Below, piece after piece: positions 1-64,000 of a stretch of 64,000 nucleotides of DNA. Every line of letters starts with the position of its first letter. The first letter of the stretch is position 1. The stretch covers positions 1 through 64,000 of the forward strand of contig CAIXPF010000094.1 of NCBI GenBank assembly GCA_903921205.1. Direction: 5' to 3'. The position numbers were made by a program, and so were the translations under genes. Source of the DNA: an uncultured Acidimicrobiia bacterium (GTDB lineage Bacteria > Actinomycetota > Acidimicrobiia > Acidimicrobiales > CAIXPF01). The notes below the pieces were generated by a model. It saw only the letters and a program-made list of their open reading frames with translations, had not been told where the DNA came from and did no database searches.

Positions 1-563
1 ACGCCGGCCTCGATCAGGGCCTCGGCCACGAGGAACACGTAGGCCGGGCCGGAACCGGAGAGCCCGGTGACCGCATCGAGCTGGGACTCGGTGACCGTGA
101 CGACCGTCCCGACCGCTGCCAGGATCGACTCGGCCCAGGCGAGGTCCTCGGCAACGGCGGAGGTTCCGGCGGCGATGGCGGCGGCGCCCTTACCCACCAG
201 CGCCGGCGTGTTCGGCATGGCACGAACCACCGCGGCCCCCGCCGGAAGGCCCCCTTCGAGAGCAGCCAGCGTGACGCCGGCAGCGATCGAGAGCACCCGG
301 GCGGGGGACCCCTCCCCCAGCGCTGCGAGCGCCGCACAGGCGGTCGGGATGTCGTTGGGCTTGACCGCCAGCACCGCAGCGGCGCAGGGCTCCACCTCGG
401 TCAACACACCGACGCCGGGAAACAACTGACGCAGCTCGTCGGCACGACCGGGAAGCTTCTCCACCACGGCCAGCCGATCCGGCGACGCCCAACCGGCCTG
501 GAGCAGGCCGCCGAGCAGCGCCTCGCCCATCTTGCCGCCACCGATCATCAACAGCTCGAACAT
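1..563 (-). CDS. proC: pyrroline-5-carboxylate reductase, C-terminus cut by window edge
   Basis: Reverse-strand translation starts [24 protein letters not shown] and contains [27 protein letters not shown] (P5C reductase signature); open at position 1. Confidence 0.88.
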   Translation of the reverse strand, partial: [187 protein letters not shown]

Positions 564-610
564 CGGCGCGGACTCTACCGTGGACGCCCGGGCGGCGTAG
601 GGTTCGAGGC

Positions 611-1468
611 ATGGGGGAATACACACGCTGGCAGATCGGTGACGTCCGGATCACGAAGGTCCCCGAGACCGTGCTCCACTGGCCGTGGAAGGCACTCGTT
701 CCCGACGTCACCCCGGAACTGCTCGCCACCACCCCGTGGATGGCGCCGCACTTCGTGGACGACAACGGCAAGCTCGTGCTGTCCATGCACGCCCTGGTCA
801 TCGAGTCGCAGGGCCGGACCATCATCGTGGACACCTGCATCGGCAACGACAAGCCACGCCCGGCACGGCCCTTCAACGAGCTGAACACCCCGTTCCTCGA
901 CACCCTGGCCGACGCGGGTTTCACCACCGACGCCATCGACACGGTCTTCTGTACCCACCTGCACGTGGATCACGTGGGCTGGAACACCCGACTCGTCGAC
1001 GGCAAGTGGGTCCCGACCTTCACCAAGGCCCGCCACCTCTTCGCCCGCACCGAGTACGACCACTGGACGGCCAACGACGAGTCGGCCTACTTCGGCGACG
1101 TCATGGGCGACTCGGTGCGGCCGATCGTGGACGCCGGCCTCGCCGACTTCGTCGACGTCGACCACCGCATCACCGACGAGGTCTGGCTGGAGTCGACCCC
1201 CGGTCACACCCCGGGACACTGCAGCGTGCACATCTCCTCCGGCGGGGAGAACGCGGTGATCACCGGCGACATGACCCATAGCCCGATCCAGTTCGCCTAT
1301 CCGCTCACCAGTGCGGCCGATAGCGACAGCGAGTTGGCCGATCGGACCCGGGCCGAGTTCATCGCTCGCTACCGCGACACCCCGACCCTCATCATCGGCA
1401 CCCATTTCGCCGGGCCGACCGCAGGCCGTCTGGTCCTCGACGGCGACCGGGTCCGTTTCGCCTACTGA
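611..1468 (+). CDS. MBL-fold metallo-hydrolase
   Basis: CTHLHVDHVGWNT (HxHxDH), TPGHTPGHCSVHI, ITGDMTH motifs. Confidence 0.9.
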   Translation: MGEYTRWQIGDVRITKVPETVLHWPWKALVPDVTPELLATTPWMAPHFVDDNGKLVLSMHALVIESQGRTIIVDTCIGNDKPRPARPFNELNTPFLDTLADAGFTTDAIDTVFCTHLHVDHVGWNTRLVDGKWVPTFTKARHLFARTEYDHWTANDESAYFGDVMGDSVRPIVDAGLADFVDVDHRITDEVWLESTPGHTPGHCSVHISSGGENAVITGDMTHSPIQFAYPLTSAADSDSELADRTRAEFIARYRDTPTLIIGTHFAGPTAGRLVLDGDRVRFAY

Positions 1469-1515
1469 TCAGCCCGGAGGGCCAGCCGACGGGCGCGGCA
1501 CGCGCCGACGGTGGG

Positions 1516-1941
1516 TCAGTTCCGGAACGATCCGGTCTTGAACTCGACCCGCTCGGTGGCCCACGGGATGGCCTCGAGGCGCTCCTCGGGAATCGGCTGG
1601 CCCGAATGGATGCAGATGCCGTACGTACCGGCGTCGAGGCGGACCAACGCAGCGTCGATCAGCTCGACGGCGGCCCGGGCCTGAGCCGACAGGGCCAGGT
1701 CACGCTCACGCTCCACGGCGAGGCTGTCGCCCTCGCCGGACTCCTCATCGAACTGGACGTCGCCCGGCTCACGCTCGCTCATCAGCGAGTCGGCCTCTGC
1801 CTTGAGCGCGTCCGCCGACTTGACGTAGCGGGCCCGTTCGGCCAGCAGTACCTCACGCTGCTGCGCCAGGAACTTGGCGTCGAACGGGCTGTCAGCCGGG
1901 GCCGCTTTCGCCTTGTCGCTTTTCTTCGTGGTCTTGGCCAT
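1516..1941 (-). CDS. TraR/DksA-family protein with degenerate zinc finger
   Basis: MAKTTKKSDKAKAAP... coiled coil then LDAGTYGICIHSGQPIPEERLEAIPWATERVEF, aligns to DksA C-terminal finger but keeps only one Cys. Confidence 0.8.
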   Translation of the reverse strand: MAKTTKKSDKAKAAPADSPFDAKFLAQQREVLLAERARYVKSADALKAEADSLMSEREPGDVQFDEESGEGDSLAVERERDLALSAQARAAVELIDAALVRLDAGTYGICIHSGQPIPEERLEAIPWATERVEFKTGSFRN

Positions 1942-2150
1942 GGCGATCAGTTTCGCTTTCCATCCCGAACAGGGGTGTCCGAGGCAAGTTCGGAGCGACA
2001 AACGTTCAGGGCGGTCACAGTATTCCCCGGACCATCCCGGACGCAGCCCGAGGTGGAGAAAATAGGGAAAATGGAGAAATCGGCAGCTTTCGGCCGACGA
2101 AGCAGCACCGCCGCAGGGCCCGACCGTCCTACCGGGCAAAGGTGGGCAGT

Positions 2151-2188
2151 GGCCGGGGTTCCGACTTCCCCAAATCCGAACCCCGGCC
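2151..2188 (-). terminator. 11-bp perfect hairpin downstream of YbjN/mshA block
   Basis: GGCCGGGGTTC (2151-2161) / GAACCCCGGCC (2178-2188), 16-nt loop; no U-tract. Confidence 0.5.
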
Positions 2189-2242
2189 AGCGCCGAAGCA
2201 GCATACATCAAAAATATGGAAAGGGAATGAAATATCGAATGG

Positions 2243-2713
2243 TCAGTCGATGAATCGGCTGGCGAACCCGATACGGAGCGCCGGCCGGAAGAACAACTCC
2301 ACGCCCTGATAGAGCGTGCCGAGGATCCGGTCGAGCTCGACCTCGTCCACCGTGCCGTTGGGCACCCGGCCCATCAGGTAGATCGCGTCCTCGGCGCCGA
2401 TGGCGAACGTTGCCCCGCGCAACTTCTCGTTCCGACGCAACAGGTGCTCGAACAGCTGCGCGTGGTTCTCTTCCGGCGCAGGCATGAGGTAGGTCTCATA
2501 GGCCAAGGAACGTTGACCGAGTTCCAACCACAGCGCGGACAGCGGCTTCTCGTCGCCGGCGACCCGGATGACCCAACGCCGCTCCTGACCGTCGCGTGCG
2601 ACCGACTGCACCAGCGGATTCTCCGCCGCCTGCTTCGCCAGCCAGGTCTCGATCCGGTCGCACAGGACCAGCAGTTCCAGCTCGCTCGAAGGCGGGCGCC
2701 CGTCGTCGATCAC
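2243..2713 (-). CDS. YbjN domain-containing protein
   Basis: GTG start (VIDDGRPPSSELELLVLCDRIETWL...) overlapping mshA stop; YbjN/T3SS-chaperone-like fold, and position next to mshA as in other actinobacteria. Confidence 0.75.
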   Translation of the reverse strand: MIDDGRPPSSELELLVLCDRIETWLAKQAAENPLVQSVARDGQERRWVIRVAGDEKPLSALWLELGQRSLAYETYLMPAPEENHAQLFEHLLRRNEKLRGATFAIGAEDAIYLMGRVPNGTVDEVELDRILGTLYQGVELFFRPALRIGFASRFID

Positions 2714-3930
2714 GCTCGTCCTCCCCCACACTCGACCAGCGAGCGAGACGTCAGATCGGCGTAGAGCCGGCGAAGCCTGGCCGCGGTCGTCGACCACGTA
2801 TAGCCGCGGGCCTTGGTGGCCGCCTGACGGCCGAGCGAACCGGCGAGCTCCGGAGAGTCGATGATCCGCCGGACCGCCGCGGCATAGGCGACCGGGTCAC
2901 GGCCATCGACCAGCAGGCCGGTGCGGCCGTCATCGACCAGCGTGAGAAGCCCACCGACCGCCGCTGCCACCACCGGCGTACCGCAGGCCGCCGCTTCGAG
3001 CGCCACCAACCCGAAGGACTCCGAGCGGCTCGGCACGAGGCAGACGTCGGCCGCCCGGTAGTAGCTCGACAACAGATGATGCGGTTGCGGCGGCCGGAAG
3101 ATCACCCGGTCCTGCAGACCGGCTCGGGCCACCAGCTCGTGGCAGTAGCGCTCGTGATCGGACCCCTCCGCCCCACTGGGGCCACCCACCACCACCAGAC
3201 GAGCGGTCGGCAGATGGGCCAACGCCTCGATGGCGACGTCGAGGCCCTTGAGCGGTTGGATCCGACCCACGAACAGCAGGAGCGGCCCGCCCTCGGCGAC
3301 CCCGAGTGCCGAACGGGCGCCGCGCCGGTCGCCCGGGGCGAAGAACGCATGATCGACGCCGGGTGGCACGATCTCCACCCGGGCCGGATCGGCACCGTAG
3401 AAGCGTTCGAGCTGCGCCGCTTCCTCGGCCGAGTTGGCGAGGATGGCGTCGCTGCAGCGGATGACCTCGGTCTCGGCGTCGATACGCCGCTGCGGCTCCT
3501 CGTCGCCGGTCTCCGCCTTGACCCGGGCCAAGGTGTGGAAGGTACAGACCAGCGGCAGGTCCAGGGCGTGCTTGATGCCGTGCGCGGCGACACCCGACAA
3601 CCAGTAGTTGGCATGGAGCGCGTCGGTCGTGCCGTCCTGTTCGATGTGTCGCTGCACCCAGCGCTGGAACGGCTCGACCACGTCGGGCAGGTGTTCCTTG
3701 GGCAGATCGGTTGGGCCGGCCGGCACGTGCACCACCCGGAACCCGGGCTCCACCTCGACCACCTCGGGCAGGTGATCGGCCCAGCGCCGCACGTAGACGT
3801 GGCAGTTGACCCCGGCCTGCGCCACGGCGGCAACCAACTCGCGCACGTACACGTTCATGCCACCGCTGTCGCCCGATCCCGGCTGGGCGAGCGGCGAGGT
3901 GTGCATCGAGATGACCGCAAGCGTGTCCAT
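2710..3930 (-). CDS. mshA: D-inositol-3-phosphate glycosyltransferase (mycothiol biosynthesis)
   Basis: MDTLAVISMHTSPLAQPGSGDSGGMNVYVREL, LFVGRIQPLKGLD, VPSRSESFGLVALEAAACGTPVVAA; alternative TTG start at 3942. Confidence 0.9.
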   Translation of the reverse strand: MDTLAVISMHTSPLAQPGSGDSGGMNVYVRELVAAVAQAGVNCHVYVRRWADHLPEVVEVEPGFRVVHVPAGPTDLPKEHLPDVVEPFQRWVQRHIEQDGTTDALHANYWLSGVAAHGIKHALDLPLVCTFHTLARVKAETGDEEPQRRIDAETEVIRCSDAILANSAEEAAQLERFYGADPARVEIVPPGVDHAFFAPGDRRGARSALGVAEGGPLLLFVGRIQPLKGLDVAIEALAHLPTARLVVVGGPSGAEGSDHERYCHELVARAGLQDRVIFRPPQPHHLLSSYYRAADVCLVPSRSESFGLVALEAAACGTPVVAAAVGGLLTLVDDGRTGLLVDGRDPVAYAAAVRRIIDSPELAGSLGRQAATKARGYTWSTTAARLRRLYADLTSRSLVECGGGRA

Positions 3931-3938
3931 CAGGGGCC

Positions 3939-4382
3939 TCAACCGCCGCTCCCCTGTTCGGATTCCCGCTGCTCGAAACCTGAAGGCACCGCCGCTGACC
4001 CTAGCGAGGTTGCCGCGTCACTCGCTCCCGAACCTTCACGGAACGACTCGTAGACGTGCAACAGGGTCCGTTTCTGCGCCTCGGAGAGCTCGGGAGCCCG
4101 CCGGATGGCCTCGGCGAGATCCACCGCAGAACCGGACGTGCCGAGCATTCCGGCGCGCACGTAGAACGCCTCGACCGAGACGTCCAACGCCGCGGCGAGC
4201 CGCCGCAGCACGTCGGCGGAGGGCCGACGCAGACCCCGTTCGACCTGGGACAGGTACGGGTTGGAGACGCCGGACAGCTCCGACAGCTTGCGCAGCGAGA
4301 GGCCGGCAAGGCGCCGCTGCTCCCGGAGGAACGCGCCGACAACCTGACCGCCATCCCCGGGCTCAGCCACGACGTCGTCCAC
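3939..4382 (-). CDS. XRE-family helix-turn-helix regulator
   Basis: LREQRRLAGLSLRKLSELSGVSNPYLSQVERGLRRPSADVLRRLAAALDVS; GTG start inferred at 4382. Confidence 0.88.
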   Translation of the reverse strand: MDDVVAEPGDGGQVVGAFLREQRRLAGLSLRKLSELSGVSNPYLSQVERGLRRPSADVLRRLAAALDVSVEAFYVRAGMLGTSGSAVDLAEAIRRAPELSEAQKRTLLHVYESFREGSGASDAATSLGSAAVPSGFEQRESEQGSGG

Positions 4383-4456
4383 CCTCGTATCCGCGTGCCT
4401 GCCACGACGCCAAGCCACGCACCCGCAACCGGCCACGCCGCAAGGCGTGGCGGCGA

Positions 4457-5032
4457 TCAGCTCAGGAAGCCGTCCACGGTGATCTCGCCGCGTTCGTACC
4501 GCCCCGAGAGCTCGACCTTGAGCAGGTCGATCCGCTCGTGCAGCTCGCGGCGCATCCGGGAGAACTCCCGCTCGAGCTGACGCAGCCGATCGGCCACCGC
4601 GACCACCTCGGCCTCGCTACGACGATCGAGGTCGGCGAGGGCGGCACCGCCCCCCACGGCGTTGTCGATGGCGACGAGCAGCTCCTGGGCCGGCATGTCG
4701 GGGGCGAGGTCGATGGCCCGGCTCGTCGGCCCACCGCTGCGAGCGTGATCGTCCGCGAGGATCTCGGGAAGGCGCTCGACGAGGTCGTGCAGGCTGTTCG
4801 CATCGGCGACACCACCGGCGTCACGACGGCGCAGCTCGCTCTCGACGATGTCGAGGTGGCCCTGCAGGATCCGCCGGGCGAAGGACACACCCAGCTCGGC
4901 TTCCTCGCACTCGGCGCGCATGGCCCGGATGTCGGCGACCGGCCGATCGTCGAGGCCGGTGAGGTAGTCGTCGCGCAGCACCCGATCCGAGAGCGGAAAG
5001 CTCACCAGTCCTCCTAGAACCCGGATCGTCAT
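4457..5032 (-). CDS. RsiG-like c-di-GMP-binding anti-sigma factor ('aerial mycelium formation' family)
   Basis: Two copies of E-x3-S-x2-R-x3-Q/H-x3-D: ELGVSFARRILQGHLD and EREFSRMRRELHERID, in a helical protein of RsiG size. Confidence 0.8.
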   Translation of the reverse strand: MTIRVLGGLVSFPLSDRVLRDDYLTGLDDRPVADIRAMRAECEEAELGVSFARRILQGHLDIVESELRRRDAGGVADANSLHDLVERLPEILADDHARSGGPTSRAIDLAPDMPAQELLVAIDNAVGGGAALADLDRRSEAEVVAVADRLRQLEREFSRMRRELHERIDLLKVELSGRYERGEITVDGFLS

Positions 5033-5164
5033 CGACCAACCTCCTCGGTGAGATGCATACGCCATCCAGGGTATCCGCCGTTACCCCATTCGAGACGCCA
5101 TCGTCGGAACTTGCACCCACGCACACCCGATGGTGGGCACCTGGCAGGCCCGGCCGGCCGGCAC

Positions 5165-6187
5165 TCAGCCGAACAGCAGCACCCACAGCGGGGCGAGCAC
5201 GATCAGGCTGTCGAGGCGGCGCAGACCCGGGGCGAAACCACCGGAGGGTGGCAGGGTGAGCGAACCCACCAGCCGGCCCAGCGGACAGGCCACCGCCGCC
5301 AACACGATCGCCGGCCACAACTGGTGGTCGGCCAGGGTGCCCGGCTCGAGCACCACGGCGGCGAAGCCCGCCGCCACCACCGCCACCGCACCCGCCAACG
5401 GCCCCTCGTACCAGCCGGCTGCGGTCGCACCGACGAGGTGATCGCCCGCGTCGTAGCTGCAGGCCAGCACGAACAACAGCACGGCCAACGCCGGGTCGAA
5501 CCCCGAGAACACCACCGGTACCGCCGCGGCCAGCCCGACACCCAGCCAACTCCGCACCGTCGTGGTGGCGCTCAGCACGTCGAACCCGCCGCCATGGACA
5601 CCGCCGAGCAGGCTGACCGCCACGGCGCCGAGGACGGCGACCCCGACCGCCCGCGAACTCGGCGCCACTGCCGCGCCGACCACCCCGGCGGCGCACAGCG
5701 CCGCCAACAACGGCCGGGTGCGACCGCCGGCCCGGCGCAGGGCGGCGGCGGTCTGGATCGCGCCGATGGCCGCGACCGGGGCGAAAACCGCCAGGGCCAG
5801 GTAGTGGCCGATCCACAACGACAGGCCGCCGACCAGGAACCACAGCAGCCCGAGCGGGACCTGTGGGCGGCCGGAATCGACCACGACCCCGAGCCGCTCG
5901 CGACGGCGGAGATCCTCGACCGACAGCTCTTCCCGACTCCGGGTGAGTCCCGGTGCCGGGTCGTACTCGGCCAGTTCGGCCTCGTCGAGCAGGGCATCGT
6001 CCACGATGAGCACCGGCGCCTCGGACGTTGCGGCGGCGACGGCGGACGGCCCGGAGCCGAACGCACCGAACAGTTCCTCGACGGTGGTCTCGCGCACCGG
6101 GCGCCTCCCCGGGCGGGTTGCCACGGCGGACCGCGTCGGTACGGCCCCCGAATCGGTCTTGCCCGGGTTCATCACTCCCGATTCCAT
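5165..6187 (-). CDS. multi-TM protein, possibly CdsA (phosphatidate cytidylyltransferase)-like
   Basis: Hydrophobic C-terminal two thirds; SYDAGDHLVGA and PPSGGFAPGLRRLDSLIVLAPLWVLL resemble CdsA DxGAYxxG and LPGHGGxLDRxDSLxxAP regions. Confidence 0.6.
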   Translation of the reverse strand: MESGVMNPGKTDSGAVPTRSAVATRPGRRPVRETTVEELFGAFGSGPSAVAAATSEAPVLIVDDALLDEAELAEYDPAPGLTRSREELSVEDLRRRERLGVVVDSGRPQVPLGLLWFLVGGLSLWIGHYLALAVFAPVAAIGAIQTAAALRRAGGRTRPLLAALCAAGVVGAAVAPSSRAVGVAVLGAVAVSLLGGVHGGGFDVLSATTTVRSWLGVGLAAAVPVVFSGFDPALAVLLFVLACSYDAGDHLVGATAAGWYEGPLAGAVAVVAAGFAAVVLEPGTLADHQLWPAIVLAAVACPLGRLVGSLTLPPSGGFAPGLRRLDSLIVLAPLWVLLFG

Positions 6188-6429
6188 CACCCTCCCGAAA
6201 CCGGCGGAAGCACCGCGACCTCGTCGCCGTCGGCGAGCACATCGGCCGCCACCGCCGGCTCCCCGTTGCACCAGATCCGGCAGCCGGCGAGCACCTCGGC
6301 AAAGCCCGCACCGTACCGACCAACCGCCAACTCCAGGGCGGCACCGACGGTGTCCGCCTGCACCTCGTCGCGTCCCACACCGGCCGCGACGCGGGCGGCG
6401 GCGAACAGACGGAGGGTGACCTGGGCCAT
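6187..6429 (-). CDS. MoaD/ThiS-family ubiquitin-like protein
   Basis: MAQVTLRLFAAARVAAG...NGEPAVAADVLADGDEVAVLPPVSGG, C-terminal GG. Confidence 0.9.
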   Translation of the reverse strand: MAQVTLRLFAAARVAAGVGRDEVQADTVGAALELAVGRYGAGFAEVLAGCRIWCNGEPAVAADVLADGDEVAVLPPVSGG

Positions 6430-6518
6430 CAGGGGAGCATGTTAGTGAGGGACCCCCACCGCCCGCGGGACCTCGTTCCGCCGCAGCGCCCGGCCGGTCC
6501 GGTGGCTACATTCCACCC

Positions 6519-7133
6519 GTGACCTCCGCTCGGATCCTGCTCGTTCGCCACGGCGAATCGACCTGGAACGCAGCCGCACGCTGGCAGGGCCGGGCCGACC
6601 CGCCGCTCACCGACACCGGGCAGCGGCAGGCCGCCGCTGCGGCCGAGGCCATCGGCGCAGTCGACGCCATCGTGGCGTCCTCGTTGCAGCGGGCCCACCA
6701 CACCGCGGTGATCCTCAGCGAGTTCATCGGGATCGGCCCCGTCCACCTCGACGAGCGGCTCGTCGAGCGCGACGCCGGCGAATGGACCGGGCTCACCGTG
6801 GAGGAGATCGACCAGCGCTTTCCCGGCGATCGGCAGGCGGGGCGCACCCCGCCGGGCTTCGAGACCGACGAGCAGCTGCTCGAGCGGGTCCTGCCGGCGC
6901 TCGCCGAGCTCGGCGAGGCCTTCGCCGGGGGCAGCGTCCTCGCCGTCACCCACGGCGGGGTGATCTTCGCCCTGGCACGGCACCTGACCGGCCAGGCCAC
7001 CCGCATCCCGAACCTCGGGGCACAGTGGGTCGACGTCACCCTCGACGGCCGGTTGCAACTCGGTGAGCGGGTCCCGCTCCTCGCAGAGCACGGGCCGGTG
7101 CAGCCGCCGTCCGATGTGAGCGAACAGGTCTGA
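6519..7133 (+). CDS. histidine phosphatase family protein
   Basis: ILLVRHGESTWN (RHG), SSLQRAHHTAVIL, LAVTHGGVI. Confidence 0.92.
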   Translation: MTSARILLVRHGESTWNAAARWQGRADPPLTDTGQRQAAAAAEAIGAVDAIVASSLQRAHHTAVILSEFIGIGPVHLDERLVERDAGEWTGLTVEEIDQRFPGDRQAGRTPPGFETDEQLLERVLPALAELGEAFAGGSVLAVTHGGVIFALARHLTGQATRIPNLGAQWVDVTLDGRLQLGERVPLLAEHGPVQPPSDVSEQV

Positions 7134-7151
7134 AAGGTCGTTGGGGGACCC

Positions 7152-7646
7152 GTGCGCATCGAGATCATCCGCAGCCCGAGACGACGTTCGACAGCCCAGG
7201 CCCGCCTCGTCGACGGAGTGCTCCAGGTCAGGGTGCCCGCCGGACTGCCCCCGACCGAGGAAGATCGCCTGGTCAAGGGCTTCGTGACGCGCTTCGAACG
7301 CGGCCGGACCGCCGGACCCATCGACGTGGCGGCCCGAGCTGCGGGGCTCGTCCGTCGCTTCGGGCTGCAACCGCCTCGCTCGGTCCGTTGGGTGGGCAAC
7401 ATGTCGTCGCGCTGGGGTTCGTGCACCATCACCACCGGCGACATCCGGATCTCGGACCGGCTCGCCGCCTACCCCGACTGGGTGCTCGACTACGTGATCG
7501 TCCACGAGCTGTGTCACCTCTCGGTGCCGGACCACTCCCCGGCCTTCTGGAAGTTGGTCAACCGCTACCCCCTGGCAGAACGGGCCCGCGGCTACCTGCT
7601 GGCGAAGGGCACCGAGACCGAAGCCGACGACGACGTCACCGACTGA
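7152..7646 (+). CDS. YgjP-like (M48/DUF45) metallopeptidase
   Basis: MSSRWGSCT and VIVHELCHLSVPDHSPAFW (HExxH...H). Confidence 0.88.
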   Translation: MRIEIIRSPRRRSTAQARLVDGVLQVRVPAGLPPTEEDRLVKGFVTRFERGRTAGPIDVAARAAGLVRRFGLQPPRSVRWVGNMSSRWGSCTITTGDIRISDRLAAYPDWVLDYVIVHELCHLSVPDHSPAFWKLVNRYPLAERARGYLLAKGTETEADDDVTD

Positions 7647-7659
7647 CCGCGGCGAACCC

Positions 7660-8589
7660 GTGTCGCGCCCCGTCGACCACCGCAGCACGGAGGCGGCGCG
7701 GCGCACCGGCCGGGGCCGGCGCATCGGCATCACCGGGCTGAGCGGCTACCTCGGCGAGCGCCTCGCCGTCGCAGTGCGCGTGGCCGGCCACCACCCCGTC
7801 GACCTCGGGCGGGCCAACGGGCTCGACCTGCTCGACCCCGGCTCGGTCAGCGAGGTCGTGACGCGGCTCGCTCCCGACGCCGTCATCCACGCCGCCGCCG
7901 CCAACCCCGGGCGGCCCGAGGACAGCTTCGATGCGGTCAACCGGGTGGGCTCGGCCGCGGTGGCGGAGGTGACGACGGGCATCGGCGCCCGCCTGGTGCA
8001 CGTCTCCACGGACCTGGTGCTCAGCGGCCGGGCTGCGCCCTACGGCGACGACGCAGCGGCCGATCCGCTCGGTGTCTACGGCCGCTCGAAGGCCGGGGCC
8101 GAAGCCGAGGTACAACGCATCGACCCGACCGCAGCCATCGTGCGGACCTCGCTCATCTACGGCCTGCACCGCATCGACCGGTCGACCGCCGGCTTCCTGG
8201 ACCGGTTGCGCCGCGGTGAGCCCCTCGAGCTGTTCGCCGACGTCGTGCGCCAGCCGGTGTGGGTGGACGCACTCGCCGAGGGCCTGGTCCGTCTCGCCGT
8301 CGAGTTCCCCGAGGTGTCCGGCACCCTCAACCTGGCCGGTGACCAAGCCCTCGACCGGGCCGCGTTCGGCCGGCGGATGCTCGCCCGGTGGGGCCTCGCA
8401 CCGGCGGCGTTCGACCGCATCGTCGACGGCCTTGCCGGGCCACGGTTACCCGGCGTCGCCCTCGACCTGCGGCTCGGCCTCGAGCGGGCCCGGGCGCTGG
8501 GGTTGGCCTGTCCCGGCGTCGACGAGGTGCTCGCCCGTGCGGGCACGGTCGCGCCACCAGGGCGAACGGACCCGGCCGGGGCACGCTGA
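7660..8589 (+). CDS. SDR-type sugar nucleotide reductase (RmlD-like)
   Basis: GITGLSGYLGERLA, VHVSTDLVLSG, YGRSKAGAE. Confidence 0.8.
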   Translation: MSRPVDHRSTEAARRTGRGRRIGITGLSGYLGERLAVAVRVAGHHPVDLGRANGLDLLDPGSVSEVVTRLAPDAVIHAAAANPGRPEDSFDAVNRVGSAAVAEVTTGIGARLVHVSTDLVLSGRAAPYGDDAAADPLGVYGRSKAGAEAEVQRIDPTAAIVRTSLIYGLHRIDRSTAGFLDRLRRGEPLELFADVVRQPVWVDALAEGLVRLAVEFPEVSGTLNLAGDQALDRAAFGRRMLARWGLAPAAFDRIVDGLAGPRLPGVALDLRLGLERARALGLACPGVDEVLARAGTVAPPGRTDPAGAR

Positions 8590-8663
8590 CCGGCCAAGGG
8601 GCAACCGACCCGGCGGAGCCGGAATGCCCACCGCCCCGGTCGGACCGGTCGGACCCGGTCCGC

Positions 8664-10163
8664 TCAGCGATGCAGGTCGGCGGCGAGCTGCTCGAAGTGG
8701 GTCCGCACCGTGAACACTGCGTCGCCCGACAGCACGGCGCTGCGGCCGAACAGCCGGCCGCCCTCCCAGTTGGACAGGCCCAGCTCGGGCCGGCTCAGGG
8801 CGTACTGGCCGTCGACCCACCGGGTGAAACCCGTCCCCACGAACGGGGCGTCGACCCCGTCGTAGAACCGGCCGTGTTCAGCTGGGTCCTCGCTGAGCAG
8901 GGTCGCAACCAGCCTGGGGCTGCACCGGTTGAACAGCTCGATGGCCGCATCGAGGTCCTCGACGACGACCAGCGACAACTCGGGGCTGTGCTCCCACTCC
9001 CACTCGGTACCCAGCTCGGACAGCTCGATCGGCTCCGCCTGGGGCTCCTCGACCACACCTTCGGCCCGGCCGATCGGGACGATCCGGGCGAAGCGCTCGG
9101 CGGGGAAGCCGGCGACCGTGCCAGCCACATGGAACTTCGCCACCGTGCCGCGACCCGTCGCTGCGTCGTCGGCCGCCGCGACCACCAGCGGCACGAACTC
9201 CGCAGCACGCTCGGCCAGGACCACGCAGACGTTGAGGGTGTTGCACACCTTGCGATCGAGCGAACGCGTGACCGCAGCTATCAGACGGGCTGGATCGGCC
9301 GTCGGCGACGCCACCAGCCAGGCACCGCCGGTGCCGTGGAGGCTGACGGGGATGCCGGCCTGACGGGCGACCGCCCCCAACTGGGCCACCGCCTCGCCCG
9401 ACCCTCGGGCCACCGCCAAGGCCAGACGGCTGTCGGAGAACAAGGCCCAGCCGGCAGCCCGTGACGGGGCATCGACCAGGCGGACCGCCCCCGCCGGCAG
9501 ACCGGCCGCGGCCAGTGCCGGGGCCAGCGCAGCACTGACGATCGCCCGTGCCGTGCCGAGGGCGTCGCTGCCGATGCGGAAGACCACGGCATTGCCGCTG
9601 CGCAGGACCCCGCAGGCGTCGGCGAACACGTTGGGCCGGCCCTCGAACACGAAGCCGACCACGCCGAGCCCGGCCCGGCGCTGCTCGACCACGAACCCGT
9701 CGTGCTCGATCCGCTCGATGACCGCACCGCGCCCCGACGGCGTCGCCGCCCAGCCGGCCAGCCCGGCGATCATGTCCTGGCGCATCCGCTCGGTGAGCAC
9801 CAGTCGGGTCGTCGAGCGGCCACGGACCCGCGCCGACTCGACATCCGCCGCGTTGGCCGCGGCGATGACCGCGAACGCCTCCGGGTCGGCCAGCCGTTCG
9901 GCGAAGGCCTCGAAGAACCCGGTGATCCGCTCATCCGGGCAGGCATTGAGCTGCGCGAACGCCGCCACCGCATCGTCGACCGCGGCGGCCACCACCGCAG
10001 CGTCCGCAGCCGGGATGTGCAGCAGCGCCCCGTCACCCTGGCAGACCACCAGCCGGTCCCCTGCCACGAACGCGTCGGCCAGCTCCGGTGGGATACGGGT
10101 CATCCGGTCGCCGCCGAAGACGACCGGCGTCCCGGCGATGAGGGTCTGAAGCGGCTCGCTCAC
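8664..10163 (-). CDS. glutamate-5-semialdehyde dehydrogenase-like aldehyde dehydrogenase, divergent
   Basis: RRAGLGVVGFVFEGRPNVFADACGVLRSGNAVVFR and KVCNTLNVCVVL align with ProA motifs; about 75 aa N-terminal extension. Confidence 0.75.
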   Translation of the reverse strand: MSEPLQTLIAGTPVVFGGDRMTRIPPELADAFVAGDRLVVCQGDGALLHIPAADAAVVAAAVDDAVAAFAQLNACPDERITGFFEAFAERLADPEAFAVIAAANAADVESARVRGRSTTRLVLTERMRQDMIAGLAGWAATPSGRGAVIERIEHDGFVVEQRRAGLGVVGFVFEGRPNVFADACGVLRSGNAVVFRIGSDALGTARAIVSAALAPALAAAGLPAGAVRLVDAPSRAAGWALFSDSRLALAVARGSGEAVAQLGAVARQAGIPVSLHGTGGAWLVASPTADPARLIAAVTRSLDRKVCNTLNVCVVLAERAAEFVPLVVAAADDAATGRGTVAKFHVAGTVAGFPAERFARIVPIGRAEGVVEEPQAEPIELSELGTEWEWEHSPELSLVVVEDLDAAIELFNRCSPRLVATLLSEDPAEHGRFYDGVDAPFVGTGFTRWVDGQYALSRPELGLSNWEGGRLFGRSAVLSGDAVFTVRTHFEQLAADLHR

Positions 10164-10176
10164 GGTCGGTCCTCGG

Positions 10177-11610
10177 TCACGGCTGGGGGGCGGCTCCAGT
10201 ATCGCCGCTGGCCCGCCAGCGCGCCTCCCGGCGACCGAGCTCGGTGGATGCGGGCGCGTCGAGGCGGTACTCGTCGAGGATGGCCCGCCAGCAGTTGTCG
10301 GCCTCGAGCTTGCCCATCAAGGCGCTCATCCCCCACACCACCCGGTCGAGGATGACGAAGCTGGTCGGCAGGTTCAACCGCTCGATCACCGTCTGGTACG
10401 GGCCCTTGACGTCGAGGATCGCTCCGAGGGCGTCGGCGACGTAGCGCCGGGTGAAGGTGAACCGGTCAGCCAGGTACGGCTCGTAGGGCGCCGACACGTA
10501 GGCGAACACGTCGGCGGGATCGAGACCGTGGTCGGGTGCGAGGAACCCCGCCGTCACCATCTCGCGCACGGTTCCCGCCGGGTCGGCGCCCAGCAACGGC
10601 TCGATGACCGGCCACAACGTGGCCACCTCTGCGTCGCTCCAGCGTTTGACCATACCGAAGTCGAGGAAGGACACCGAACCGTCGGGATGGAAGCGGTAGT
10701 TGCCGGGCTGAGGGTCGCCGTTGAAGACCCGGTGGCGGTACACGCACTGCTGGGACCAGCGGAAGAGTACCTCGGCGGCCCGCTGGCGGGCCTGGGGCGA
10801 CGCCGTCGACTCGAACTCGGCCCAGCTCAGCCCGTCGACCCACTCCGTCACCAACACCTTGCCGGTGCTGAACTCGTCGATCACCGACGGGACCCGGATG
10901 AAAGGATGACCGGCGTAGATCCGGCCGAACAGCCGCTGGTTGTCGGCCTCGCGCCGGTAGTCGAGCTCCTCGATCATCCGGTCGCGCAGCTCGTCGACCA
11001 TGCCCTTGACGTCGAGGCTCTTGAGGGCGAACGCCGAGAACATGCCATAGAGCAGCTCGACGTTGGCGAGGTCGGCCCCGATGGCGTCGCCGACGCCGGG
11101 GTACTGCACCTTGACCGCGACCCGGCGGCCGTCGCGCAGCACCGCCCGGTGCACCTGGCCGATCGAAGCCGCCGCCACCGGTACCGGCTCCCAGTCACGG
11201 AACAACCGGGTCGGGTGGCGGCCCAGCTCGTCGACAACGACCTGTTCGGCCAGCGACGGCGCCATCGGCGGCGCCTCGCTCTGCAGCGAGGCCAGGGCCT
11301 GCTGCGCCTCGGGGGGCAGCGCCTCGACGATGAAGCTGACCAGCTGGCCGGCCTTCATCACCGCGCCCTTCATGTTGCCCAGCTCGCGGGCCACGTCCTG
11401 GGCGGTGCGGATGACGAACTGCCGGTCGAGCTCCTCACGGGCGGCCTGGTCGGCAGCTCGCAGCCGGCGTGCCACGTGGGGCAGCAGGGCCACTCCACGT
11501 CGCACGCCCAGGACCAGCAGCGGGCCGGTGCGGCGAACCCAGTGACGCAGGCGCGCACGACGCCGGCGATGCCGGGCCGAACCGGCGCTGCGGCTCAACC
11601 GGCCTGGCAC
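10177..11610 (-). CDS. ABC1/UbiB-family (AarF-like) kinase
   Basis: GNMKGAVMKAGQLVSFI (KxGQ), PVAAASIGQVHRAVLRDGRRVAVKVQYPG, NGDPQPGNYRFHPDGSVSFLDFGMV. Confidence 0.9.
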   Translation of the reverse strand: MPGRLSRSAGSARHRRRRARLRHWVRRTGPLLVLGVRRGVALLPHVARRLRAADQAAREELDRQFVIRTAQDVARELGNMKGAVMKAGQLVSFIVEALPPEAQQALASLQSEAPPMAPSLAEQVVVDELGRHPTRLFRDWEPVPVAAASIGQVHRAVLRDGRRVAVKVQYPGVGDAIGADLANVELLYGMFSAFALKSLDVKGMVDELRDRMIEELDYRREADNQRLFGRIYAGHPFIRVPSVIDEFSTGKVLVTEWVDGLSWAEFESTASPQARQRAAEVLFRWSQQCVYRHRVFNGDPQPGNYRFHPDGSVSFLDFGMVKRWSDAEVATLWPVIEPLLGADPAGTVREMVTAGFLAPDHGLDPADVFAYVSAPYEPYLADRFTFTRRYVADALGAILDVKGPYQTVIERLNLPTSFVILDRVVWGMSALMGKLEADNCWRAILDEYRLDAPASTELGRREARWRASGDTGAAPQP

Positions 11611-11801
11611 GACGCGCAGAGCACCGCCAGCGGCTCGGCGTCGAGGCGATCGTCGCCGAGATCGGCCCCACAACGGTTGCAGCGGCCGTAGGTACCCTCG
11701 TCGAGGCGGCGCAGCGCGTCGTCGATCGCTCCGAGCTCGACCTCCGCAGCCGCCAACAGGGTGGCCGGGTCGGTCCGGGGGTCGGCGTGCGGCTGCTCCA
11801 C
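11595..11801 (-). CDS. TraR/DksA C4-type zinc-finger protein
   Basis: LDEGTYGRCNRCGADLGDDRLDAEPLAVLCASCQAG: intact CxxC-x17-CxxC. Confidence 0.88.
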   Translation of the reverse strand: MEQPHADPRTDPATLLAAAEVELGAIDDALRRLDEGTYGRCNRCGADLGDDRLDAEPLAVLCASCQAG

Positions 11802-11845
11802 GCCGCCGATCCTAGCGGCGGGGCGTGGTGACTAGTCTGGCCGGC

Positions 11846-11921
11846 GGGCCGCTAGCTCATCGGGTTAGAGCAGGGGACTTTTAATCCCAAGGTGCCGGGT
11901 TCGAGTCCCGGGCGGCCTACC
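11846..11921 (+). tRNA. tRNA-Lys (anticodon TTT)
   Basis: GGGCCGC acceptor / GCGGCCT with G-U first pair, D-stem GCTC/GAGC, CTTTTAA anticodon loop, TTCGAGT T-loop, discriminator A; CCA not encoded. Confidence 0.95.
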
Positions 11922-11927
11922 GAATGC

Positions 11928-11951
11928 CCGCCGGGACCATCGGGCGGGCTG
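11928..11951 (+). terminator. hairpin after tRNA-Lys
   Basis: GCCCGCC (11928-11934) / GGCGGGC (11945-11951). Confidence 0.5.
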
Positions 11952-11959
11952 CGTCGGAT

Positions 11960-11973
11960 ACCTATCGGTATGT
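11960..11973. promoter_or_regulatory. inverted repeat ATACC-TATC-GGTAT upstream of CMD gene
   Basis: 5+4+5 palindrome 60 bp upstream of ATG 12034. Confidence 0.35.
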
Positions 11974-12033
11974 TCCGGTCCGCGCTCGCCGGGTGTGTGG
12001 GAGGGTAACGCCGCACCTGCCGAGGAGGACCCG

Positions 12034-12834
12034 ATGCCCAAGAAGACCCACGCCGACCGCCGCGCCGCCGGTATGGACGTCCAGCGCACGCTGCGCGGTG
12101 GCGACATCGACACCGCGGCCGTCGCCGCCGCCACCGAGGCCCGGCTCGGGCCGCTCGGCTCGTACGTGATCGACTTCGCCCTCGGCGAGATCTGGACTCG
12201 ACCGGGCCTGAGCCGCCGCGATCGCAGCCTCGTCGTCATCTCGATCCTGGCCACCCTGAACCAGCTCAACCAGCTGAAGGTGCACGTCCAGGGCGGCATC
12301 AACCACGGGCTGAGCCGTACCGAGGTCGAGGAGATCTTCGTGCAGCTCGGCGGGTACGCCGGCTTCCCCCGGGCCATCGACGCCATGACCACGGCCCGCC
12401 AGGCCATCGCCGAACTGCAGGGCGTGGACCGGCTCGAGCCCAGCCCGCCGGCCGAGGCCCTCGACGACGAGGCGCGCAGCGCCGCCGCCCGGGAGGTCAT
12501 GGCCCTGCTGAGCCGCAACCAGCCGCGGACCGGCACCGGCGTCGACATGGGCTCCTTCACCGGTGCCGCCGGCCGTTTCGCCTTCGGCGAACTGTGGGCC
12601 CGGCCCCAGCTCAGCCGCCGCGACCGGTCGCTGGTGGTGTGCGCCACCCTCACCACCCAGGACAAGCCCACCGAGCTGCGCTTCCATCTGCAGGCAGCGC
12701 TCAACCACGGGGTGACCGCGGCAGAGCTCGAGGAGCTGATGATCACCGTCATCGGGTACGTCGGCTTCCCGACCGCGGTCGAGGGGTTCCGGGCCCTGCG
12801 GGAGATCGAGGCCCGCCAGGAACAGGGAAGCTGA
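12034..12834 (+). CDS. tandem carboxymuconolactone decarboxylase-domain protein
   Basis: Two copies of SRRDRSLVV...HxxxxxNHGxxxxExEE pattern. Confidence 0.85.
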   Translation: MPKKTHADRRAAGMDVQRTLRGGDIDTAAVAAATEARLGPLGSYVIDFALGEIWTRPGLSRRDRSLVVISILATLNQLNQLKVHVQGGINHGLSRTEVEEIFVQLGGYAGFPRAIDAMTTARQAIAELQGVDRLEPSPPAEALDDEARSAAAREVMALLSRNQPRTGTGVDMGSFTGAAGRFAFGELWARPQLSRRDRSLVVCATLTTQDKPTELRFHLQAALNHGVTAAELEELMITVIGYVGFPTAVEGFRALREIEARQEQGS

Positions 12835-12866
12835 CCGGGGACGTGGCCAATAGGCTGGTGGGGGCG

Positions 12867-13082
12867 ATGAGCGAGATCACCTGCACCCGCATCCCGGAGG
12901 ACCCCCGCAACCCGGTCAACCCGCTGATGGCACCGCCGTGTCACTGCCCCCGCTGCAGCGCCGAGCCGGACGTGGTGGCCGAGACCATCGCTGCGCCGTT
13001 CCTCCGCCTCAGTGGCCAGCAGCAGCGCTTCCGGGTCGAAGCGGTCGACCTCGGACCCACCGGGCGCGCCCTGCTGGGCTGA
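12867..13082 (+). CDS. small CxC-containing protein of unknown function (71 aa)
   Basis: MSEITCTRIPEDPRNPVNPLMAPPCHCPRCSAEPDVVAETIAAPFLRLSGQQQRFRVEAVDLGPTGRALLG; possible metal-binding CHCPRC. Confidence 0.5.
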   Translation: MSEITCTRIPEDPRNPVNPLMAPPCHCPRCSAEPDVVAETIAAPFLRLSGQQQRFRVEAVDLGPTGRALLG

Positions 13083-13140
13083 CCGGCCACGGCGCCGGGC
13101 CCAGAGGGCCGGGCCGGGCGCGGCGGCCGCCGCCAACGGG

Positions 13141-13866
13141 TTACCAGGACGCCGTCGGCCGCAGCCGGGTCACCGACACGAACCCGCTCTCCACCGCCTC
13201 GGTGTCGGTGCCGGGACGGCTGTCGTAGGCCCCGTCACGCTCGAAGTGGACCCGGTGGCGGCCCGGCGCCACCGGGTGCAACCGCGGGGCGTTCAACTGG
13301 TACGGCAGACGGTCACTGAGGTCCGTCCAGCGGGTCCCCGCAAGCTCCTCGTAGCCCACGTTGGGCACGTTCACGTTGAGGCCCACAACCTCGCCGTCGA
13401 GCTCGGCCACCATCTGCGCCGCCACCCGGGCGGCGGTGTCCCAGCGCTGCACCCCGCCGGTGTGCTGGCTCACCGCCACCCCCGGCACCCCGAGCTGCTC
13501 CGCGGTCAGCACTGCGCCGATGGTGCCGGAGAAATGCACCGAGCGACCCACGTTCCATCCCGGGTTGATGCCGGAGACCACCACGTCGGGCGTGGCGCCG
13601 AACAGCCCCTGCACCGCCAGCAGGGCCGCCAGCGCAGGTGGGCCGTCGAAGGTGTAGGCCGCCGCCACGTCGGCCAACTCGGGCCGGCGTACCTCGTGGA
13701 CATCGGCGATACCGTCGCTGAGATGGCCGATCGCGGCGCCGGCACCGGAGTACTCCCGGGACGGGGCGAACACGATCACCTCCCCCAAGGGGACGAGGGC
13801 CGCAGCCAGGGCGTGCAGGCCCGCCGACTCGATGCCGTCGTCGTTGGTCACGAGGATGCGCCTCAC
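13141..13866 (-). CDS. surE: 5'/3'-nucleotidase SurE
   Basis: ILVTNDDGIESAGLHAL, SGINPGWNVG, HFSGTIGAVLTAE; GTG start. Confidence 0.9.
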   Translation of the reverse strand: MRRILVTNDDGIESAGLHALAAALVPLGEVIVFAPSREYSGAGAAIGHLSDGIADVHEVRRPELADVAAAYTFDGPPALAALLAVQGLFGATPDVVVSGINPGWNVGRSVHFSGTIGAVLTAEQLGVPGVAVSQHTGGVQRWDTAARVAAQMVAELDGEVVGLNVNVPNVGYEELAGTRWTDLSDRLPYQLNAPRLHPVAPGRHRVHFERDGAYDSRPGTDTEAVESGFVSVTRLRPTASW

Positions 13867-14873
13867 CGCGGTACTCCCATCTGACCGGGGCCGTCGGCCG
13901 GCCGGTCGTTGTCCAGTCCATCCCACCACGGGGTCAGATCCAATGCCGGGTACCGGTCGGCCATGGCCTGCAGGCCGGCCGGGGTCCAGAACGGATGCCC
14001 CGGCAGGGGCACCCCGAACAGCGCCAGCTCGCGAGGGGTGCAGCCTTCCACGAAACGGACGAACCGGCCCACCGACGAACGCGGCTGCACGGTGTCGTAG
14101 CCGATCCAGTCCTGGCCCCCGAGCTTGAAGCTCAACCCGAACAGGAACCGCGACCCGCCCGGCCGGGTCAGGTCGACCCCGCGATGGAACACGTCGGGCC
14201 GGTAGGCCAGGAACGACCCCCGACGACCCGGGGCGGCCACCTCGGCGGCATACAGCTCCGGCGCCGCCCCCGGCGACTGGGGCAGCACCTCGAGACGGCC
14301 ACCGCTGTCACCGACACGCACCAGCCGGGTCGGGCCGGTGCCCTCCTCCACGTCACTGAGGTACAGGAACCCCTCGAGATGCCACCAGCCCGGCTCGCTG
14401 CGCGGCGGCACGACCGAATGGTTGTGGTCCTGGTGCATCGGCTGCTCGTAGTCGGCAACGCCGTGGTACTTGGCCCACAGCGCCATCTGGTAGAGCCGAA
14501 GATCGGTGCTGCCCAGCGCCCGCTCGGCGAAGTCGACGACGCCCGGGTGCACGGCGAGGCGGTTCAGCCGGCCCGACCCGGGGAACGGGAACAGGCTGCG
14601 GCCCAGGAACTGGTCGGGACGGAACGCCGGACCCGTCGAGCCCGGTGACCCGTCCTGCGTCGACGAGCGGAACAGGTTGCGGTCGTCGGCCCCGCCGAGG
14701 AACGCAGCCCGGCGCGCCCCGCCCTCGCCGGCATGGAACTCGGCGGGCCGGGGGTACAGCAACCACAGGTCCTCGACCGCGGCGTCGATCTCCTCGGCCG
14801 GGACCAGATCCTCGATGAGGACCCAGCCCTCGTCCTGCCAGTGTCGGACGTGGACATCGCTCGCAGCGGCCAT
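13863..14873 (-). CDS. phytanoyl-CoA dioxygenase (PhyH) family protein
   Basis: MHQDHNHSVV (HxD) ... DVFHRGVDLTRPGGSRFLFGLSFK; overlaps surE start. Confidence 0.8.
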   Translation of the reverse strand: MAAASDVHVRHWQDEGWVLIEDLVPAEEIDAAVEDLWLLYPRPAEFHAGEGGARRAAFLGGADDRNLFRSSTQDGSPGSTGPAFRPDQFLGRSLFPFPGSGRLNRLAVHPGVVDFAERALGSTDLRLYQMALWAKYHGVADYEQPMHQDHNHSVVPPRSEPGWWHLEGFLYLSDVEEGTGPTRLVRVGDSGGRLEVLPQSPGAAPELYAAEVAAPGRRGSFLAYRPDVFHRGVDLTRPGGSRFLFGLSFKLGGQDWIGYDTVQPRSSVGRFVRFVEGCTPRELALFGVPLPGHPFWTPAGLQAMADRYPALDLTPWWDGLDNDRPADGPGQMGVPR

Positions 14874-14909
14874 GGACCTCAGTCTCGCGCGCAGTACGGT
14901 CTGGACCCG

Positions 14910-15635
14910 ATGGACCCCGCTGCGCCCACTGCATTCGCCACCCACGAAGGCGCCGACCTCACCGCCGCGGTCGCGGTCCGGCGGCTCGGCCATGCCCTGG
15001 CGGCAGCCACGGTCGATGCCGATCTCGCCGAGCGCATCGCCGCGACCCTCGGAGCCCTCGCCGACGAGGTGGACGCCGCGCCCCGGCGCGACAAGCACGT
15101 CGAGCACGCCAAGCACTCCACCCGCTACACCGCGCTGCTCGAGGGGCGCATGCCCGATCCCACCCCCAACGGCCACGAGATCGAGTTCGACCGCACCTCC
15201 ATCGTCGGCGGCCGCCTGAACCCCTTCGGTCTCGACGCCCGCCACCACCGCGACGGCGACGAGGCGGTCACGACGGTGAACTTCGGGCCGGCCTTCGAAG
15301 GGCCGCCCGGACGGGTGCACGGTGGTGCGGTCGCCCTGGTCGTCGACGAGGCCACCGCGACGGTGCTGCCGATGGAGGGCCGCTTCGGCTTCACCGGATC
15401 GGTGTCGCTCAAGCTGGTGGCTCCCGCGCCGCTCGGCGTCGATGTGCAGTTCCGCTCACGACTGGTCGGCGAGGAGGGCCGGAAGCTGTTCGTGCGCTGT
15501 GAGGCCACCGGGCCGGAAGGCACCTTTGCCGAGGCCGATGCCGTCTACATCCAGGTCGACCCGCGCACGGTTCCCTGGATCGCCGCGGCGATCGCCGCCC
15601 GGACCGACGATCCCTCGACCGACACCCAGGACTGA
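14910..15635 (+). CDS. PaaI-like hotdog thioesterase
   Basis: FEGPPGRVHGGAVALVVDEATATVL, hotdog core. Confidence 0.8.
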   Translation: MDPAAPTAFATHEGADLTAAVAVRRLGHALAAATVDADLAERIAATLGALADEVDAAPRRDKHVEHAKHSTRYTALLEGRMPDPTPNGHEIEFDRTSIVGGRLNPFGLDARHHRDGDEAVTTVNFGPAFEGPPGRVHGGAVALVVDEATATVLPMEGRFGFTGSVSLKLVAPAPLGVDVQFRSRLVGEEGRKLFVRCEATGPEGTFAEADAVYIQVDPRTVPWIAAAIAARTDDPSTDTQD

Positions 15636-15781
15636 ACCGCCTGCCATACCCCACGGCATGTCGTTGCGGTGCGACACCGGCACCGGCTCGCTGCCGGACA
15701 CGGCGCAGCGCCGGCCGTTCGCGTCCTCGGGCCCGGACCCGCCCGCTACGATCCCGGCCAGATCCACCGAGGGGGCAGGCC

Positions 15782-17098
15782 ATGACCATCACCGATCAGG
15801 TCCCCGAGCTCGACGAGCTCGACATCACCACGCTCGACCGATACGTGCGCGACGGCTATCCGTGGCATGCCTGGGATCTACTGCGCGAGTGGGCACCGGT
15901 CTACCGCTACGAACGGCCGGGCTTCCCACCGTTCTGGGCGGTGACCCGCTATCAGGACGTGCACACCGTGCACTCGCACCCCGAGGTGTTCATCAACGGC
16001 GGGCCCATCCTGCGGCTGGACACCGAGGCCGGGCTCGACGGCATCGAACGGTTCAAGCGCCGCCAGTTCGAACGCTACGGCTGGAACCCCGACGCCCCGA
16101 TGGACATGGTGTTCCTCGACCGTCCCGAGCACCTCGACCTGCGCATGCTGACCATGCGGCGCTTCACCCCGGCGTCGATGCGCAAGCTCGAGACCGACCT
16201 CGCCGAGATGGCCCGCCACTTCGTTGCCGACTTCGTCGAGCGCGCCAAGGCCGCAGGCGGCGAGCCGCTCGACCTCGTCGCCAACCTGTCGGTCGGGGTG
16301 CCGCTGGCCACCATCTGCGGGCTGATGGGCCTGCCCCGCAGCGACTGGTCGCGCATCCTGGCGTGGACCGACATGCTGCTGTTCCCCGACGTGGCCGCCG
16401 AACACGTCCAACCCGGTGAGACGCCGCGCGACATCCGCCGGCGCCTCGGCCGCGAGTTCCACGAGTTCCGCGACGAGCTGATCGCCGACCGACGGACGGC
16501 CGGGCCCGACGGCGGAGACGACCTCGCCGCCCTGTTGGTGCATGCCACCATCGACGGCCGCCCACTCGACGACCAGCAGCTGCACGGCTACCTCACCCTG
16601 CTCATCGGCGCCGGCAACGAGACCACCCGCAACGCCATCACCGGCGGGGTCAAGGCATTGCTCGAACACCCCGACCAGCGCGACCGCCTCGCCGCAGACC
16701 CCGACGCGCTCATCGACACCGCGATCGAGGAGCTGCTGCGCTGGACCTCGCCGGTCATCCAGTTCGCCCGCACCGCCACCGAGGACTTCGAGCTCGACGG
16801 AACGGTGATCTCCGCAGGCGACACCGTGGTGCTGTGGTACCCGTCGGCCAACCGCGACGAGCGTCAGTTCGACCAGCCGTACCAGCTCGACCTCGGACGC
16901 ACCCCGAACTACCACCTGGCCTTCGGCCACGGGCAGCACTTCTGCCTCGGCGCCAACCTGGCCCGCTGGGAGCTGCGGGCCGTGTTCCGTGAGCTGGCTC
17001 CGCACCTGCGCAACCTCGAGCTCGCCGGTGAACCGGCGCGCCTGCCCAACCTGCACGTGGGGGCCATCGGGTCCCTGCCGGTGCGTTGGGTGGACTGA
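15782..17098 (+). CDS. cytochrome P450
   Basis: LIGAGNETTRNAI (I-helix), AFGHGQHFCLGANLARWELR (heme Cys). Confidence 0.95.
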   Translation: MTITDQVPELDELDITTLDRYVRDGYPWHAWDLLREWAPVYRYERPGFPPFWAVTRYQDVHTVHSHPEVFINGGPILRLDTEAGLDGIERFKRRQFERYGWNPDAPMDMVFLDRPEHLDLRMLTMRRFTPASMRKLETDLAEMARHFVADFVERAKAAGGEPLDLVANLSVGVPLATICGLMGLPRSDWSRILAWTDMLLFPDVAAEHVQPGETPRDIRRRLGREFHEFRDELIADRRTAGPDGGDDLAALLVHATIDGRPLDDQQLHGYLTLLIGAGNETTRNAITGGVKALLEHPDQRDRLAADPDALIDTAIEELLRWTSPVIQFARTATEDFELDGTVISAGDTVVLWYPSANRDERQFDQPYQLDLGRTPNYHLAFGHGQHFCLGANLARWELRAVFRELAPHLRNLELAGEPARLPNLHVGAIGSLPVRWVD

Positions 17099-17170
17099 GC
17101 GCAGGGTACGCCGGTTGCGACCCGACCGGACGCTTGGCCGGACGCCTGGACCGGTGCTGCGGGACCGGGG

Positions 17171-18352
17171 TCAGCGGCCGGGACCGTACAGACCCAGCAC
17201 CAGATCGGCATCGCCCGGCGTCCAGGTGTTGTCGACCTGCGATCGGTGGCCCATGCGACGGGTCCGCTCCAGCAGCCGGGCCCCGAGGGCGAGCTGGGAC
17301 GGCTCCCATGCCGCCAGGGCGGAGATCACGTCGGGTTCCGATCGCAACGCCGCGGCCAGCGCCCAACCGTCGGCGGCGGCCTTGGCCGTTCCGGCTGCGG
17401 CGTGGGGACGGGCCAGGTACGCGGCATCACCGAGCAGGCACACCCGCCCGAAGGCCATCCGCTCGATCTCGATGTCGTAGATCACCTGGAGGAACAACTG
17501 CTCGGCGGCGGCCACCACCTCGGCCAGCTGCCACGGCAGGCGGGCAGCGGCAACGGCGCGGACCTCGGCGTCGTGCCGCGCCGATACCGTACCGGGCGGT
17601 AGGGAGATCTCTCGGAGGACCCCGTCGCTGCCGGTCATCACGTCGTCGAGATCGCCGCCGGCGAGATAGTTGCGGTACCAGACCACGTTGATGAGGCGTT
17701 CGCCGGGACGCAGGCCACCGTCCCGGCCCGGGATGGGGTAGACGAGGAAATGGCTGTTCGGCATGACGTAGTACGTCAACGCGTCGGTCAGCCGATCACG
17801 CACCGCTGCCGGCAGGTCCTGCTCGGGCACCATCGCCCGCCACACGACGTACCCGGCGTAGGCCGGTGCGGCGTTCGGCTGCAACAGCTCGCGGGCAACC
17901 GAGCCGACCCCGTCTGCGCACACCAACAGCTCGGCTTCGGCAACCCGGTCCTCGCCGAAGCGAACCGTCACCCCGTCGGGGCGCTGCTCGAAGCCGGTCA
18001 TCTCGTGGCCAAGGAGATACCGATCGGTACCCCAGTGGTGCAGCAGATGGCGGTACACGGTGGTCCACGAGCTGAAGTGGTACGGCTGGCGGGTCTCGTG
18101 GACCACCGAACCATCTCGGGCCAGGTACCGCACCGCGTCAGTGTGGATGCTCACCTCGTCGAGGCCGAGGCCCAGCCGCCCGGTCAGGTAACGCGAGGTC
18201 GCCTCCATCAGCCCGATGCCGGCGCCGCGCTCCTCCATCTGGTGGGCGGAACGCTCGAAGATGGTGACGTCATGGCCGTCGTCGCGCAACAGGCAGGCTG
18301 CGGTGAGCCCCCCGAGGGAGCCACCGACCACCGCCACCCGGGCCTGCTGCAT
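17171..18352 (-). CDS. FAD-dependent monooxygenase (PHBH-like)
   Basis: VAVVGGSLGGLTAACLLRDDGHDVTIFERS, LLGDAAYLARPHAAAGTAKAAADGWAL. Confidence 0.9.
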   Translation of the reverse strand: MQQARVAVVGGSLGGLTAACLLRDDGHDVTIFERSAHQMEERGAGIGLMEATSRYLTGRLGLGLDEVSIHTDAVRYLARDGSVVHETRQPYHFSSWTTVYRHLLHHWGTDRYLLGHEMTGFEQRPDGVTVRFGEDRVAEAELLVCADGVGSVARELLQPNAAPAYAGYVVWRAMVPEQDLPAAVRDRLTDALTYYVMPNSHFLVYPIPGRDGGLRPGERLINVVWYRNYLAGGDLDDVMTGSDGVLREISLPPGTVSARHDAEVRAVAAARLPWQLAEVVAAAEQLFLQVIYDIEIERMAFGRVCLLGDAAYLARPHAAAGTAKAAADGWALAAALRSEPDVISALAAWEPSQLALGARLLERTRRMGHRSQVDNTWTPGDADLVLGLYGPGR

Positions 18353-18498
18353 CTGCTGAACCTCCAACCGGTCGTGGCTCTCGCCGCCACGTCAGCAGCG
18401 TCCGCGACGGCTGTCTAGCAGATCCCCCGAAGCGCCGGTCCGCGCCGGGGGAGGCCTGCGCCCGGACGGGTCGGGCAGGCAGGCCGGGCCCGGACCGT

Positions 18499-19554
18499 TC
18501 AGGCCATCGGCTCGAGCTCGGCCACCTCGGCCATGACCTCGACCGCATGGGCCTGGTTGGTGCTGATGGTGATGCCGGTGATCCCGGTGTCGGCCCAGGC
18601 CGTGAACCGCTGCCGGATGCGCTCGGGCGAGCCGACCAGGCAGGCCTCGTCGATGTACTCGTCGGGGATGGCGTCGGCCGCCTCACGCTTGCGGCCCGCC
18701 AGGAACAGCTCCTGCACCCGGGCCGCGGCGTCGCCGTAACCGCGCTGCACCATGTGGTCGTTGTGGAAGTTCATGCCCCGGGCACCCATGCCGCCGACGT
18801 AGAGGGCGATACCGGGCTTCTGGGCGTCGAGGGCCTTGCGCACCTCGTCGGTGAGCAGCACGGTCACCATGGGCTGGACCTCGAAGCGGTCCCAACCCTT
18901 GGCCGTTCCGGCGGCCGCCGCCCGGCGGAAGCCCTCCTCCACGAACGGCTTCCACTGCGGCCAGCGTTGCGGGGTGAAGTGCATCGGGAACCAGCCATCG
19001 CACAGCTCCGCACACAGCCGGATGGTGTCGGGCGAGCCGGCACCGAGCCAGATCGGCAGGTCCGGGTTGGTGTGCAGGATCGACATCAGCGGCTTGCCCA
19101 GCCCGATCGTGCCCGGCCCCGTGTACGGCAACTGGTACTCCGGCCCGTCGTGGCTCACCGGCTCGTCCCGGGCGAAGACCTTGCGCATGATCTGCACGTA
19201 GTCCTTGAGCCGGTAGTACGGCTTGCCCCAGGGCTGGCCGTACCAGCCCTCGACGATCTGCGGGCCCGACACGCCCAGCCCGGCGATGACCCGTCCCCCT
19301 CCGGCAAGGGCGTCGACGGTCTGCGCCTGCATGGCACACATGGCCGGGGCGCGACCGGCCAGCTGCATGATGCCCGTACCGAGCCGTATGCGACTGGTGT
19401 GGGCGGCGAGGTAGGCCAACGGGGTCATCGCGTCGGAGCCGTAGGCCTCTGCGGTCCATACCGAGTCGTATCCAAGCTCCTCGGCGCGCTTGACGAGGTC
19501 GACCGGGAGGTCGAGCCGGGCGCCGGAGTAGCCGAGCATGAGGCCGAGTTTCAT
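18499..19554 (-). CDS. LLM class flavin-dependent oxidoreductase
   Basis: MKLGLMLGYSGARLDLPVDLVKRAEELGYDSVWTAEAYGSDAMTPL. Confidence 0.9.
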   Translation of the reverse strand: MKLGLMLGYSGARLDLPVDLVKRAEELGYDSVWTAEAYGSDAMTPLAYLAAHTSRIRLGTGIMQLAGRAPAMCAMQAQTVDALAGGGRVIAGLGVSGPQIVEGWYGQPWGKPYYRLKDYVQIMRKVFARDEPVSHDGPEYQLPYTGPGTIGLGKPLMSILHTNPDLPIWLGAGSPDTIRLCAELCDGWFPMHFTPQRWPQWKPFVEEGFRRAAAAGTAKGWDRFEVQPMVTVLLTDEVRKALDAQKPGIALYVGGMGARGMNFHNDHMVQRGYGDAAARVQELFLAGRKREAADAIPDEYIDEACLVGSPERIRQRFTAWADTGITGITISTNQAHAVEVMAEVAELEPMA

Positions 19555-19569
19555 CGTGGCTCCGTGGGG

Positions 19570-19622
19570 TTCGGGGTTCGGGGTTCGGGGTTCGGGCTTC
19601 GGGCTTCGGGCTTCGGGCTTCG
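19570..19622. repeat. heptanucleotide tandem repeat (TTCGGGG)x3(TTCGGGC)x4 plus partial
   Basis: Seven complete 7-bp units read directly, 15 bp upstream of LLM start codon. Confidence 0.97.
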
Positions 19623-19817
19623 AGACGTTGACGGGGTGGGCGGGGAGGCCGAGGGCCTGCCCCACCACGTCGTACTGGCGGACCGTACCCGCGGCGATCG
19701 CCACCGTGCGTCGCAGATCGCCCCTGCGGCCGGATCGGGGTCGCCGACCCCGGCCGGCGGTACCGGGCTGCGCTGCGCCGCCACTAGCTTGAGGTCTGGA
19801 CCCGAGGAGGCCGGACC

Positions 19818-22800
19818 ATGGCGACGACGACCTACGGACTCGACGACCGGTTCCTCTCCGACGAGGGCACGGTCTTCCTCAGCGGGGTGCAGGCGCTCGC
19901 CCGTCTACCGCTCGAGCAGCTCCGGGCCGACCGGCGCCAGGGCCTGCGCACCGCCGCATTCGTGTCGGGCTACCAGGGCTCGCCCCTCGGCGGATTCGGC
20001 GATGCCGTCCGTGACGCTGCAGCGTTGGACCCCGACCTGCCGGTGGTGTTCCGTCAGGCGCTCAACGAGGAGTACGGCGCCACTGCGGTGATGGGCAGCC
20101 AGCTCGCCTCGGTCCAGCCGGACTGTCGCTACGACGGCATCGTCGGCATCTGGTACGGCAAGGCGCCCGGCGTCGACCGGGCGGCCGACGCGCTGCGCCA
20201 TGCGGTGTTCGCCGGCACGTCGATGCAGGGCGGCGCCGTGGCGGTGGTCGGCGACGACCCGGCCGCCAAGAGCTCGACCATCCCGTCGTCCTCGGCCGGG
20301 CTGCTCGCCGCCATGCACATGCCGATCATGTACCCGGGCGACCCCGCCGAGGCCCTACGGCTCGGCCGGCACGCCGTGGCCATGAGCCGGGCCACCGGCC
20401 TGTGGGTGGCCATGAAAATCGTCGCCGACGTGGCCGACGCCACCGCCAGCGTCGAGCTCGCCCCTGACGCGGTGACGCCGATCATCCCGCTGCACCACGG
20501 GGCGCCCTACCGCCACCGCCCCGACGGCCGCCTGCTGACCCCGCACACGCTCGAGCTCGAACGCGAGATCGTCGAGGTCCGCTACGAGCTCGCCCGGCGT
20601 TACGCCGACGACAACAAGCTCAACCGGCTCACCGCCGACCCGCCGGATGCCTGGATCGCCATCATGGCCTCCGGCATCACCTACCGCGAGGTGATGGAGG
20701 CCTTCGCCCGTCTCGGCCTCGCCGACGAGGAGGCCATCGGCTCCTGCGGGATCCGTCTGCTCAAGATGGGCATGCCCATCCCCTTCGACCCGTCGGTGGT
20801 CCGCCGGGCGGCCCGTGGGGTGCGCGAGCTGCTCGTCATCGAGGAGAAGGCCCCGAACCTCGAGTCGCTGGTCAAGGACGCGCTCTACGACCTCGCGGAA
20901 CGCCCCCGCGTGGTGGGCAAGGTCGATGAGCACGACCAGCAGCTGTGCCCGTCCCACGGCGCGCTCGACGCCGACACCATCGTGACCATCCTGCGCCGGC
21001 GACTCGGGGCGACGCTCGGCGACCGGCTGGTGCCCGACGAGCCGGAACGGCGCCGCATCCGGCTCGCGATCGAGCCGTTGCCGGTGCAGCGGGTGCCGTT
21101 CTTCTGTTCGGGTTGTCCCCACAACCGCAGCACCGAGACGCCGAAGGGATCGTTGGTCGGCGCCGGCATCGGCTGTCACACCATGACCCTGCTGATGGAC
21201 CCGAAGCGGGTCGGTGACATCGCCGCCATCACCTGCATGGGCAACGAGGGCACCCAGTGGATCGGCATGGCCGAGTTCCTCGAGCGCTCCCACTTCATCC
21301 AGAACCTCGGCGACGGCACGTACTTCCACTCCGGCCAGTTGGCCATCGCCGCCACCGTGGCCGCCGGGGTCGACATCACCTACAAGCTGCTCTACAACGG
21401 CACGGTGGCCATGACCGGCGGGCAGGATCCCGAGGGCCAGCGCGACGTGGCGTCGGTGACCCGCTCGCTGCTCGCAGGCGGCGTGTCGGAGGTGCTGATC
21501 ACCACGGAGGATACCGATCGGTATCGACACGTCGACCTGCCGAGCGGGGTGCAGGTGTGGGACCGTACCCGCCTGATCGAGGCCCAGGAACACCTCGCCG
21601 GGGTTCGCGGGGTGACCGTGCTGATCCACGACCAGGCCTGCGCCGCCGAAGCCCGCCGGGACCGCCGTCGGGGCCTGGTCCCCACCCCGAAGTTCCGGGT
21701 GGTGATCAACGAACGGCTCTGCGAGGGTTGCGGCGACTGCGGGCGGATCAGCAACTGCCTGTCGGTGCAGCCGGTCAGCACCTTCTTCGGCCGCAAGACC
21801 CGGATCGACCAGACGACCTGCAACTTCGACTACTCGTGCCTCGAGGGCGACTGCCCGTCGTTCATGACCGTCGAGGTCGACCCGGCCGGACAGAACCGAC
21901 CGACGCCCGGCCTTCGTGGGCCCGGCGGCACCGGACCGACCGCGTTGCCGGCCCTGCCCAGCCTGCCCGACCCGGCGCTGCTGGTCCCCCGCGACGACTT
22001 CGCCCTGCGTATCACCGGCATCGGCGGCACCGGGGTGGTCACCGTGGCGCAGATCATCGGCACCGCAGCGATGCTGGGCGGCTACCACGTACGCGGGCTC
22101 GACCAGATCGGCCTGTCGCAGAAGGCCGGACCCGTCGTGAGCGACGTGCGCATGTCCCGCCGCGCGCCCACCGCCACCAACCGGCTCGGCGAGGCACAGG
22201 CCGACCTGCTGCTGGCGCTCGACCAACTGGTGGCGGCCTCCGAGCGCGGGCTGCTGACCACCGACCCGCAGCGGACCACCGTCGTGGGCTCCACCGCGCA
22301 GACCCCGACCGGCGAGATGATCACCCACCTCGATCTGCACCTGCCCCCGGAGGCCGACCTCGAGGTCCGCATCGCCTCGGTCACCCGCCCCGAGGCCCAG
22401 TTCTGGGCCGATGCTGACCGCATCACCGAGGATCTCTTCGGTTCGGCCACCATGGCGAACCTCTTCGTCGTGGGCATGGCCGTGCAGGCCGGCTGCCTGC
22501 CCGTCGCCCCGGCCGACCTCGAGGCGGCGGTCGAACTGAACGGCACGATGGTGGCGGCCAACCTGGCGGCGTTCCGCTGGGGCCGGGCGCAGGTCGCCGA
22601 CCCGGCAGCGGTGCAGCGGGCCCGGGAACAGGCCGACAACCCCGGACATACCGGTGAGCATGTCGGCCGGTACGTTCCCCCGATGGCCCTGCCCGGTGCC
22701 ATCCGCAACCGGCTCGACCGCCTCGGGCTCGACGCTGCCGTACGCGCCGACCTCGGCGTGTTCGCCGCCGAGCTGATCGCCTGGCAGGACGAGCGGACCG

Positions 22801-23366
22801 CAAGCCGTTGGCTCGACGTGGTCGAACGGGTGGCCCGGGCCGAACGCGCCGTCGATCCCGCCGGTACCGCCGGTGCTGCCCTGACCGCAGCGGTGGCGGC
22901 CAACCTCTACAAGCTGACCGCCTACAAGGACGAGTACGAGGTGGCCCGGCTGATGACCGACCCGGCTGCGCTCGCCGACGCGGCCGAGCTCGCCGGCGGC
23001 TCGCCGCGACGCATCGCCTGGCGACTGCACCCGCCCCTGCTGCGGGCCCTGGGCCTCGACCACAAGATCACCATCAGTGGCCGCGCCGAGCCGGCCGTGC
23101 GAGCCCTGGCCCGGGCCAAGCGGCTGCGCGGCACCCTGGCCGATCCGTTCCGCTGGGCCGAGGTCCGCAAGGTCGAGCGGAGCCTGCCCGCCGAGTACGT
23201 GGCGGCGATCGACACCGTCCTGGCCGGGCTGCATCCCGACCGGCTCGACGCCGCAGTAGCCCTGGCCTCCTTGCCCGAGCAGGTCCGCGGCTACGAGCAC
23301 ATCAAGCTGTTCAACGTGAGCCGCTACCGGGCCGCGCTCGGCGAGCACCTCGCGGCGTTCCGCTGA
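19818..23366 (+). CDS. fused indolepyruvate/2-oxoacid:ferredoxin oxidoreductase (IorA-IorB type)
   Basis: FVSGYQGSPLGGFGD, CSGCPHNRSTETPKGSLVGAGIGCHTM, CEGCGDCGRISNCLSVQP, GIGGTGVVTVAQIIGTAA. Confidence 0.9.
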   Translation: MATTTYGLDDRFLSDEGTVFLSGVQALARLPLEQLRADRRQGLRTAAFVSGYQGSPLGGFGDAVRDAAALDPDLPVVFRQALNEEYGATAVMGSQLASVQPDCRYDGIVGIWYGKAPGVDRAADALRHAVFAGTSMQGGAVAVVGDDPAAKSSTIPSSSAGLLAAMHMPIMYPGDPAEALRLGRHAVAMSRATGLWVAMKIVADVADATASVELAPDAVTPIIPLHHGAPYRHRPDGRLLTPHTLELEREIVEVRYELARRYADDNKLNRLTADPPDAWIAIMASGITYREVMEAFARLGLADEEAIGSCGIRLLKMGMPIPFDPSVVRRAARGVRELLVIEEKAPNLESLVKDALYDLAERPRVVGKVDEHDQQLCPSHGALDADTIVTILRRRLGATLGDRLVPDEPERRRIRLAIEPLPVQRVPFFCSGCPHNRSTETPKGSLVGAGIGCHTMTLLMDPKRVGDIAAITCMGNEGTQWIGMAEFLERSHFIQNLGDGTYFHSGQLAIAATVAAGVDITYKLLYNGTVAMTGGQDPEGQRDVASVTRSLLAGGVSEVLITTEDTDRYRHVDLPSGVQVWDRTRLIEAQEHLAGVRGVTVLIHDQACAAEARRDRRRGLVPTPKFRVVINERLCEGCGDCGRISNCLSVQPVSTFFGRKTRIDQTTCNFDYSCLEGDCPSFMTVEVDPAGQNRPTPGLRGPGGTGPTALPALPSLPDPALLVPRDDFALRITGIGGTGVVTVAQIIGTAAMLGGYHVRGLDQIGLSQKAGPVVSDVRMSRRAPTATNRLGEAQADLLLALDQLVAASERGLLTTDPQRTTVVGSTAQTPTGEMITHLDLHLPPEADLEVRIASVTRPEAQFWADADRITEDLFGSATMANLFVVGMAVQAGCLPVAPADLEAAVELNGTMVAANLAAFRWGRAQVADPAAVQRAREQADNPGHTGEHVGRYVPPMALPGAIRNRLDRLGLDAAVRADLGVFAAELIAWQDERTASRWLDVVERVARAERAVDPAGTAGAALTAAVAANLYKLTAYKDEYEVARLMTDPAALADAAELAGGSPRRIAWRLHPPLLRALGLDHKITISGRAEPAVRALARAKRLRGTLADPFRWAEVRKVERSLPAEYVAAIDTVLAGLHPDRLDAAVALASLPEQVRGYEHIKLFNVSRYRAALGEHLAAFR

Positions 23367-23436
23367 CACCCGGACCAACACACCACAGGCCCGCCGCGCC
23401 CGCAGCAGGCGGCGCACGGTGCTCTAGGGTGCGGCC

Positions 23437-24615
23437 ATGAGCATCCCGTTGCGCCACGGCGTCTTCCTCGCTCCGTTCCACTCCGTGCGGGAGAACCCCA
23501 CGCTGGCCCTCGAGCGCGACCTCCAGCTGATGCAACTGCTCGACGAGCTGGGCTTTCACGAGGCCTGGATCGGCGAGCACCACTCCGCCGGCATGGAGAC
23601 CATCGACTCGCCCGAGCTGTTCATCGCCGCTGCGGCGGAACGGACCAAGCACCTGCGTTTCGGCACCGGCGTCATCTCGCTGCCCTACCACCACCCGCTC
23701 AACGTGGCGAACCGCATCATCCAGCTCGACCACATGACCCGGGGCCGGGTCATGTTCGGCGCCGGGCCGGGTCTGCTGGCGTCCGACGCCCTCATGATGG
23801 GCGTCGAGCCCGAGGTCACCCGCGACCGGCTCGAGGAAGGCCTGGACGCCATCCTGCGGCTGTTCCGTGGTGAGGTGGTCACCGAGACGACCGAGTGGTA
23901 CACCCTCAACGAGGCCCGCACCCACCTGCGCCCCTACACCCGGCCCCATCCCGAGGTCTGTGTGGCCAGCGCCGTCACCCCCTCCGGCGGCCGCCTCGCC
24001 GGCAAGTACGACCTGGGCATGCTGTGCGTGTCGGCCGGGGTGCAGGCCGGCTTCGACGCCCTCGACGTGAACTGGAAGGTGGCCTGCGACCTCGCTGCCG
24101 AGAACGGGCGGGAGATGGACCGCTCCCGCTTGCGTTGCGTGATCGGGGTGCACGTCGCGGAGACCCGCGAGCAGGCCATCGCCGACATCCGCTTCGGGGC
24201 CGAGGAGTACGTCGACTACCTCAACAACAACCAGCCGCGCTTCCACGTACCCCCCGGCAAGGACACCGTCGAGTGGCTGGTCGAGAACCGCATCGCCGTG
24301 GTCGGCACCCCCGAGGACGTCATCGAGCGCATCGAGCAGCTCTACGCCAAGCAGGGCGAGTTCGGGGCGCTGCTGATCCTGGCCACCAACTGGGCGGACT
24401 GGGCGGCGACGAAGCGTTCCTACGAACTGTACGCCCGCTACGTGATGCCGCACTTCGACCGGGCCAACGTCAACCGGGTGGACTCCTACCACTGGGTGAG
24501 CCAGCACCAGGCCGAGATCGTCGACAAGCGCATCGCGGCCGCCAACCAGATGATCGCCCGCCACGAGGCCGAGACCGCAGCCAAGGCGGAGGCCCGGGCG
24601 GCCGCGAGCCGCTGA
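23437..24615 (+). CDS. LLM class flavin-dependent oxidoreductase
   Basis: LQLMQLLDELGFHEAWIGEHHSAGMETIDSPELFIAAAAERTKHLRFGTGVISLPYHHPL. Confidence 0.92.
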   Translation: MSIPLRHGVFLAPFHSVRENPTLALERDLQLMQLLDELGFHEAWIGEHHSAGMETIDSPELFIAAAAERTKHLRFGTGVISLPYHHPLNVANRIIQLDHMTRGRVMFGAGPGLLASDALMMGVEPEVTRDRLEEGLDAILRLFRGEVVTETTEWYTLNEARTHLRPYTRPHPEVCVASAVTPSGGRLAGKYDLGMLCVSAGVQAGFDALDVNWKVACDLAAENGREMDRSRLRCVIGVHVAETREQAIADIRFGAEEYVDYLNNNQPRFHVPPGKDTVEWLVENRIAVVGTPEDVIERIEQLYAKQGEFGALLILATNWADWAATKRSYELYARYVMPHFDRANVNRVDSYHWVSQHQAEIVDKRIAAANQMIARHEAETAAKAEARAAASR

Positions 24616-24640
24616 GCCGCCGGTGCACTGCACCGGCGGC
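24616..24640 (+). terminator. 12-bp-arm hairpin directly after LLM stop codon
   Basis: GCCGCCGGTGCA-C-TGCACCGGCGGC. Confidence 0.6.
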
Positions 24641-24691
24641 CCGGTCCCACCGTGACGGCCCGGGACGGCGATCGGTAAGGTGATCCCTTCA

Positions 24692-24713
24692 CGAACGTTC
24701 GCGCGATGCGCGA
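24692..24713. promoter_or_regulatory. adjacent palindromes upstream of LLM gene
   Basis: CGAACGTTCG (24692-24701) and TCGCGC-GAT-GCGCGA (24699-24713). Confidence 0.3.
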
Positions 24714-24731
24714 CGACCAAGGGGGAACCAG

Positions 24732-25802
24732 GTGGACGTCGGGATCTTGATGCCCTTCGCCAGCGACGGCTGGCACAACGTCACGGACAGCCAGGTCTAC
24801 GCCGAGGAGATCGGCCTGGCCAAGCTTGCCGACCAGCTCGGTTTCAACGTCGCGTGGGCCGCCGAGCACCACTTCTTCGGGTACTCGTTCTGCCCGGACA
24901 ACACCCAGCTGCTGTCCTACCTCGTCGGCGTGACCTCCCAGATCGACGTCGGCACCGCCGCGGTAATCATGCCGTGGAACGAGCCGCTGCGGGTCGCCGA
25001 GAAGGCCGCCCTGCTCGACAACGTTGCCCAGGGCCGGTTCCGTTTCGGGGTGGGCCGCGGCCTGTCCCGGCGGGAGTACGTGCCGTTCCGGGGCATCGAG
25101 ATGGACGAGTCCCGTGGCCGTTTCGACGAGGGCACCGCCATGGTCATCGAGGCCCTGCGCACCGGTTTCATCGAGGGTGACGGGCCGTACTTCCCCCAGC
25201 CCCGCACCGAGATCCGCCCCCGACCGGAGCGTTCCTTCGACGACCGCTTCTACTGCGTTGCCTCCAGCGACGACTCGGTCGAGTCCGCCGCCCGCTTCGC
25301 CGGCCGCATGACGATGTTCGCCGACCGGGCGTGGGAGCACCGCATGCCCTCGATCGAGACCTACCGCAAGCGCTTCCAGGAGCTGCACGGCCGCCAGGCC
25401 CCGCCGGTGATGACCGCCGACTTCTGCCTGTGCGCCCCCACCGCGGAGGAGGCCGAGGCCAAGGCCACCCAGTACATGGGCACGTACCTCGGCAGCTTGC
25501 TTGCCCACTACGAGGTGATGGGCGACCACTTCGCCACCACCGAGGGCTACGACGCCTACGCCAAAGCGGCCGACGTGCTGCGCAAGGTCGGCGAGAGCGG
25601 CTTCCTGCAGATGTTCATGGGTGCAGCCACCTGGGGCACACCGGACATGATCCTGGCGAAGCTCGAACAGCGCCGTGAGCTGCTCGGCTCCTTCGAGCAC
25701 ACCGTCGCCTTCCGCTACGGCGGCATCCCCTACGAGGAGGCCACGGCGTCGATGCGCCTGTTCGCCTCCGAGGTGATGCCCGTCCTGCAGAGCTGGAACT
25801 GA
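24732..25802 (+). CDS. LLM class flavin-dependent oxidoreductase
   Basis: LADQLGFNVAWAAEHHFFGYSFCPDNTQLLSYLVGVTSQIDVGTAAVIMPW; GTG start. Confidence 0.92.
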   Translation: MDVGILMPFASDGWHNVTDSQVYAEEIGLAKLADQLGFNVAWAAEHHFFGYSFCPDNTQLLSYLVGVTSQIDVGTAAVIMPWNEPLRVAEKAALLDNVAQGRFRFGVGRGLSRREYVPFRGIEMDESRGRFDEGTAMVIEALRTGFIEGDGPYFPQPRTEIRPRPERSFDDRFYCVASSDDSVESAARFAGRMTMFADRAWEHRMPSIETYRKRFQELHGRQAPPVMTADFCLCAPTAEEAEAKATQYMGTYLGSLLAHYEVMGDHFATTEGYDAYAKAADVLRKVGESGFLQMFMGAATWGTPDMILAKLEQRRELLGSFEHTVAFRYGGIPYEEATASMRLFASEVMPVLQSWN

Positions 25803-25807
25803 GCACC

Positions 25808-26542
25808 GTGGGCCGGCTCGACGGCAAGGTCGCCATCATCACCGGCGGTTCCCGAGGTCAGGGAGAGGCGGAGGTCCGTCTCTTCGTGGCCGAGGGCGCC
25901 AAGGTGGTCATCTCCGATGTGCTCGTCGACGCCGGCCAGGCGCTCGCCGCCGAGTTGGGCGACGCCGCGGTGTTCACCCGTCACGACGTGTCCAGCGAGG
26001 AGGAATGGGCCAACGCGGTGGCGCTCGCCCAGGACCGTTTCGGCCGGTTCGACGTGCTGGTGAACAATGCCGGCATCGCGCACACCGCGTCCATCGCAGC
26101 CCACACCGTGGCCGATTTCGAGCGGGTCCAGGCGGTCAACCAGCTCGGCGTGTTCCTCGGCATCCGCAGCGCCATCGAGCCGATGTCGAACGCCGGCGGC
26201 GGCTCGATCGTCAACATCTCCTCCGGTGCCGGGCTGCGGGCGACCAAGTACATGATCGCCTACGCCGCATCGAAGTACGCGGTGACCGGTATGACCGCCG
26301 CCGCGGCGATGGAGCTGGCCCGCTACCGGATCCGGGTCAACTCGGTGCATCCCGGCGTCATCGCCACGCCGATGCTCGACGCCAACAGCCCCGAGATGAA
26401 CGCGGCCATGGTGGCGCACTCGCCGATGCGACGGATGGGCGAGCCCCTCGAGATCGCCCAGGCGGTGCTGTTCCTGGCCTCGGACGAGTCGTCGTTCATG
26501 ACCGGGGCCCATGTCCCGGTGGACGGCGGGGCCATCCTCTGA
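25808..26542 (+). CDS. SDR family oxidoreductase
   Basis: VAIITGGSRGQGEAEV, NNAGIA, SSGAGLRATKYMIAYAASKYA (YxxSK). Confidence 0.93.
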   Translation: MGRLDGKVAIITGGSRGQGEAEVRLFVAEGAKVVISDVLVDAGQALAAELGDAAVFTRHDVSSEEEWANAVALAQDRFGRFDVLVNNAGIAHTASIAAHTVADFERVQAVNQLGVFLGIRSAIEPMSNAGGGSIVNISSGAGLRATKYMIAYAASKYAVTGMTAAAAMELARYRIRVNSVHPGVIATPMLDANSPEMNAAMVAHSPMRRMGEPLEIAQAVLFLASDESSFMTGAHVPVDGGAIL

Positions 26543-26600
26543 CGGACGCGTACCGGGGGGACGGCGCCGATCGGCCCTCCCCCGGCCGTCCCGGCAGCAC

Positions 26601-27974
26601 ATGAGCGCACCCCTCGACGACGCGTCGTCCTCCCCCTTGCCTGCAGGCGCCTCCACCGCCGCAGCGGATCCGCACGAACGCGCCCCGTTCTGGGGGTGGA
26701 AGGTCGTCCGGGCCGGACTCGGCGTCCAGACGCTGCAGGCCGGCTTGATGCAGCAGGCGTTCGGGTCCTACGCCGTCGAGTTGAAGGCCGAGTTCGGGTG
26801 GTCCTCGACGTTGCTGTCGGCGGCGTACTCGATGAACCGGCTGGAGAGCGGCCTGCTCGGGCCGCTGCACGGCTGGGCGCTGCAGCGTTTCGGCATCAAG
26901 CGGATCATGCAGGTCGGCACCGTGGTCATGAGCGTCGGACTGATGCTGTTCAGCCAACTGCAGGACGCCACGCAGTTCTTCGGCTTCTACCTGATCGCGG
27001 CCATCGGGGCGTCGCTGGCGGGCTTTCTCACGGTGGTCACCGCGACGGTGCAGTGGTTCGACCGCAAGCGGTCCAAGGCGCTTGCCGTGTCCCAGTCGGG
27101 CTTCGCCGTCGGGGGGCTGTTCACCCCGGTACTCGTGTGGTGTTTCGCCCTGTTCGGCTGGCGAACCACTGCATTCGCCACCGGCGTGCTGTCCTTCGTC
27201 ATCCTCATGCCACTGTCGTTCGTGTTCGGACCGACCCCGCAGAGCATCGGACAGCCGATCGACGGGATGACCGACGAGGAGAAGGCGGAGTTCGACGTCA
27301 AGCGCGCCGCGCAACGCGCCCGGGTCTCCACCGTGTCCTTCACTGCGGCAGAGGCCATGCGGACCCGGGCGTTCTGGATGATCTCGCTGGGTCACGCCTC
27401 GGCGCTGTTGGTGGTGGGTGCCGTGATGGCCCACCTGCAGCTCTACCTCACGCAGGACCAGGGCTTCACCCCGCAGGAAGCAGCCCGGGTCGCCGCGGTG
27501 CTGCCGCTGGTGCAGCTCGCAGGCCAGATCGGCGGCGGCTTCCTCGGGGACCGCATCTCCAAGCAGCTCATCGTCGTGGTGGCCATGGTCGGCCATGTGG
27601 TCGGCCTGCTGCTGTTGGCCTATGCGGACGAACTCTGGATGATCTGGCTGTTCATCCCGCTGCACGGCTTGGCGTGGGGGGTGCGTGGCCCGTTGATGCA
27701 GGCCATGCGGGCCGACTACTTCGGTGCAGCCAGCTTCGGGCAGATCATGGGCATCTCGTCGCTGATCATCATGATCGGCCAGATCAGCGGACCGCTGCTC
27801 GCCGGCTACCTCGACGACAGGACCGGCTCGTACCAGACCGGCTTCGCCCTGGTTGCGATCATGGCCACCCTGGGCATGGTGTTCTTCGCCCTCGCCTCGC
27901 CGCCCGATCCGCCCACCCGCACCGCGACCGACTCCTCGGCCGGCGCCGCATCCGCCGTGAGCGCCACCGGCTGA
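26601..27974 (+). CDS. MFS transporter
   Basis: Multi-TM; WFDRKRSKALAVSQSGFAVGG, GGGFLGDRISKQ. Confidence 0.9.
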   Translation: MSAPLDDASSSPLPAGASTAAADPHERAPFWGWKVVRAGLGVQTLQAGLMQQAFGSYAVELKAEFGWSSTLLSAAYSMNRLESGLLGPLHGWALQRFGIKRIMQVGTVVMSVGLMLFSQLQDATQFFGFYLIAAIGASLAGFLTVVTATVQWFDRKRSKALAVSQSGFAVGGLFTPVLVWCFALFGWRTTAFATGVLSFVILMPLSFVFGPTPQSIGQPIDGMTDEEKAEFDVKRAAQRARVSTVSFTAAEAMRTRAFWMISLGHASALLVVGAVMAHLQLYLTQDQGFTPQEAARVAAVLPLVQLAGQIGGGFLGDRISKQLIVVVAMVGHVVGLLLLAYADELWMIWLFIPLHGLAWGVRGPLMQAMRADYFGAASFGQIMGISSLIIMIGQISGPLLAGYLDDRTGSYQTGFALVAIMATLGMVFFALASPPDPPTRTATDSSAGAASAVSATG

Positions 27975-28029
27975 CCGGTCCGGTAGATTGCCACGCCACC
28001 AGCCGGACCCCGGCGACTCGGAGGTGGCC

Positions 28030-30465
28030 ATGCTGTCCTGTTACCGCATCCTCGACCTGACCGACGAGCGGGGCGACGCCGCAGGCTTCCTGCTCGCGCA
28101 GCTCGGGGCCGAGGTCATCGCCGTCGAACCCCCCGACGGCCAGTCCCGGCGCCATGTCGGGCCCTTCGCCGAGGGCATCGCCGGGGTCGACCGCGCCATC
28201 GGCCACTGGGCCTACAACCGCGGCAAGTCCTCGGTCGTGCTCGACGAGCCACAGCAACTGGCTGCCCTGGCCGCCGGGGCCGACGTGTTGATCGAGTGCG
28301 GCGCCTTCCCGGTCGACCTCGACGAACTGCGACGGAGCAACCCGACCCTGATCACGGTATCGCTCACCCCCTTCGGTGGCGACGGACCCAAGGCCGACTG
28401 GGTGGCGACCGACCTCACCCTCGACGCCGCCAGCGGCCGCCTGGCCATCACCGGGGACACCGACCGGCCGCCGGTGCGCATCAGCGCCCCTCAGGTATGG
28501 GTGAACGCCGCTGCGGAAGCGGCGGCGGGAATTGTCTGCGCCCTGTACGAACGCGGCCGTTCCGGCCTCGGCCAGCATCTCGACGTGTCGGCCCAGGAGG
28601 CCATGATCCTGACCACCCAGAGCTGGACCGGACCGGCGCTGGTGGACTGGCCCTCGGTGATCCGCGTCGCCGGTGGCGCGGTGCTGCTCGGCTGCCGGTT
28701 CCGGTTCGTCTACGCCGCGCTCGACGGTCACATCACCTTCGGCATCCTGCCCGGGTCGATGACCGGCCCGTTCGTCAACCGGCTGCTCGCGGTGATGGCC
28801 GAGCTCGGCGAGTGCCCGGCCGAGTTGGTGACGGAGGACTGGGTCGACATCGTGACCCGACACGAACCGTCCGTACTGGCCGGTATCGTGCGCGCCACCT
28901 GTGAGGCGGTGGACGCCTTCGTGGCCAAACGCACCAAGGGCGACCTGTTCGAGCTGTCCCTCGAACGCCACCTGCTGGTGATGCCGTTGGCCACCCCGGG
29001 CGACGTGATGGCCTCGCCGCAACTGGCGGCCCGGGGCTTCTGGGACGAGATCAGCGGCGCCGACCTGGGCCTGTCGGACCCGGCGCGTACCGTGCGGTTC
29101 CCCGGGCCGTTCACCCAGGTGGCCGACGCCCCGTTGCGACGGCTCGGCCCGCCGCCCCGGCTGGGCGCGCACACCGACGCCGTCCTCGCCACCGCCGCCG
29201 GCCGGCAGCCGTCGACCGGCGCCCCCGCCGGACGGCCGAACGCCGAGCCCATCGGCACCGACCCGGCCCGGCCGGCGCTCGACGGCATCCGGGTCATCGA
29301 TCTCACCTGGGTCTACGCCGGGCCCTTCGCCACCCGCTGGCTGGCCTACGAGGGTGCGCAGGTCATGCGCATCGAGTCGACCACCCGGCCCGACCAGGTG
29401 CGCGGCGCCGGCCAGCCCTTCGACCGCGAGGGCGGTCCGGAGGACTCGCTGCAGTGGCACAACGTCAACGCCGGCAAGCAGAGCCTGCAGCTCAACCTCG
29501 CCGTCGCCGAGGCCCGCCAGGTCGTCCTCGACCTCGCCCGCCACAGCGACGTCCTGGTGGAGAGCTTCGCCCCTGGCGTACTGCGCCGTATGGGCCTCGG
29601 CCCCGACGAGCTGCATGCGGTCAACGACCAGTTGATCTACGTGTCGACCGCCTTGTTCGGCCAGACAGGACCGTTGTCGAGGGTGCCGGGCTTCGGCAAC
29701 ATGGGGGCGGCCGCCGGGGGCTTCTACGCGCTGACCGGCTGGCCCGACCGCCTCCCTGCCGGTCCCTACCTGGCCTACACCGACGCCACCTCCCCCCGGT
29801 TCACGGTGGCCGCGATCGTGGCTGCACTCGACTGGCGGCGTCGCAGTGGGCGGGGAGCCACCATCGACTTCTCGCAGATCGAGGGCGGGGTCCACTTCCT
29901 CAACCCGGCGTTGCTCGCCTACGAGCTCAACGGCGAGAACCTCACCAGGCTGGGCAACGCCGACCCTCACTTCGTACCGCACGGTATCTACCCCGCCCGG
30001 GGCGAGGACCGCTGGGTGGCGCTGGCCTGCCGCCACGACGAGGACTGGCAGCAGCTGTGCACCTGGTGGGGACGCCCCGACCTCGCCGGGCTCGACACGG
30101 CCCAACGGCGTGCCCGCGCCGCCGAGCTCGACGAGCTGCTCGCAGTGTGGACCGCCGGTTGGGACCCCGAGCAGTTCCAGCTCGAGGGCCAGGCCCGGCG
30201 ACTGCCGGTGCACCAGGTGCAGAACAGTCCCGAGATGATCACCGACCCCCAGCTGCAGCACCGGGGCCACTACACCCGGGTGTCCCACTCGGTGTACGGA
30301 TGGAGCTGGGCCGAGCAGTTCGGCGTGCGCTCGTCGCGCACCGGACGCGCACCGCTGCGGGCCGGGCCGTGCTGGGGCGAGCACAACGACGAGATACTGC
30401 GCGGTGTGTTGGGCTACGACGACGACCAGATCGTGGCCCTGGCCATCGCCGGCGGCCTCGACTGA
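28030..30465 (+). CDS. fused two-domain CaiB/BaiF CoA-transferase
   Basis: Two domains: LSCYRILDLTDERGDAAGFLLAQLGAEVIAVEPP... and GIRVIDLTWVYAGPFATRWLAYEGAQVMRIE...YTDATSPRFTVAAI. Confidence 0.88.
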   Translation: MLSCYRILDLTDERGDAAGFLLAQLGAEVIAVEPPDGQSRRHVGPFAEGIAGVDRAIGHWAYNRGKSSVVLDEPQQLAALAAGADVLIECGAFPVDLDELRRSNPTLITVSLTPFGGDGPKADWVATDLTLDAASGRLAITGDTDRPPVRISAPQVWVNAAAEAAAGIVCALYERGRSGLGQHLDVSAQEAMILTTQSWTGPALVDWPSVIRVAGGAVLLGCRFRFVYAALDGHITFGILPGSMTGPFVNRLLAVMAELGECPAELVTEDWVDIVTRHEPSVLAGIVRATCEAVDAFVAKRTKGDLFELSLERHLLVMPLATPGDVMASPQLAARGFWDEISGADLGLSDPARTVRFPGPFTQVADAPLRRLGPPPRLGAHTDAVLATAAGRQPSTGAPAGRPNAEPIGTDPARPALDGIRVIDLTWVYAGPFATRWLAYEGAQVMRIESTTRPDQVRGAGQPFDREGGPEDSLQWHNVNAGKQSLQLNLAVAEARQVVLDLARHSDVLVESFAPGVLRRMGLGPDELHAVNDQLIYVSTALFGQTGPLSRVPGFGNMGAAAGGFYALTGWPDRLPAGPYLAYTDATSPRFTVAAIVAALDWRRRSGRGATIDFSQIEGGVHFLNPALLAYELNGENLTRLGNADPHFVPHGIYPARGEDRWVALACRHDEDWQQLCTWWGRPDLAGLDTAQRRARAAELDELLAVWTAGWDPEQFQLEGQARRLPVHQVQNSPEMITDPQLQHRGHYTRVSHSVYGWSWAEQFGVRSSRTGRAPLRAGPCWGEHNDEILRGVLGYDDDQIVALAIAGGLD

Positions 30466-30536
30466 CCGGACCGGTCGGGACTGCCCGGTCGGGCCGGACC
30501 GCAGCGCAGCGGTGTCCCGGTGTGGGAGATTGGTCC

Positions 30537-31388
30537 ATGGCCGTCATCGATGCCCAGGTCCACGTCTACGAGCGCAACCACCCCGGCCGGCCCTGGGCCG
30601 GCCACCTGCACGGGCCCGCGGAGGTGACCGGAGCGGACATGGTCGCCGCCATGGACCGCGTCGGCGTCGACGGCGCCCTGTTGGTCTCTGCCTGGTCGAT
30701 GTACCGCTACGACCCCAGCTACGCCATCGAGGCGCACGCGGCCCATCCGGACCGTTTCGCACTGATCGCACCGATGGACCCGCGCCGCGACGACGTCGTC
30801 GAGCAGGTCGAGCAGTGGGCCGCCAGGCCGGGGGCGGTGGGGGTCCGGCTGCTGTTCTGGAGCTCTGCGTCCGACGACATCGACCATCCCAACGTCGGCC
30901 GGGTCCTCGACGCAGCAGCTCGTCACGGACTGCCGGTGTGCACCCTGGCCTGGGGCAAGCTCGACCGCATCGCCCAGCTCGCCGCGGCCCACCCCTCCAC
31001 AGCGCTGGTGGTCGACCATCTCGGCCTGCGCCAGCCGTTCGAGCCGCCGGCCCCCACCGACGGCTTTGCCGATCTCCCGGCGCTGCTGGCACTGGCCGGC
31101 TACCCCAACGTGGCGGTGAAGATCACCGGGGCCGCGACGCTGTCGCAACGGCCCTACCCCTTCGAGGACCTGTGGGACCCGCTCGGCCGGATCTTCGACG
31201 CCTTCGGCATCGACCGCTGCATGTGGGGAACGGACTGGACCCGGGCGGTCGAGCTGGTCACCTACGACGACGCCGTCGCGGCGTTCCGCGAGACCGACCG
31301 GATCGGGCCGGCCGAGCGCGACGCCCTCATGGGCGGCACGCTGAGCCGGATCTTCCGCTGGTCGCCGACCGGCACGGCAGCCCACTGA
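30537..31388 (+). CDS. amidohydrolase family protein (PDC-hydrolase/ACMSD-like)
   Basis: VIDAQVHVYERNHP, VVDHLGL, CMWGTDWTRA. Confidence 0.88.
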   Translation: MAVIDAQVHVYERNHPGRPWAGHLHGPAEVTGADMVAAMDRVGVDGALLVSAWSMYRYDPSYAIEAHAAHPDRFALIAPMDPRRDDVVEQVEQWAARPGAVGVRLLFWSSASDDIDHPNVGRVLDAAARHGLPVCTLAWGKLDRIAQLAAAHPSTALVVDHLGLRQPFEPPAPTDGFADLPALLALAGYPNVAVKITGAATLSQRPYPFEDLWDPLGRIFDAFGIDRCMWGTDWTRAVELVTYDDAVAAFRETDRIGPAERDALMGGTLSRIFRWSPTGTAAH

Positions 31389-31570
31389 CCCCCGCCGCGG
31401 ACGGACCGGGCCCGAGCCGCACGGCCCGGTCGACGCCGGGCCGGGGACCGACCGGTGGTCCGCCTGCACGGGACGGTGGGTCGATCCCGGGCGCTCCGAT
31501 CCGATAGAACCTCTCCGGGAGCGGGCCGCCGGCAGGCCGTCCGCCAAGCCGAACGGGGAGATGGCTCATC

Positions 31571-34500
31571 ATGGCGTTGCAGAAGCTGTTGGTCGCGAAC
31601 CGCGGGGAGATCGCCATCCGGGTGGCCCGCGCCGCCGCCGATCTGGGGATCGCCACGGTCTCCGTCCATCCGGCCGACGATGCGGCCTCGCTGCACACCC
31701 GGGCCACCGACGAGACCCACCAGCTCGACGGCCGCGGCGCGGCGGCCTACCTCGATGTCGAGCAACTGGTCGCCGTAGCCCTGCGAACCGGGTGCGACGC
31801 CGTGCACCCCGGCTACGGCTTCCTCGCCGAGAACCCGTCCTTCGCCGCCGCCTGCGAGGCCGCGGGGTTGACCTTCGTCGGCCCCACGCCGGCCATGTTG
31901 GAGCTCTTCGGCGACAAGGTGGCCGCCCGGGCTCTGGCCCAGCGCTGCGACGTGCCTGTCCTCGCCGGCACCACGGGCCCGACCGATCTCGATGGGGCGA
32001 CGGCATTCTTCCGTTCGCTCGGCGCGGGCGGCGCCGTCATGGTGAAGGCCCTCGCCGGCGGCGGGGGCCGGGGCATGCGCCCGGTACTGCGCCTCGAGGA
32101 CCTCGACGAGGCGATGCAGCGCTGTGCCTCCGAGGCCCGCAGCGCCTTCGGCAACGGCGACGTCTACGTCGAGCAGCTGCTCACCGAGGCCCGCCACGTC
32201 GAGGTGCAGATCGTCGGCGACGGACAGGGTGCCATCGCCCACGTCTGGGAGCGCGAGTGCAGCATCCAGCGCCAGCGTCAGAAGCTGGTCGAGATCGCCC
32301 CCGCCCCGGCGCTGCACCCGGCGGTGCGCGACCGGCTGTTGTACGCCGCGGTGCGACTCGGCAGCGAGATCGGCTACCGCAGCCTCGGTACCGTCGAGTT
32401 CCTGGTGGACGCCACCGACGACGGGCCCGACGCGACGATCGCCTTCATCGAGGCCAACGCCCGGGTCCAGGTCGAGCACACGGTGACCGAGCAGGTCACC
32501 GGCATCGACCTGGTGGCGGCCCAGCTGCTGATCGCCGGCGGCGACACGCTGGCCGGCGTGGGCCTGACCCAGGACCGGATCCCTGCGCCCGACGGTTTCG
32601 CGGTGCAGGCCAGGGTGAACCTCGAGACCATGCAGGCCGACGGCACGGCCCGGCCCTCCGGTGGGGTGCTGGCCACCTACGACCCGCCCTCCGGCCCGGG
32701 CGTCCGTACCGATGGGTATGGCTATGCGGGCTACGCCACCAGCCCCAGTTATGACTCGCTGGTCGCCAAGGTGATCGGCCAGGGTTCGAGCTTCGCCGTC
32801 GCCACCCGCCGTACCGCTCGGGCCCTGGCGGAGTTCCGCATCGAGGGCGTCGGCACCAACCTGGCGTTCCTACGGGCCCTGCTGGAGCACCCCCGCGTCG
32901 CGCAGGGTGGCATGCACACCAACTTCGTGGACGAGCACCTCGGCGACCTGCTCGCCGCCGCAGCCGAGTCACATACCGCACGGTTCGTGGCCACGGCAGC
33001 TGCACCGGCGACGCCGACCCTGGCCGGCACCCGCGTGGCGTCGGCCGACCCCCTGGCGGTGCTGGCCCTGGGCAAGGACGGCTCGGCAGGCGCCGCGCCC
33101 GCAGCCGCGCCGACCCCGGCCGCAGCAGCCGCCCTGGCCGGCCCCGACGGCACCGTCGCGCTGCCTGCCCCGTTGCAGGGGACGATCGTGTCGATCTCGG
33201 TCGCCGTCGGCGACGAGGTGGCGGCCGGCCAGCCGGTCCTGGTGATGGAGTCCATGAAGATGGAGCACGTCATCAACGCCGAGCACAGCGGCGTCGTGCG
33301 CCTCATCGGCGCGGAGCCGGGCGACGCCGTCTACGAGGGCCATCCGCTGCTCTTCGTCGAGGAGGGCGAGGTGTCCGTCACCGCCGCCGGTGCAGCGGAG
33401 ACGGTCGATCTCGACCACATCCGGCCCGACCTCGCCGAGGTGCTCGAGCGTCGCGAGCTCGGACAGGACCATCGCCGGCCCGATGCCGTGGCCCGGCGCC
33501 GCAAGAGCGGCCATCGCACCGCGCGGGAGAACGTGGCGGACCTCATCGACGACGGATCGTGGATCGAGTACGGCTCCGGCGCGATCGCCGCCCAGCGGCA
33601 ACGGCGCAGCATCGAGGACCTGGTGACCAACACCCCGGCGGACGGCATGCTCGCCGGTATCGGGTCGGTCAACGGCGAGAGTTTCGACGAGGAGGCCGCC
33701 CAGACCGTGGTCATGTCCTACGACTACACCGTACTGGCCGGTACGCAGGGCTTCTTCAACCACTACAAGAAGGACCGCATGATGGAGCTGGCGCGCGACT
33801 GGCGGCTCCCGGTGGTGTTCTTCGCCGAGGGCGGCGGCGGCCGGCCCGGCGACGTCGACGTCATCTCCGGTGGTGGGCTCGACGTGATGACCTTCCACAC
33901 CTGGGGCCAGCTGTCGGGCACGGTCCCCATGGTGGGCATCACCACCGGCCGGTGCTTCGCCGGCAACGCGGTCATCCTGGGCTGCTGCGACGTGGTGATC
34001 GCCACCGAGGACTCCAACATCGGCATGGGCGGCCCGGCGATGATCGAGGGTGGCGGCCTCGGCGTGTACCGGCCCGAGGAGGTCGGCCCGATGTCGATCC
34101 AGGTCCCCAACGGCGTGGTCGACATCGCGGTGAAGGACGAGGCCGAGGCGGTGGAGGTCGCCAAGAAGTACCTCGGCTACTTCCAGGGCCGCACCACCGA
34201 GTGGACCGCACCGGACCAGCGGCTGCTGCGGCACATCGTGCCGGAGAACCGTCTGCGCATCTACGACATCCGCAAGGTGATCGACACCCTCTTCGACGAG
34301 GGCTCGGTGCTCGAGATCCGTCGCGGGTTCGGCCACGGCATGGTCACCGCCTTCGCCCGCCTCGAGGGCCGCCCGGTGGGCGTCATCGCCAACAACCCGA
34401 GCCACCTCGGCGGCGCCATCGACAGCGACGCCGCCGACAAGGCCACCCGCTTCATCCAGCTGTGCGACGCGTTCGACCTGCCCATCGTGTCGTTGTGCGA

Positions 34501-34981
34501 CACCCCCGGCAACATGGTCGGCCCGGAGTACGAGAAGCTGGCGCTGGTCCGGCACTGCTGCCGCATGTTCGTCAACGCCGCGTCGGTCAGCGTGCCGTTC
34601 TTCACCGTCGTGGTCCGCAAGTCCTACGGCCTCGGTGCCCAGGGCATGGCCGCAGGCAGCATGAAGACCCCGTTCTGGGCGGTGGCCTGGCCGACCGGCG
34701 AGTTCGGCGGCATGGGCCTCGAGGGTGCGGTGAAGCTGGGCTTCCGCAAGGAGCTCGAGGCCATCGAGGACACCGATGCGCGCCGGGCGCTCTACGAGAA
34801 GCTGGTGGCGAAGATGTACCACAACGGCAAGGCCATCAACACCGCCATGTCCTTCGAGATCGACGAGGTCATCGACCCGGCCGAGACCCGGCACTGGATC
34901 AGCGCCGGGCTGAAGTCGGCCCCCGTGACCGGCTGGCGCAAGCGGGACACCCCGAAGCGGCCCTGCGTCGACACCTGGTGA
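31571..34981 (+). CDS. single-chain acyl-CoA carboxylase (BC-BCCP-CT fusion)
   Basis: KLLVANRGEIAIRVARAA (BC), VMESMKMEHVI (biotinyl Lys), carboxyltransferase C-terminal half; 1136 aa. Confidence 0.93.
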   Translation: MALQKLLVANRGEIAIRVARAAADLGIATVSVHPADDAASLHTRATDETHQLDGRGAAAYLDVEQLVAVALRTGCDAVHPGYGFLAENPSFAAACEAAGLTFVGPTPAMLELFGDKVAARALAQRCDVPVLAGTTGPTDLDGATAFFRSLGAGGAVMVKALAGGGGRGMRPVLRLEDLDEAMQRCASEARSAFGNGDVYVEQLLTEARHVEVQIVGDGQGAIAHVWERECSIQRQRQKLVEIAPAPALHPAVRDRLLYAAVRLGSEIGYRSLGTVEFLVDATDDGPDATIAFIEANARVQVEHTVTEQVTGIDLVAAQLLIAGGDTLAGVGLTQDRIPAPDGFAVQARVNLETMQADGTARPSGGVLATYDPPSGPGVRTDGYGYAGYATSPSYDSLVAKVIGQGSSFAVATRRTARALAEFRIEGVGTNLAFLRALLEHPRVAQGGMHTNFVDEHLGDLLAAAAESHTARFVATAAAPATPTLAGTRVASADPLAVLALGKDGSAGAAPAAAPTPAAAAALAGPDGTVALPAPLQGTIVSISVAVGDEVAAGQPVLVMESMKMEHVINAEHSGVVRLIGAEPGDAVYEGHPLLFVEEGEVSVTAAGAAETVDLDHIRPDLAEVLERRELGQDHRRPDAVARRRKSGHRTARENVADLIDDGSWIEYGSGAIAAQRQRRSIEDLVTNTPADGMLAGIGSVNGESFDEEAAQTVVMSYDYTVLAGTQGFFNHYKKDRMMELARDWRLPVVFFAEGGGGRPGDVDVISGGGLDVMTFHTWGQLSGTVPMVGITTGRCFAGNAVILGCCDVVIATEDSNIGMGGPAMIEGGGLGVYRPEEVGPMSIQVPNGVVDIAVKDEAEAVEVAKKYLGYFQGRTTEWTAPDQRLLRHIVPENRLRIYDIRKVIDTLFDEGSVLEIRRGFGHGMVTAFARLEGRPVGVIANNPSHLGGAIDSDAADKATRFIQLCDAFDLPIVSLCDTPGNMVGPEYEKLALVRHCCRMFVNAASVSVPFFTVVVRKSYGLGAQGMAAGSMKTPFWAVAWPTGEFGGMGLEGAVKLGFRKELEAIEDTDARRALYEKLVAKMYHNGKAINTAMSFEIDEVIDPAETRHWISAGLKSAPVTGWRKRDTPKRPCVDTW

Positions 34982-34986
34982 ACCGG

Positions 34987-35026
34987 CCGTCGCCGGGCCC
35001 GGGCGCCCACCCGGGCCCGGCGACGG
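34987..35026 (+). terminator. 17-bp perfect hairpin after carboxylase
   Basis: CCGTCGCCGGGCCCGGG / CCCGGGCCCGGCGACGG, 6-nt loop. Confidence 0.75.
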
Positions 35027-35055
35027 GGCAGCCCGCCATCTGCTAGCAAGACACC

Positions 35056-36087
35056 ATGCGAGCCGGCGTCATCAGAGGAAAGCACCAGTTCGAGTTGGCC
35101 GAGGTCGACGAGCCGGTGGCTGCGGAGGGCGAAGCCGTCGTGGACATCCTGCGGTGCGGGATCTGCGGCAGCGACGTCCATGCCTGGGTCGAGGGCTGGC
35201 CCTACGCCCCCGGCACCTGCGGCCATGAATGGGTCGGGGTGGTCAGCCAGGTCGGTGCCGGCGTCACCAACGTGGCCGAAGGCGACCGGGTGGCCGGCGC
35301 GGTCTCTCCCGGCTGCGGACGCTGCGATGAGTGCCGTGCCGGCCTGCCGGCCTACTGCGCCTTCGCCCGGGCGACCTACGGCGGTCGCCTGGCCCCGCGC
35401 AACGGCGGGTTCGCCCGGGCCATGGCGGTGCACGCCACCCGGCTGTGCCCGGTCCCCCAACCGCTCAGCGACGACGATGCGGCCCTGATCGAACCGGCGA
35501 CGGTGGCCCTGCACGGGGTCAACCGCAGCCGCCTGCGGGTCGGCGACGTCGCCTGCGTGGTCGGCTGCGGCCCGATCGGCCTGCTGACCCTGCAGTGTGC
35601 CCGCATCGCCGGTGCCGGCCACGTCATCGCCGTCGAACCGGATGCCGGACGACGCGAGCGGGCCCTCGCCGTCGGTGCCGACGCCGCCATCGCCCCTGGT
35701 GCCGAGCTACGCGAGTACCTCAACGAGCTGACCGGCGGCCGCCGGGCCGACATCGCCTTCGACTGCGCCGGGGTTCCCACCACGCTGCAGCAGTCCGTCG
35801 ACATGGTGCGGCGGGGTGGCTCGGTGTGCATGATCGGGGTGAGCGGCGAGCTGGCCACAATCGCCCCGATGCGCTGGATGGGCAAGGAGGTCAGCGTGGA
35901 CACCGCCATGTTGTTCACCTTGGACGAGATGCGCACGGTGGGTGGCCTCATCGCCGACGGACGGCTGTCGGTCCGCCCGCTGCACGACGCGACCATCGGG
36001 CTCGACGAGCTCGGCCGCACCATCGAGGATCTCGCCCACCGGCGCCTCGACGCGGTGAAGATCCTCGTCGACCCCTCGGCCGGCTGA
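35056..36087 (+). CDS. zinc-binding alcohol dehydrogenase (MDR)
   Basis: CGICGSDVHAW, GHEWVGVVSQVG, CGRCDECRAGLPAYC. Confidence 0.92.
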   Translation: MRAGVIRGKHQFELAEVDEPVAAEGEAVVDILRCGICGSDVHAWVEGWPYAPGTCGHEWVGVVSQVGAGVTNVAEGDRVAGAVSPGCGRCDECRAGLPAYCAFARATYGGRLAPRNGGFARAMAVHATRLCPVPQPLSDDDAALIEPATVALHGVNRSRLRVGDVACVVGCGPIGLLTLQCARIAGAGHVIAVEPDAGRRERALAVGADAAIAPGAELREYLNELTGGRRADIAFDCAGVPTTLQQSVDMVRRGGSVCMIGVSGELATIAPMRWMGKEVSVDTAMLFTLDEMRTVGGLIADGRLSVRPLHDATIGLDELGRTIEDLAHRRLDAVKILVDPSAG

Positions 36088-36131
36088 CCGGCCCGCGCCC
36101 CGGCCCCGGCGGCGCAGCCGCGTCATCGCAG

Positions 36132-36159
36132 TCGCGTCGTCGGGGTCGCGTCGTCGAGG
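36132..36159. repeat. 14-bp tandem duplication TCGCGTCGTCGRGG
   Basis: Read directly: tcgcgtcgtcgggg tcgcgtcgtcgagg. Confidence 0.8.
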
Positions 36160-36176
36160 TCGCGCGCTCGGAACCG

Positions 36177-37100
36177 TCAGGCCACGCGGCCGGCGGGACC
36201 GGCCTGGGCCAGCAACGAGAGGTCGGCCGGGCCGATCAGCCCGGCGGCCACCACGAGCTGCACCAGCCGGGTGCGGCGGTTGAGGGCCGGGTGGTTCGAC
36301 CCGCCGTGCAGGCCGCTGAAGCCGGCGGCGCTCAGCCGCGCACAGATGGTGTCGAGCTTGCGGTTGAACTTGGTGACCGACCAGCCGAGCTGCTGCGCCG
36401 CCTGCACCGAGGAGGCGATCTCGCTGAGCGCCATGTCACCCCGTTGCAGCACCGGTGCGGCCAACGACACCAGCAGCACGCGTTGCTCGAGGGTGAGCCG
36501 GACCGCCCGGCTGCGCAGGTCGTTCATCGCACCGTTCGCTGCGCCGTTCATCGTGGTACCGGACCCGGCTCCGGCCGCGACGATGCCGAGTCCGGAGGAG
36601 CCGGTGGACGCCGCCGACAGCCCCGCCCCATCCGCCCACGTGAACGGCCCGCCCGACACGCCGGCACCGGCGGAGTGCGCGGCGTGGACCGGGTTCGCGG
36701 CCCGCCTGAACACCGGGTCGGACAGGTACAGCTCGACCTCGTAGGTGCCACGGGCGTTGATGCGTACCAGGTGATGGTCGAACACCAGCGGCACGGCCCG
36801 GCCCGGGTCGAGCTCGGCATGCCACAGGCCGTCGCGATCGCTCACGCTGACCGCCGCCCCTGGCGTGGTCTGCTCGAGGAACCACAGCCGGTTCACCTGC
36901 CGCAGCTCCAGCAGCCGCTCGGGCAGGCTCGGCCCCACGTCGAGGTTCAGGTCGGTCGCGGACCCCAGCCCGAAGGGCCGCTCCCCGGACAGGGTGCTGC
37001 GCTCCCCGCAGAACTCCACATCGAGCACCGGCCCGCGTTGCAGGGCCGCGAAGGCACCTGCTGCGCGGGCCCCCGGTTCAGCCGTACCGATATCCGCCAT
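36177..37100 (-). CDS. FHA-like N-terminal plus winged-helix-like C-terminal protein
   Basis: C-terminal LTLEQRVLLVSLAAPVLQRG...LGWSVTKFNRKLDTICARLSAAGFSGLHGG resembles actinobacterial FHA-associated HTH region. Confidence 0.55.
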   Translation of the reverse strand: MADIGTAEPGARAAGAFAALQRGPVLDVEFCGERSTLSGERPFGLGSATDLNLDVGPSLPERLLELRQVNRLWFLEQTTPGAAVSVSDRDGLWHAELDPGRAVPLVFDHHLVRINARGTYEVELYLSDPVFRRAANPVHAAHSAGAGVSGGPFTWADGAGLSAASTGSSGLGIVAAGAGSGTTMNGAANGAMNDLRSRAVRLTLEQRVLLVSLAAPVLQRGDMALSEIASSVQAAQQLGWSVTKFNRKLDTICARLSAAGFSGLHGGSNHPALNRRTRLVQLVVAAGLIGPADLSLLAQAGPAGRVA

Positions 37101-37314
37101 CGTCGTCCCTCCGACTGCTCCGTACCGACCCCGTCCAGGGGTGGCCGGGAGGTGGTTACTGGAGCGTCATTGTGTGCAGTACGGCATGCACCTGCGCGAG
37201 TAGATCACACAAGTGAGGACCTTCGCCTGACGCGATCACACCCTTCGGGCATCTCGGCACCCCTGAATCACCACGCAATGCGGTTTGACAGCCACCCAAT
37301 GGAGAATTATTGCC

Positions 37315-38091
37315 TCAGCGGTACAGCCAGCGCAGGCCGCGGCTCACTGCAGCCGGGATCGTGGAGTGGTGCAGCTCGCCGTCGAGCACCACGAACGTGG
37401 TGTCGAAATCGGGGCCCTGCCGGGCGGCGAGCTGTGTGGCCATCCGCCGGGTGTTGGCCACCATGGGGATCTCGCCCACGCGTTCCTCCTCGCTGCCGAC
37501 CGAGAGGAACACCCGACCGGTCGGCGCCGGGCCCTCGAGCCGGTTGCGTTCCTCGAAGTCGAAGATGACCCGGTCGTCCCACCACGACGAGGGGCTGGCC
37601 AGCAGCCATCGGCCGAACGCATCGGGCCGGGTGAACAGGGTGAACAACCCGAACAGACCCGACAGGGAATGACCGATGAAGGTCCGCTGAGCGGGATCGA
37701 TGCGGTAGATCGCCTCGAGCTCGGGCAGGGCCCGGTCCAACAGCCAGGCCTGGAAGTCGGGGCCACCGCCGGCCGGCACGTCGGCGGGAACGGTCCGCGC
37801 CACCGCCGCCGGGATGGCCGCCTTGGTGGGGGTGTAGGCCGCGGCACGCTGGCGGACCACCTCGCGGGTGACCGACGTACCCCAACCGACCCCGACCACG
37901 ATCACCCGGGGCATGAGGCGGGCCAAGCCCAGATTGAGCGAGGAATCGCACACGGTTCCGAAGGTCCACTGTGCGTCGAGACAGACCAGGACCGGGTAGG
38001 ACTCGGACCGATCGCCATACCCCTCGGGCAGGGCCACGTGCAGCGCCCGCCCGTTGTCGTGGTGATGGTGCACCTCTCGTTGCCAGATCAT
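37315..38091 (-). CDS. alpha/beta-hydrolase esterase (Fes/IroE-like)
   Basis: ALPEGYGDRSESYPVLVCLDAQW, FIGHSLSGLFGLFTLF. Confidence 0.85.
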   Translation of the reverse strand: MIWQREVHHHHDNGRALHVALPEGYGDRSESYPVLVCLDAQWTFGTVCDSSLNLGLARLMPRVIVVGVGWGTSVTREVVRQRAAAYTPTKAAIPAAVARTVPADVPAGGGPDFQAWLLDRALPELEAIYRIDPAQRTFIGHSLSGLFGLFTLFTRPDAFGRWLLASPSSWWDDRVIFDFEERNRLEGPAPTGRVFLSVGSEEERVGEIPMVANTRRMATQLAARQGPDFDTTFVVLDGELHHSTIPAAVSRGLRWLYR

Positions 38092-38241
38092 CGTCGCGCC
38101 CTCACCTCGTGGTCCCCCGGACCGGGCACGCCCGCAGCTCCGGGCAACGGCCACGGCGCCGCCGGCACGCCGGCAGCACCCATTCTGCCCGGCCTGCCGT
38201 CAGCCGGTCGGGTCCCGGCGACGATCGGGCCGAGTTGCCGA

Positions 38242-38574
38242 TCAGGCCGAGCCGGAACCGGGGGCGCCGCCGGCCACCTCGTAGCTCCACAGCTCGGCGC
38301 CGGTCGACACCGGGCCACCGTGGGGAGCGGGGGCGTTGGCACCACGATGGCCGTGGGCGAACGCCGTCGAGGTGGTCCATGCGGTGAAGGCCTCCTCGTC
38401 ACGCCAGCGGGTCACCACCAGCCACACGTTGCGACCGTCGGTGGGGCGCAGCAGCTCGAAGCCCTCGAAGCCCTCCTGGCCCTCGACCGCACCGGCACGG
38501 GCGGCGAAGCGCCGGGCGAGCTCCTCGCCGGCGCCCTCGGGAACGGTGATGGCGTTGATCTTGATCGTCGTCAC
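38242..38574 (-). CDS. MhuD/IsdG-like heme-degrading monooxygenase
   Basis: MTTIKINAITVPEGAGEELARRFAARAGAVEGQEGFEGFELLRP...EEAFTAWTTSTAFAHGHRG: ABM fold with N7, W66 and nearby His; GTG start. Confidence 0.82.
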   Translation of the reverse strand: MTTIKINAITVPEGAGEELARRFAARAGAVEGQEGFEGFELLRPTDGRNVWLVVTRWRDEEAFTAWTTSTAFAHGHRGANAPAPHGGPVSTGAELWSYEVAGGAPGSGSA

Positions 38575-38667
38575 CGCACCATGTTGGCGTGTGCCCGATC
38601 CCACAGGCGATTCCCGATCGCTGCTCCGGCCAGCCACAACCTGGCCGAGCGCCGGTAGCCTCCGCCC

Positions 38668-39573
38668 ATGCGCCGTCTACGGACCCTGCTGTTGACGGCG
38701 CTGGCGACGCTGCTGCTCGGCGGGTGCTTCCGCTATCAGACGGCCATCGTGGTCGACGACGACGGTTCGGGCCGGGTCCAGGAGATCCTGCTGTTCGACC
38801 GCAGCGCCCTGGCCTCCGTGTTCGACTCCGAGGCCCAGATCGACCAGCACGTCCCCCGTGCCGCCGACTTCCGCCTCCCCAGCTGGGCGACCGCACGCGA
38901 CTACCGCCAGGGTGATCTCGACGGGGTGATCCTCGAGACCACCTTCGACGATCCCGAGCAGTTCGACGACCGGCTCAACACCCTGCACCTGATGCTGATC
39001 GACGCCGTGGGCAGCCAGGCCACCGCCGAGGTCGACCTGGAGCGCATCGAGGACGGCTGGACCTTCACCCTGCGCACCGCGGACCTCGCCGAGCTGCCCG
39101 CCCTACCCGGACCGGCCGACCCCGCGGTGGGTGAGCTGTACCGCCGGGCGCAGCTGGTGTTGTCGGTACACCTGCCGGGCAGGATCGTGGACCACAACGC
39201 CGACGAGATCGTCGACGGGCAGCTGGTGTGGCGGCTGTCCGCCAACGCCGTGCAGACCCTGGCCTACGCCCGTACCGCCACCGGTGGGGCACTGACGGCC
39301 ACCGCGACGACCAGCCGCCCGTTGCAGGCCGCCACCGCCCTGGCCACCGCCGGCGGGCTGGCGGTGTTCGCCTCGGTGGCCTACGCCCGGCGACGGAACC
39401 GGTCACGCGGCGGTTCGGACCGATCGACGCCGGACCGCCACCTCCACCTCGGCGACCGCGCCGCCGAGGACCCCGGGCCGCCACAGCGCTGGCCGGCGCA
39501 ACCACCGTCGCGCCCACCGAGCGCCGAACCCCGGCCCACCGACCGTCCCCCGCTGCGCTCAGGACCGTGCTGA
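38668..39573 (+). CDS. LppM-like lipoprotein
   Basis: Lipobox LLLGGC; single C-terminal TM (ALATAGGLAVFASVAYARRR). Confidence 0.75.
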   Translation: MRRLRTLLLTALATLLLGGCFRYQTAIVVDDDGSGRVQEILLFDRSALASVFDSEAQIDQHVPRAADFRLPSWATARDYRQGDLDGVILETTFDDPEQFDDRLNTLHLMLIDAVGSQATAEVDLERIEDGWTFTLRTADLAELPALPGPADPAVGELYRRAQLVLSVHLPGRIVDHNADEIVDGQLVWRLSANAVQTLAYARTATGGALTATATTSRPLQAATALATAGGLAVFASVAYARRRNRSRGGSDRSTPDRHLHLGDRAAEDPGPPQRWPAQPPSRPPSAEPRPTDRPPLRSGPC

Positions 39574-39590
39574 CCGACGCCGGGCCGGGC

Positions 39591-40415
39591 TCAGCCCAGG
39601 GCGGCCCGGACGATCGCCGCAACCTCGGCAGGCGCATCCCAATCGGGCAGGTGACCCACCCCGGCGATGCGATGACGACCGATGACCGATGGCAGCACCG
39701 TGGCGAACCGCTCGTCGTAGGACGGTGGGATCAATTGGTCGTCCTCGCCCCACACCAGCGTGACCGGACAACGCACCAGGTGGGCGCGCAGGTCCAACCC
39801 GTGCTCGGGGATCGGCCACACCAGCGACGCGGTCGAGGTCCGGGTGAGGTACCGCGACACCCCGTCCTCGATCCGCTCGGAGGGGTCGCTGAGCGTCGGG
39901 TCGTCCTCGAAGATCGCCGCAGTGGACGCCCGGTTGGGGCTCAGGATCAGCCGCTGCTCCGACAGGGTGGTGGCGAAGGCGTCCGCCACCGGCTCGTCGG
40001 CGTCCCACAGCCCCAGCGGTGCCAGCAGCACCATCGCGGGGAACGCCTCGGGCCGTACCGCCACCAGCTCCATCGCCAGCATGGCACCGACCGACGAGGC
40101 CACCAGCGGCAGCCCGGTCAGGCCTGCGAGGTCGGCGATCTCGGACAGGGCGACCACCCAGTCCGACTGGACCCGCAGGTCGTCGCAGTAGGTACTACCG
40201 CTGAAACCGGGCAGTGCCGGCGCCACCACCGTGTGGTCCCGGGCCAGCTCGGCCACCAACGGCGGCAGGCCGTGGGTGGGCAGGCCGACCATGCCGTGCA
40301 GGTAGCCGATGCGCGGACCCTGGCCGGCCTCGACCACCGTCACCGACCCACCGCGGAACTCGACCGAACGACGGATGACGGACACCTCGGCCGAAGTCGC
40401 TGCCCCGCCACTCAT
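39591..40415 (-). CDS. alpha/beta hydrolase
   Basis: VEAGQGPRIGYLHG, PLVASSVGAMLAMELVAV, VWGEDDQLIP, GVGHLPDW. Confidence 0.9.
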   Translation of the reverse strand: MSGGAATSAEVSVIRRSVEFRGGSVTVVEAGQGPRIGYLHGMVGLPTHGLPPLVAELARDHTVVAPALPGFSGSTYCDDLRVQSDWVVALSEIADLAGLTGLPLVASSVGAMLAMELVAVRPEAFPAMVLLAPLGLWDADEPVADAFATTLSEQRLILSPNRASTAAIFEDDPTLSDPSERIEDGVSRYLTRTSTASLVWPIPEHGLDLRAHLVRCPVTLVWGEDDQLIPPSYDERFATVLPSVIGRHRIAGVGHLPDWDAPAEVAAIVRAALG

Positions 40416-41722
40416 CGGCCCGGCTCCGCCCGCTGCGCGCCGGGCAGGGGACGCGGCCACCAGTGGTCCTCCCACTCGTTCTCGAACAGCGGCTGCACCT
40501 CGGGCAGGACCTTGCGGGCCAGCATCTCGGTGTTGTAGCGGACCAACTCGTTGTCCATGTTGCCGAAGTGCGCCAGGGTCAGCAGGTGGCCGACGTTCAT
40601 CGACGTGCCGACCTCGCGCAGCTTGGAGATGACCTGGTCGGGCGAGCCGAGCACGACGTAGCCCTTCTCCACCATCGTCTCGAAGGACATCATCTGCGAC
40701 GCCGAACTCGACTTGGGCATGGTCGGCTTGTCGGACGCCCTGGCCTCGGCTTTGTCCGCGGCCTTGGCCTCGGAGCGGGCAGTGGCCTCGCGAGCGGCAC
40801 GTTCGACCATGCCCTCGACCCCGGCGCGCACCGTGTTGGGGGTCTTGTAGCCGGGCGGGTCGGCGAAGCCGGCGTAGACGTGCAGGCACGAGTTGAAGAA
40901 GTACTCGGCCGGCTCCCGGTACAGTTCGAAGGCTTCCTTCTCCGAGTCGGCCACCGCCACGAACTGGGCGAAGGCCCCCTGGAAGGGATTCTGCGGCTTG
41001 CCCCGCTCGGCCATCTTGTCCCAGAACCCGCGCATGGTGGCCAGGCCGGCTTTGTACCCGAAATAGCTGAGGTAGCAGTAGACCAGGTCGTTGTCGGCGC
41101 AGTAGTCCCAGGTGTCCACCGAGCCGCCGCCGGGAATCCAGATCGGCGGATGCGGCTTCTGCACCGGCCGGGGCCACACGTTGACGTAGCGGAGCTTGTT
41201 GTAGCGGCCGTTGAAGGCGAACACCTCGTCGCTGGTCCAGGCCTTGCGGATCAGCTCCATGCCCTCGTGGTAGCGCTCGCGCAGCGTGGCCGGGTTCGTC
41301 CCGTAGGCGAACACCGTGTCCATCGGCGAACCCACCGGGAAGCCGGCCACCAGACGACCGCCGGAGATCCCGTCGAGCATGGCCATCTCCTCGGCGATGC
41401 GGATCGGTGGGTTGTACAACGCCACCGAGTCACCGAGCACCACGATGGCGGCGTCGCCGGTACTGCGGGCCAGGGTGGCGGCGATGATGTTGGGGCTCGG
41501 CATCAGGCCGTAGGCGTTGGAGTGGTGCTCGTTGATGCCCACCCCGTCGAAGCCCAACCCGGCCGCGTACTCGAGCTGGTCGATGTACTCGTTGTAGACC
41601 CGGTGGCCGACCGCAGGGTCGTACAGCGACGGGTCGATGTCGACCCACACCGAGCGGTACCGGTCGGGGAAGTCCTTCGGCAGGTCCGGGTACGGCATCA
41701 GGTGGAACCAGACGAACTTCAC
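40412..41722 (-). CDS. LLM class flavin-dependent oxidoreductase
   Basis: LEYAAGLGFDGVGINEHHSNAYGLMPSPNIIAATLAR; GTG start; overlaps next gene. Confidence 0.9.
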   Translation of the reverse strand: MKFVWFHLMPYPDLPKDFPDRYRSVWVDIDPSLYDPAVGHRVYNEYIDQLEYAAGLGFDGVGINEHHSNAYGLMPSPNIIAATLARSTGDAAIVVLGDSVALYNPPIRIAEEMAMLDGISGGRLVAGFPVGSPMDTVFAYGTNPATLRERYHEGMELIRKAWTSDEVFAFNGRYNKLRYVNVWPRPVQKPHPPIWIPGGGSVDTWDYCADNDLVYCYLSYFGYKAGLATMRGFWDKMAERGKPQNPFQGAFAQFVAVADSEKEAFELYREPAEYFFNSCLHVYAGFADPPGYKTPNTVRAGVEGMVERAAREATARSEAKAADKAEARASDKPTMPKSSSASQMMSFETMVEKGYVVLGSPDQVISKLREVGTSMNVGHLLTLAHFGNMDNELVRYNTEMLARKVLPEVQPLFENEWEDHWWPRPLPGAQRAEPGR

Positions 41723-41844
41723 GTGGCCTCCGCTCACCCCTGGTCGGGACAGGTGAACGGAGTGTAGGACTGTCCCTGTGAGGCGGCAACGGAGGTCCGC
41801 TCCGCCACGGTCACCGGCGGCGGGGCGCGTTACCCTGCCCCGCC

Positions 41845-42429
41845 GTGCCCCCACCGACCCCCCAGCCAGGCCAGGCCCGACGCGAACGCGCCGTCCGGGC
41901 GGCGGCGCGCCTGCTGGAGCGCGGCGGGCCCGAAGCCTGTACCGCCACGGCGGTGGCACAGGCTGCGATGCTGACCCGCCGGGAGCTGAGCCGGGAGTTC
42001 GCCGGCACCGACGAGCTCCTCGAGCTGGCGGCGCGACGTCTGGCGACCCGGTTCCTCGACCGTGTCGAGGATGCCGCCGCAGCCGCCGGCGACCCGCTCG
42101 AGGCGCTGTGGGCGGCCGGGGAGACCTACCTGCGGCTCGCCCTGCGCCACCCCGGCGGCGGGCCCGTGGCCGGCTTCGCCACTGCGCACGGCCCGGGCAG
42201 CGAATCGGGCGGCGCGGCGGCGGCCGAGCTCGCCGTGCGGGCGGAGTGCTTCTTCGCCAACCTCATGGCCGCGATCGGACTGCCCCAGGGGCCGACCATC
42301 GCCGCCGCCTGGCTGGCCGCGCTCGACGGCTTCGTGCTGCGCCAGCGGCGGACCCCCCGCTCCGTCGAGGCGATGCTCGACGCCCTCGCCCGGGCCTTCG
42401 CCCTGCCCCAGCCGACTCCGGCCGGCTGA
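41845..42429 (+). CDS. TetR-family regulator
   Basis: N-terminal HTH (AARLLERGGPEACTATAVAQAAMLTRRELSREFAG) and TetR-size C-terminal domain. Confidence 0.75.
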   Translation: MPPPTPQPGQARRERAVRAAARLLERGGPEACTATAVAQAAMLTRRELSREFAGTDELLELAARRLATRFLDRVEDAAAAAGDPLEALWAAGETYLRLALRHPGGGPVAGFATAHGPGSESGGAAAAELAVRAECFFANLMAAIGLPQGPTIAAAWLAALDGFVLRQRRTPRSVEAMLDALARAFALPQPTPAG

Positions 42430-42472
42430 GACCGGCCCGGACACCGTCCGGGCACGCCGCGCCCCGCCGACC

Positions 42473-42517
42473 GCACGACACCGGCAGGCACGACACCGGC
42501 AGGCACGGCACCGGCAG
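42473..42517. repeat. 15-bp tandem repeat GCACGACACCGGCAG x3
   Basis: Two identical units and one with a single substitution. Confidence 0.95.
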
Positions 42518-42553
42518 GGCGGCACCGAGCCCGCTGCTACGGTTCGGCCCGTG

Positions 42554-43324
42554 ATGGATCTACGCCTCCAGGGAACGAACGTGGTGGTCACCGGGGCCGG
42601 GCAGGGTCTCGGCCGGGCCATCGGGATCGGCTTCGCCGAGCAGGGCGCCAACGTCGCCTTCGGCTACCACCGCTCCGGTGAAGGTGCCGAGGCCGCGGCG
42701 GCGGAAGCCCGGACGCTGGGGGTTTCGGCCCTCGCGGTGGCTCTCGACGTGCGGGACGACGCCTCGGTCGCCGAGGGCCTGCGCCGGGTCACCGACGAGC
42801 TCGGCCCCATCGGGGTGTTGGTGAACAACGCCGCGATGACCGGCCGGGGTCCGTTCGTGGACACCTCGACCGCCGACTGGGACGCCCAGGTGGCGGTCAC
42901 GGTCACCGGCACGCTGCGCATCACGCACGCGGTGACCCGCCTCATGATCGAGGCCGGCAACGGTGGGGCGCTGGTCAACCTGATGGGCGACTCGGGCCGG
43001 GTCGGCGAGTCGGGCCTGCTCGTCACCGCCACCACCCGGGCCTCCACCGTCGGACTGACCAAGTCCCTGGCCAAGGAACTGGCCCGTCACGGCATCCGTT
43101 CCAACGCGGTGTCGATGGGCCTGGTCCGCACCGACAACTTCGCCGAGCACGCCGGCAACCCCGACGACGCCGAGCGGATGGCCCGCATCGTGGCCCAGTA
43201 CCCACTGCGCCGCCTCGGTCGCCCCGAGGACGTGGTCCCGACCATCCTGCTGCTGGCCTCGCCGCTGTCGGGCTGGACCACCGGGCAGGTCCTGTCGGTC
43301 AACGGCGGCTACGCCATGCCCTGA
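42554..43324 (+). CDS. SDR family protein lacking catalytic Tyr/Lys
   Basis: NVVVTGAGQGLGRAIGIGFAEQGANV, VNNAAM, but GDSGRVGESGLLVTATTRASTVGLTKSLAKEL at the active site. Confidence 0.88.
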   Translation: MDLRLQGTNVVVTGAGQGLGRAIGIGFAEQGANVAFGYHRSGEGAEAAAAEARTLGVSALAVALDVRDDASVAEGLRRVTDELGPIGVLVNNAAMTGRGPFVDTSTADWDAQVAVTVTGTLRITHAVTRLMIEAGNGGALVNLMGDSGRVGESGLLVTATTRASTVGLTKSLAKELARHGIRSNAVSMGLVRTDNFAEHAGNPDDAERMARIVAQYPLRRLGRPEDVVPTILLLASPLSGWTTGQVLSVNGGYAMP

Positions 43325-43337
43325 TCGGGCACGCACC

Positions 43338-44171
43338 ATGACCATCCACACCGAGATCATCCACACCGAGATCATCCACACCGAGATCATCCACACCGAT
43401 CAGCATCCTGACCAGACCGGTCGGCATGTCGCCGATGCGAACGGTGACGGCACCGACGCGTCCCCGGCCGTCTGGCTGCTCACCGTCGACCGGCCGGAAC
43501 GTCGCAACGCCCTGGACCTCGACCACTGCAGCGAGCTGCACGCCGCCGTCGATGCCGCGGTGGCCGGCGGCGCGCGGTGTCTGGTGATCACCGGGGCCGG
43601 CACGGCGTTCTGCTCCGGCGCCGACCTCGGCGGGGTGTACGGCGACGCGTTCCGTGAAGCCCTCTACGGCATGCTCGGTGCCCTGGCCTCCGCACCCATC
43701 CCCACCATCGCCGCGGTCAACGGGCCGGCGATCGGGGCGGGCACCCAGCTGGCCATCGCCGCCGATCTGCGCATCTGCGCCCCCACCGCCCGCTTCGGGG
43801 TCCCCACGGCCAAGCTCGGCCTGGCCGTGGACTTCTGGACGGTCCGCCGGCTGTCGCTGCTCGCCGGCGGCGGCGCCGCCCGGCAGCTGCTGTTGGCCTG
43901 CGACGAGCTCGGCATCGACGCCGCCGAACGCGCCGGGCTGGTGCAACGACGCGGCGAGCTCGCCGACGCCGTCGAGTGGGCGACCCACCTCGCCGGTCTG
44001 GCGCCGCTGACCCACGCCTACAACAAGCTGGCGTTGGACGCGGCGTTCGAGTCCGACATCGCCGACGCCGCCACGCTCGCCGCCTTCGAGGCCTGTTGGG
44101 CCAGCGAGGACTTCGTCGAGGGTCGCACCGCCGGAGCCGAACGGCGGCCACCGCGCTTCCGGGGCCGATGA
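43338..44171 (+). CDS. enoyl-CoA hydratase/isomerase family protein
   Basis: WLLTVDRPERRNALD, GAGTAFCSGADLGG, NGPAIGAGTQLAIAADLRI. Confidence 0.92.
   Translation: MTIHTEIIHTEIIHTEIIHTDQHPDQTGRHVADANGDGTDASPAVWLLTVDRPERRNALDLDHCSELHAAVDAAVAGGARCLVITGAGTAFCSGADLGGVYGDAFREALYGMLGALASAPIPTIAAVNGPAIGAGTQLAIAADLRICAPTARFGVPTAKLGLAVDFWTVRRLSLLAGGGAARQLLLACDELGIDAAERAGLVQRRGELADAVEWATHLAGLAPLTHAYNKLALDAAFESDIADAATLAAFEACWASEDFVEGRTAGAERRPPRFRGR
43341..43400. repeat. 15-bp tandem repeat ATCATCCACACCGAG x4, coding
   Basis: Encodes MTIHTEIIHTEIIHTEIIHTD at the N-terminus of the ECH gene. Confidence 0.96.
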
Positions 44172-45031
44172 AGCCGGCCCCGTTCCACTACGAGCGGCCG
44201 ACGTCGCTGGCCGAGGCGCTGGATCTGCTGGCGGCGGACGGCGTGGAGACCAAGGCCCTGGCCGGCGGCCAGAGCCTCGTCCCCCTGATGAACCTGCGCC
44301 TGGCCCGCCCCGACGTCCTCGTCGACCTCGACGCGGTGGCCGAGCTGCGCGGGATCAGCCGTTCGGGTGACCAGGTGCGTATCGGAGCCCTCACGCGCCA
44401 CGAGCAGACCGCCACCGATGCCCTGGTGCGCGAGCGACTGCCGCTGCTGGCCCATGCCGCCGTCCACATCGGCCACCGGGCCATCCGCACCCGGGGCACC
44501 CTCGGCGGCAGCCTGGCCCATGCCGATCCGGCCGCCGAGCTGCCCGTCGCCTCCCTGGCCCTCGGCGCCGAGGTCGACGTGGCGTCGGCGCGGGGAGCGC
44601 GCACGATCCCCATCGCGGAGCTGTTCGACGGACCGCTGAGTACCACCGTCGCCGACGACGAGCTGATCGTGGCGGTCCGCTACCCGGTCGATGCCGGCCG
44701 CCGCCCGTTCGGTTTCGCCGAGCTGGCCCGGCGCCACGGCGACTTCGCCCTGACCGTCGCCGCGGTCACCCTCTCCGTCGACGGCGACGGCGGTTGCCGG
44801 GCCGCCACGGTGGCCCTCGGCGGTATCGGCGGCAGCCCACGGCTCGTCGGGCCGGCGGCCCGGGCCCTCATCGGCACCCGCATCGACCCCGCTGCGGTCG
44901 AGCTGGCGGTGGCGTCGGTCGACGACGCCGTGCGTCCCGTGGCCGACCTGCACGGCTCGGTCGCCTACCGCCGGGCCATGGCCGCGCTGCTGACCCGCCA
45001 GGCCATCGCCATGGCCCGCGGCGCACGCTGA
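44168..45031 (+). CDS. FAD-binding subunit of xanthine dehydrogenase family (CoxM-like)
   Basis: AGGQSLVPLMNLRLARPDVLVDL, RTRGTLGGSLAHADPAAELPV; ATGA overlap with upstream gene. Confidence 0.93.
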   Translation: MKPAPFHYERPTSLAEALDLLAADGVETKALAGGQSLVPLMNLRLARPDVLVDLDAVAELRGISRSGDQVRIGALTRHEQTATDALVRERLPLLAHAAVHIGHRAIRTRGTLGGSLAHADPAAELPVASLALGAEVDVASARGARTIPIAELFDGPLSTTVADDELIVAVRYPVDAGRRPFGFAELARRHGDFALTVAAVTLSVDGDGGCRAATVALGGIGGSPRLVGPAARALIGTRIDPAAVELAVASVDDAVRPVADLHGSVAYRRAMAALLTRQAIAMARGAR

Positions 45032-45086
45032 GCTGCGGACCGGCGGTCATTCCCCGGACGAGCGGTCCTCGCTACGCTCCGAGGCC

Positions 45087-45788
45087 GTGGCACAAGCACC
45101 TCCGTTGTCGACCAACCCGCTGGCCGTCGATGAGGGCGCCCGCCCCGGCCTGGTCATGCTGGTCGGGTTCTTCCTCGCCCACACCCTGCTGTGGGTCAGC
45201 CTGATCTTCAGTTTCTCCGGCAAGGACCGGGTGAGCTTCGCCTCGCTCGGCGCGCAGGGAACGCCGTGGATCCGCCAGTTCGTGATCCCGTTGCTGCTCG
45301 TACTGGCCTTCCAGTTGGTGATGATCCGCACCGCCCGCTGGAAGCGCTCGGTGTGGCACGAGCCCGCCCGCACCACCCGCCGCTGGCTCATCGTGTTCCC
45401 TGCGCTGATGCTGCTGCTGGCCTTCGTCAGCCATGTCACCTCGGGCATGCCCGAGGTCGACGGCAGCTACCTGGTCGGCATGACCGCCACCGTGGCGCTG
45501 GTCGGGATCACCGAGGAGCTGACCTTCCGGGGCATCCTGCTGGTCGGCGGCCGCCGGACCTTCCCCCACGAGTGGCAGGTGGTGGTGTTCACCGGCGCAC
45601 TGTTCGGCCTGTTCCACCTGCCCAACGTCCTGCTCGGTGCGGCCCTCGGGGCCACGTTGTTCCAGGTGGTCCAGACCGCGCTGATCGGTACGACGTTCTA
45701 CGCACTGCGCCGGGTGACGGGCCTGTTGGTGCCGTGCATGGTGCTGCACGCCGTGTACGACTGGCTGGTCCTGATCGGCAAGGCGTGA
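45087..45788 (+). CDS. CPBP-family intramembrane glutamic endopeptidase
   Basis: Multi-TM; TEELTFRGILL, FTGALFGLFHLPN, VLHAVYDW. Confidence 0.9.
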   Translation: MAQAPPLSTNPLAVDEGARPGLVMLVGFFLAHTLLWVSLIFSFSGKDRVSFASLGAQGTPWIRQFVIPLLLVLAFQLVMIRTARWKRSVWHEPARTTRRWLIVFPALMLLLAFVSHVTSGMPEVDGSYLVGMTATVALVGITEELTFRGILLVGGRRTFPHEWQVVVFTGALFGLFHLPNVLLGAALGATLFQVVQTALIGTTFYALRRVTGLLVPCMVLHAVYDWLVLIGKA

Positions 45789-45814
45789 TCGGTACGGCCT
45801 GATCGGTACGGCCT
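45787..45814. repeat. 14-bp tandem duplication GATCGGTACGGCCT x2
   Basis: Exact duplicate overlapping CPBP stop codon. Confidence 0.9.
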
Positions 45815-45854
45815 GACCGGGGACGCCGCAGGCCGTCGCCGCTACGCTCGCAGC

Positions 45855-46355
45855 GTGACCGAGCACGACCTGCGCCCGTGGCCGATGCGCTGCACCGTCA
45901 ACGGCACCAGCCACCGACTCGACGTGGAGCCTCGTCGTCTGGCCGTCGACGTGCTGCGCGAGAACCTGGGGCTCACCGGCACCCACGCCGGGTGTGAGCA
46001 CGGGGTGTGCGGGGCCTGCACAATCCTGCTCGACGGTGAGCCGGTGCGCTCGTGCCTGCTGTTCGCCCCGCAGCTCGACGGTCGTGACGTGCGCACCGTG
46101 GAAGGCCTCGCCGGTCCCGGCGACGAACTGCACCCGTTGCAGCAGAGCTTCGGTGCCCACCACGGCCTGCAGTGCGGTTTCTGCACGCCGGGCATGCTGC
46201 TCACCGCGCTCGATCTGCTGGGGCACAACCCCACCCCGACCCGTGACGAGGTGCGTGAGGCGCTGTCGGCGAACCTGTGCCGCTGCACCGGCTACCAGCA
46301 GATCGTCGACGCGGTGATGGACAGCTCACGGGGCGGCGCGTTCGACTGCACCTGA
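45855..46355 (+). CDS. (2Fe-2S) subunit of xanthine dehydrogenase family (CoxS-like)
   Basis: GTHAGCEHGVCGACTILLDGEPVRSC, LQCGFCTPGM, LCRCTGYQQI; GTG start. Confidence 0.95.
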   Translation: MTEHDLRPWPMRCTVNGTSHRLDVEPRRLAVDVLRENLGLTGTHAGCEHGVCGACTILLDGEPVRSCLLFAPQLDGRDVRTVEGLAGPGDELHPLQQSFGAHHGLQCGFCTPGMLLTALDLLGHNPTPTRDEVREALSANLCRCTGYQQIVDAVMDSSRGGAFDCT

Positions 46356-46420
46356 CGGCCCGCGCTGCGCAGGCCGCGGCGGGCCGGGTGTCGCCGCCGG
46401 TGCGATCTACGCTGCGCGTC

Positions 46421-47293
46421 ATGCGTATCGGAGTGGTTTTCCCCAGCAACGAGATCGGCGGCGACACCGGGGCGGTGCGGGCCTTCGCCCAGGCCGCCGA
46501 GTCCCTCGGCTACGCCCACATCGAGGCGTTCGACCACGTGGTCGGCCAGCCCGGCGACTATGCCGGGCGGCTGTGGCGTGAGCCGTTCGTCTTCTTCGGG
46601 TACCTCGCCGCCATCACCAGCCGTATCGAGCTGGCGACCGGCATCATCATCCTGCCGCAGCGCCAGACCGCGCTCGCCGCCAAGCAGGCGGCCGAGGTCG
46701 ACCTGTGGAGCGACGGCCGCCTGCGCCTGGGCCTCGGGGTCGGGTGGAACCCCTTCGAGTTCGACGCCCTCGACCAGGACTTCACCCGGCGGGGCAAGCG
46801 GATGGACGCCCAGATCGCCGCGCTGCGGACCCTGTGGTCGGCCAAGGTCGTCGACGTACGGGTCGGCGACGAGGCCATCAGCGGCGGGGGGATGGACCCG
46901 CTGCCGACCCGGCAGATCCCGATCTGGATCGGCGGCCGCTCCGCAGCGGCGTACCGGCGGGCGGTCACGCTGGGCCAGGGCTGGCTGTCGAACTTCCAGG
47001 ACCACCTGGGCAACGACCGCGAGGCGTTCATCGCGGCGAAGGCCGAGCTGGTCGCCGCCGCCGGGGGCAGCCTGCCCGCCGGGTTCGGCATCGAGAGCTG
47101 GACCAGCCCGGGCCGCACCTCGCCCGACTCGTGGGCCGCCGAGGCGACCGAATGGGCCGAGCTCGGGGTCACCCACCTCTCGCTGCGTACCGACGAGTCG
47201 CGACGCGACCAGCCGGTGCGCCCCCGTTCGATCGACGAACACCTCGACCTGATGCAGCGCTACGCCGAAGCGGTCGGCAACCTCGGCGGCTGA
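46421..47293 (+). CDS. LLM class oxidoreductase (F420-type subgroup likely)
   Basis: MRIGVVFPSNEIGGDTGAVRAFAQAAESLGYAHIEAFDHV, LRLGLGVGWNPFEF. Confidence 0.9.
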   Translation: MRIGVVFPSNEIGGDTGAVRAFAQAAESLGYAHIEAFDHVVGQPGDYAGRLWREPFVFFGYLAAITSRIELATGIIILPQRQTALAAKQAAEVDLWSDGRLRLGLGVGWNPFEFDALDQDFTRRGKRMDAQIAALRTLWSAKVVDVRVGDEAISGGGMDPLPTRQIPIWIGGRSAAAYRRAVTLGQGWLSNFQDHLGNDREAFIAAKAELVAAAGGSLPAGFGIESWTSPGRTSPDSWAAEATEWAELGVTHLSLRTDESRRDQPVRPRSIDEHLDLMQRYAEAVGNLGG

Positions 47294-47307
47294 ACCGACC
47301 CGGCCCC

Positions 47308-47338
47308 GGGCTGCGCCGATCCGCGATCGGCACAGCCC
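47308..47338. terminator. hairpin between convergent genes
   Basis: GGGCTGcGCCGATC-CGC-GATCGGCaCAGCCC, one mismatch. Confidence 0.6.
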
Positions 47339-47350
47339 GAACGGCCTCGG

Positions 47351-48070
47351 TCAGCTGTGCATGCCGCCGTCGACGACGAACTCCTGGCCGGTGCAGTAGC
47401 TCGCCTCCTCCGAGAGCAGGAACAGCACCAGCGAACCGACCTCGTCGGGAGCGGCGGCGCGGCCCAGCGGCACGCTGCGCAGCATCTTGGGCTTGTCGAA
47501 GTCCTTGGTCATCTCGGTGTCGATGATGCCGGGGTGCACCGAGTTGACCCGGATGCCCTTGGGTCCGAGCTCCTTGGCCGCCACCTTGGTCATGCCGCGC
47601 ACCGCGAACTTCGAGGCGGTGTAGGCCATCGAGCCGAACACCCCTTCGAGCCCGGCCACCGAGGAGATGTTCACGATGGAGCCGCTGTTCTGCGCCATCA
47701 TCGGCCCGGTCACCGCACGCATCCCCAGGAACACGCCGGTCTGGTTGACGGCGATGACCCGGTTCCAGTCGGCGAGCTGGTAGTTCGCCAGCCGGGCAGC
47801 GTGCAGGATGCCGGCGTTGTTGACCAGCCCGTCGATGCGCCCGTGACGCTCCACGATCGCCGTGACGACCGACGCCCACTGCTCCTCGGAGGTGACGTCG
47901 AGGTGGTGGTAATCGGCGCCGAGCTCGCCCGCGGCGCGCTCACCCTCCTCGTCGAGGACATCGGCCAGCACCACCGTGGCACCTTCGGCGAGGGCCATGC
48001 GGCCTTCGGCCAGACCCTGGCCCCGCGCCCCGCCGGTGATCAGTACAACCTTGTTGTCGAGCTTTCCCAT
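47351..48070 (-). CDS. SDR family oxidoreductase
   Basis: VVLITGGARGQGLAE, NNAGI, SSVAGLEGVFGSMAYTASKFA. Confidence 0.93.
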   Translation of the reverse strand: MGKLDNKVVLITGGARGQGLAEGRMALAEGATVVLADVLDEEGERAAGELGADYHHLDVTSEEQWASVVTAIVERHGRIDGLVNNAGILHAARLANYQLADWNRVIAVNQTGVFLGMRAVTGPMMAQNSGSIVNISSVAGLEGVFGSMAYTASKFAVRGMTKVAAKELGPKGIRVNSVHPGIIDTEMTKDFDKPKMLRSVPLGRAAAPDEVGSLVLFLLSEEASYCTGQEFVVDGGMHS

Positions 48071-48128
48071 GCACTGATGCGTAGCACCTGGCGACCGGTC
48101 GGCGCCCGACGTCGCGCCCACGATGCTC

Positions 48129-48168
48129 CCGGCCCGGCCGCGGGGCTGCCGCGCCCCGGCCGGGCCGG
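48129..48168 (-). terminator. GC-rich hairpin downstream of SDR 48175-49080
   Basis: CCGGCCCGGC / GCCGGGCCGG arms. Confidence 0.45.
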
Positions 48169-48174
48169 TCCGGC

Positions 48175-49080
48175 TCAGAACTCGGGCATCACCGGTTCGG
48201 GCGTGGCGGCCCGTGCGACGAGGTCGGGTACCACGGCGCCGAGCTGCGCGGGGTCCCAGCGGTCGTCCTGCTGGACGAACGGACCTCGGTGGAACCCTTC
48301 GATGACGCCGATCCGGCCGCCCATCACCTCGAACACCCGGCCGGTGATCCCCGCCGACTCGGTGCTGCCCAGCCAGGTGACCAGCGGGGCGATGTTCTCC
48401 GGGTCGGTCCAGTGGTAGAGGTCCTTGTCCCGCTCGACCCCGAGGCCGAGCGGCTCGGTCATCCGGGTACGGGCCGCAGGGGCGATGGCGTTGCAGGTCA
48501 CGCCGTAGCGGGCGAGCTCCTTGGCCGCGACCAGGGTGAAGCCCACGATGCCGGCCTTCGCCGCGGCGTAGTTGGCCTGGCCGGGGTTGCCGAACAGGCC
48601 CGAGCCGGAGCTGGTGGAGATGATGCGGCCGTCCACCTTCTCGCCGGCCTTGGTCTGGTCACGCCAGTACTGGGCGGCGACGTGGCTCGGCGCGTAGGTG
48701 CCCTTGAGGTGGACCCGCATGACGGCGTCCCACTCGTCCTCGGCCATGTTCGCCAGGACCCGGTCGCGCAGCGTGCCGGCGTTGTTGACCAGCACGTCGA
48801 GCCGGCCGAAGTGGTCGATGGCGGTCTGGATCAGGTTGCGGGCACCGGCGGCGTCGGCGATGTCGTCGGTGTTGGCCACCGCCTGCGCGCCCATCGCCCG
48901 GATCTCCGCCGCCACCTCCTCGGCCGGGCCGGTCGCCGCGCCGGAGCCGTCCACCCCGCCGCCGAGATCGTTCACCACGACCCTGGCGCCCTGCGACGCG
49001 AACTCGAGGGCGTGGCCACGGCCGATCCCGCGTCCGGCACCGGTGATGATGACGACCCGACCCTCACAGATTCCGCTCAT
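48175..49080 (-). CDS. SDR family oxidoreductase (HSD17B4/MFE-like)
   Basis: VVIITGAGRGIGRGHALEFASQGARVVVNDLGGGVDGSG, NYAAAKAGI. Confidence 0.93.
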   Translation of the reverse strand: MSGICEGRVVIITGAGRGIGRGHALEFASQGARVVVNDLGGGVDGSGAATGPAEEVAAEIRAMGAQAVANTDDIADAAGARNLIQTAIDHFGRLDVLVNNAGTLRDRVLANMAEDEWDAVMRVHLKGTYAPSHVAAQYWRDQTKAGEKVDGRIISTSSGSGLFGNPGQANYAAAKAGIVGFTLVAAKELARYGVTCNAIAPAARTRMTEPLGLGVERDKDLYHWTDPENIAPLVTWLGSTESAGITGRVFEVMGGRIGVIEGFHRGPFVQQDDRWDPAQLGAVVPDLVARAATPEPVMPEF

Positions 49081-49192
49081 GGTTCTCGTACACCTTCGTT
49101 CGCTACGGCTGGTTCGAGGCCGGACCCTACCCCTGGGGCCCGACCGGCGAACAGCTAACGTCACCCCATCGTTCCGGGGGAAGGGGCCGTCG

Positions 49193-50080
49193 ATGTTCAC
49201 CGTGGGGAAGCTGTTCCACCTCGCCCACCTCGTCGAGGACCTCGACGCCGTCGACCGCTGGTACGACGACGTCTTCGCCTGCAACCGGTACTACCGGCGC
49301 TTCGAGAAGGCGGCCCAGCGCGAGGCGTCGCTGCTCATCGTCGGCGACATGTGCATGGAGCCGATCCAGCCGTCGGTTGCCCCCGAGGCCGCCGGTTCGG
49401 TGCTCAACCGGTTCAAGGCGCGCTACGGCAACCGGCTGCACTCCATTGCCTGGTACGTCGACGACATCACCGCGCTGTCGGGGGCGCTCGCCGAGCGGGA
49501 CATCCGCCAGGTCGGCCTACGGGGCGAGGCGATCACCGATCCGAAGAAGGCCGTCGCGGTGTGGACCCACCCGCGGGACACCCATGCCCTTCTCGAGTTC
49601 TGCGAGCCGGGCTTCGCCGCCGACCCCCGCCTCGAGCCGGGCTGGTCGAGCCGGTTCTGGGCCGACGAGCACCCGCTGCGGATCCCCCGCACCTCCCACA
49701 TCACCGTGCTGGTCGACCACCTCGACGGGGCCGGTGCGGTCTACGGCGACGCGCTGCTCGGCCGCCTGCTGCATCAGCACACCGATGCCGACGGGACGCA
49801 GCGGGCCTTCTGGGCGGTCGGTGAGGAGACGGTGATCGAGGCGGTGGTACCGGGCCGCGCCGACAGCGCCGAGGGCCGCGACCACGCCGCCAACGGCGAG
49901 GGCGTCCACGCCATCGTCTTCGCCACCACCGACCTCGACGGCGCAGCGACGTTCCTGCGCAGCAAGGACCAGCGACTCGAACCGGCCGGGCCCGACACCG
50001 TGTTCGTCGACGGCGAGGATTCCTTCGGCCTGCGGGTCGGCTTCACCCGCGCCGCCATCCCGGGCGACACCCGCGCCTGA
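49193..50080 (+). CDS. VOC-family protein
   Basis: FHLAHLVEDLDAVDRWYDDVFAC and second betaalphabeta repeat TSHITVLVDHLDGAGAVYGDALLG. Confidence 0.8.
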   Translation: MFTVGKLFHLAHLVEDLDAVDRWYDDVFACNRYYRRFEKAAQREASLLIVGDMCMEPIQPSVAPEAAGSVLNRFKARYGNRLHSIAWYVDDITALSGALAERDIRQVGLRGEAITDPKKAVAVWTHPRDTHALLEFCEPGFAADPRLEPGWSSRFWADEHPLRIPRTSHITVLVDHLDGAGAVYGDALLGRLLHQHTDADGTQRAFWAVGEETVIEAVVPGRADSAEGRDHAANGEGVHAIVFATTDLDGAATFLRSKDQRLEPAGPDTVFVDGEDSFGLRVGFTRAAIPGDTRA

Positions 50081-50162
50081 AGCGACACGGCCGGATGTCC
50101 GAGAGCACCCGGCCGTCGGCGAGGGATGCAGAACGGGGAACGCGCGACGACCGACGAGGTCG

Positions 50163-50654
50163 TCAGCTCACGACGTGGACGATGTCCTGGACCAGCAGCA
50201 CGGCCAGCAGGCTCATGATCCCCAGCGCCACCAGCGACACCGGCCAGCGGAAGCGGTGGTCGGCCTGGAAGAACCGACGGATGGTGAACACGTCGCAGGT
50301 CATGGCGATCACCCCGATGATGATGCCGAGCACCGGCCCCACCCCGGCGGCGAAGCTGGCCATCGGCAGCACGAACGGGAAGATCACGTAGGTGAGCGTG
50401 CAGCGCAGCGCCGAGATCAGCATCGAACGCCGGAACGACTTGTACACCGCAGCGTCGGAGACGCCGGTCGGCCGTTCCTCGATGCGCAGCAGACGCCACA
50501 CCAGCTGATCGGCGCGCGACCGCTGCACGGCGGGACGGGCCCCGTGGTCGATGGGACAGCCGCCGGCGGCGGTACCGGCCGGGCCGTGGGCGACGGGGCA
50601 ACCAGAGCCTTGCGGGGGGGCAACGGTGGACGGGGAGGCCGACACGGGCTGCAT
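50163..50654 (-). CDS. small multi-TM protein with N-terminal CP-H motifs
   Basis: MQPVSASPSTVAPPQGSGCPVAHGPAGTAAGGCPIDHGARP then hydrophobic segments. Confidence 0.72.
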   Translation of the reverse strand: MQPVSASPSTVAPPQGSGCPVAHGPAGTAAGGCPIDHGARPAVQRSRADQLVWRLLRIEERPTGVSDAAVYKSFRRSMLISALRCTLTYVIFPFVLPMASFAAGVGPVLGIIIGVIAMTCDVFTIRRFFQADHRFRWPVSLVALGIMSLLAVLLVQDIVHVVS

Positions 50655-50732
50655 GGTTCCCACACTAGGCCCCGGGCTGCGCGGACACCTCGCCGCCGGA
50701 CCGTCCCGGATCCACCGAACCGCCGGCGAGGG

Positions 50733-51905
50733 TCAAGGCCGATGGAGAGGGAGGCGCACCGTGACGGCGGCGCCGCCCTCGGGCCTGTTCGCGGCAACGA
50801 CCGACCCGCCGTGTGCGTGCACCACCGCTGCGACGATGGACAGACCCAGCCCGGCCGATCCGCCCTCGTCGAAGCGCCCGAAGCGGTCGAAGAGGTGCGG
50901 CAGCGCCGCAGCGTCGAAGCCGGGACCGTCGTCGAGCACCCGAAGCACCGCCTCACCGCCCTCGACCGTGGTGTGCAGACTTACCCGACCGGCCCGTCGG
51001 CAGGCGTTGCGCACCAGGTTGTCGACGGCCTGGCGCAGCAACGGGGCATCGGCGTCGACCACGACCGGCGGCCCGGGCGGGGCGTCGAGAACGACGCCGT
51101 CGCGATCGTTGGCCGCCATGACCTCCTCGCCGAGCAGATCGAGGCGCAACGGTGCTCGCTGCAGACGAAGCTGTCCCGACGCCAGCCGAGCAGCGTCCAA
51201 CAGCTGCTCGACCCCGACCGCAGCCCGTTCCGAGGCGGCGCGCACCTCCGACAAGACCCGGACGTACTCCTCGGTGCTGCGCGGCCGGGCCAGGGCCTGG
51301 CTGCTCGAGGCCCGGATGACGGCGAGCGGGGTGCGCATCTCGTGCGCCGCGTCGGCCAGCAGCGCCTCCTGGCGGGCGACGCGCCGGTCGGCACCGGCGG
51401 TGAGCCGACGGCGGGCGAGCTCGGCCGCGACCGTGCCCACCGCCAGGGCCACGACGGCACCCGCTACCACCGCGAGGTGGCCGCGCCGCCGCTCCCCCGC
51501 CGGGCGGTCGAGATCGACCAGGGTGACGAGGGCCTCCCCCGTTGCCCACGGCCGCCCGAACGCCGCGAAGGCGCGGCCGTTCTCGCTGAAGTCACGCCGG
51601 GTGGGGTACTGCACCGCCTCCTGCAGCAGACCGTTCCAGGGAGGCTCCACATCGGAGACCCCCAACGCCTCGAGCGGACCGCGACCATCGGTGCGCCACG
51701 TCCCGTCCACGGCCCGACCGGCGCCGGTGCCGACCAGGCGCATGGCGTTGTCGAGCTGCTCGTCGGCACGGGCACGCAGGGACCGCTCGGCTGCGGTGTC
51801 GACGGCGTGCCACGCCATCGCCGACACCAGCAGGACCGGCACCGCCACCAGCGCAGCACCGCGGGCCCATCGGCGCCTGCGTACACCGCCCGCAGCGGGG
51901 CTCAT
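50733..51905 (-). CDS. sensor histidine kinase
   Basis: LLADAAHEMRTPLAVIRASS (H-box), LVRNACR (N-box), RVLDDGPGFD, GLGLSIVAAVVHAHGG. Confidence 0.94.
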   Translation of the reverse strand: MSPAAGGVRRRRWARGAALVAVPVLLVSAMAWHAVDTAAERSLRARADEQLDNAMRLVGTGAGRAVDGTWRTDGRGPLEALGVSDVEPPWNGLLQEAVQYPTRRDFSENGRAFAAFGRPWATGEALVTLVDLDRPAGERRRGHLAVVAGAVVALAVGTVAAELARRRLTAGADRRVARQEALLADAAHEMRTPLAVIRASSSQALARPRSTEEYVRVLSEVRAASERAAVGVEQLLDAARLASGQLRLQRAPLRLDLLGEEVMAANDRDGVVLDAPPGPPVVVDADAPLLRQAVDNLVRNACRRAGRVSLHTTVEGGEAVLRVLDDGPGFDAAALPHLFDRFGRFDEGGSAGLGLSIVAAVVHAHGGSVVAANRPEGGAAVTVRLPLHRP

Positions 51906-52576
51906 CGGGTCGGCCCGATCCGGAAACCGACCCCGCGCACCGTCTCGACCGGGTTCTGCAACCCGGTGACGTCGAGCTTGCGACGCAGGTTGGCCACGTG
52001 GGCATCGACCACGTTCGAGCCGCCCTCGTAGTGAGCGTCCCAGACATGCTCCAGCAGCTCGGACCGGCTCACCACCCGTCCGGCGTGGGTCAGCAGGTAC
52101 TGCAGGAGGGCGAACTCCCGTGGGGTGAGCGGGATCACCACCGCCCCCCGCCAGACCGTGCGGGTCGCGGGGTCGAGCCGCAGGTCACCCGCTTCGAGCA
52201 CCGGGCCGACGACCGACCGGGGCCGGCGCAGCACCGCCCGCAGCCGGGCCGCCAGCTCGGGATGGTCGAACGGCTTGACCAGGTAGTCGTCGGCACCGCC
52301 GTCGAGGCCGGCCACCTTGTCCGACAGGGTGCTCCGGGCGGTCAGGATCAGCACGGCGGTGGGCAGGCCCCGGTCCCGGACCTGGCGGCTCAGAACCGAC
52401 CCGTCGCCGTCGGGCAGGCCCAGGTCGAGAACCACGGCGTCGTACTCGTGCACCGCCAGGTGCAGGTCGGCATCGGCCACGGTGGTGACGAGATCGGTGG
52501 CGTAGCCCTCCTCGCGCAGGCCACGGGCCAGAACCGGGCCCAGGTGGGGATCGTCCTCGACCAGCAGCACCCGCAT
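51902..52576 (-). CDS. OmpR-family response regulator
   Basis: MRVLLVEDDPHLGPVLARGL, VVLDLGLPDGDG, DDYLVKPF, winged-helix C-terminus. Confidence 0.94.
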   Translation of the reverse strand: MRVLLVEDDPHLGPVLARGLREEGYATDLVTTVADADLHLAVHEYDAVVLDLGLPDGDGSVLSRQVRDRGLPTAVLILTARSTLSDKVAGLDGGADDYLVKPFDHPELAARLRAVLRRPRSVVGPVLEAGDLRLDPATRTVWRGAVVIPLTPREFALLQYLLTHAGRVVSRSELLEHVWDAHYEGGSNVVDAHVANLRRKLDVTGLQNPVETVRGVGFRIGPTR

Positions 52577-52676
52577 CGGAACCGATTCTGCTCGATCGTC
52601 GCCGACGGTAGGGTCCAAGCGCCCCGGCCCGAACGAGCCGCAGGGGACGGTCATCGTCCCGACCCGCCGGGCCGAC

Positions 52677-54215
52677 TCATCGGAAGCGGTTGTCCCGCAG
52701 CAACTGGGCGGCGTTGCAGGTGGGGTTCGACGGGGCACACCCGGTGTCGGCATCGCCGACCCCGAGCGGGGTGTCGACCCCGTTGCGGATCGTGTTGTCG
52801 CGGATCACCAGCGCCGTGTCGGCGTACGCCGGGCTGGGGTTGGCGGGCGTGCCGGGCTGCGGGGCGGTCCACGGGCCGGGCACGAAGAAGTGCTGCCACC
52901 GGCTGTTCACACCGGTCGAGTTGTCGATGGTGTTGCCCTCGATCCGGACGTCGAGGTTCGGGATGCGCACGAAGTTGGTGCCGTCGTCCCGGGCGGTGGT
53001 CCCCCAACCGCCGGCGTCGAGACGGGCCCGGCACGCCGCAGTGTCGCCGTCGCAGCCACGGCCGCCGAAGGTCACCTCGACGAGATGGCTACGCGCCCCG
53101 ACCCGTTCGAGCAGGTTGGCGGTCATGAGGATGTCGCGACCGCCGTTGACCCCGAGGCCGGCGCCGAAGGTGTCGTGGATGCGGTTGCCCCGCACCACCA
53201 CGTGTTCGGCCTCGTAGGTGAGGTGCGGGACCATGAGGAACTCGAGTCCGGTGCCCTGACCGGCGGTGAAGCCCCCGGTCCCGCAGCCGAAGATCTCGTT
53301 GTCCTCGACGATGATGTCGGCCGAGCCGCCCTTGACGTAGACGCACCAGTCGTCGGCGTCGTGGATCCGGTTCCGGCTGATGCGTCCTCCGTGCACGGCC
53401 ACGAAGTCGATGGCATTGTCCCATGCGCCGCCGATGTCGCTGTCCTCGACCACCACGTCGGTCGACTGGTTGACCTTCAGGGTCTCGTGCGCAGCCCGGT
53501 TCCCGCCGTCGAGGACCACCCGGCGCAGGGTCAGACGGTCGCAGCGCTCGCAGTGGAAGGCGTCGCCGCCGGCAGCGATGCGCACACCCTCGACCAGCAG
53601 CGAGCGGACATCGAATACGTTGAGATCACCGAGCAGCACCGCAGTGCCCGGGCCGTCCGCGGCCACCAGTTCGATCGGGGCTGCCGGCGTGCCCCAGCGC
53701 GACTCCCAGTAGTTGGGCAGCGTGTCACGTCCGTAGGTCCCGGCTGCGATGTTGACCCGGACCCCGGCGGTCAGGACCGTACTCATCGGTATCCGTCGCC
53801 AGGCCTCGGCCACCGTTCGCAATGCGGCCTGGCGCGACGCCCCGGTGGCGGCATCGTTGCCGTTGGGCGCGACCCACAGCATCCGCATACCCGACGGTGT
53901 GGTGGTCGTGGTCGACGACGTGGTGGTCGTGGTCGTTGCGACCGGCCGGGTCGTGGTCGTTGCGACCGGCCGGGTCGTGGTCGTTGCGACCGGCCGGGTC
54001 GTGGTCGATCGCGGCCGGGCCGTGGTCGTGGTCCTCGGCCGGGCAATGGTCGTGGTGGTCCGGTGCTGTGCCCGGGCATGGTTGTGGCGGGTCACCGCGC
54101 CGGTCTCCGAGGCGCCCGCAGGCGGGAAGGCCACCAGCACGGCCAGCACCGCGCCGGTCACCGCCGCCACGCCCCAACGGAGCTTTCGAAGTGATCGTCG
54201 ACCGGGTTCACGCAT
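52677..54215 (-). CDS. secreted right-handed parallel beta-helix protein with Thr-rich linker
   Basis: Signal-like N-terminus, (RPVATTTT)n linker, repeated I(V/S)xNxIxD rungs with paired Cys. Confidence 0.82.
   Translation of the reverse strand: MREPGRRSLRKLRWGVAAVTGAVLAVLVAFPPAGASETGAVTRHNHARAQHRTTTTIARPRTTTTARPRSTTTRPVATTTTRPVATTTTRPVATTTTTTSSTTTTTPSGMRMLWVAPNGNDAATGASRQAALRTVAEAWRRIPMSTVLTAGVRVNIAAGTYGRDTLPNYWESRWGTPAAPIELVAADGPGTAVLLGDLNVFDVRSLLVEGVRIAAGGDAFHCERCDRLTLRRVVLDGGNRAAHETLKVNQSTDVVVEDSDIGGAWDNAIDFVAVHGGRISRNRIHDADDWCVYVKGGSADIIVEDNEIFGCGTGGFTAGQGTGLEFLMVPHLTYEAEHVVVRGNRIHDTFGAGLGVNGGRDILMTANLLERVGARSHLVEVTFGGRGCDGDTAACRARLDAGGWGTTARDDGTNFVRIPNLDVRIEGNTIDNSTGVNSRWQHFFVPGPWTAPQPGTPANPSPAYADTALVIRDNTIRNGVDTPLGVGDADTGCAPSNPTCNAAQLLRDNRFR
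53935..54006. repeat. 24-bp tandem repeat x3 in Thr-linker coding region
   Basis: gttgcgaccggccgggtcgtggtc three times. Confidence 0.95.
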
Positions 54216-54314
54216 GGCGCGATCCAACCACAGCCATGCTCAAGGTGTCGTGAGGCCGGCCTTCACAGATCCTTCACGGTTCGTTGCGGACGCGCCGTCC
54301 TGCGTCGGCGTGCG

Positions 54315-55865
54315 TCAACTCCGGTGACCCATCGTCGCCATCGTGCTCACCGGGCTCGAAGGGTCCGGCTTGCCATCCGCCGTCACGTCGACGATGGCCA
54401 TCATGCCGCCGTCCTCGTGGGCGAGGATGTGGCAGTGGAAGACGAATGACCCGGTGAAGGTCTCGAACCGCATCCGGATCACCACCTGGCCGTGCGCCGG
54501 CACCTTGACGATGTCCTGCAGGCTCACCGCGTCGTAACGCTTGCCCTTGACCGACATCACCTGGAAGTCGTTGACGTGGATGTGGAACGGATGGTCCTCG
54601 GCGGTGACGTTCCTGATGGTCCACTCCTCGGTGGTCCCGAGCTGAGGGGTGAACAGCACGGTTCCGTCGAACTGCTTGCCGTTCACGAAGAACTTGCCGG
54701 CCTCGTTGTCCTCGCTGAGCCACACGAGACGGCGCTTGGCGATCACGTCGTGCTCGTAGCCCGGCAGCGGCGCCATCGTGGTCGGTTGCGGGGGCGTCGC
54801 CACCGGATCGCCGGCCACGTTGATCGTCATCAGCACCCGCTCGGGGTACTTGTCGCCGGCCGGGCCCTGGTCGTACGGGAGGGTCCGCAGCTTGTAGGAA
54901 CCCGCCTTCGGCAGCGCGACCAGTACGTCGAACCGCTTGCCGGGCGGCAGCAGCAGCTCGTCCTTCTTCTCGACGCGACCCACCGGGTTGGCGTCCTCGG
55001 CGATGACCGAGAACGCGGCGCCGTCGAGGTGGAGCCGGTACCAGATGTCGGCACTGAAGTTCGCGAGGCGGAGCAGCTGGGTCTGACCGGGCCGGGAGGT
55101 GAGCACCGGGTTGACCATGCCGTTCACCGTCCTGGTGGTCGGCGCCGCTGAGTCGATGTTCTCCGTGACGATCTCGCCGTCGGCGGTGAGCTGGTAGTCG
55201 TGCAGGGCGACGAGGTGCTCGGACAGCCCCGCCTGCAGCTCGGTGGGAAGCAGATCGGTCAACCCGTCGATGATCAGCGTCCCGAACAGCCCGGCCATCA
55301 CCTGCGCCTCGGTGAGCCCGTGCAGGTGGGCGTGGTACCAGTACGTTCCCGGTGCCTGGGTGGTCGGGATGTTCACCACCACGGGGCTGGTGCTGCCCGG
55401 TTCCATGGTCCGCAGCACGTTGTCCGAGATGCCGATCGGCGACACGTGCAGCCCGTGCTCGTGGATGTTCGTCGGCTCGCCGAGGTTGTTGACGACGCTG
55501 AAGGTCAGGGTGTCACCGGGGTCGATGACCAGGGTGGGTCCCATGAACTGCCCGTTCATGGTCATGCCCTTCACCGTGTGGCCGGCGACCTGGTACTCAC
55601 CGTTGTCGAGGTTCAGGGTCAGGGCCAGTGTGCCGTTGCGGCTGCGGAGGACCTCCGGCTCGGTCAACGGCAGGCCCTGGACCGTCGGAAAGGTCGCGGC
55701 GACTGCGGCGCCGCCCTCGGGGGTCGTGGACCGTGGCGGCACGGCGCTGACGACGGCCGCATCCGCAACGTCCGACGAGTCCCCTTCGGCGCAACCTGCC
55801 AGGCCGACCACGCCGATCAGCGCGAGCAGGACGGTGGCGAGCGTTGCTCGACGCGGCACCTGCAT
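54315..55865 (-). CDS. multicopper oxidase, predicted lipoprotein
   Basis: Lipobox VGLAGC; HEHGLH, YWYHAHLHG, HPFHIHVNDF, FVFHCHILAHEDGGMM. Confidence 0.93.
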   Translation of the reverse strand: MQVPRRATLATVLLALIGVVGLAGCAEGDSSDVADAAVVSAVPPRSTTPEGGAAVAATFPTVQGLPLTEPEVLRSRNGTLALTLNLDNGEYQVAGHTVKGMTMNGQFMGPTLVIDPGDTLTFSVVNNLGEPTNIHEHGLHVSPIGISDNVLRTMEPGSTSPVVVNIPTTQAPGTYWYHAHLHGLTEAQVMAGLFGTLIIDGLTDLLPTELQAGLSEHLVALHDYQLTADGEIVTENIDSAAPTTRTVNGMVNPVLTSRPGQTQLLRLANFSADIWYRLHLDGAAFSVIAEDANPVGRVEKKDELLLPPGKRFDVLVALPKAGSYKLRTLPYDQGPAGDKYPERVLMTINVAGDPVATPPQPTTMAPLPGYEHDVIAKRRLVWLSEDNEAGKFFVNGKQFDGTVLFTPQLGTTEEWTIRNVTAEDHPFHIHVNDFQVMSVKGKRYDAVSLQDIVKVPAHGQVVIRMRFETFTGSFVFHCHILAHEDGGMMAIVDVTADGKPDPSSPVSTMATMGHRS

Positions 55866-56065
55866 GTACCCACCCCCGGTCCGCTTCGGCAGAAAGCCCG
55901 TTGGCAGAGCCTACCGTCACGTCCGGGGACCGGCCCGGGAGCGTCCGCCGGGCGAACCGGCGAGGCGGGGCGACCCGCACGAGCGACACGACGACCGTGC
56001 GTCGATGTCGCGGCACGGGGCACCCCGCCGGCAACCCGATCCGCCATCTGGGGCGGCGTTCGGCC

Positions 56066-56323
56066 TCAGGCCAGCTTGTGACCCTTCAGCGCCGACGGGG
56101 CGATGATCTTCACCGCACCACCGGCGGTCACGCAGGCGGCTGCGTCTTCATAGGCGAGACCCGTCCCGATCAAGCCGTCACCGACATGGTTGGTGTTGTC
56201 GAAGTGACAGATCGTCACCTTGGCCGGCGCCTTCGAGGCCGCGAACGCCGGCGCCGCCACCGCCAGCACACCGCCGGTGGCAACCACCGCAACCGCCATG
56301 ACCTTGATCCGCTTGAACGACAT
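56066..56323 (-). CDS. small secreted protein
   Basis: Signal peptide (VMAVAVVATGGVLAVAAPAFAA) then VTICHFDN...IIAPSALKGHKLA. Confidence 0.65.
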   Translation of the reverse strand: MSFKRIKVMAVAVVATGGVLAVAAPAFAASKAPAKVTICHFDNTNHVGDGLIGTGLAYEDAAACVTAGGAVKIIAPSALKGHKLA

Positions 56324-56481
56324 GGAACTCCTCCACCGTGCACCCGTACCGGAGCCACCGGCACGTCGATCCGGACCTCCCGGAGGATGACCACGGTGTC
56401 ACGGTCCGAACTGCCCGTCACGGGTCGAACGACCCGATTCGCCGCGGACCTGTCACCGAGGCGCGGTGACCACCCGGACGG

Positions 56482-56523
56482 TTCCGACCGGTGGCCGGGT
56501 TCCGGAACCCGTTTCCGACCGGT
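56482..56523. promoter_or_regulatory. direct repeats flanking a perfect palindrome upstream of asnB
   Basis: TTCCGACCGGT at 56482-56492 and 56513-56523; CGGGTTCCGGAACCCG at 56496-56511. Confidence 0.6.
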
Positions 56524-56558
56524 CGCATCGGCGACGGCCGGCGATACCGTGGGCGGCC

Positions 56559-58499
56559 ATGTGCGGCATCGTCGGCATCCTGGACCCGGCCGCACGCCGC
56601 CCGGCCCAGGCCACCGAGGCCCTGCTCACCGACCTGGCCGTGCAGATGACGGCCCGGGGACCCGACGGTGAGGGCACCTGGGTGGACGCCGCCGCCGGAA
56701 TAGGCCTGGGCCATCGCCGCCTGTCGATCCTGGACCTCTCCCCGGCCGGGGCGCAGCCGATGGTGTCCGCCGACGGGCGCTGGGTGCTCACCTACAACGG
56801 CGAGATCTACGACCACCACGAGCTCGCCGTCGAGCTCGACGCCGCCGGTGTGGCCCGCCGCGGCCATTCCGACACCGAGATCCTGGTCGAGGCGGTGGCC
56901 CGCTGGGGGCTCGACCAGGTGCTCGGCCGCATCGACGGGATGTACGCCTTCGGGTTGTGGGACCGGCGCGAGCGTCGGCTCACCCTGGTGCGCGACCGCC
57001 TCGGCGAGAAGCCGCTCTACTACGGCACCCTCGGCACCGGGGAGTTCGTGTTCGCCTCCACCCTCGACGTGCTGCGGGCCCACCCCGCCTTCGACCGGCC
57101 CGTCGACCGCAACGCCCTGGCGCTGTACTTCCGGCACAAGTACGTGCCCGCACCCTGGTCGATCTACCAAGGGATCCGGAAGCTGGAACCCGGATGCCGG
57201 CTCGAGGTGGACGCCGAGGGCCGTGCCGGTGCGCCGCAGCCCTACTGGTCCTTCCTGGAGGTCGCCGGGCGCGGCGCCACCTGGTCGGGTTCCGCCGACG
57301 ACGCCGTCGAGCGTCTCGACGAGTTGCTGCGCCGTTCGGTGCGCCGGCGGATGGTGGCCGACGTCGCCGTCGGCGCCTTCCTCTCCGGGGGCATCGACAG
57401 CTCCGCCGTCGTCGCGGTCGCCCAGCAGGAGTCCTCGGAGCCGGTGCGGACCTTCACGATCGGCTCGCCCGCCGCCGACTACGACGAGTCCTCCGACGCC
57501 CGGGCGGTGGCCCGTCATCTCGGCACCGACCACGACGAACTGGTCGTCTCCGACGCCGATGCCCGCGGTGCGCTCGACCGGCTCGGCACCCTGTTCGACG
57601 AACCGTTCGGCGACTCGTCGCAGGTCCCGACGTTCCTCGTGGCCCAACTGGCGCGGCGCAGCGTGACGGTGGCGTTGTCCGGCGACGGCGGCGACGAGCT
57701 GTTCGCCGGCTACAACCGTCACCTCTGGGTGCCGGCGATCTGGGACCGGATCGGTCCGATCCCCGTCGGCGTGCGCCGGGCGGCGGCTGCGGCAGCCCGC
57801 CGGGTGCCGCCCGCCGCCTGGGACTCGGCGGCCCGGTTGCTGCCCGCCGGACGCCGTCCCCGCCAGGCGGGCCTGAAGGTGGCCAAGGTCCTCGGCATCG
57901 CCGATGCCGCATCCGCCGAGGAGGTGTACGGGCGCCTGGTGTCGCACTGGCAGGACCCCACCGCCCTGGTGCGCGGCGCCACCGAGCCGCCGACCCTGCA
58001 CACCGACCGCTCCCGGTGGCCGGCGGTCGACGGCATCGTCGCCCACATGTGCGCGCTCGACACCGTCACCTACCTCCCCGACGACATCCTGGTGAAGGTC
58101 GACCGGGCCACCATGGCGGTCTCGTTGGAGGGGCGGATCCCGCTGCTGGACCGTGACCTCGTGGAGTTCGCGGCCGGCCTGCCGGTCGACCTCCGCATCC
58201 GTGACGGGCGGGCCAAGTGGCCGTTGCGCCGGGTCCTGGCCCGCTACGTGCCCGAGGCGCTGTTCGAACGACCCAAGTCCGGGTTCGGGGTCCCGATCGA
58301 ACAGTGGCTGCGCGGACCGTTGCGGGCGTGGGCGGAGGAGCGCCTGTTCTCCCCCGTCACCCGGTCCTTCCTCGACGACGCGTTGCTCCGCCGCACCTGG
58401 GACGCACACCAGTCCGGCCGCAGGGACAACGCCCACGAGCTGTGGGACGTGCTGTCGTTCGCCTCGTGGTGCGACGCGCGCGGCATCACAGGAGCCTGA
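56559..58499 (+). CDS. asnB: asparagine synthase (glutamine-hydrolysing)
   Basis: MCGIVGILD (Cys2 GATase), YNGEIYDH, FLSGGIDSSAVVAVA, LSGDGGDELFAGYNRH. Confidence 0.94.
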   Translation: MCGIVGILDPAARRPAQATEALLTDLAVQMTARGPDGEGTWVDAAAGIGLGHRRLSILDLSPAGAQPMVSADGRWVLTYNGEIYDHHELAVELDAAGVARRGHSDTEILVEAVARWGLDQVLGRIDGMYAFGLWDRRERRLTLVRDRLGEKPLYYGTLGTGEFVFASTLDVLRAHPAFDRPVDRNALALYFRHKYVPAPWSIYQGIRKLEPGCRLEVDAEGRAGAPQPYWSFLEVAGRGATWSGSADDAVERLDELLRRSVRRRMVADVAVGAFLSGGIDSSAVVAVAQQESSEPVRTFTIGSPAADYDESSDARAVARHLGTDHDELVVSDADARGALDRLGTLFDEPFGDSSQVPTFLVAQLARRSVTVALSGDGGDELFAGYNRHLWVPAIWDRIGPIPVGVRRAAAAAARRVPPAAWDSAARLLPAGRRPRQAGLKVAKVLGIADAASAEEVYGRLVSHWQDPTALVRGATEPPTLHTDRSRWPAVDGIVAHMCALDTVTYLPDDILVKVDRATMAVSLEGRIPLLDRDLVEFAAGLPVDLRIRDGRAKWPLRRVLARYVPEALFERPKSGFGVPIEQWLRGPLRAWAEERLFSPVTRSFLDDALLRRTWDAHQSGRRDNAHELWDVLSFASWCDARGITGA

Positions 58500-58501
58500 T
58501 C

Positions 58502-59587
58502 GTGGCCCGGGTCCTGCACCTCATCGCCGCCGACCACCGCCGCGGCGCGGAGACCTTCGCCGTGGAGCTCGCCGAACACCTGCGCCGCGCCGGCCACGAC
58601 GTGCGCGTGCTGGCCGTGGCGCGATCCGGCTCCCCTGATGCCCTTCCCGTCGAGCTCGCCGGGCGCAGCAGGACCGATCCGGCGGCACTCGCCCGGGTCG
58701 TGGCGGCGGCTCGCTGGTCCGACGCCGTCGTGTCCTTCGGTTCGAGCTCGGTGCTGCCCGGAGCGGCCGCCGCCCGGCTGACGCGGCGGCCCTTCGTGTA
58801 CCGGAACATCGGCGACCCATCGGTATGGGGCGCGGTCACCGCCGCCGACCTGCGCATCGGTGCCCCGCTACGGAGCGCCCGGGTGGTCGTGGCGTTGTAC
58901 CCCGGCGCCGCCGATGCCCTGGTGGGCGCCTACCGGCTCGATCCGGCACGGGTACGGGTCATCCCCCGCGGTGTGCCGGAGGACGCCTTCGAACCCGCCG
59001 ACGCCACCACTCGCCGACGGTCGCTCGACGTCCTCGGTCTCGACCCTGCTCGGCGCTGGATCGCCTATGTCGGGGCGCTGAGCGCCGAGAAGGATCCGCT
59101 GCTCGCCGTGGACGCGCTCGGGTACCTTCCCGACGACGTCGGGCTGGTGGTCGCCGGGGACGGGCCGTTGGGCGAGGACGTGCGGATCCGGGCGGCCCAC
59201 TTCGGCGATCGGTGCCGGCTCCTCGGCACGGTCCGCGACGTGGCCGGGGTCTACGCCGCGTCCTCGGTGCTCGTGCTGCCGAGCCGCACCGAGGGCATTC
59301 CCGGCGCGGTGGTCGAAGCGGGTCTCGCGGCCCGGCCCGCGGTGGCGTTCCCGGTCGGGGGCGTTCCCGGTGTCGTGCTCGACGGGGTGACCGGGCGGCT
59401 CGCCGGCGAGCGCACCCCGGCCGCGGTGGCGGCGGCGCTCGTCGAGGTCCTCGAGCGGCCCGACGATCTGGGACGGGCGGCCCGGGCACACTGCCTGGCC
59501 CACTTCTGCATGTCCCGGGTCGGCGCGGCCTGGGAGCAGGTCGTCGCCGACGTGACCACGACCGGGCCAGGCCGAACCGGCGGCTGA
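58502..59587 (+). CDS. glycosyltransferase family 4
   Basis: RVLHLIAADHRRGAETFAVELAEHL, IAYVGALSAEKDPLLAVDAL, VLPSRTEGIPGAVVEAGLAARPAVAFPVGG; GTG start. Confidence 0.88.
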   Translation: MARVLHLIAADHRRGAETFAVELAEHLRRAGHDVRVLAVARSGSPDALPVELAGRSRTDPAALARVVAAARWSDAVVSFGSSSVLPGAAAARLTRRPFVYRNIGDPSVWGAVTAADLRIGAPLRSARVVVALYPGAADALVGAYRLDPARVRVIPRGVPEDAFEPADATTRRRSLDVLGLDPARRWIAYVGALSAEKDPLLAVDALGYLPDDVGLVVAGDGPLGEDVRIRAAHFGDRCRLLGTVRDVAGVYAASSVLVLPSRTEGIPGAVVEAGLAARPAVAFPVGGVPGVVLDGVTGRLAGERTPAAVAAALVEVLERPDDLGRAARAHCLAHFCMSRVGAAWEQVVADVTTTGPGRTGG

Positions 59588-59651
59588 ACGCGTCACCACC
59601 GCGTCCGTTACGGTGACGGACCCGTCCGCCACCGGCATCGGGCGGAGTGAG

Positions 59652-62111
59652 ATGGGGGAACCAATGCTGTCGCCGTACCGCGTCCTCGACTGCACCGACG
59701 ACCGGGGGCAGCTCGCAGGGTTCCTGCTCGCCCAGCTCGGGGCCGACGTCGTCCTGGTCGAACCGCCGGGCGGCAGCGCCGCCCGCCACCGCTCGCCCTT
59801 CGTCGGTGACGTGCCCGATCCCGAGCGGGGGCTGTGGCACCTGGCCTACAACCGGGGCAAGCGATCGGTCACCGTCGAGGTGGCGACCGAGGCGGGCCGC
59901 GCCGAGCTGGCCGAGTTGGCGTCGGGCGTCGACGTCCTGCTGTGGTCGGGCCGGCCCGAGGATCTGCCCTTCGACCACGCCTCGCTCGCGGCGCGCAACC
60001 CCGGGCTGATCACGGTGGTGCTCACCCCCTTCGGGCTCGACGGGCCGAAGGCCGGCTGGGTCGACACCGACCTCGTGATCGGGGCCTCCGCCTGCCAGTC
60101 GGCACTGTGCGGCAACCCCGACCTGCCACCGCTGCGCTGGGGGTCGCCCCAGGCCTACCAGCACGGGGCTGCCGACATGGCGGTGGCCGCGCTGGTGGCC
60201 CTGGCCGAACGGGCCCGATCCGGGGTCGGCCAGTTCGCCGAGGTCTCGGCCCAGGTGTCGTGCCTGCAGGCGGCGTTCTGCTACTTCCTCAACGCCGCCT
60301 GGCAGGCACCGACCATGCGGCGCGCCGGCGACGGGCTCGACTACGGCGCCTACCGGACCCGCTGGGTGTACCCGGCGACCGACGGCGAGGTGTCCATCAC
60401 CTTGGTCTTCGGCGCCGCCATGGAGGAGTTCAACCGCAACCTGTTCCAGTGGATCTGGGAGGAGGGCGGTTGCGACGAGGCCACCCGCGACCTGCCGTGG
60501 ACCTCCTTCGCCACGCAGCTGTTCACCGGCGAGGTCCCCGCATCGGAGGTCGACCGACTCGGTGAGGTCATCGCCGCGTTCACCGCACGGTTCAGCAAGG
60601 CCGAGCTGCTCGCGGAATCACGCCGCCGCAGGGTGCTGCTGGCCCCGGTCGCCACGCCGAGCGAGGTCATGGACAACGACCATCTCGCCGCCCGGGCGTT
60701 CTGGGACCTCACCGACGACGAGGTCACCGGCGGCGAGCACCGCTACCCGGGCCGGTTCCTCGTCGCCTCGGCGACGCCGTTGCGATCGTTGGCACGGGCC
60801 CCGCGGCTCGGCGAGCACGACGCGACCCACCGCCGGCCTGCCACCTCCCCCGCACCGCCCACCGTACCCACCGTACCCACCGTACCGACCGTGCCGACCG
60901 TGCCGACCGCGGAGCCGGCGTTGGCCGGGTTGAAGGTGCTGGACCTGTCGTGGTCGGTCGCCGGACCATACGTCGGCCGGCTGCTGGCCGACTTCGGGGC
61001 CGACGTCGTCAAGGTCGAGACCCGCACCCGGCCCGACCTGGCCCGCACCGCGCCGACCTTCCATCCCGGCAACGAACAGCACCCGCTCGAGGGCAGCGGG
61101 CTGTTCCACAACGGCAACGCCGGCAAACGCAGCCTGGAGCTCGACCTGTCCACCCCCGCCGGCAAGGACGTGCTGTGGGATCTGGTCCGCTGGTGCGACG
61201 TGGTGGTCGAGAGCTTCTCCGCCGGCGCGCTCGAGCGGATGGGCTTCGGCTACGACCGTCTCGCCGAGGTCAACCCCGGCGTCATCCTGCTGTCGAGCTG
61301 CCTGCCCGGCCAGACCGGCACCCTGGACCTGCCCGGCTACGGCAACCTCACCACGGCGATGTTCGGGTTCACCGCGGTCACCCGCTGGCCCGGCCGGCCG
61401 GCCGCCGGACCGTTCGGGGCCTACACCGACGTGGTCTCCCCGCGCTTCGGGCTCGCCGGGCTGCTCGCTGCGCTCGACCACCGCCGACGGACCGGCGAGG
61501 GCCAGCACCTCGACCTGTCCCAGGCCGAGGGCTCGCTGCACTTCATCACCACCGCCCTGCTCGACGCCGAGATCAACGGTCGCGACGCCGAGGCGCCCGG
61601 CAACAGCGACCCGGATCTGGCACCGCACGGCATCTACCCCACCGCCGGGGACGACCGCTGGGTGGCCGTCGCCTGTACCGACGACGCCCAGTGGCGCACC
61701 CTCGCCACCCTGTTGGGCCGGGCCGATCTGGCCGGCTGGGACCGGGCCGAACGGCTCGCCCACCGCGACGAGCTCGACGCCCTGCTGGCGTCGTGGACCA
61801 CCGACCAGGACGCGGCCGGCCTCGAGGTGACGCTGCAGGCGGCCGGGGTGGCGGCGCACCAGGTGCAGAACACCGTCGAGGTCCTCGCCGACGCCCAGTT
61901 GCAGCATCTCGGCCACTTCGTCACCGTCGAGCACCCCTTGCTCGGCCCGCTGGTGCTCGAGGGTCCCCGCTTCCGGCTGTCACGCACCCCCGGCCGCACG
62001 GTGGTGCCCGGCCCCGTCTACGGCCAGCACACCACCGAGGTACTGCACGGTACGCTCGGCTACGACGATGCCCGCATCGAAGCCCTGCGGGCCGACGGCG
62101 TGGTCCGCTGA
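59652..62111 (+). CDS. fused two-domain CaiB/BaiF CoA-transferase (paralogue of 28030-30465)
   Basis: LSPYRVLDCTDDRGQLAGFLLAQLGADVVLVEPP...; C-domain AYTDVVSPRFGLAGLLAALDHRRRTGEGQ. Confidence 0.88.
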   Translation: MGEPMLSPYRVLDCTDDRGQLAGFLLAQLGADVVLVEPPGGSAARHRSPFVGDVPDPERGLWHLAYNRGKRSVTVEVATEAGRAELAELASGVDVLLWSGRPEDLPFDHASLAARNPGLITVVLTPFGLDGPKAGWVDTDLVIGASACQSALCGNPDLPPLRWGSPQAYQHGAADMAVAALVALAERARSGVGQFAEVSAQVSCLQAAFCYFLNAAWQAPTMRRAGDGLDYGAYRTRWVYPATDGEVSITLVFGAAMEEFNRNLFQWIWEEGGCDEATRDLPWTSFATQLFTGEVPASEVDRLGEVIAAFTARFSKAELLAESRRRRVLLAPVATPSEVMDNDHLAARAFWDLTDDEVTGGEHRYPGRFLVASATPLRSLARAPRLGEHDATHRRPATSPAPPTVPTVPTVPTVPTVPTAEPALAGLKVLDLSWSVAGPYVGRLLADFGADVVKVETRTRPDLARTAPTFHPGNEQHPLEGSGLFHNGNAGKRSLELDLSTPAGKDVLWDLVRWCDVVVESFSAGALERMGFGYDRLAEVNPGVILLSSCLPGQTGTLDLPGYGNLTTAMFGFTAVTRWPGRPAAGPFGAYTDVVSPRFGLAGLLAALDHRRRTGEGQHLDLSQAEGSLHFITTALLDAEINGRDAEAPGNSDPDLAPHGIYPTAGDDRWVAVACTDDAQWRTLATLLGRADLAGWDRAERLAHRDELDALLASWTTDQDAAGLEVTLQAAGVAAHQVQNTVEVLADAQLQHLGHFVTVEHPLLGPLVLEGPRFRLSRTPGRTVVPGPVYGQHTTEVLHGTLGYDDARIEALRADGVVR
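60858..60911. repeat. 9-bp tandem repeat encoding PTV linker
   Basis: CCCACCGTA/CCGACCGTG units encoding PTVPTVPTVPTVPTVPTA between the two CoA-transferase domains. Confidence 0.92.
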
Positions 62112-62214
62112 CGGCGGCGTCCCGATAACAGCCGGTCCGGTCGCTGCACGGCGGTCCTGCCGCACCGAGCCTCAGCGCACGTATCCAGCCGGCTCGGCCG
62201 GCTCGTCGCGATCC

Positions 62215-62559
62215 TCAGTGGTGCTGGTCGCCACCGTCCCGGGTATCGGATCCGTACTCGCGCTCGACCCGTGCGACCCGGACCCGGTACGCGGCGTAGA
62301 GGTCCTCCCGGCCGCGCTGCTGGGCCGCCAGATGCGCGGCCACCTGCTTCCACGCCCGGGCGTCGGCCTCGCTGCGCCAGTAGCTGACGGTGATCCCCAG
62401 CGCGTCCCGGGCCGACTCGTGGCCGAGGTACCCGGGCTGTTCGGCCACCAACGCCTCCATGGCCGACGCCAGCTCGCCGTACCCGTCCTCGTCCCCGCCC
62501 CGTCGGACCGACGTGAAGATGACGGCCGTGTACGGCGGATCGGGGGTCGCGGCGATCAT
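62215..62559 (-). CDS. antibiotic biosynthesis monooxygenase (ABM) domain protein
   Basis: YTAVIFTSVRRGGDEDGYGELASAMEALVAEQPGYLGHESARDALGITVSYWRSEADARAWKQ. Confidence 0.8.
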   Translation of the reverse strand: MIAATPDPPYTAVIFTSVRRGGDEDGYGELASAMEALVAEQPGYLGHESARDALGITVSYWRSEADARAWKQVAAHLAAQQRGREDLYAAYRVRVARVEREYGSDTRDGGDQHH

Positions 62560-62618
62560 GGGCCGAACCTACTGCGGGGTCCCGCAGCAGGCCGCTGTGC
62601 CCCTGGTAGAACAGGTCC

Positions 62619-63401
62619 ATGACGACGTTGCGCCCGAAGGCCGGCCTCGACCGTGCCGGTCTCGAGCAGGAGATCGCCACCCGCTCGTGGTTCCACACCT
62701 TCGACCTCGGCGACGGCCTGCGTACCCCAGGGTATGACGACACGTTGAACAAGCTCGAGATCCTGCACCTGCCGGCCGACCTGACAGGCCGGACGGTGCT
62801 CGACATCGGCAGCTACGACGGGTTCTTCGCCTTCGAGTGCGAGGCCCGCGGCGCCGAACGGGTGATGGCCACCGATCGCTGGTGTTGGGAATGGCCCGGC
62901 AACGACGCCCGGCGGAACTTCGACTGGATGCGCGACATACTCGACAGTACGGTCGAGGATCGCTTGGTCTCGGTCGAGGAACTCACCCCCGAGGCCGTCG
63001 ACGGCACCTACGACGTGGTGCTGTTCCTCGGCGTGCTCTACCACGCTCCCGATCCGCTCGGGTACCTCCGCCGGGTCCGTGAGGTGACCCGGGGCACCCT
63101 GGTGGTCGAGACCCTGGTCGACCTGCTCGACGTCGACGTCCCGGCTGCGGCGTACTACCCGGGCGCGTCGATGAACAACGACGCCAGCAACCACTGGGGC
63201 CCGAACGCGGCCGCGGTCGAAGGGCTGCTGCGTGACGCCGGGTTCACCGACGTACGCCGCTTCGACCCGTGGAGCAGCAACCGCACCTGGGCCCTGCACC
63301 TCGACGGCAACCGACCGCGCCGGCTGAGCCGGCGGGTGCGGGAACGGCTCGACAGCCGGGCCCGCAGCGGCCGCATGGTGTTCCACGCCACCGTGGCGTG
63401 A
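62619..63401 (+). CDS. class I SAM methyltransferase, CmoB-like/DUF1698
   Basis: SWFHTFDLGDGLRTPGYDD, GRTVLDIGSYDGFFAFECEARGAERVMATDRW, YDVVLFLGVLYHAPDPLGYLRRV. Confidence 0.85.
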   Translation: MTTLRPKAGLDRAGLEQEIATRSWFHTFDLGDGLRTPGYDDTLNKLEILHLPADLTGRTVLDIGSYDGFFAFECEARGAERVMATDRWCWEWPGNDARRNFDWMRDILDSTVEDRLVSVEELTPEAVDGTYDVVLFLGVLYHAPDPLGYLRRVREVTRGTLVVETLVDLLDVDVPAAAYYPGASMNNDASNHWGPNAAAVEGLLRDAGFTDVRRFDPWSSNRTWALHLDGNRPRRLSRRVRERLDSRARSGRMVFHATVA

Positions 63402-63426
63402 CGGACCGGACCCGACCGGATAAGCC

Positions 63427-64000
63427 CTACGCCACCGGCCCGGGGACGCCGTCGAAACGCACCCGGTCGACGTCGAAGCTGCCCGGACGCCACCAGCGGT
63501 CGAGATCGGCCGACGTCCCGAGTCGTTCGGTACCACCACGGTGGAACACCAACGCCCCGTTCTTCCCGCCGATCCGGCGGTCGTCGCCGTCGATCTCGAT
63601 CCACGCCCCCTCGTAGAGCGCCACCACCGCGACGTCGGAGACCTCGAGGAACTGCGCCAGGCGCTCCGCCCTGGTCTCCGCCATCAACGTCGAGCCCGGA
63701 TCGGCGTCGACGTAGTGCGGGTTGATCTGGAACGGCACCAGGCCCAACGCCGCCAGACCCGGCGGGTCGACGATGGGCATGTCGTTGGTGGTGCGGATCG
63801 TCGGCGCCGCGATGTTGGTCCCCGCCGAGGCACCGGCATAGGCGAGCTCGCCCGAACGGACGCGCCGGCGCAGCACCTCGAGCACCCCGAGCCGGTAGAG
63901 GGCGTCGAGCAACCGGAACGTGTTCCCCCCGCCGACCAACAGGCAGCGCGCCTCGGCGATGGCCCGGGCCGGCTGTCCGTCGCGATGGACGCCGACGACG
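63427..64000 (-). CDS. peptidase E (S51 family), N-terminus beyond window
   Basis: LVGGGNTFRLLDAL, YAGASAGTNIAAPTI, DMPIVDPPGLAALGLVPFQINPHY. Confidence 0.87.
   Translation of the reverse strand, partial: VVGVHRDGQPARAIAEARCLLVGGGNTFRLLDALYRLGVLEVLRRRVRSGELAYAGASAGTNIAAPTIRTTNDMPIVDPPGLAALGLVPFQINPHYVDADPGSTLMAETRAERLAQFLEVSDVAVVALYEGAWIEIDGDDRRIGGKNGALVFHRGGTERLGTSADLDRWWRPGSFDVDRVRFDGVPGPVA

What the first reader, a model, noticed from the sequence alone, without database searches (positions are those of the whole stretch)
4457..5032. RsiG-type anti-sigma homologue with two c-di-GMP signature motifs
Seen: ELGVSFARRILQGHLD matches E-x3-S-x2-R-x3-Q-x3-D exactly, and EREFSRMRRELHERID matches E-x3-S-x2-R-x3-H-x3-D (Q to H) on a second predicted helix. 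Established: this motif pair defines the c-di-GMP site of Streptomyces RsiG, which sequesters sigma WhiG. Inference: a c-di-GMP-armed anti-sigma switch exists in this lineage, with one half-site altered. No WhiG-like sigma is in the window, so its partner is unknown and may not be a sporulation sigma.
Basis: partly seen in the sequence, partly recalled or inferred. Interest (0 to 1): 0.8.

Follow-up and report, generated by a model that had tools for sequence, protein, structure and literature searches.

The report
Twin-motif RsiG anti-sigma in Acidimicrobiia
The gene encodes a genuine member of the known RsiG family, proteins that use the messenger c-di-GMP to hold the sigma factor WhiG inactive; its likely WhiG partner is elsewhere in the same genome, and in this lineage, which has flagellar genes, the switch may control flagella.

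Summary
The minus-strand gene (4457-5032) carries both motifs, matches Pfam RsiG (E=1.9e-21, two stretches) and S. venezuelae RsiG (E=4e-12). Its AlphaFold model finds only RsiG chains in the PDB at E<=0.001. It is a new member of a known kind: twin-motif RsiGs are already reported in Acidimicrobiales. The H-for-Q change is not a special alteration. Among 86 Acidimicrobiia RsiGs the second-helix position is H 54, F 16, Y 9, Q 7, and a single-motif RsiG with H at this position binds c-di-GMP (published). The likely partner, missing from the window, is in the genome: one WhiG-type sigma (265 bits, next to dprA), plus 15 GGDEF matches. Across 198 class genomes RsiG tracks the WhiG-type sigma (119 both; 3 and 4 alone). 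The most interesting lead is flagellar: the genus has flagellar genes, and this is the genome's only FliA/WhiG-family sigma. fliC, flhB, motA, fliD and flgN carry conserved TCAR-N16-GCCGWWR-like promoters. FlgM is reported lost from later flagellated actinobacterial classes and is not at its usual place here. RsiG may therefore replace FlgM as a c-di-GMP-armed anti-sigma of flagellar genes. This is inferred, not shown.

The parts
4457..5032 (-). rsiG: twin-motif RsiG-family anti-sigma factor, 191 aa from the ATG at 5032 (alternative start GTG at 5005)
   Evidence: Pfam PF22802 E=1.9e-21; PDB 6pfj_T E=4.3e-12; Foldseek top four = S. venezuelae RsiG chains
4850..4897 (-). c-di-GMP motif 1, ELGVSFARRILQGHLD (E-S-R-Q-D), on predicted helix 32-71
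   Evidence: sequence; model helix H32-71; S and R invariant in 86 of 86 class members
4526..4573 (-). c-di-GMP motif 2, EREFSRMRRELHERID (E-S-R-H-D), on predicted helix 140-180
   Evidence: sequence; model helix H140-180; H is the class majority
5003..5018 (-). CTAGGAGG followed by GTG: nucleotide-conserved ribosome-binding-site-like sequence before an internal in-frame GTG
   Evidence: identical CTAGGAGG in four genomes of the genus
3939..4436 (-). XRE-type helix-turn-helix protein immediately downstream of rsiG; a homologue is found near rsiG in 45 of 86 loci
   Evidence: Pfam HTH_3 E=1.6e-15; conserved neighbourhood
2710..3942 (-). MshA-like family-4 glycosyltransferase; a homologue is found near rsiG in 70 of 86 loci
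   Evidence: Pfam Glycos_transf_1 E=1.4e-38; synteny

Best explanation
The gene encodes a twin-motif RsiG expected to act as a monomer. When c-di-GMP is high, the antiparallel pair of helices 32-71 and 140-180 binds a c-di-GMP dimer through the two motifs, Q57 and H165 stacking on guanine. Armed in this way, it sequesters the genome's only WhiG-type sigma factor (G000:C12:38797-39468). When c-di-GMP falls, WhiG is released and transcribes genes with TCAR-N16-GCCGWWR-type promoters. RsiG family membership, presence of the sigma and presence of diguanylate cyclases are shown. The RsiG-WhiG-c-di-GMP complex is inferred from homology and co-occurrence. Control of flagellar genes is inferred from promoter footprints and the absence of another FliA-family sigma above cut-off.
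For: Family and fold. Motif S and R invariant across the class at both sites (one sequence gapped at the second S), position 4 always Q/H in motif 1 and H/F/Y/Q in motif 2. Partner: one FliA/WhiG-family sigma above the curated cut-off, 265.6 bits, next best 112 bits; best PDB match is S. venezuelae WhiG, E=1.7e-85, followed by FliA at 1e-50; flanked by dprA and an M23 peptidase gene. Two of the three published WhiG c-di-GMP contacts (K57, R62) are kept and G61 is S (contacts from PMC8325347). Co-occurrence in 198 class genomes: 119 both, 3 RsiG only, 4 WhiG-type only, 72 neither, Fisher 6e-45; five genomes with only a weaker FliA-type match lack RsiG. c-di-GMP supply: 15 GGDEF matches, several with intact GGDEF/GGEEF and EAL signatures.
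Against: No binding, interaction or expression data can be obtained here. Co-occurrence counts are not corrected for shared ancestry. WhiG residue G61, which contacts ribose in S. venezuelae, is S in this genome (also in one other of 31). rsiG and whiG are unlinked. The canonical TAAA-N14-16-GCCGATAW promoter occurs once in the genome, so the local promoter consensus had to be inferred.
Confidence: 0.85

Rival explanations
1. The RsiG-WhiG pair controls the flagellar regulon of this genus: RsiG takes the place of FlgM as anti-sigma28, so that c-di-GMP, rather than hook completion and FlgM export, gates flagellin expression. (A more specific version of the best explanation.)
For: Flagellar genes in G000-G003: FlhA about 790-800 bits, flagellin, FliD, FlgK, FlgN, FlgE, FliG, CsrA and FliW confirmed by Pfam in G003. 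Only one FliA/WhiG sigma above cut-off in G000. G004, the one family member without RsiG, also lacks FlhA and flagellin. Promoter-like footprints with 16-base spacing at fliC (3 genomes), flhB (4), motA (3), fliD (3) and flgN (3); spacing 16 gives the most genes, 5 versus 1.1 for shuffled motifs (5 of 300 shuffles reach it), and at higher stringency 2 versus 0.07 (1 of 300). No flgM between csrA and flgN, and no FlgM-like C-terminal pattern in the fetched flagellar loci. PMC10746217 reports FlgM missing in the later flagellated actinobacterial classes. No PilM, so no Rubrobacter-like type IV pilus target, in the genus.
Against: The W and R positions of the consensus were loosened after fliC had been seen. 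Five of 27 genes is a small sample. RsiG also occurs in class genomes whose flagellar status was not tested. FlgM was not searched for genome-wide. The six best genome-wide promoter matches are not flagellar.
Confidence: 0.45
2. The RsiG-WhiG pair controls a small non-flagellar regulon (cell surface, peroxidase, glycogen), and flagella are run by another sigma factor.
For: Six exact TCAA-N16-GCCGATA sites in G000, five of them also in G003, including upstream of a lipoprotein, two small unknown proteins and a starch/glycogen synthase; the sixth precedes a DyP peroxidase. In G005 such a site lies just before rsiG.
Against: No other FliA-family sigma above cut-off in the genome; flagellar promoters share the same spacing. 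The two readings are not exclusive.
Confidence: 0.3
3. The protein is an RsiG descendant that has lost c-di-GMP control because of the H substitution and acts as a constitutive anti-sigma or in another role.
For: Motif 2 differs from S. venezuelae at the stacking position; the second-site D is also lost in a few relatives.
Against: H is the class norm and a published single-motif RsiG with H binds c-di-GMP with Kd 25 uM (PMC8325347); the other nine motif residues are intact.
Confidence: 0.05

Closest known systems
Streptomyces venezuelae RsiG (PDB 6pfj, 6pfv)
   Same: Twin motifs on two long helices, alignment reaching the conserved C-terminal end, top Foldseek match
   Different: H instead of Q in motif 2; about 31% identity; host has flagellar genes; partner sigma unlikely to serve sporulation
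Rubrobacter radiotolerans and Conexibacter woesei single-motif RsiG (PDB 7lq2-7lq4 for Rubrobacter; PMC8325347)
   Same: Same c-di-GMP motif; C. woesei carries H at the stacking position and binds c-di-GMP
   Different: Those have one motif, and R. radiotolerans RsiG works as a homodimer; the inferred Rubrobacter targets are type IV pili, whose PilM is absent in this genus
FlgM, the secreted anti-sigma28
   Same: Would act on the same family of sigma factors (FliA/WhiG)
   Different: Unrelated protein and signal (from general knowledge); controlled by export rather than by c-di-GMP

Membership tests
RsiG (Pfam PF22802) | HMM match above curated cut-off | tested here: met
   76 bits against a cut-off of 27, two stretches
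RsiG (Pfam PF22802) | Two E-x3-S-x2-R-x3-[Q/H]-x3-D motifs | tested here: met
   Residues 46-61 (Q) and 154-169 (H)
RsiG (Pfam PF22802) | Antiparallel coiled coil carrying one motif per helix | tested here: met
   Predicted helices 32-71 and 140-180; Foldseek top four are RsiG chains over about 165 columns, E 6e-5 to 3e-4, TM 0.56-0.70; pLDDT 72 overall, rmsd about 5 A; antiparallel packing is judged from this match, coordinates were not inspected
RsiG (Pfam PF22802) | A WhiG-type sigma factor in the same genome | tested here: met
   265.6 bits, best PDB match WhiG E=1.7e-85
RsiG (Pfam PF22802) | WhiG residues that contact c-di-GMP (K57, G61, R62 in S. venezuelae) | tested here: inconclusive
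   K and R kept, G is S
RsiG (Pfam PF22802) | Binds c-di-GMP and then WhiG | not testable with these tools
   Needs purified proteins
WhiG/FliA sigma (TIGR02479), the proposed partner | Score above the curated cut-off of 189.6 | tested here: met
   265.6 bits
WhiG/FliA sigma (TIGR02479), the proposed partner | Directs transcription of flagellar genes in this genus | tested here: inconclusive
   Conserved promoter-like footprints at five flagellar genes; modest statistics

The most novel reading that the evidence does not exclude
In flagellated Acidimicrobiia lacking FlgM, RsiG is the anti-sigma28 of the flagellar system, so that c-di-GMP directly blocks flagellin transcription through sigma sequestration. 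This would be a third output of the RsiG-WhiG switch, after sporulation and type IV pili, and would explain how these bacteria gate late flagellar genes without FlgM.
Probability: 0.4. Interest if true: 0.75.

Novelty: new member of a known kind. Interest (0 to 1): 0.45.

Why it matters
The c-di-GMP-armed RsiG-WhiG switch is published for sporulation in Streptomyces and inferred for type IV pili in Rubrobacter. A lineage with flagellar genes, a single WhiG-type sigma, RsiG, many diguanylate cyclases and no FlgM at its usual place would link c-di-GMP straight to the swim-or-stay decision by sigma sequestration, and would offer an answer to the reported loss of FlgM in later actinobacterial flagella. 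The class-wide alignment also widens the motif: the stacking position of the second half-site may be H, F, Y or Q.

Tried and rejected
Canonical FliA/WhiG promoter TAAA-N14-16-GCCGATAW: one match in the genome, upstream of another sigma-factor gene; not used. A WhiG-type promoter before rsiG: clear in G005 and in L146 (2 of 86 loci), not in this window, where a housekeeping-like TACCCT is the better candidate (by eye). Plasmid collection for RsiG: no match. Type IV pili as the target, as in Rubrobacter: PilM absent in the genus. The H substitution as a special change: rejected by the class alignment. A scan of genome contigs found only five relatives because its peptide patterns were narrow; the class-wide genome search replaced it.

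Full report
What was checked. The finding points to 4457-5032. The gene lies on the minus strand and reads 191 residues from the ATG at 5032. They are not chance: no other six-frame ORF of the window has even one copy, shuffled ORFs give 0.04 single copies per window, and none of 200,000 shuffles of the protein gives two. The start is uncertain, because an in-frame GTG nine codons further in is preceded by CTAGGAGG, identical at the DNA level in four genomes of the genus.

What it is. Pfam RsiG matches with E=1.9e-21 in two stretches. Among solved structures the best match is S. venezuelae RsiG, E=4.3e-12, over residues 43-201, followed by Rubrobacter RsiG over the first helix only. The AlphaFold model (mean pLDDT 72, six sequences) has long helices 32-71 and 140-180, each carrying one motif. 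Foldseek against the PDB returns four S. venezuelae RsiG chains (E 6e-5 to 3e-4) and then nothing better than E=0.36. So it is a twin-motif RsiG. PMC8325347 already reported twin-motif RsiGs in 3 of 4 Acidimicrobiales species; here the family is found in 122 of 198 genomes of the class.

The H-for-Q position. I extracted RsiG from 86 loci and read the ten motif positions. Serine and arginine never vary at either site (one sequence is gapped at the second serine). Position 4 is Q 57 / H 29 in motif 1 and H 54 / F 16 / Y 9 / Q 7 in motif 2. PMC8325347 described the Q-to-H change as frequent in the first motif, argued that H makes the same stack on guanine, and measured c-di-GMP binding (Kd 25 uM) by a single-motif RsiG with H. 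The change in this protein is therefore ordinary for its class. The F and Y variants of the second half-site, all able to stack, do not appear in that paper's main text.

The partner. The window has no WhiG, but the genome has one FliA/WhiG-family sigma above the curated cut-off (265.6 bits; the next match has 112). Its best PDB match is S. venezuelae WhiG, E=1.7e-85, against 1e-50 for FliA. It sits beside dprA and an M23 peptidase gene; from memory, not tested here, this resembles the Streptomyces whiG neighbourhood. Of the published WhiG contacts to c-di-GMP, K57 and R62 are kept and G61 is serine; 29 of 31 class members have K-G-R. In 198 class genomes RsiG and the WhiG-type sigma occur together in 119, RsiG alone in 3, the sigma alone in 4, neither in 72 (Fisher 6e-45, not corrected for ancestry). 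Five genomes with only a weaker FliA-type match all lack RsiG. c-di-GMP enzymes are present: 15 GGDEF matches, several with intact signatures and EAL motifs.

What it may control. The four genomes of the genus have FlhA and flagellin; in G003 Pfam confirms flagellin, FliD, FlgL, FlgK, FlgN, FlgE, FliG, CsrA and FliW. The family member without RsiG (G004) has neither FlhA nor flagellin. PilM is absent from the genus, so the Rubrobacter type IV pilus target does not apply. A loose sigma28 pattern gave an excess of TCAA-N16-GCCGATA sites: six exact ones in this genome, five also found in G003 before the same genes, including a lipoprotein, two small unknown proteins and a starch/glycogen synthase; the sixth precedes a DyP peroxidase. 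Upstream of flagellar genes, sites of the same spacing are conserved at fixed distance while the spacer differs: fliC TCAA-N16-GCCGTAG in three genomes, flhB TCAG-N16-GCCGAT(G/A) in four. With TCAR-N-GCCGWWR, at least 9 of 11 matched and at least three genomes agreeing, a spacing of 16 gives five genes (flhB, motA, fliD, fliC, flgN), the most of any spacing from 12 to 20; shuffled motifs average 1.1 (5 of 300 reach 5). At 10 of 11 it gives two against 0.07 (1 of 300). The W and R positions were loosened after fliC had been seen, so these figures flatter the motif somewhat.

FlgM. The usual flgM place between csrA and flgN is empty in G003, and a FlgM-like C-terminal pattern was not found in the fetched flagellar loci. 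PMC10746217 reports that three later flagellated classes lack FlgM along with FlgF/FlgG; from its wording these are inferred to include Acidimicrobiia. It does not mention WhiG, and a library search for RsiG with flagella found no such proposal. The reading that RsiG took over the anti-sigma28 role under c-di-GMP control is therefore open and testable.

Shown, inferred, unknown. Shown: family membership, motif conservation, a WhiG-type sigma, flagellar genes, diguanylate cyclases, co-occurrence. [quoted passage not shown] Unknown: actual binding, actual regulon, the role of the conserved downstream XRE-type regulator.

Noticed in passing
window 2243-6429; L095-L098, L130-L209: The neighbourhood rsiG - XRE helix-turn-helix gene - MshA-like glycosyltransferase - YbjN, with a MoaD/ThiS-like gene upstream, recurs across Acidimicrobiia (glycosyltransferase near rsiG in 70 of 86 loci, MoaD 68, YbjN 48, helix-turn-helix 45). 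Whether the regulator is functionally tied to RsiG is unknown.
   Followed up: partly
L218:934, 4399; L219:5946; L234:10020, 13491; L235:10172; L238:6640, 12664; L236:6664; L244:958: A palindrome (T)AGGACNNNNGTCCT(A) recurs in the flagellar gene clusters, including upstream of fliC and between csrA and a VanY-like gene, in three genomes: a likely operator of an unknown flagellar regulator.
   Followed up: partly
L130-L209: In 25 of 86 Acidimicrobiia RsiGs the stacking position of the second motif is F or Y, a variant of the c-di-GMP half-site not mentioned in the main text of PMC8325347.
   Followed up: partly
L073 (G005:C119), 7 bases before the rsiG start: A TCAA-N16-GCCGATA site directly precedes rsiG in G005, suggesting feedback of WhiG on its own anti-sigma in that genus.
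   Followed up: partly
L066 (G000:C171:2451-2477) and L077 (G003:C19): A starch/glycogen synthase gene carries a conserved WhiG-type promoter-like site; the abstract of PMC9530166 links c-di-GMP to glycogen breakdown in Streptomyces.
   Followed up: no
L099 (JAHWKC010000221.1): An RsiG homologue (37% identity) lies in a MAG labelled Proteobacteria; the contig is short (4687 bases) and is probably misbinned actinobacterial DNA.
   Followed up: no
class-wide genomes: Many class genomes carry a second, weaker FliA-type sigma (about 190-223 bits) besides the WhiG type; RsiG follows the WhiG type, not this one.
   Followed up: partly
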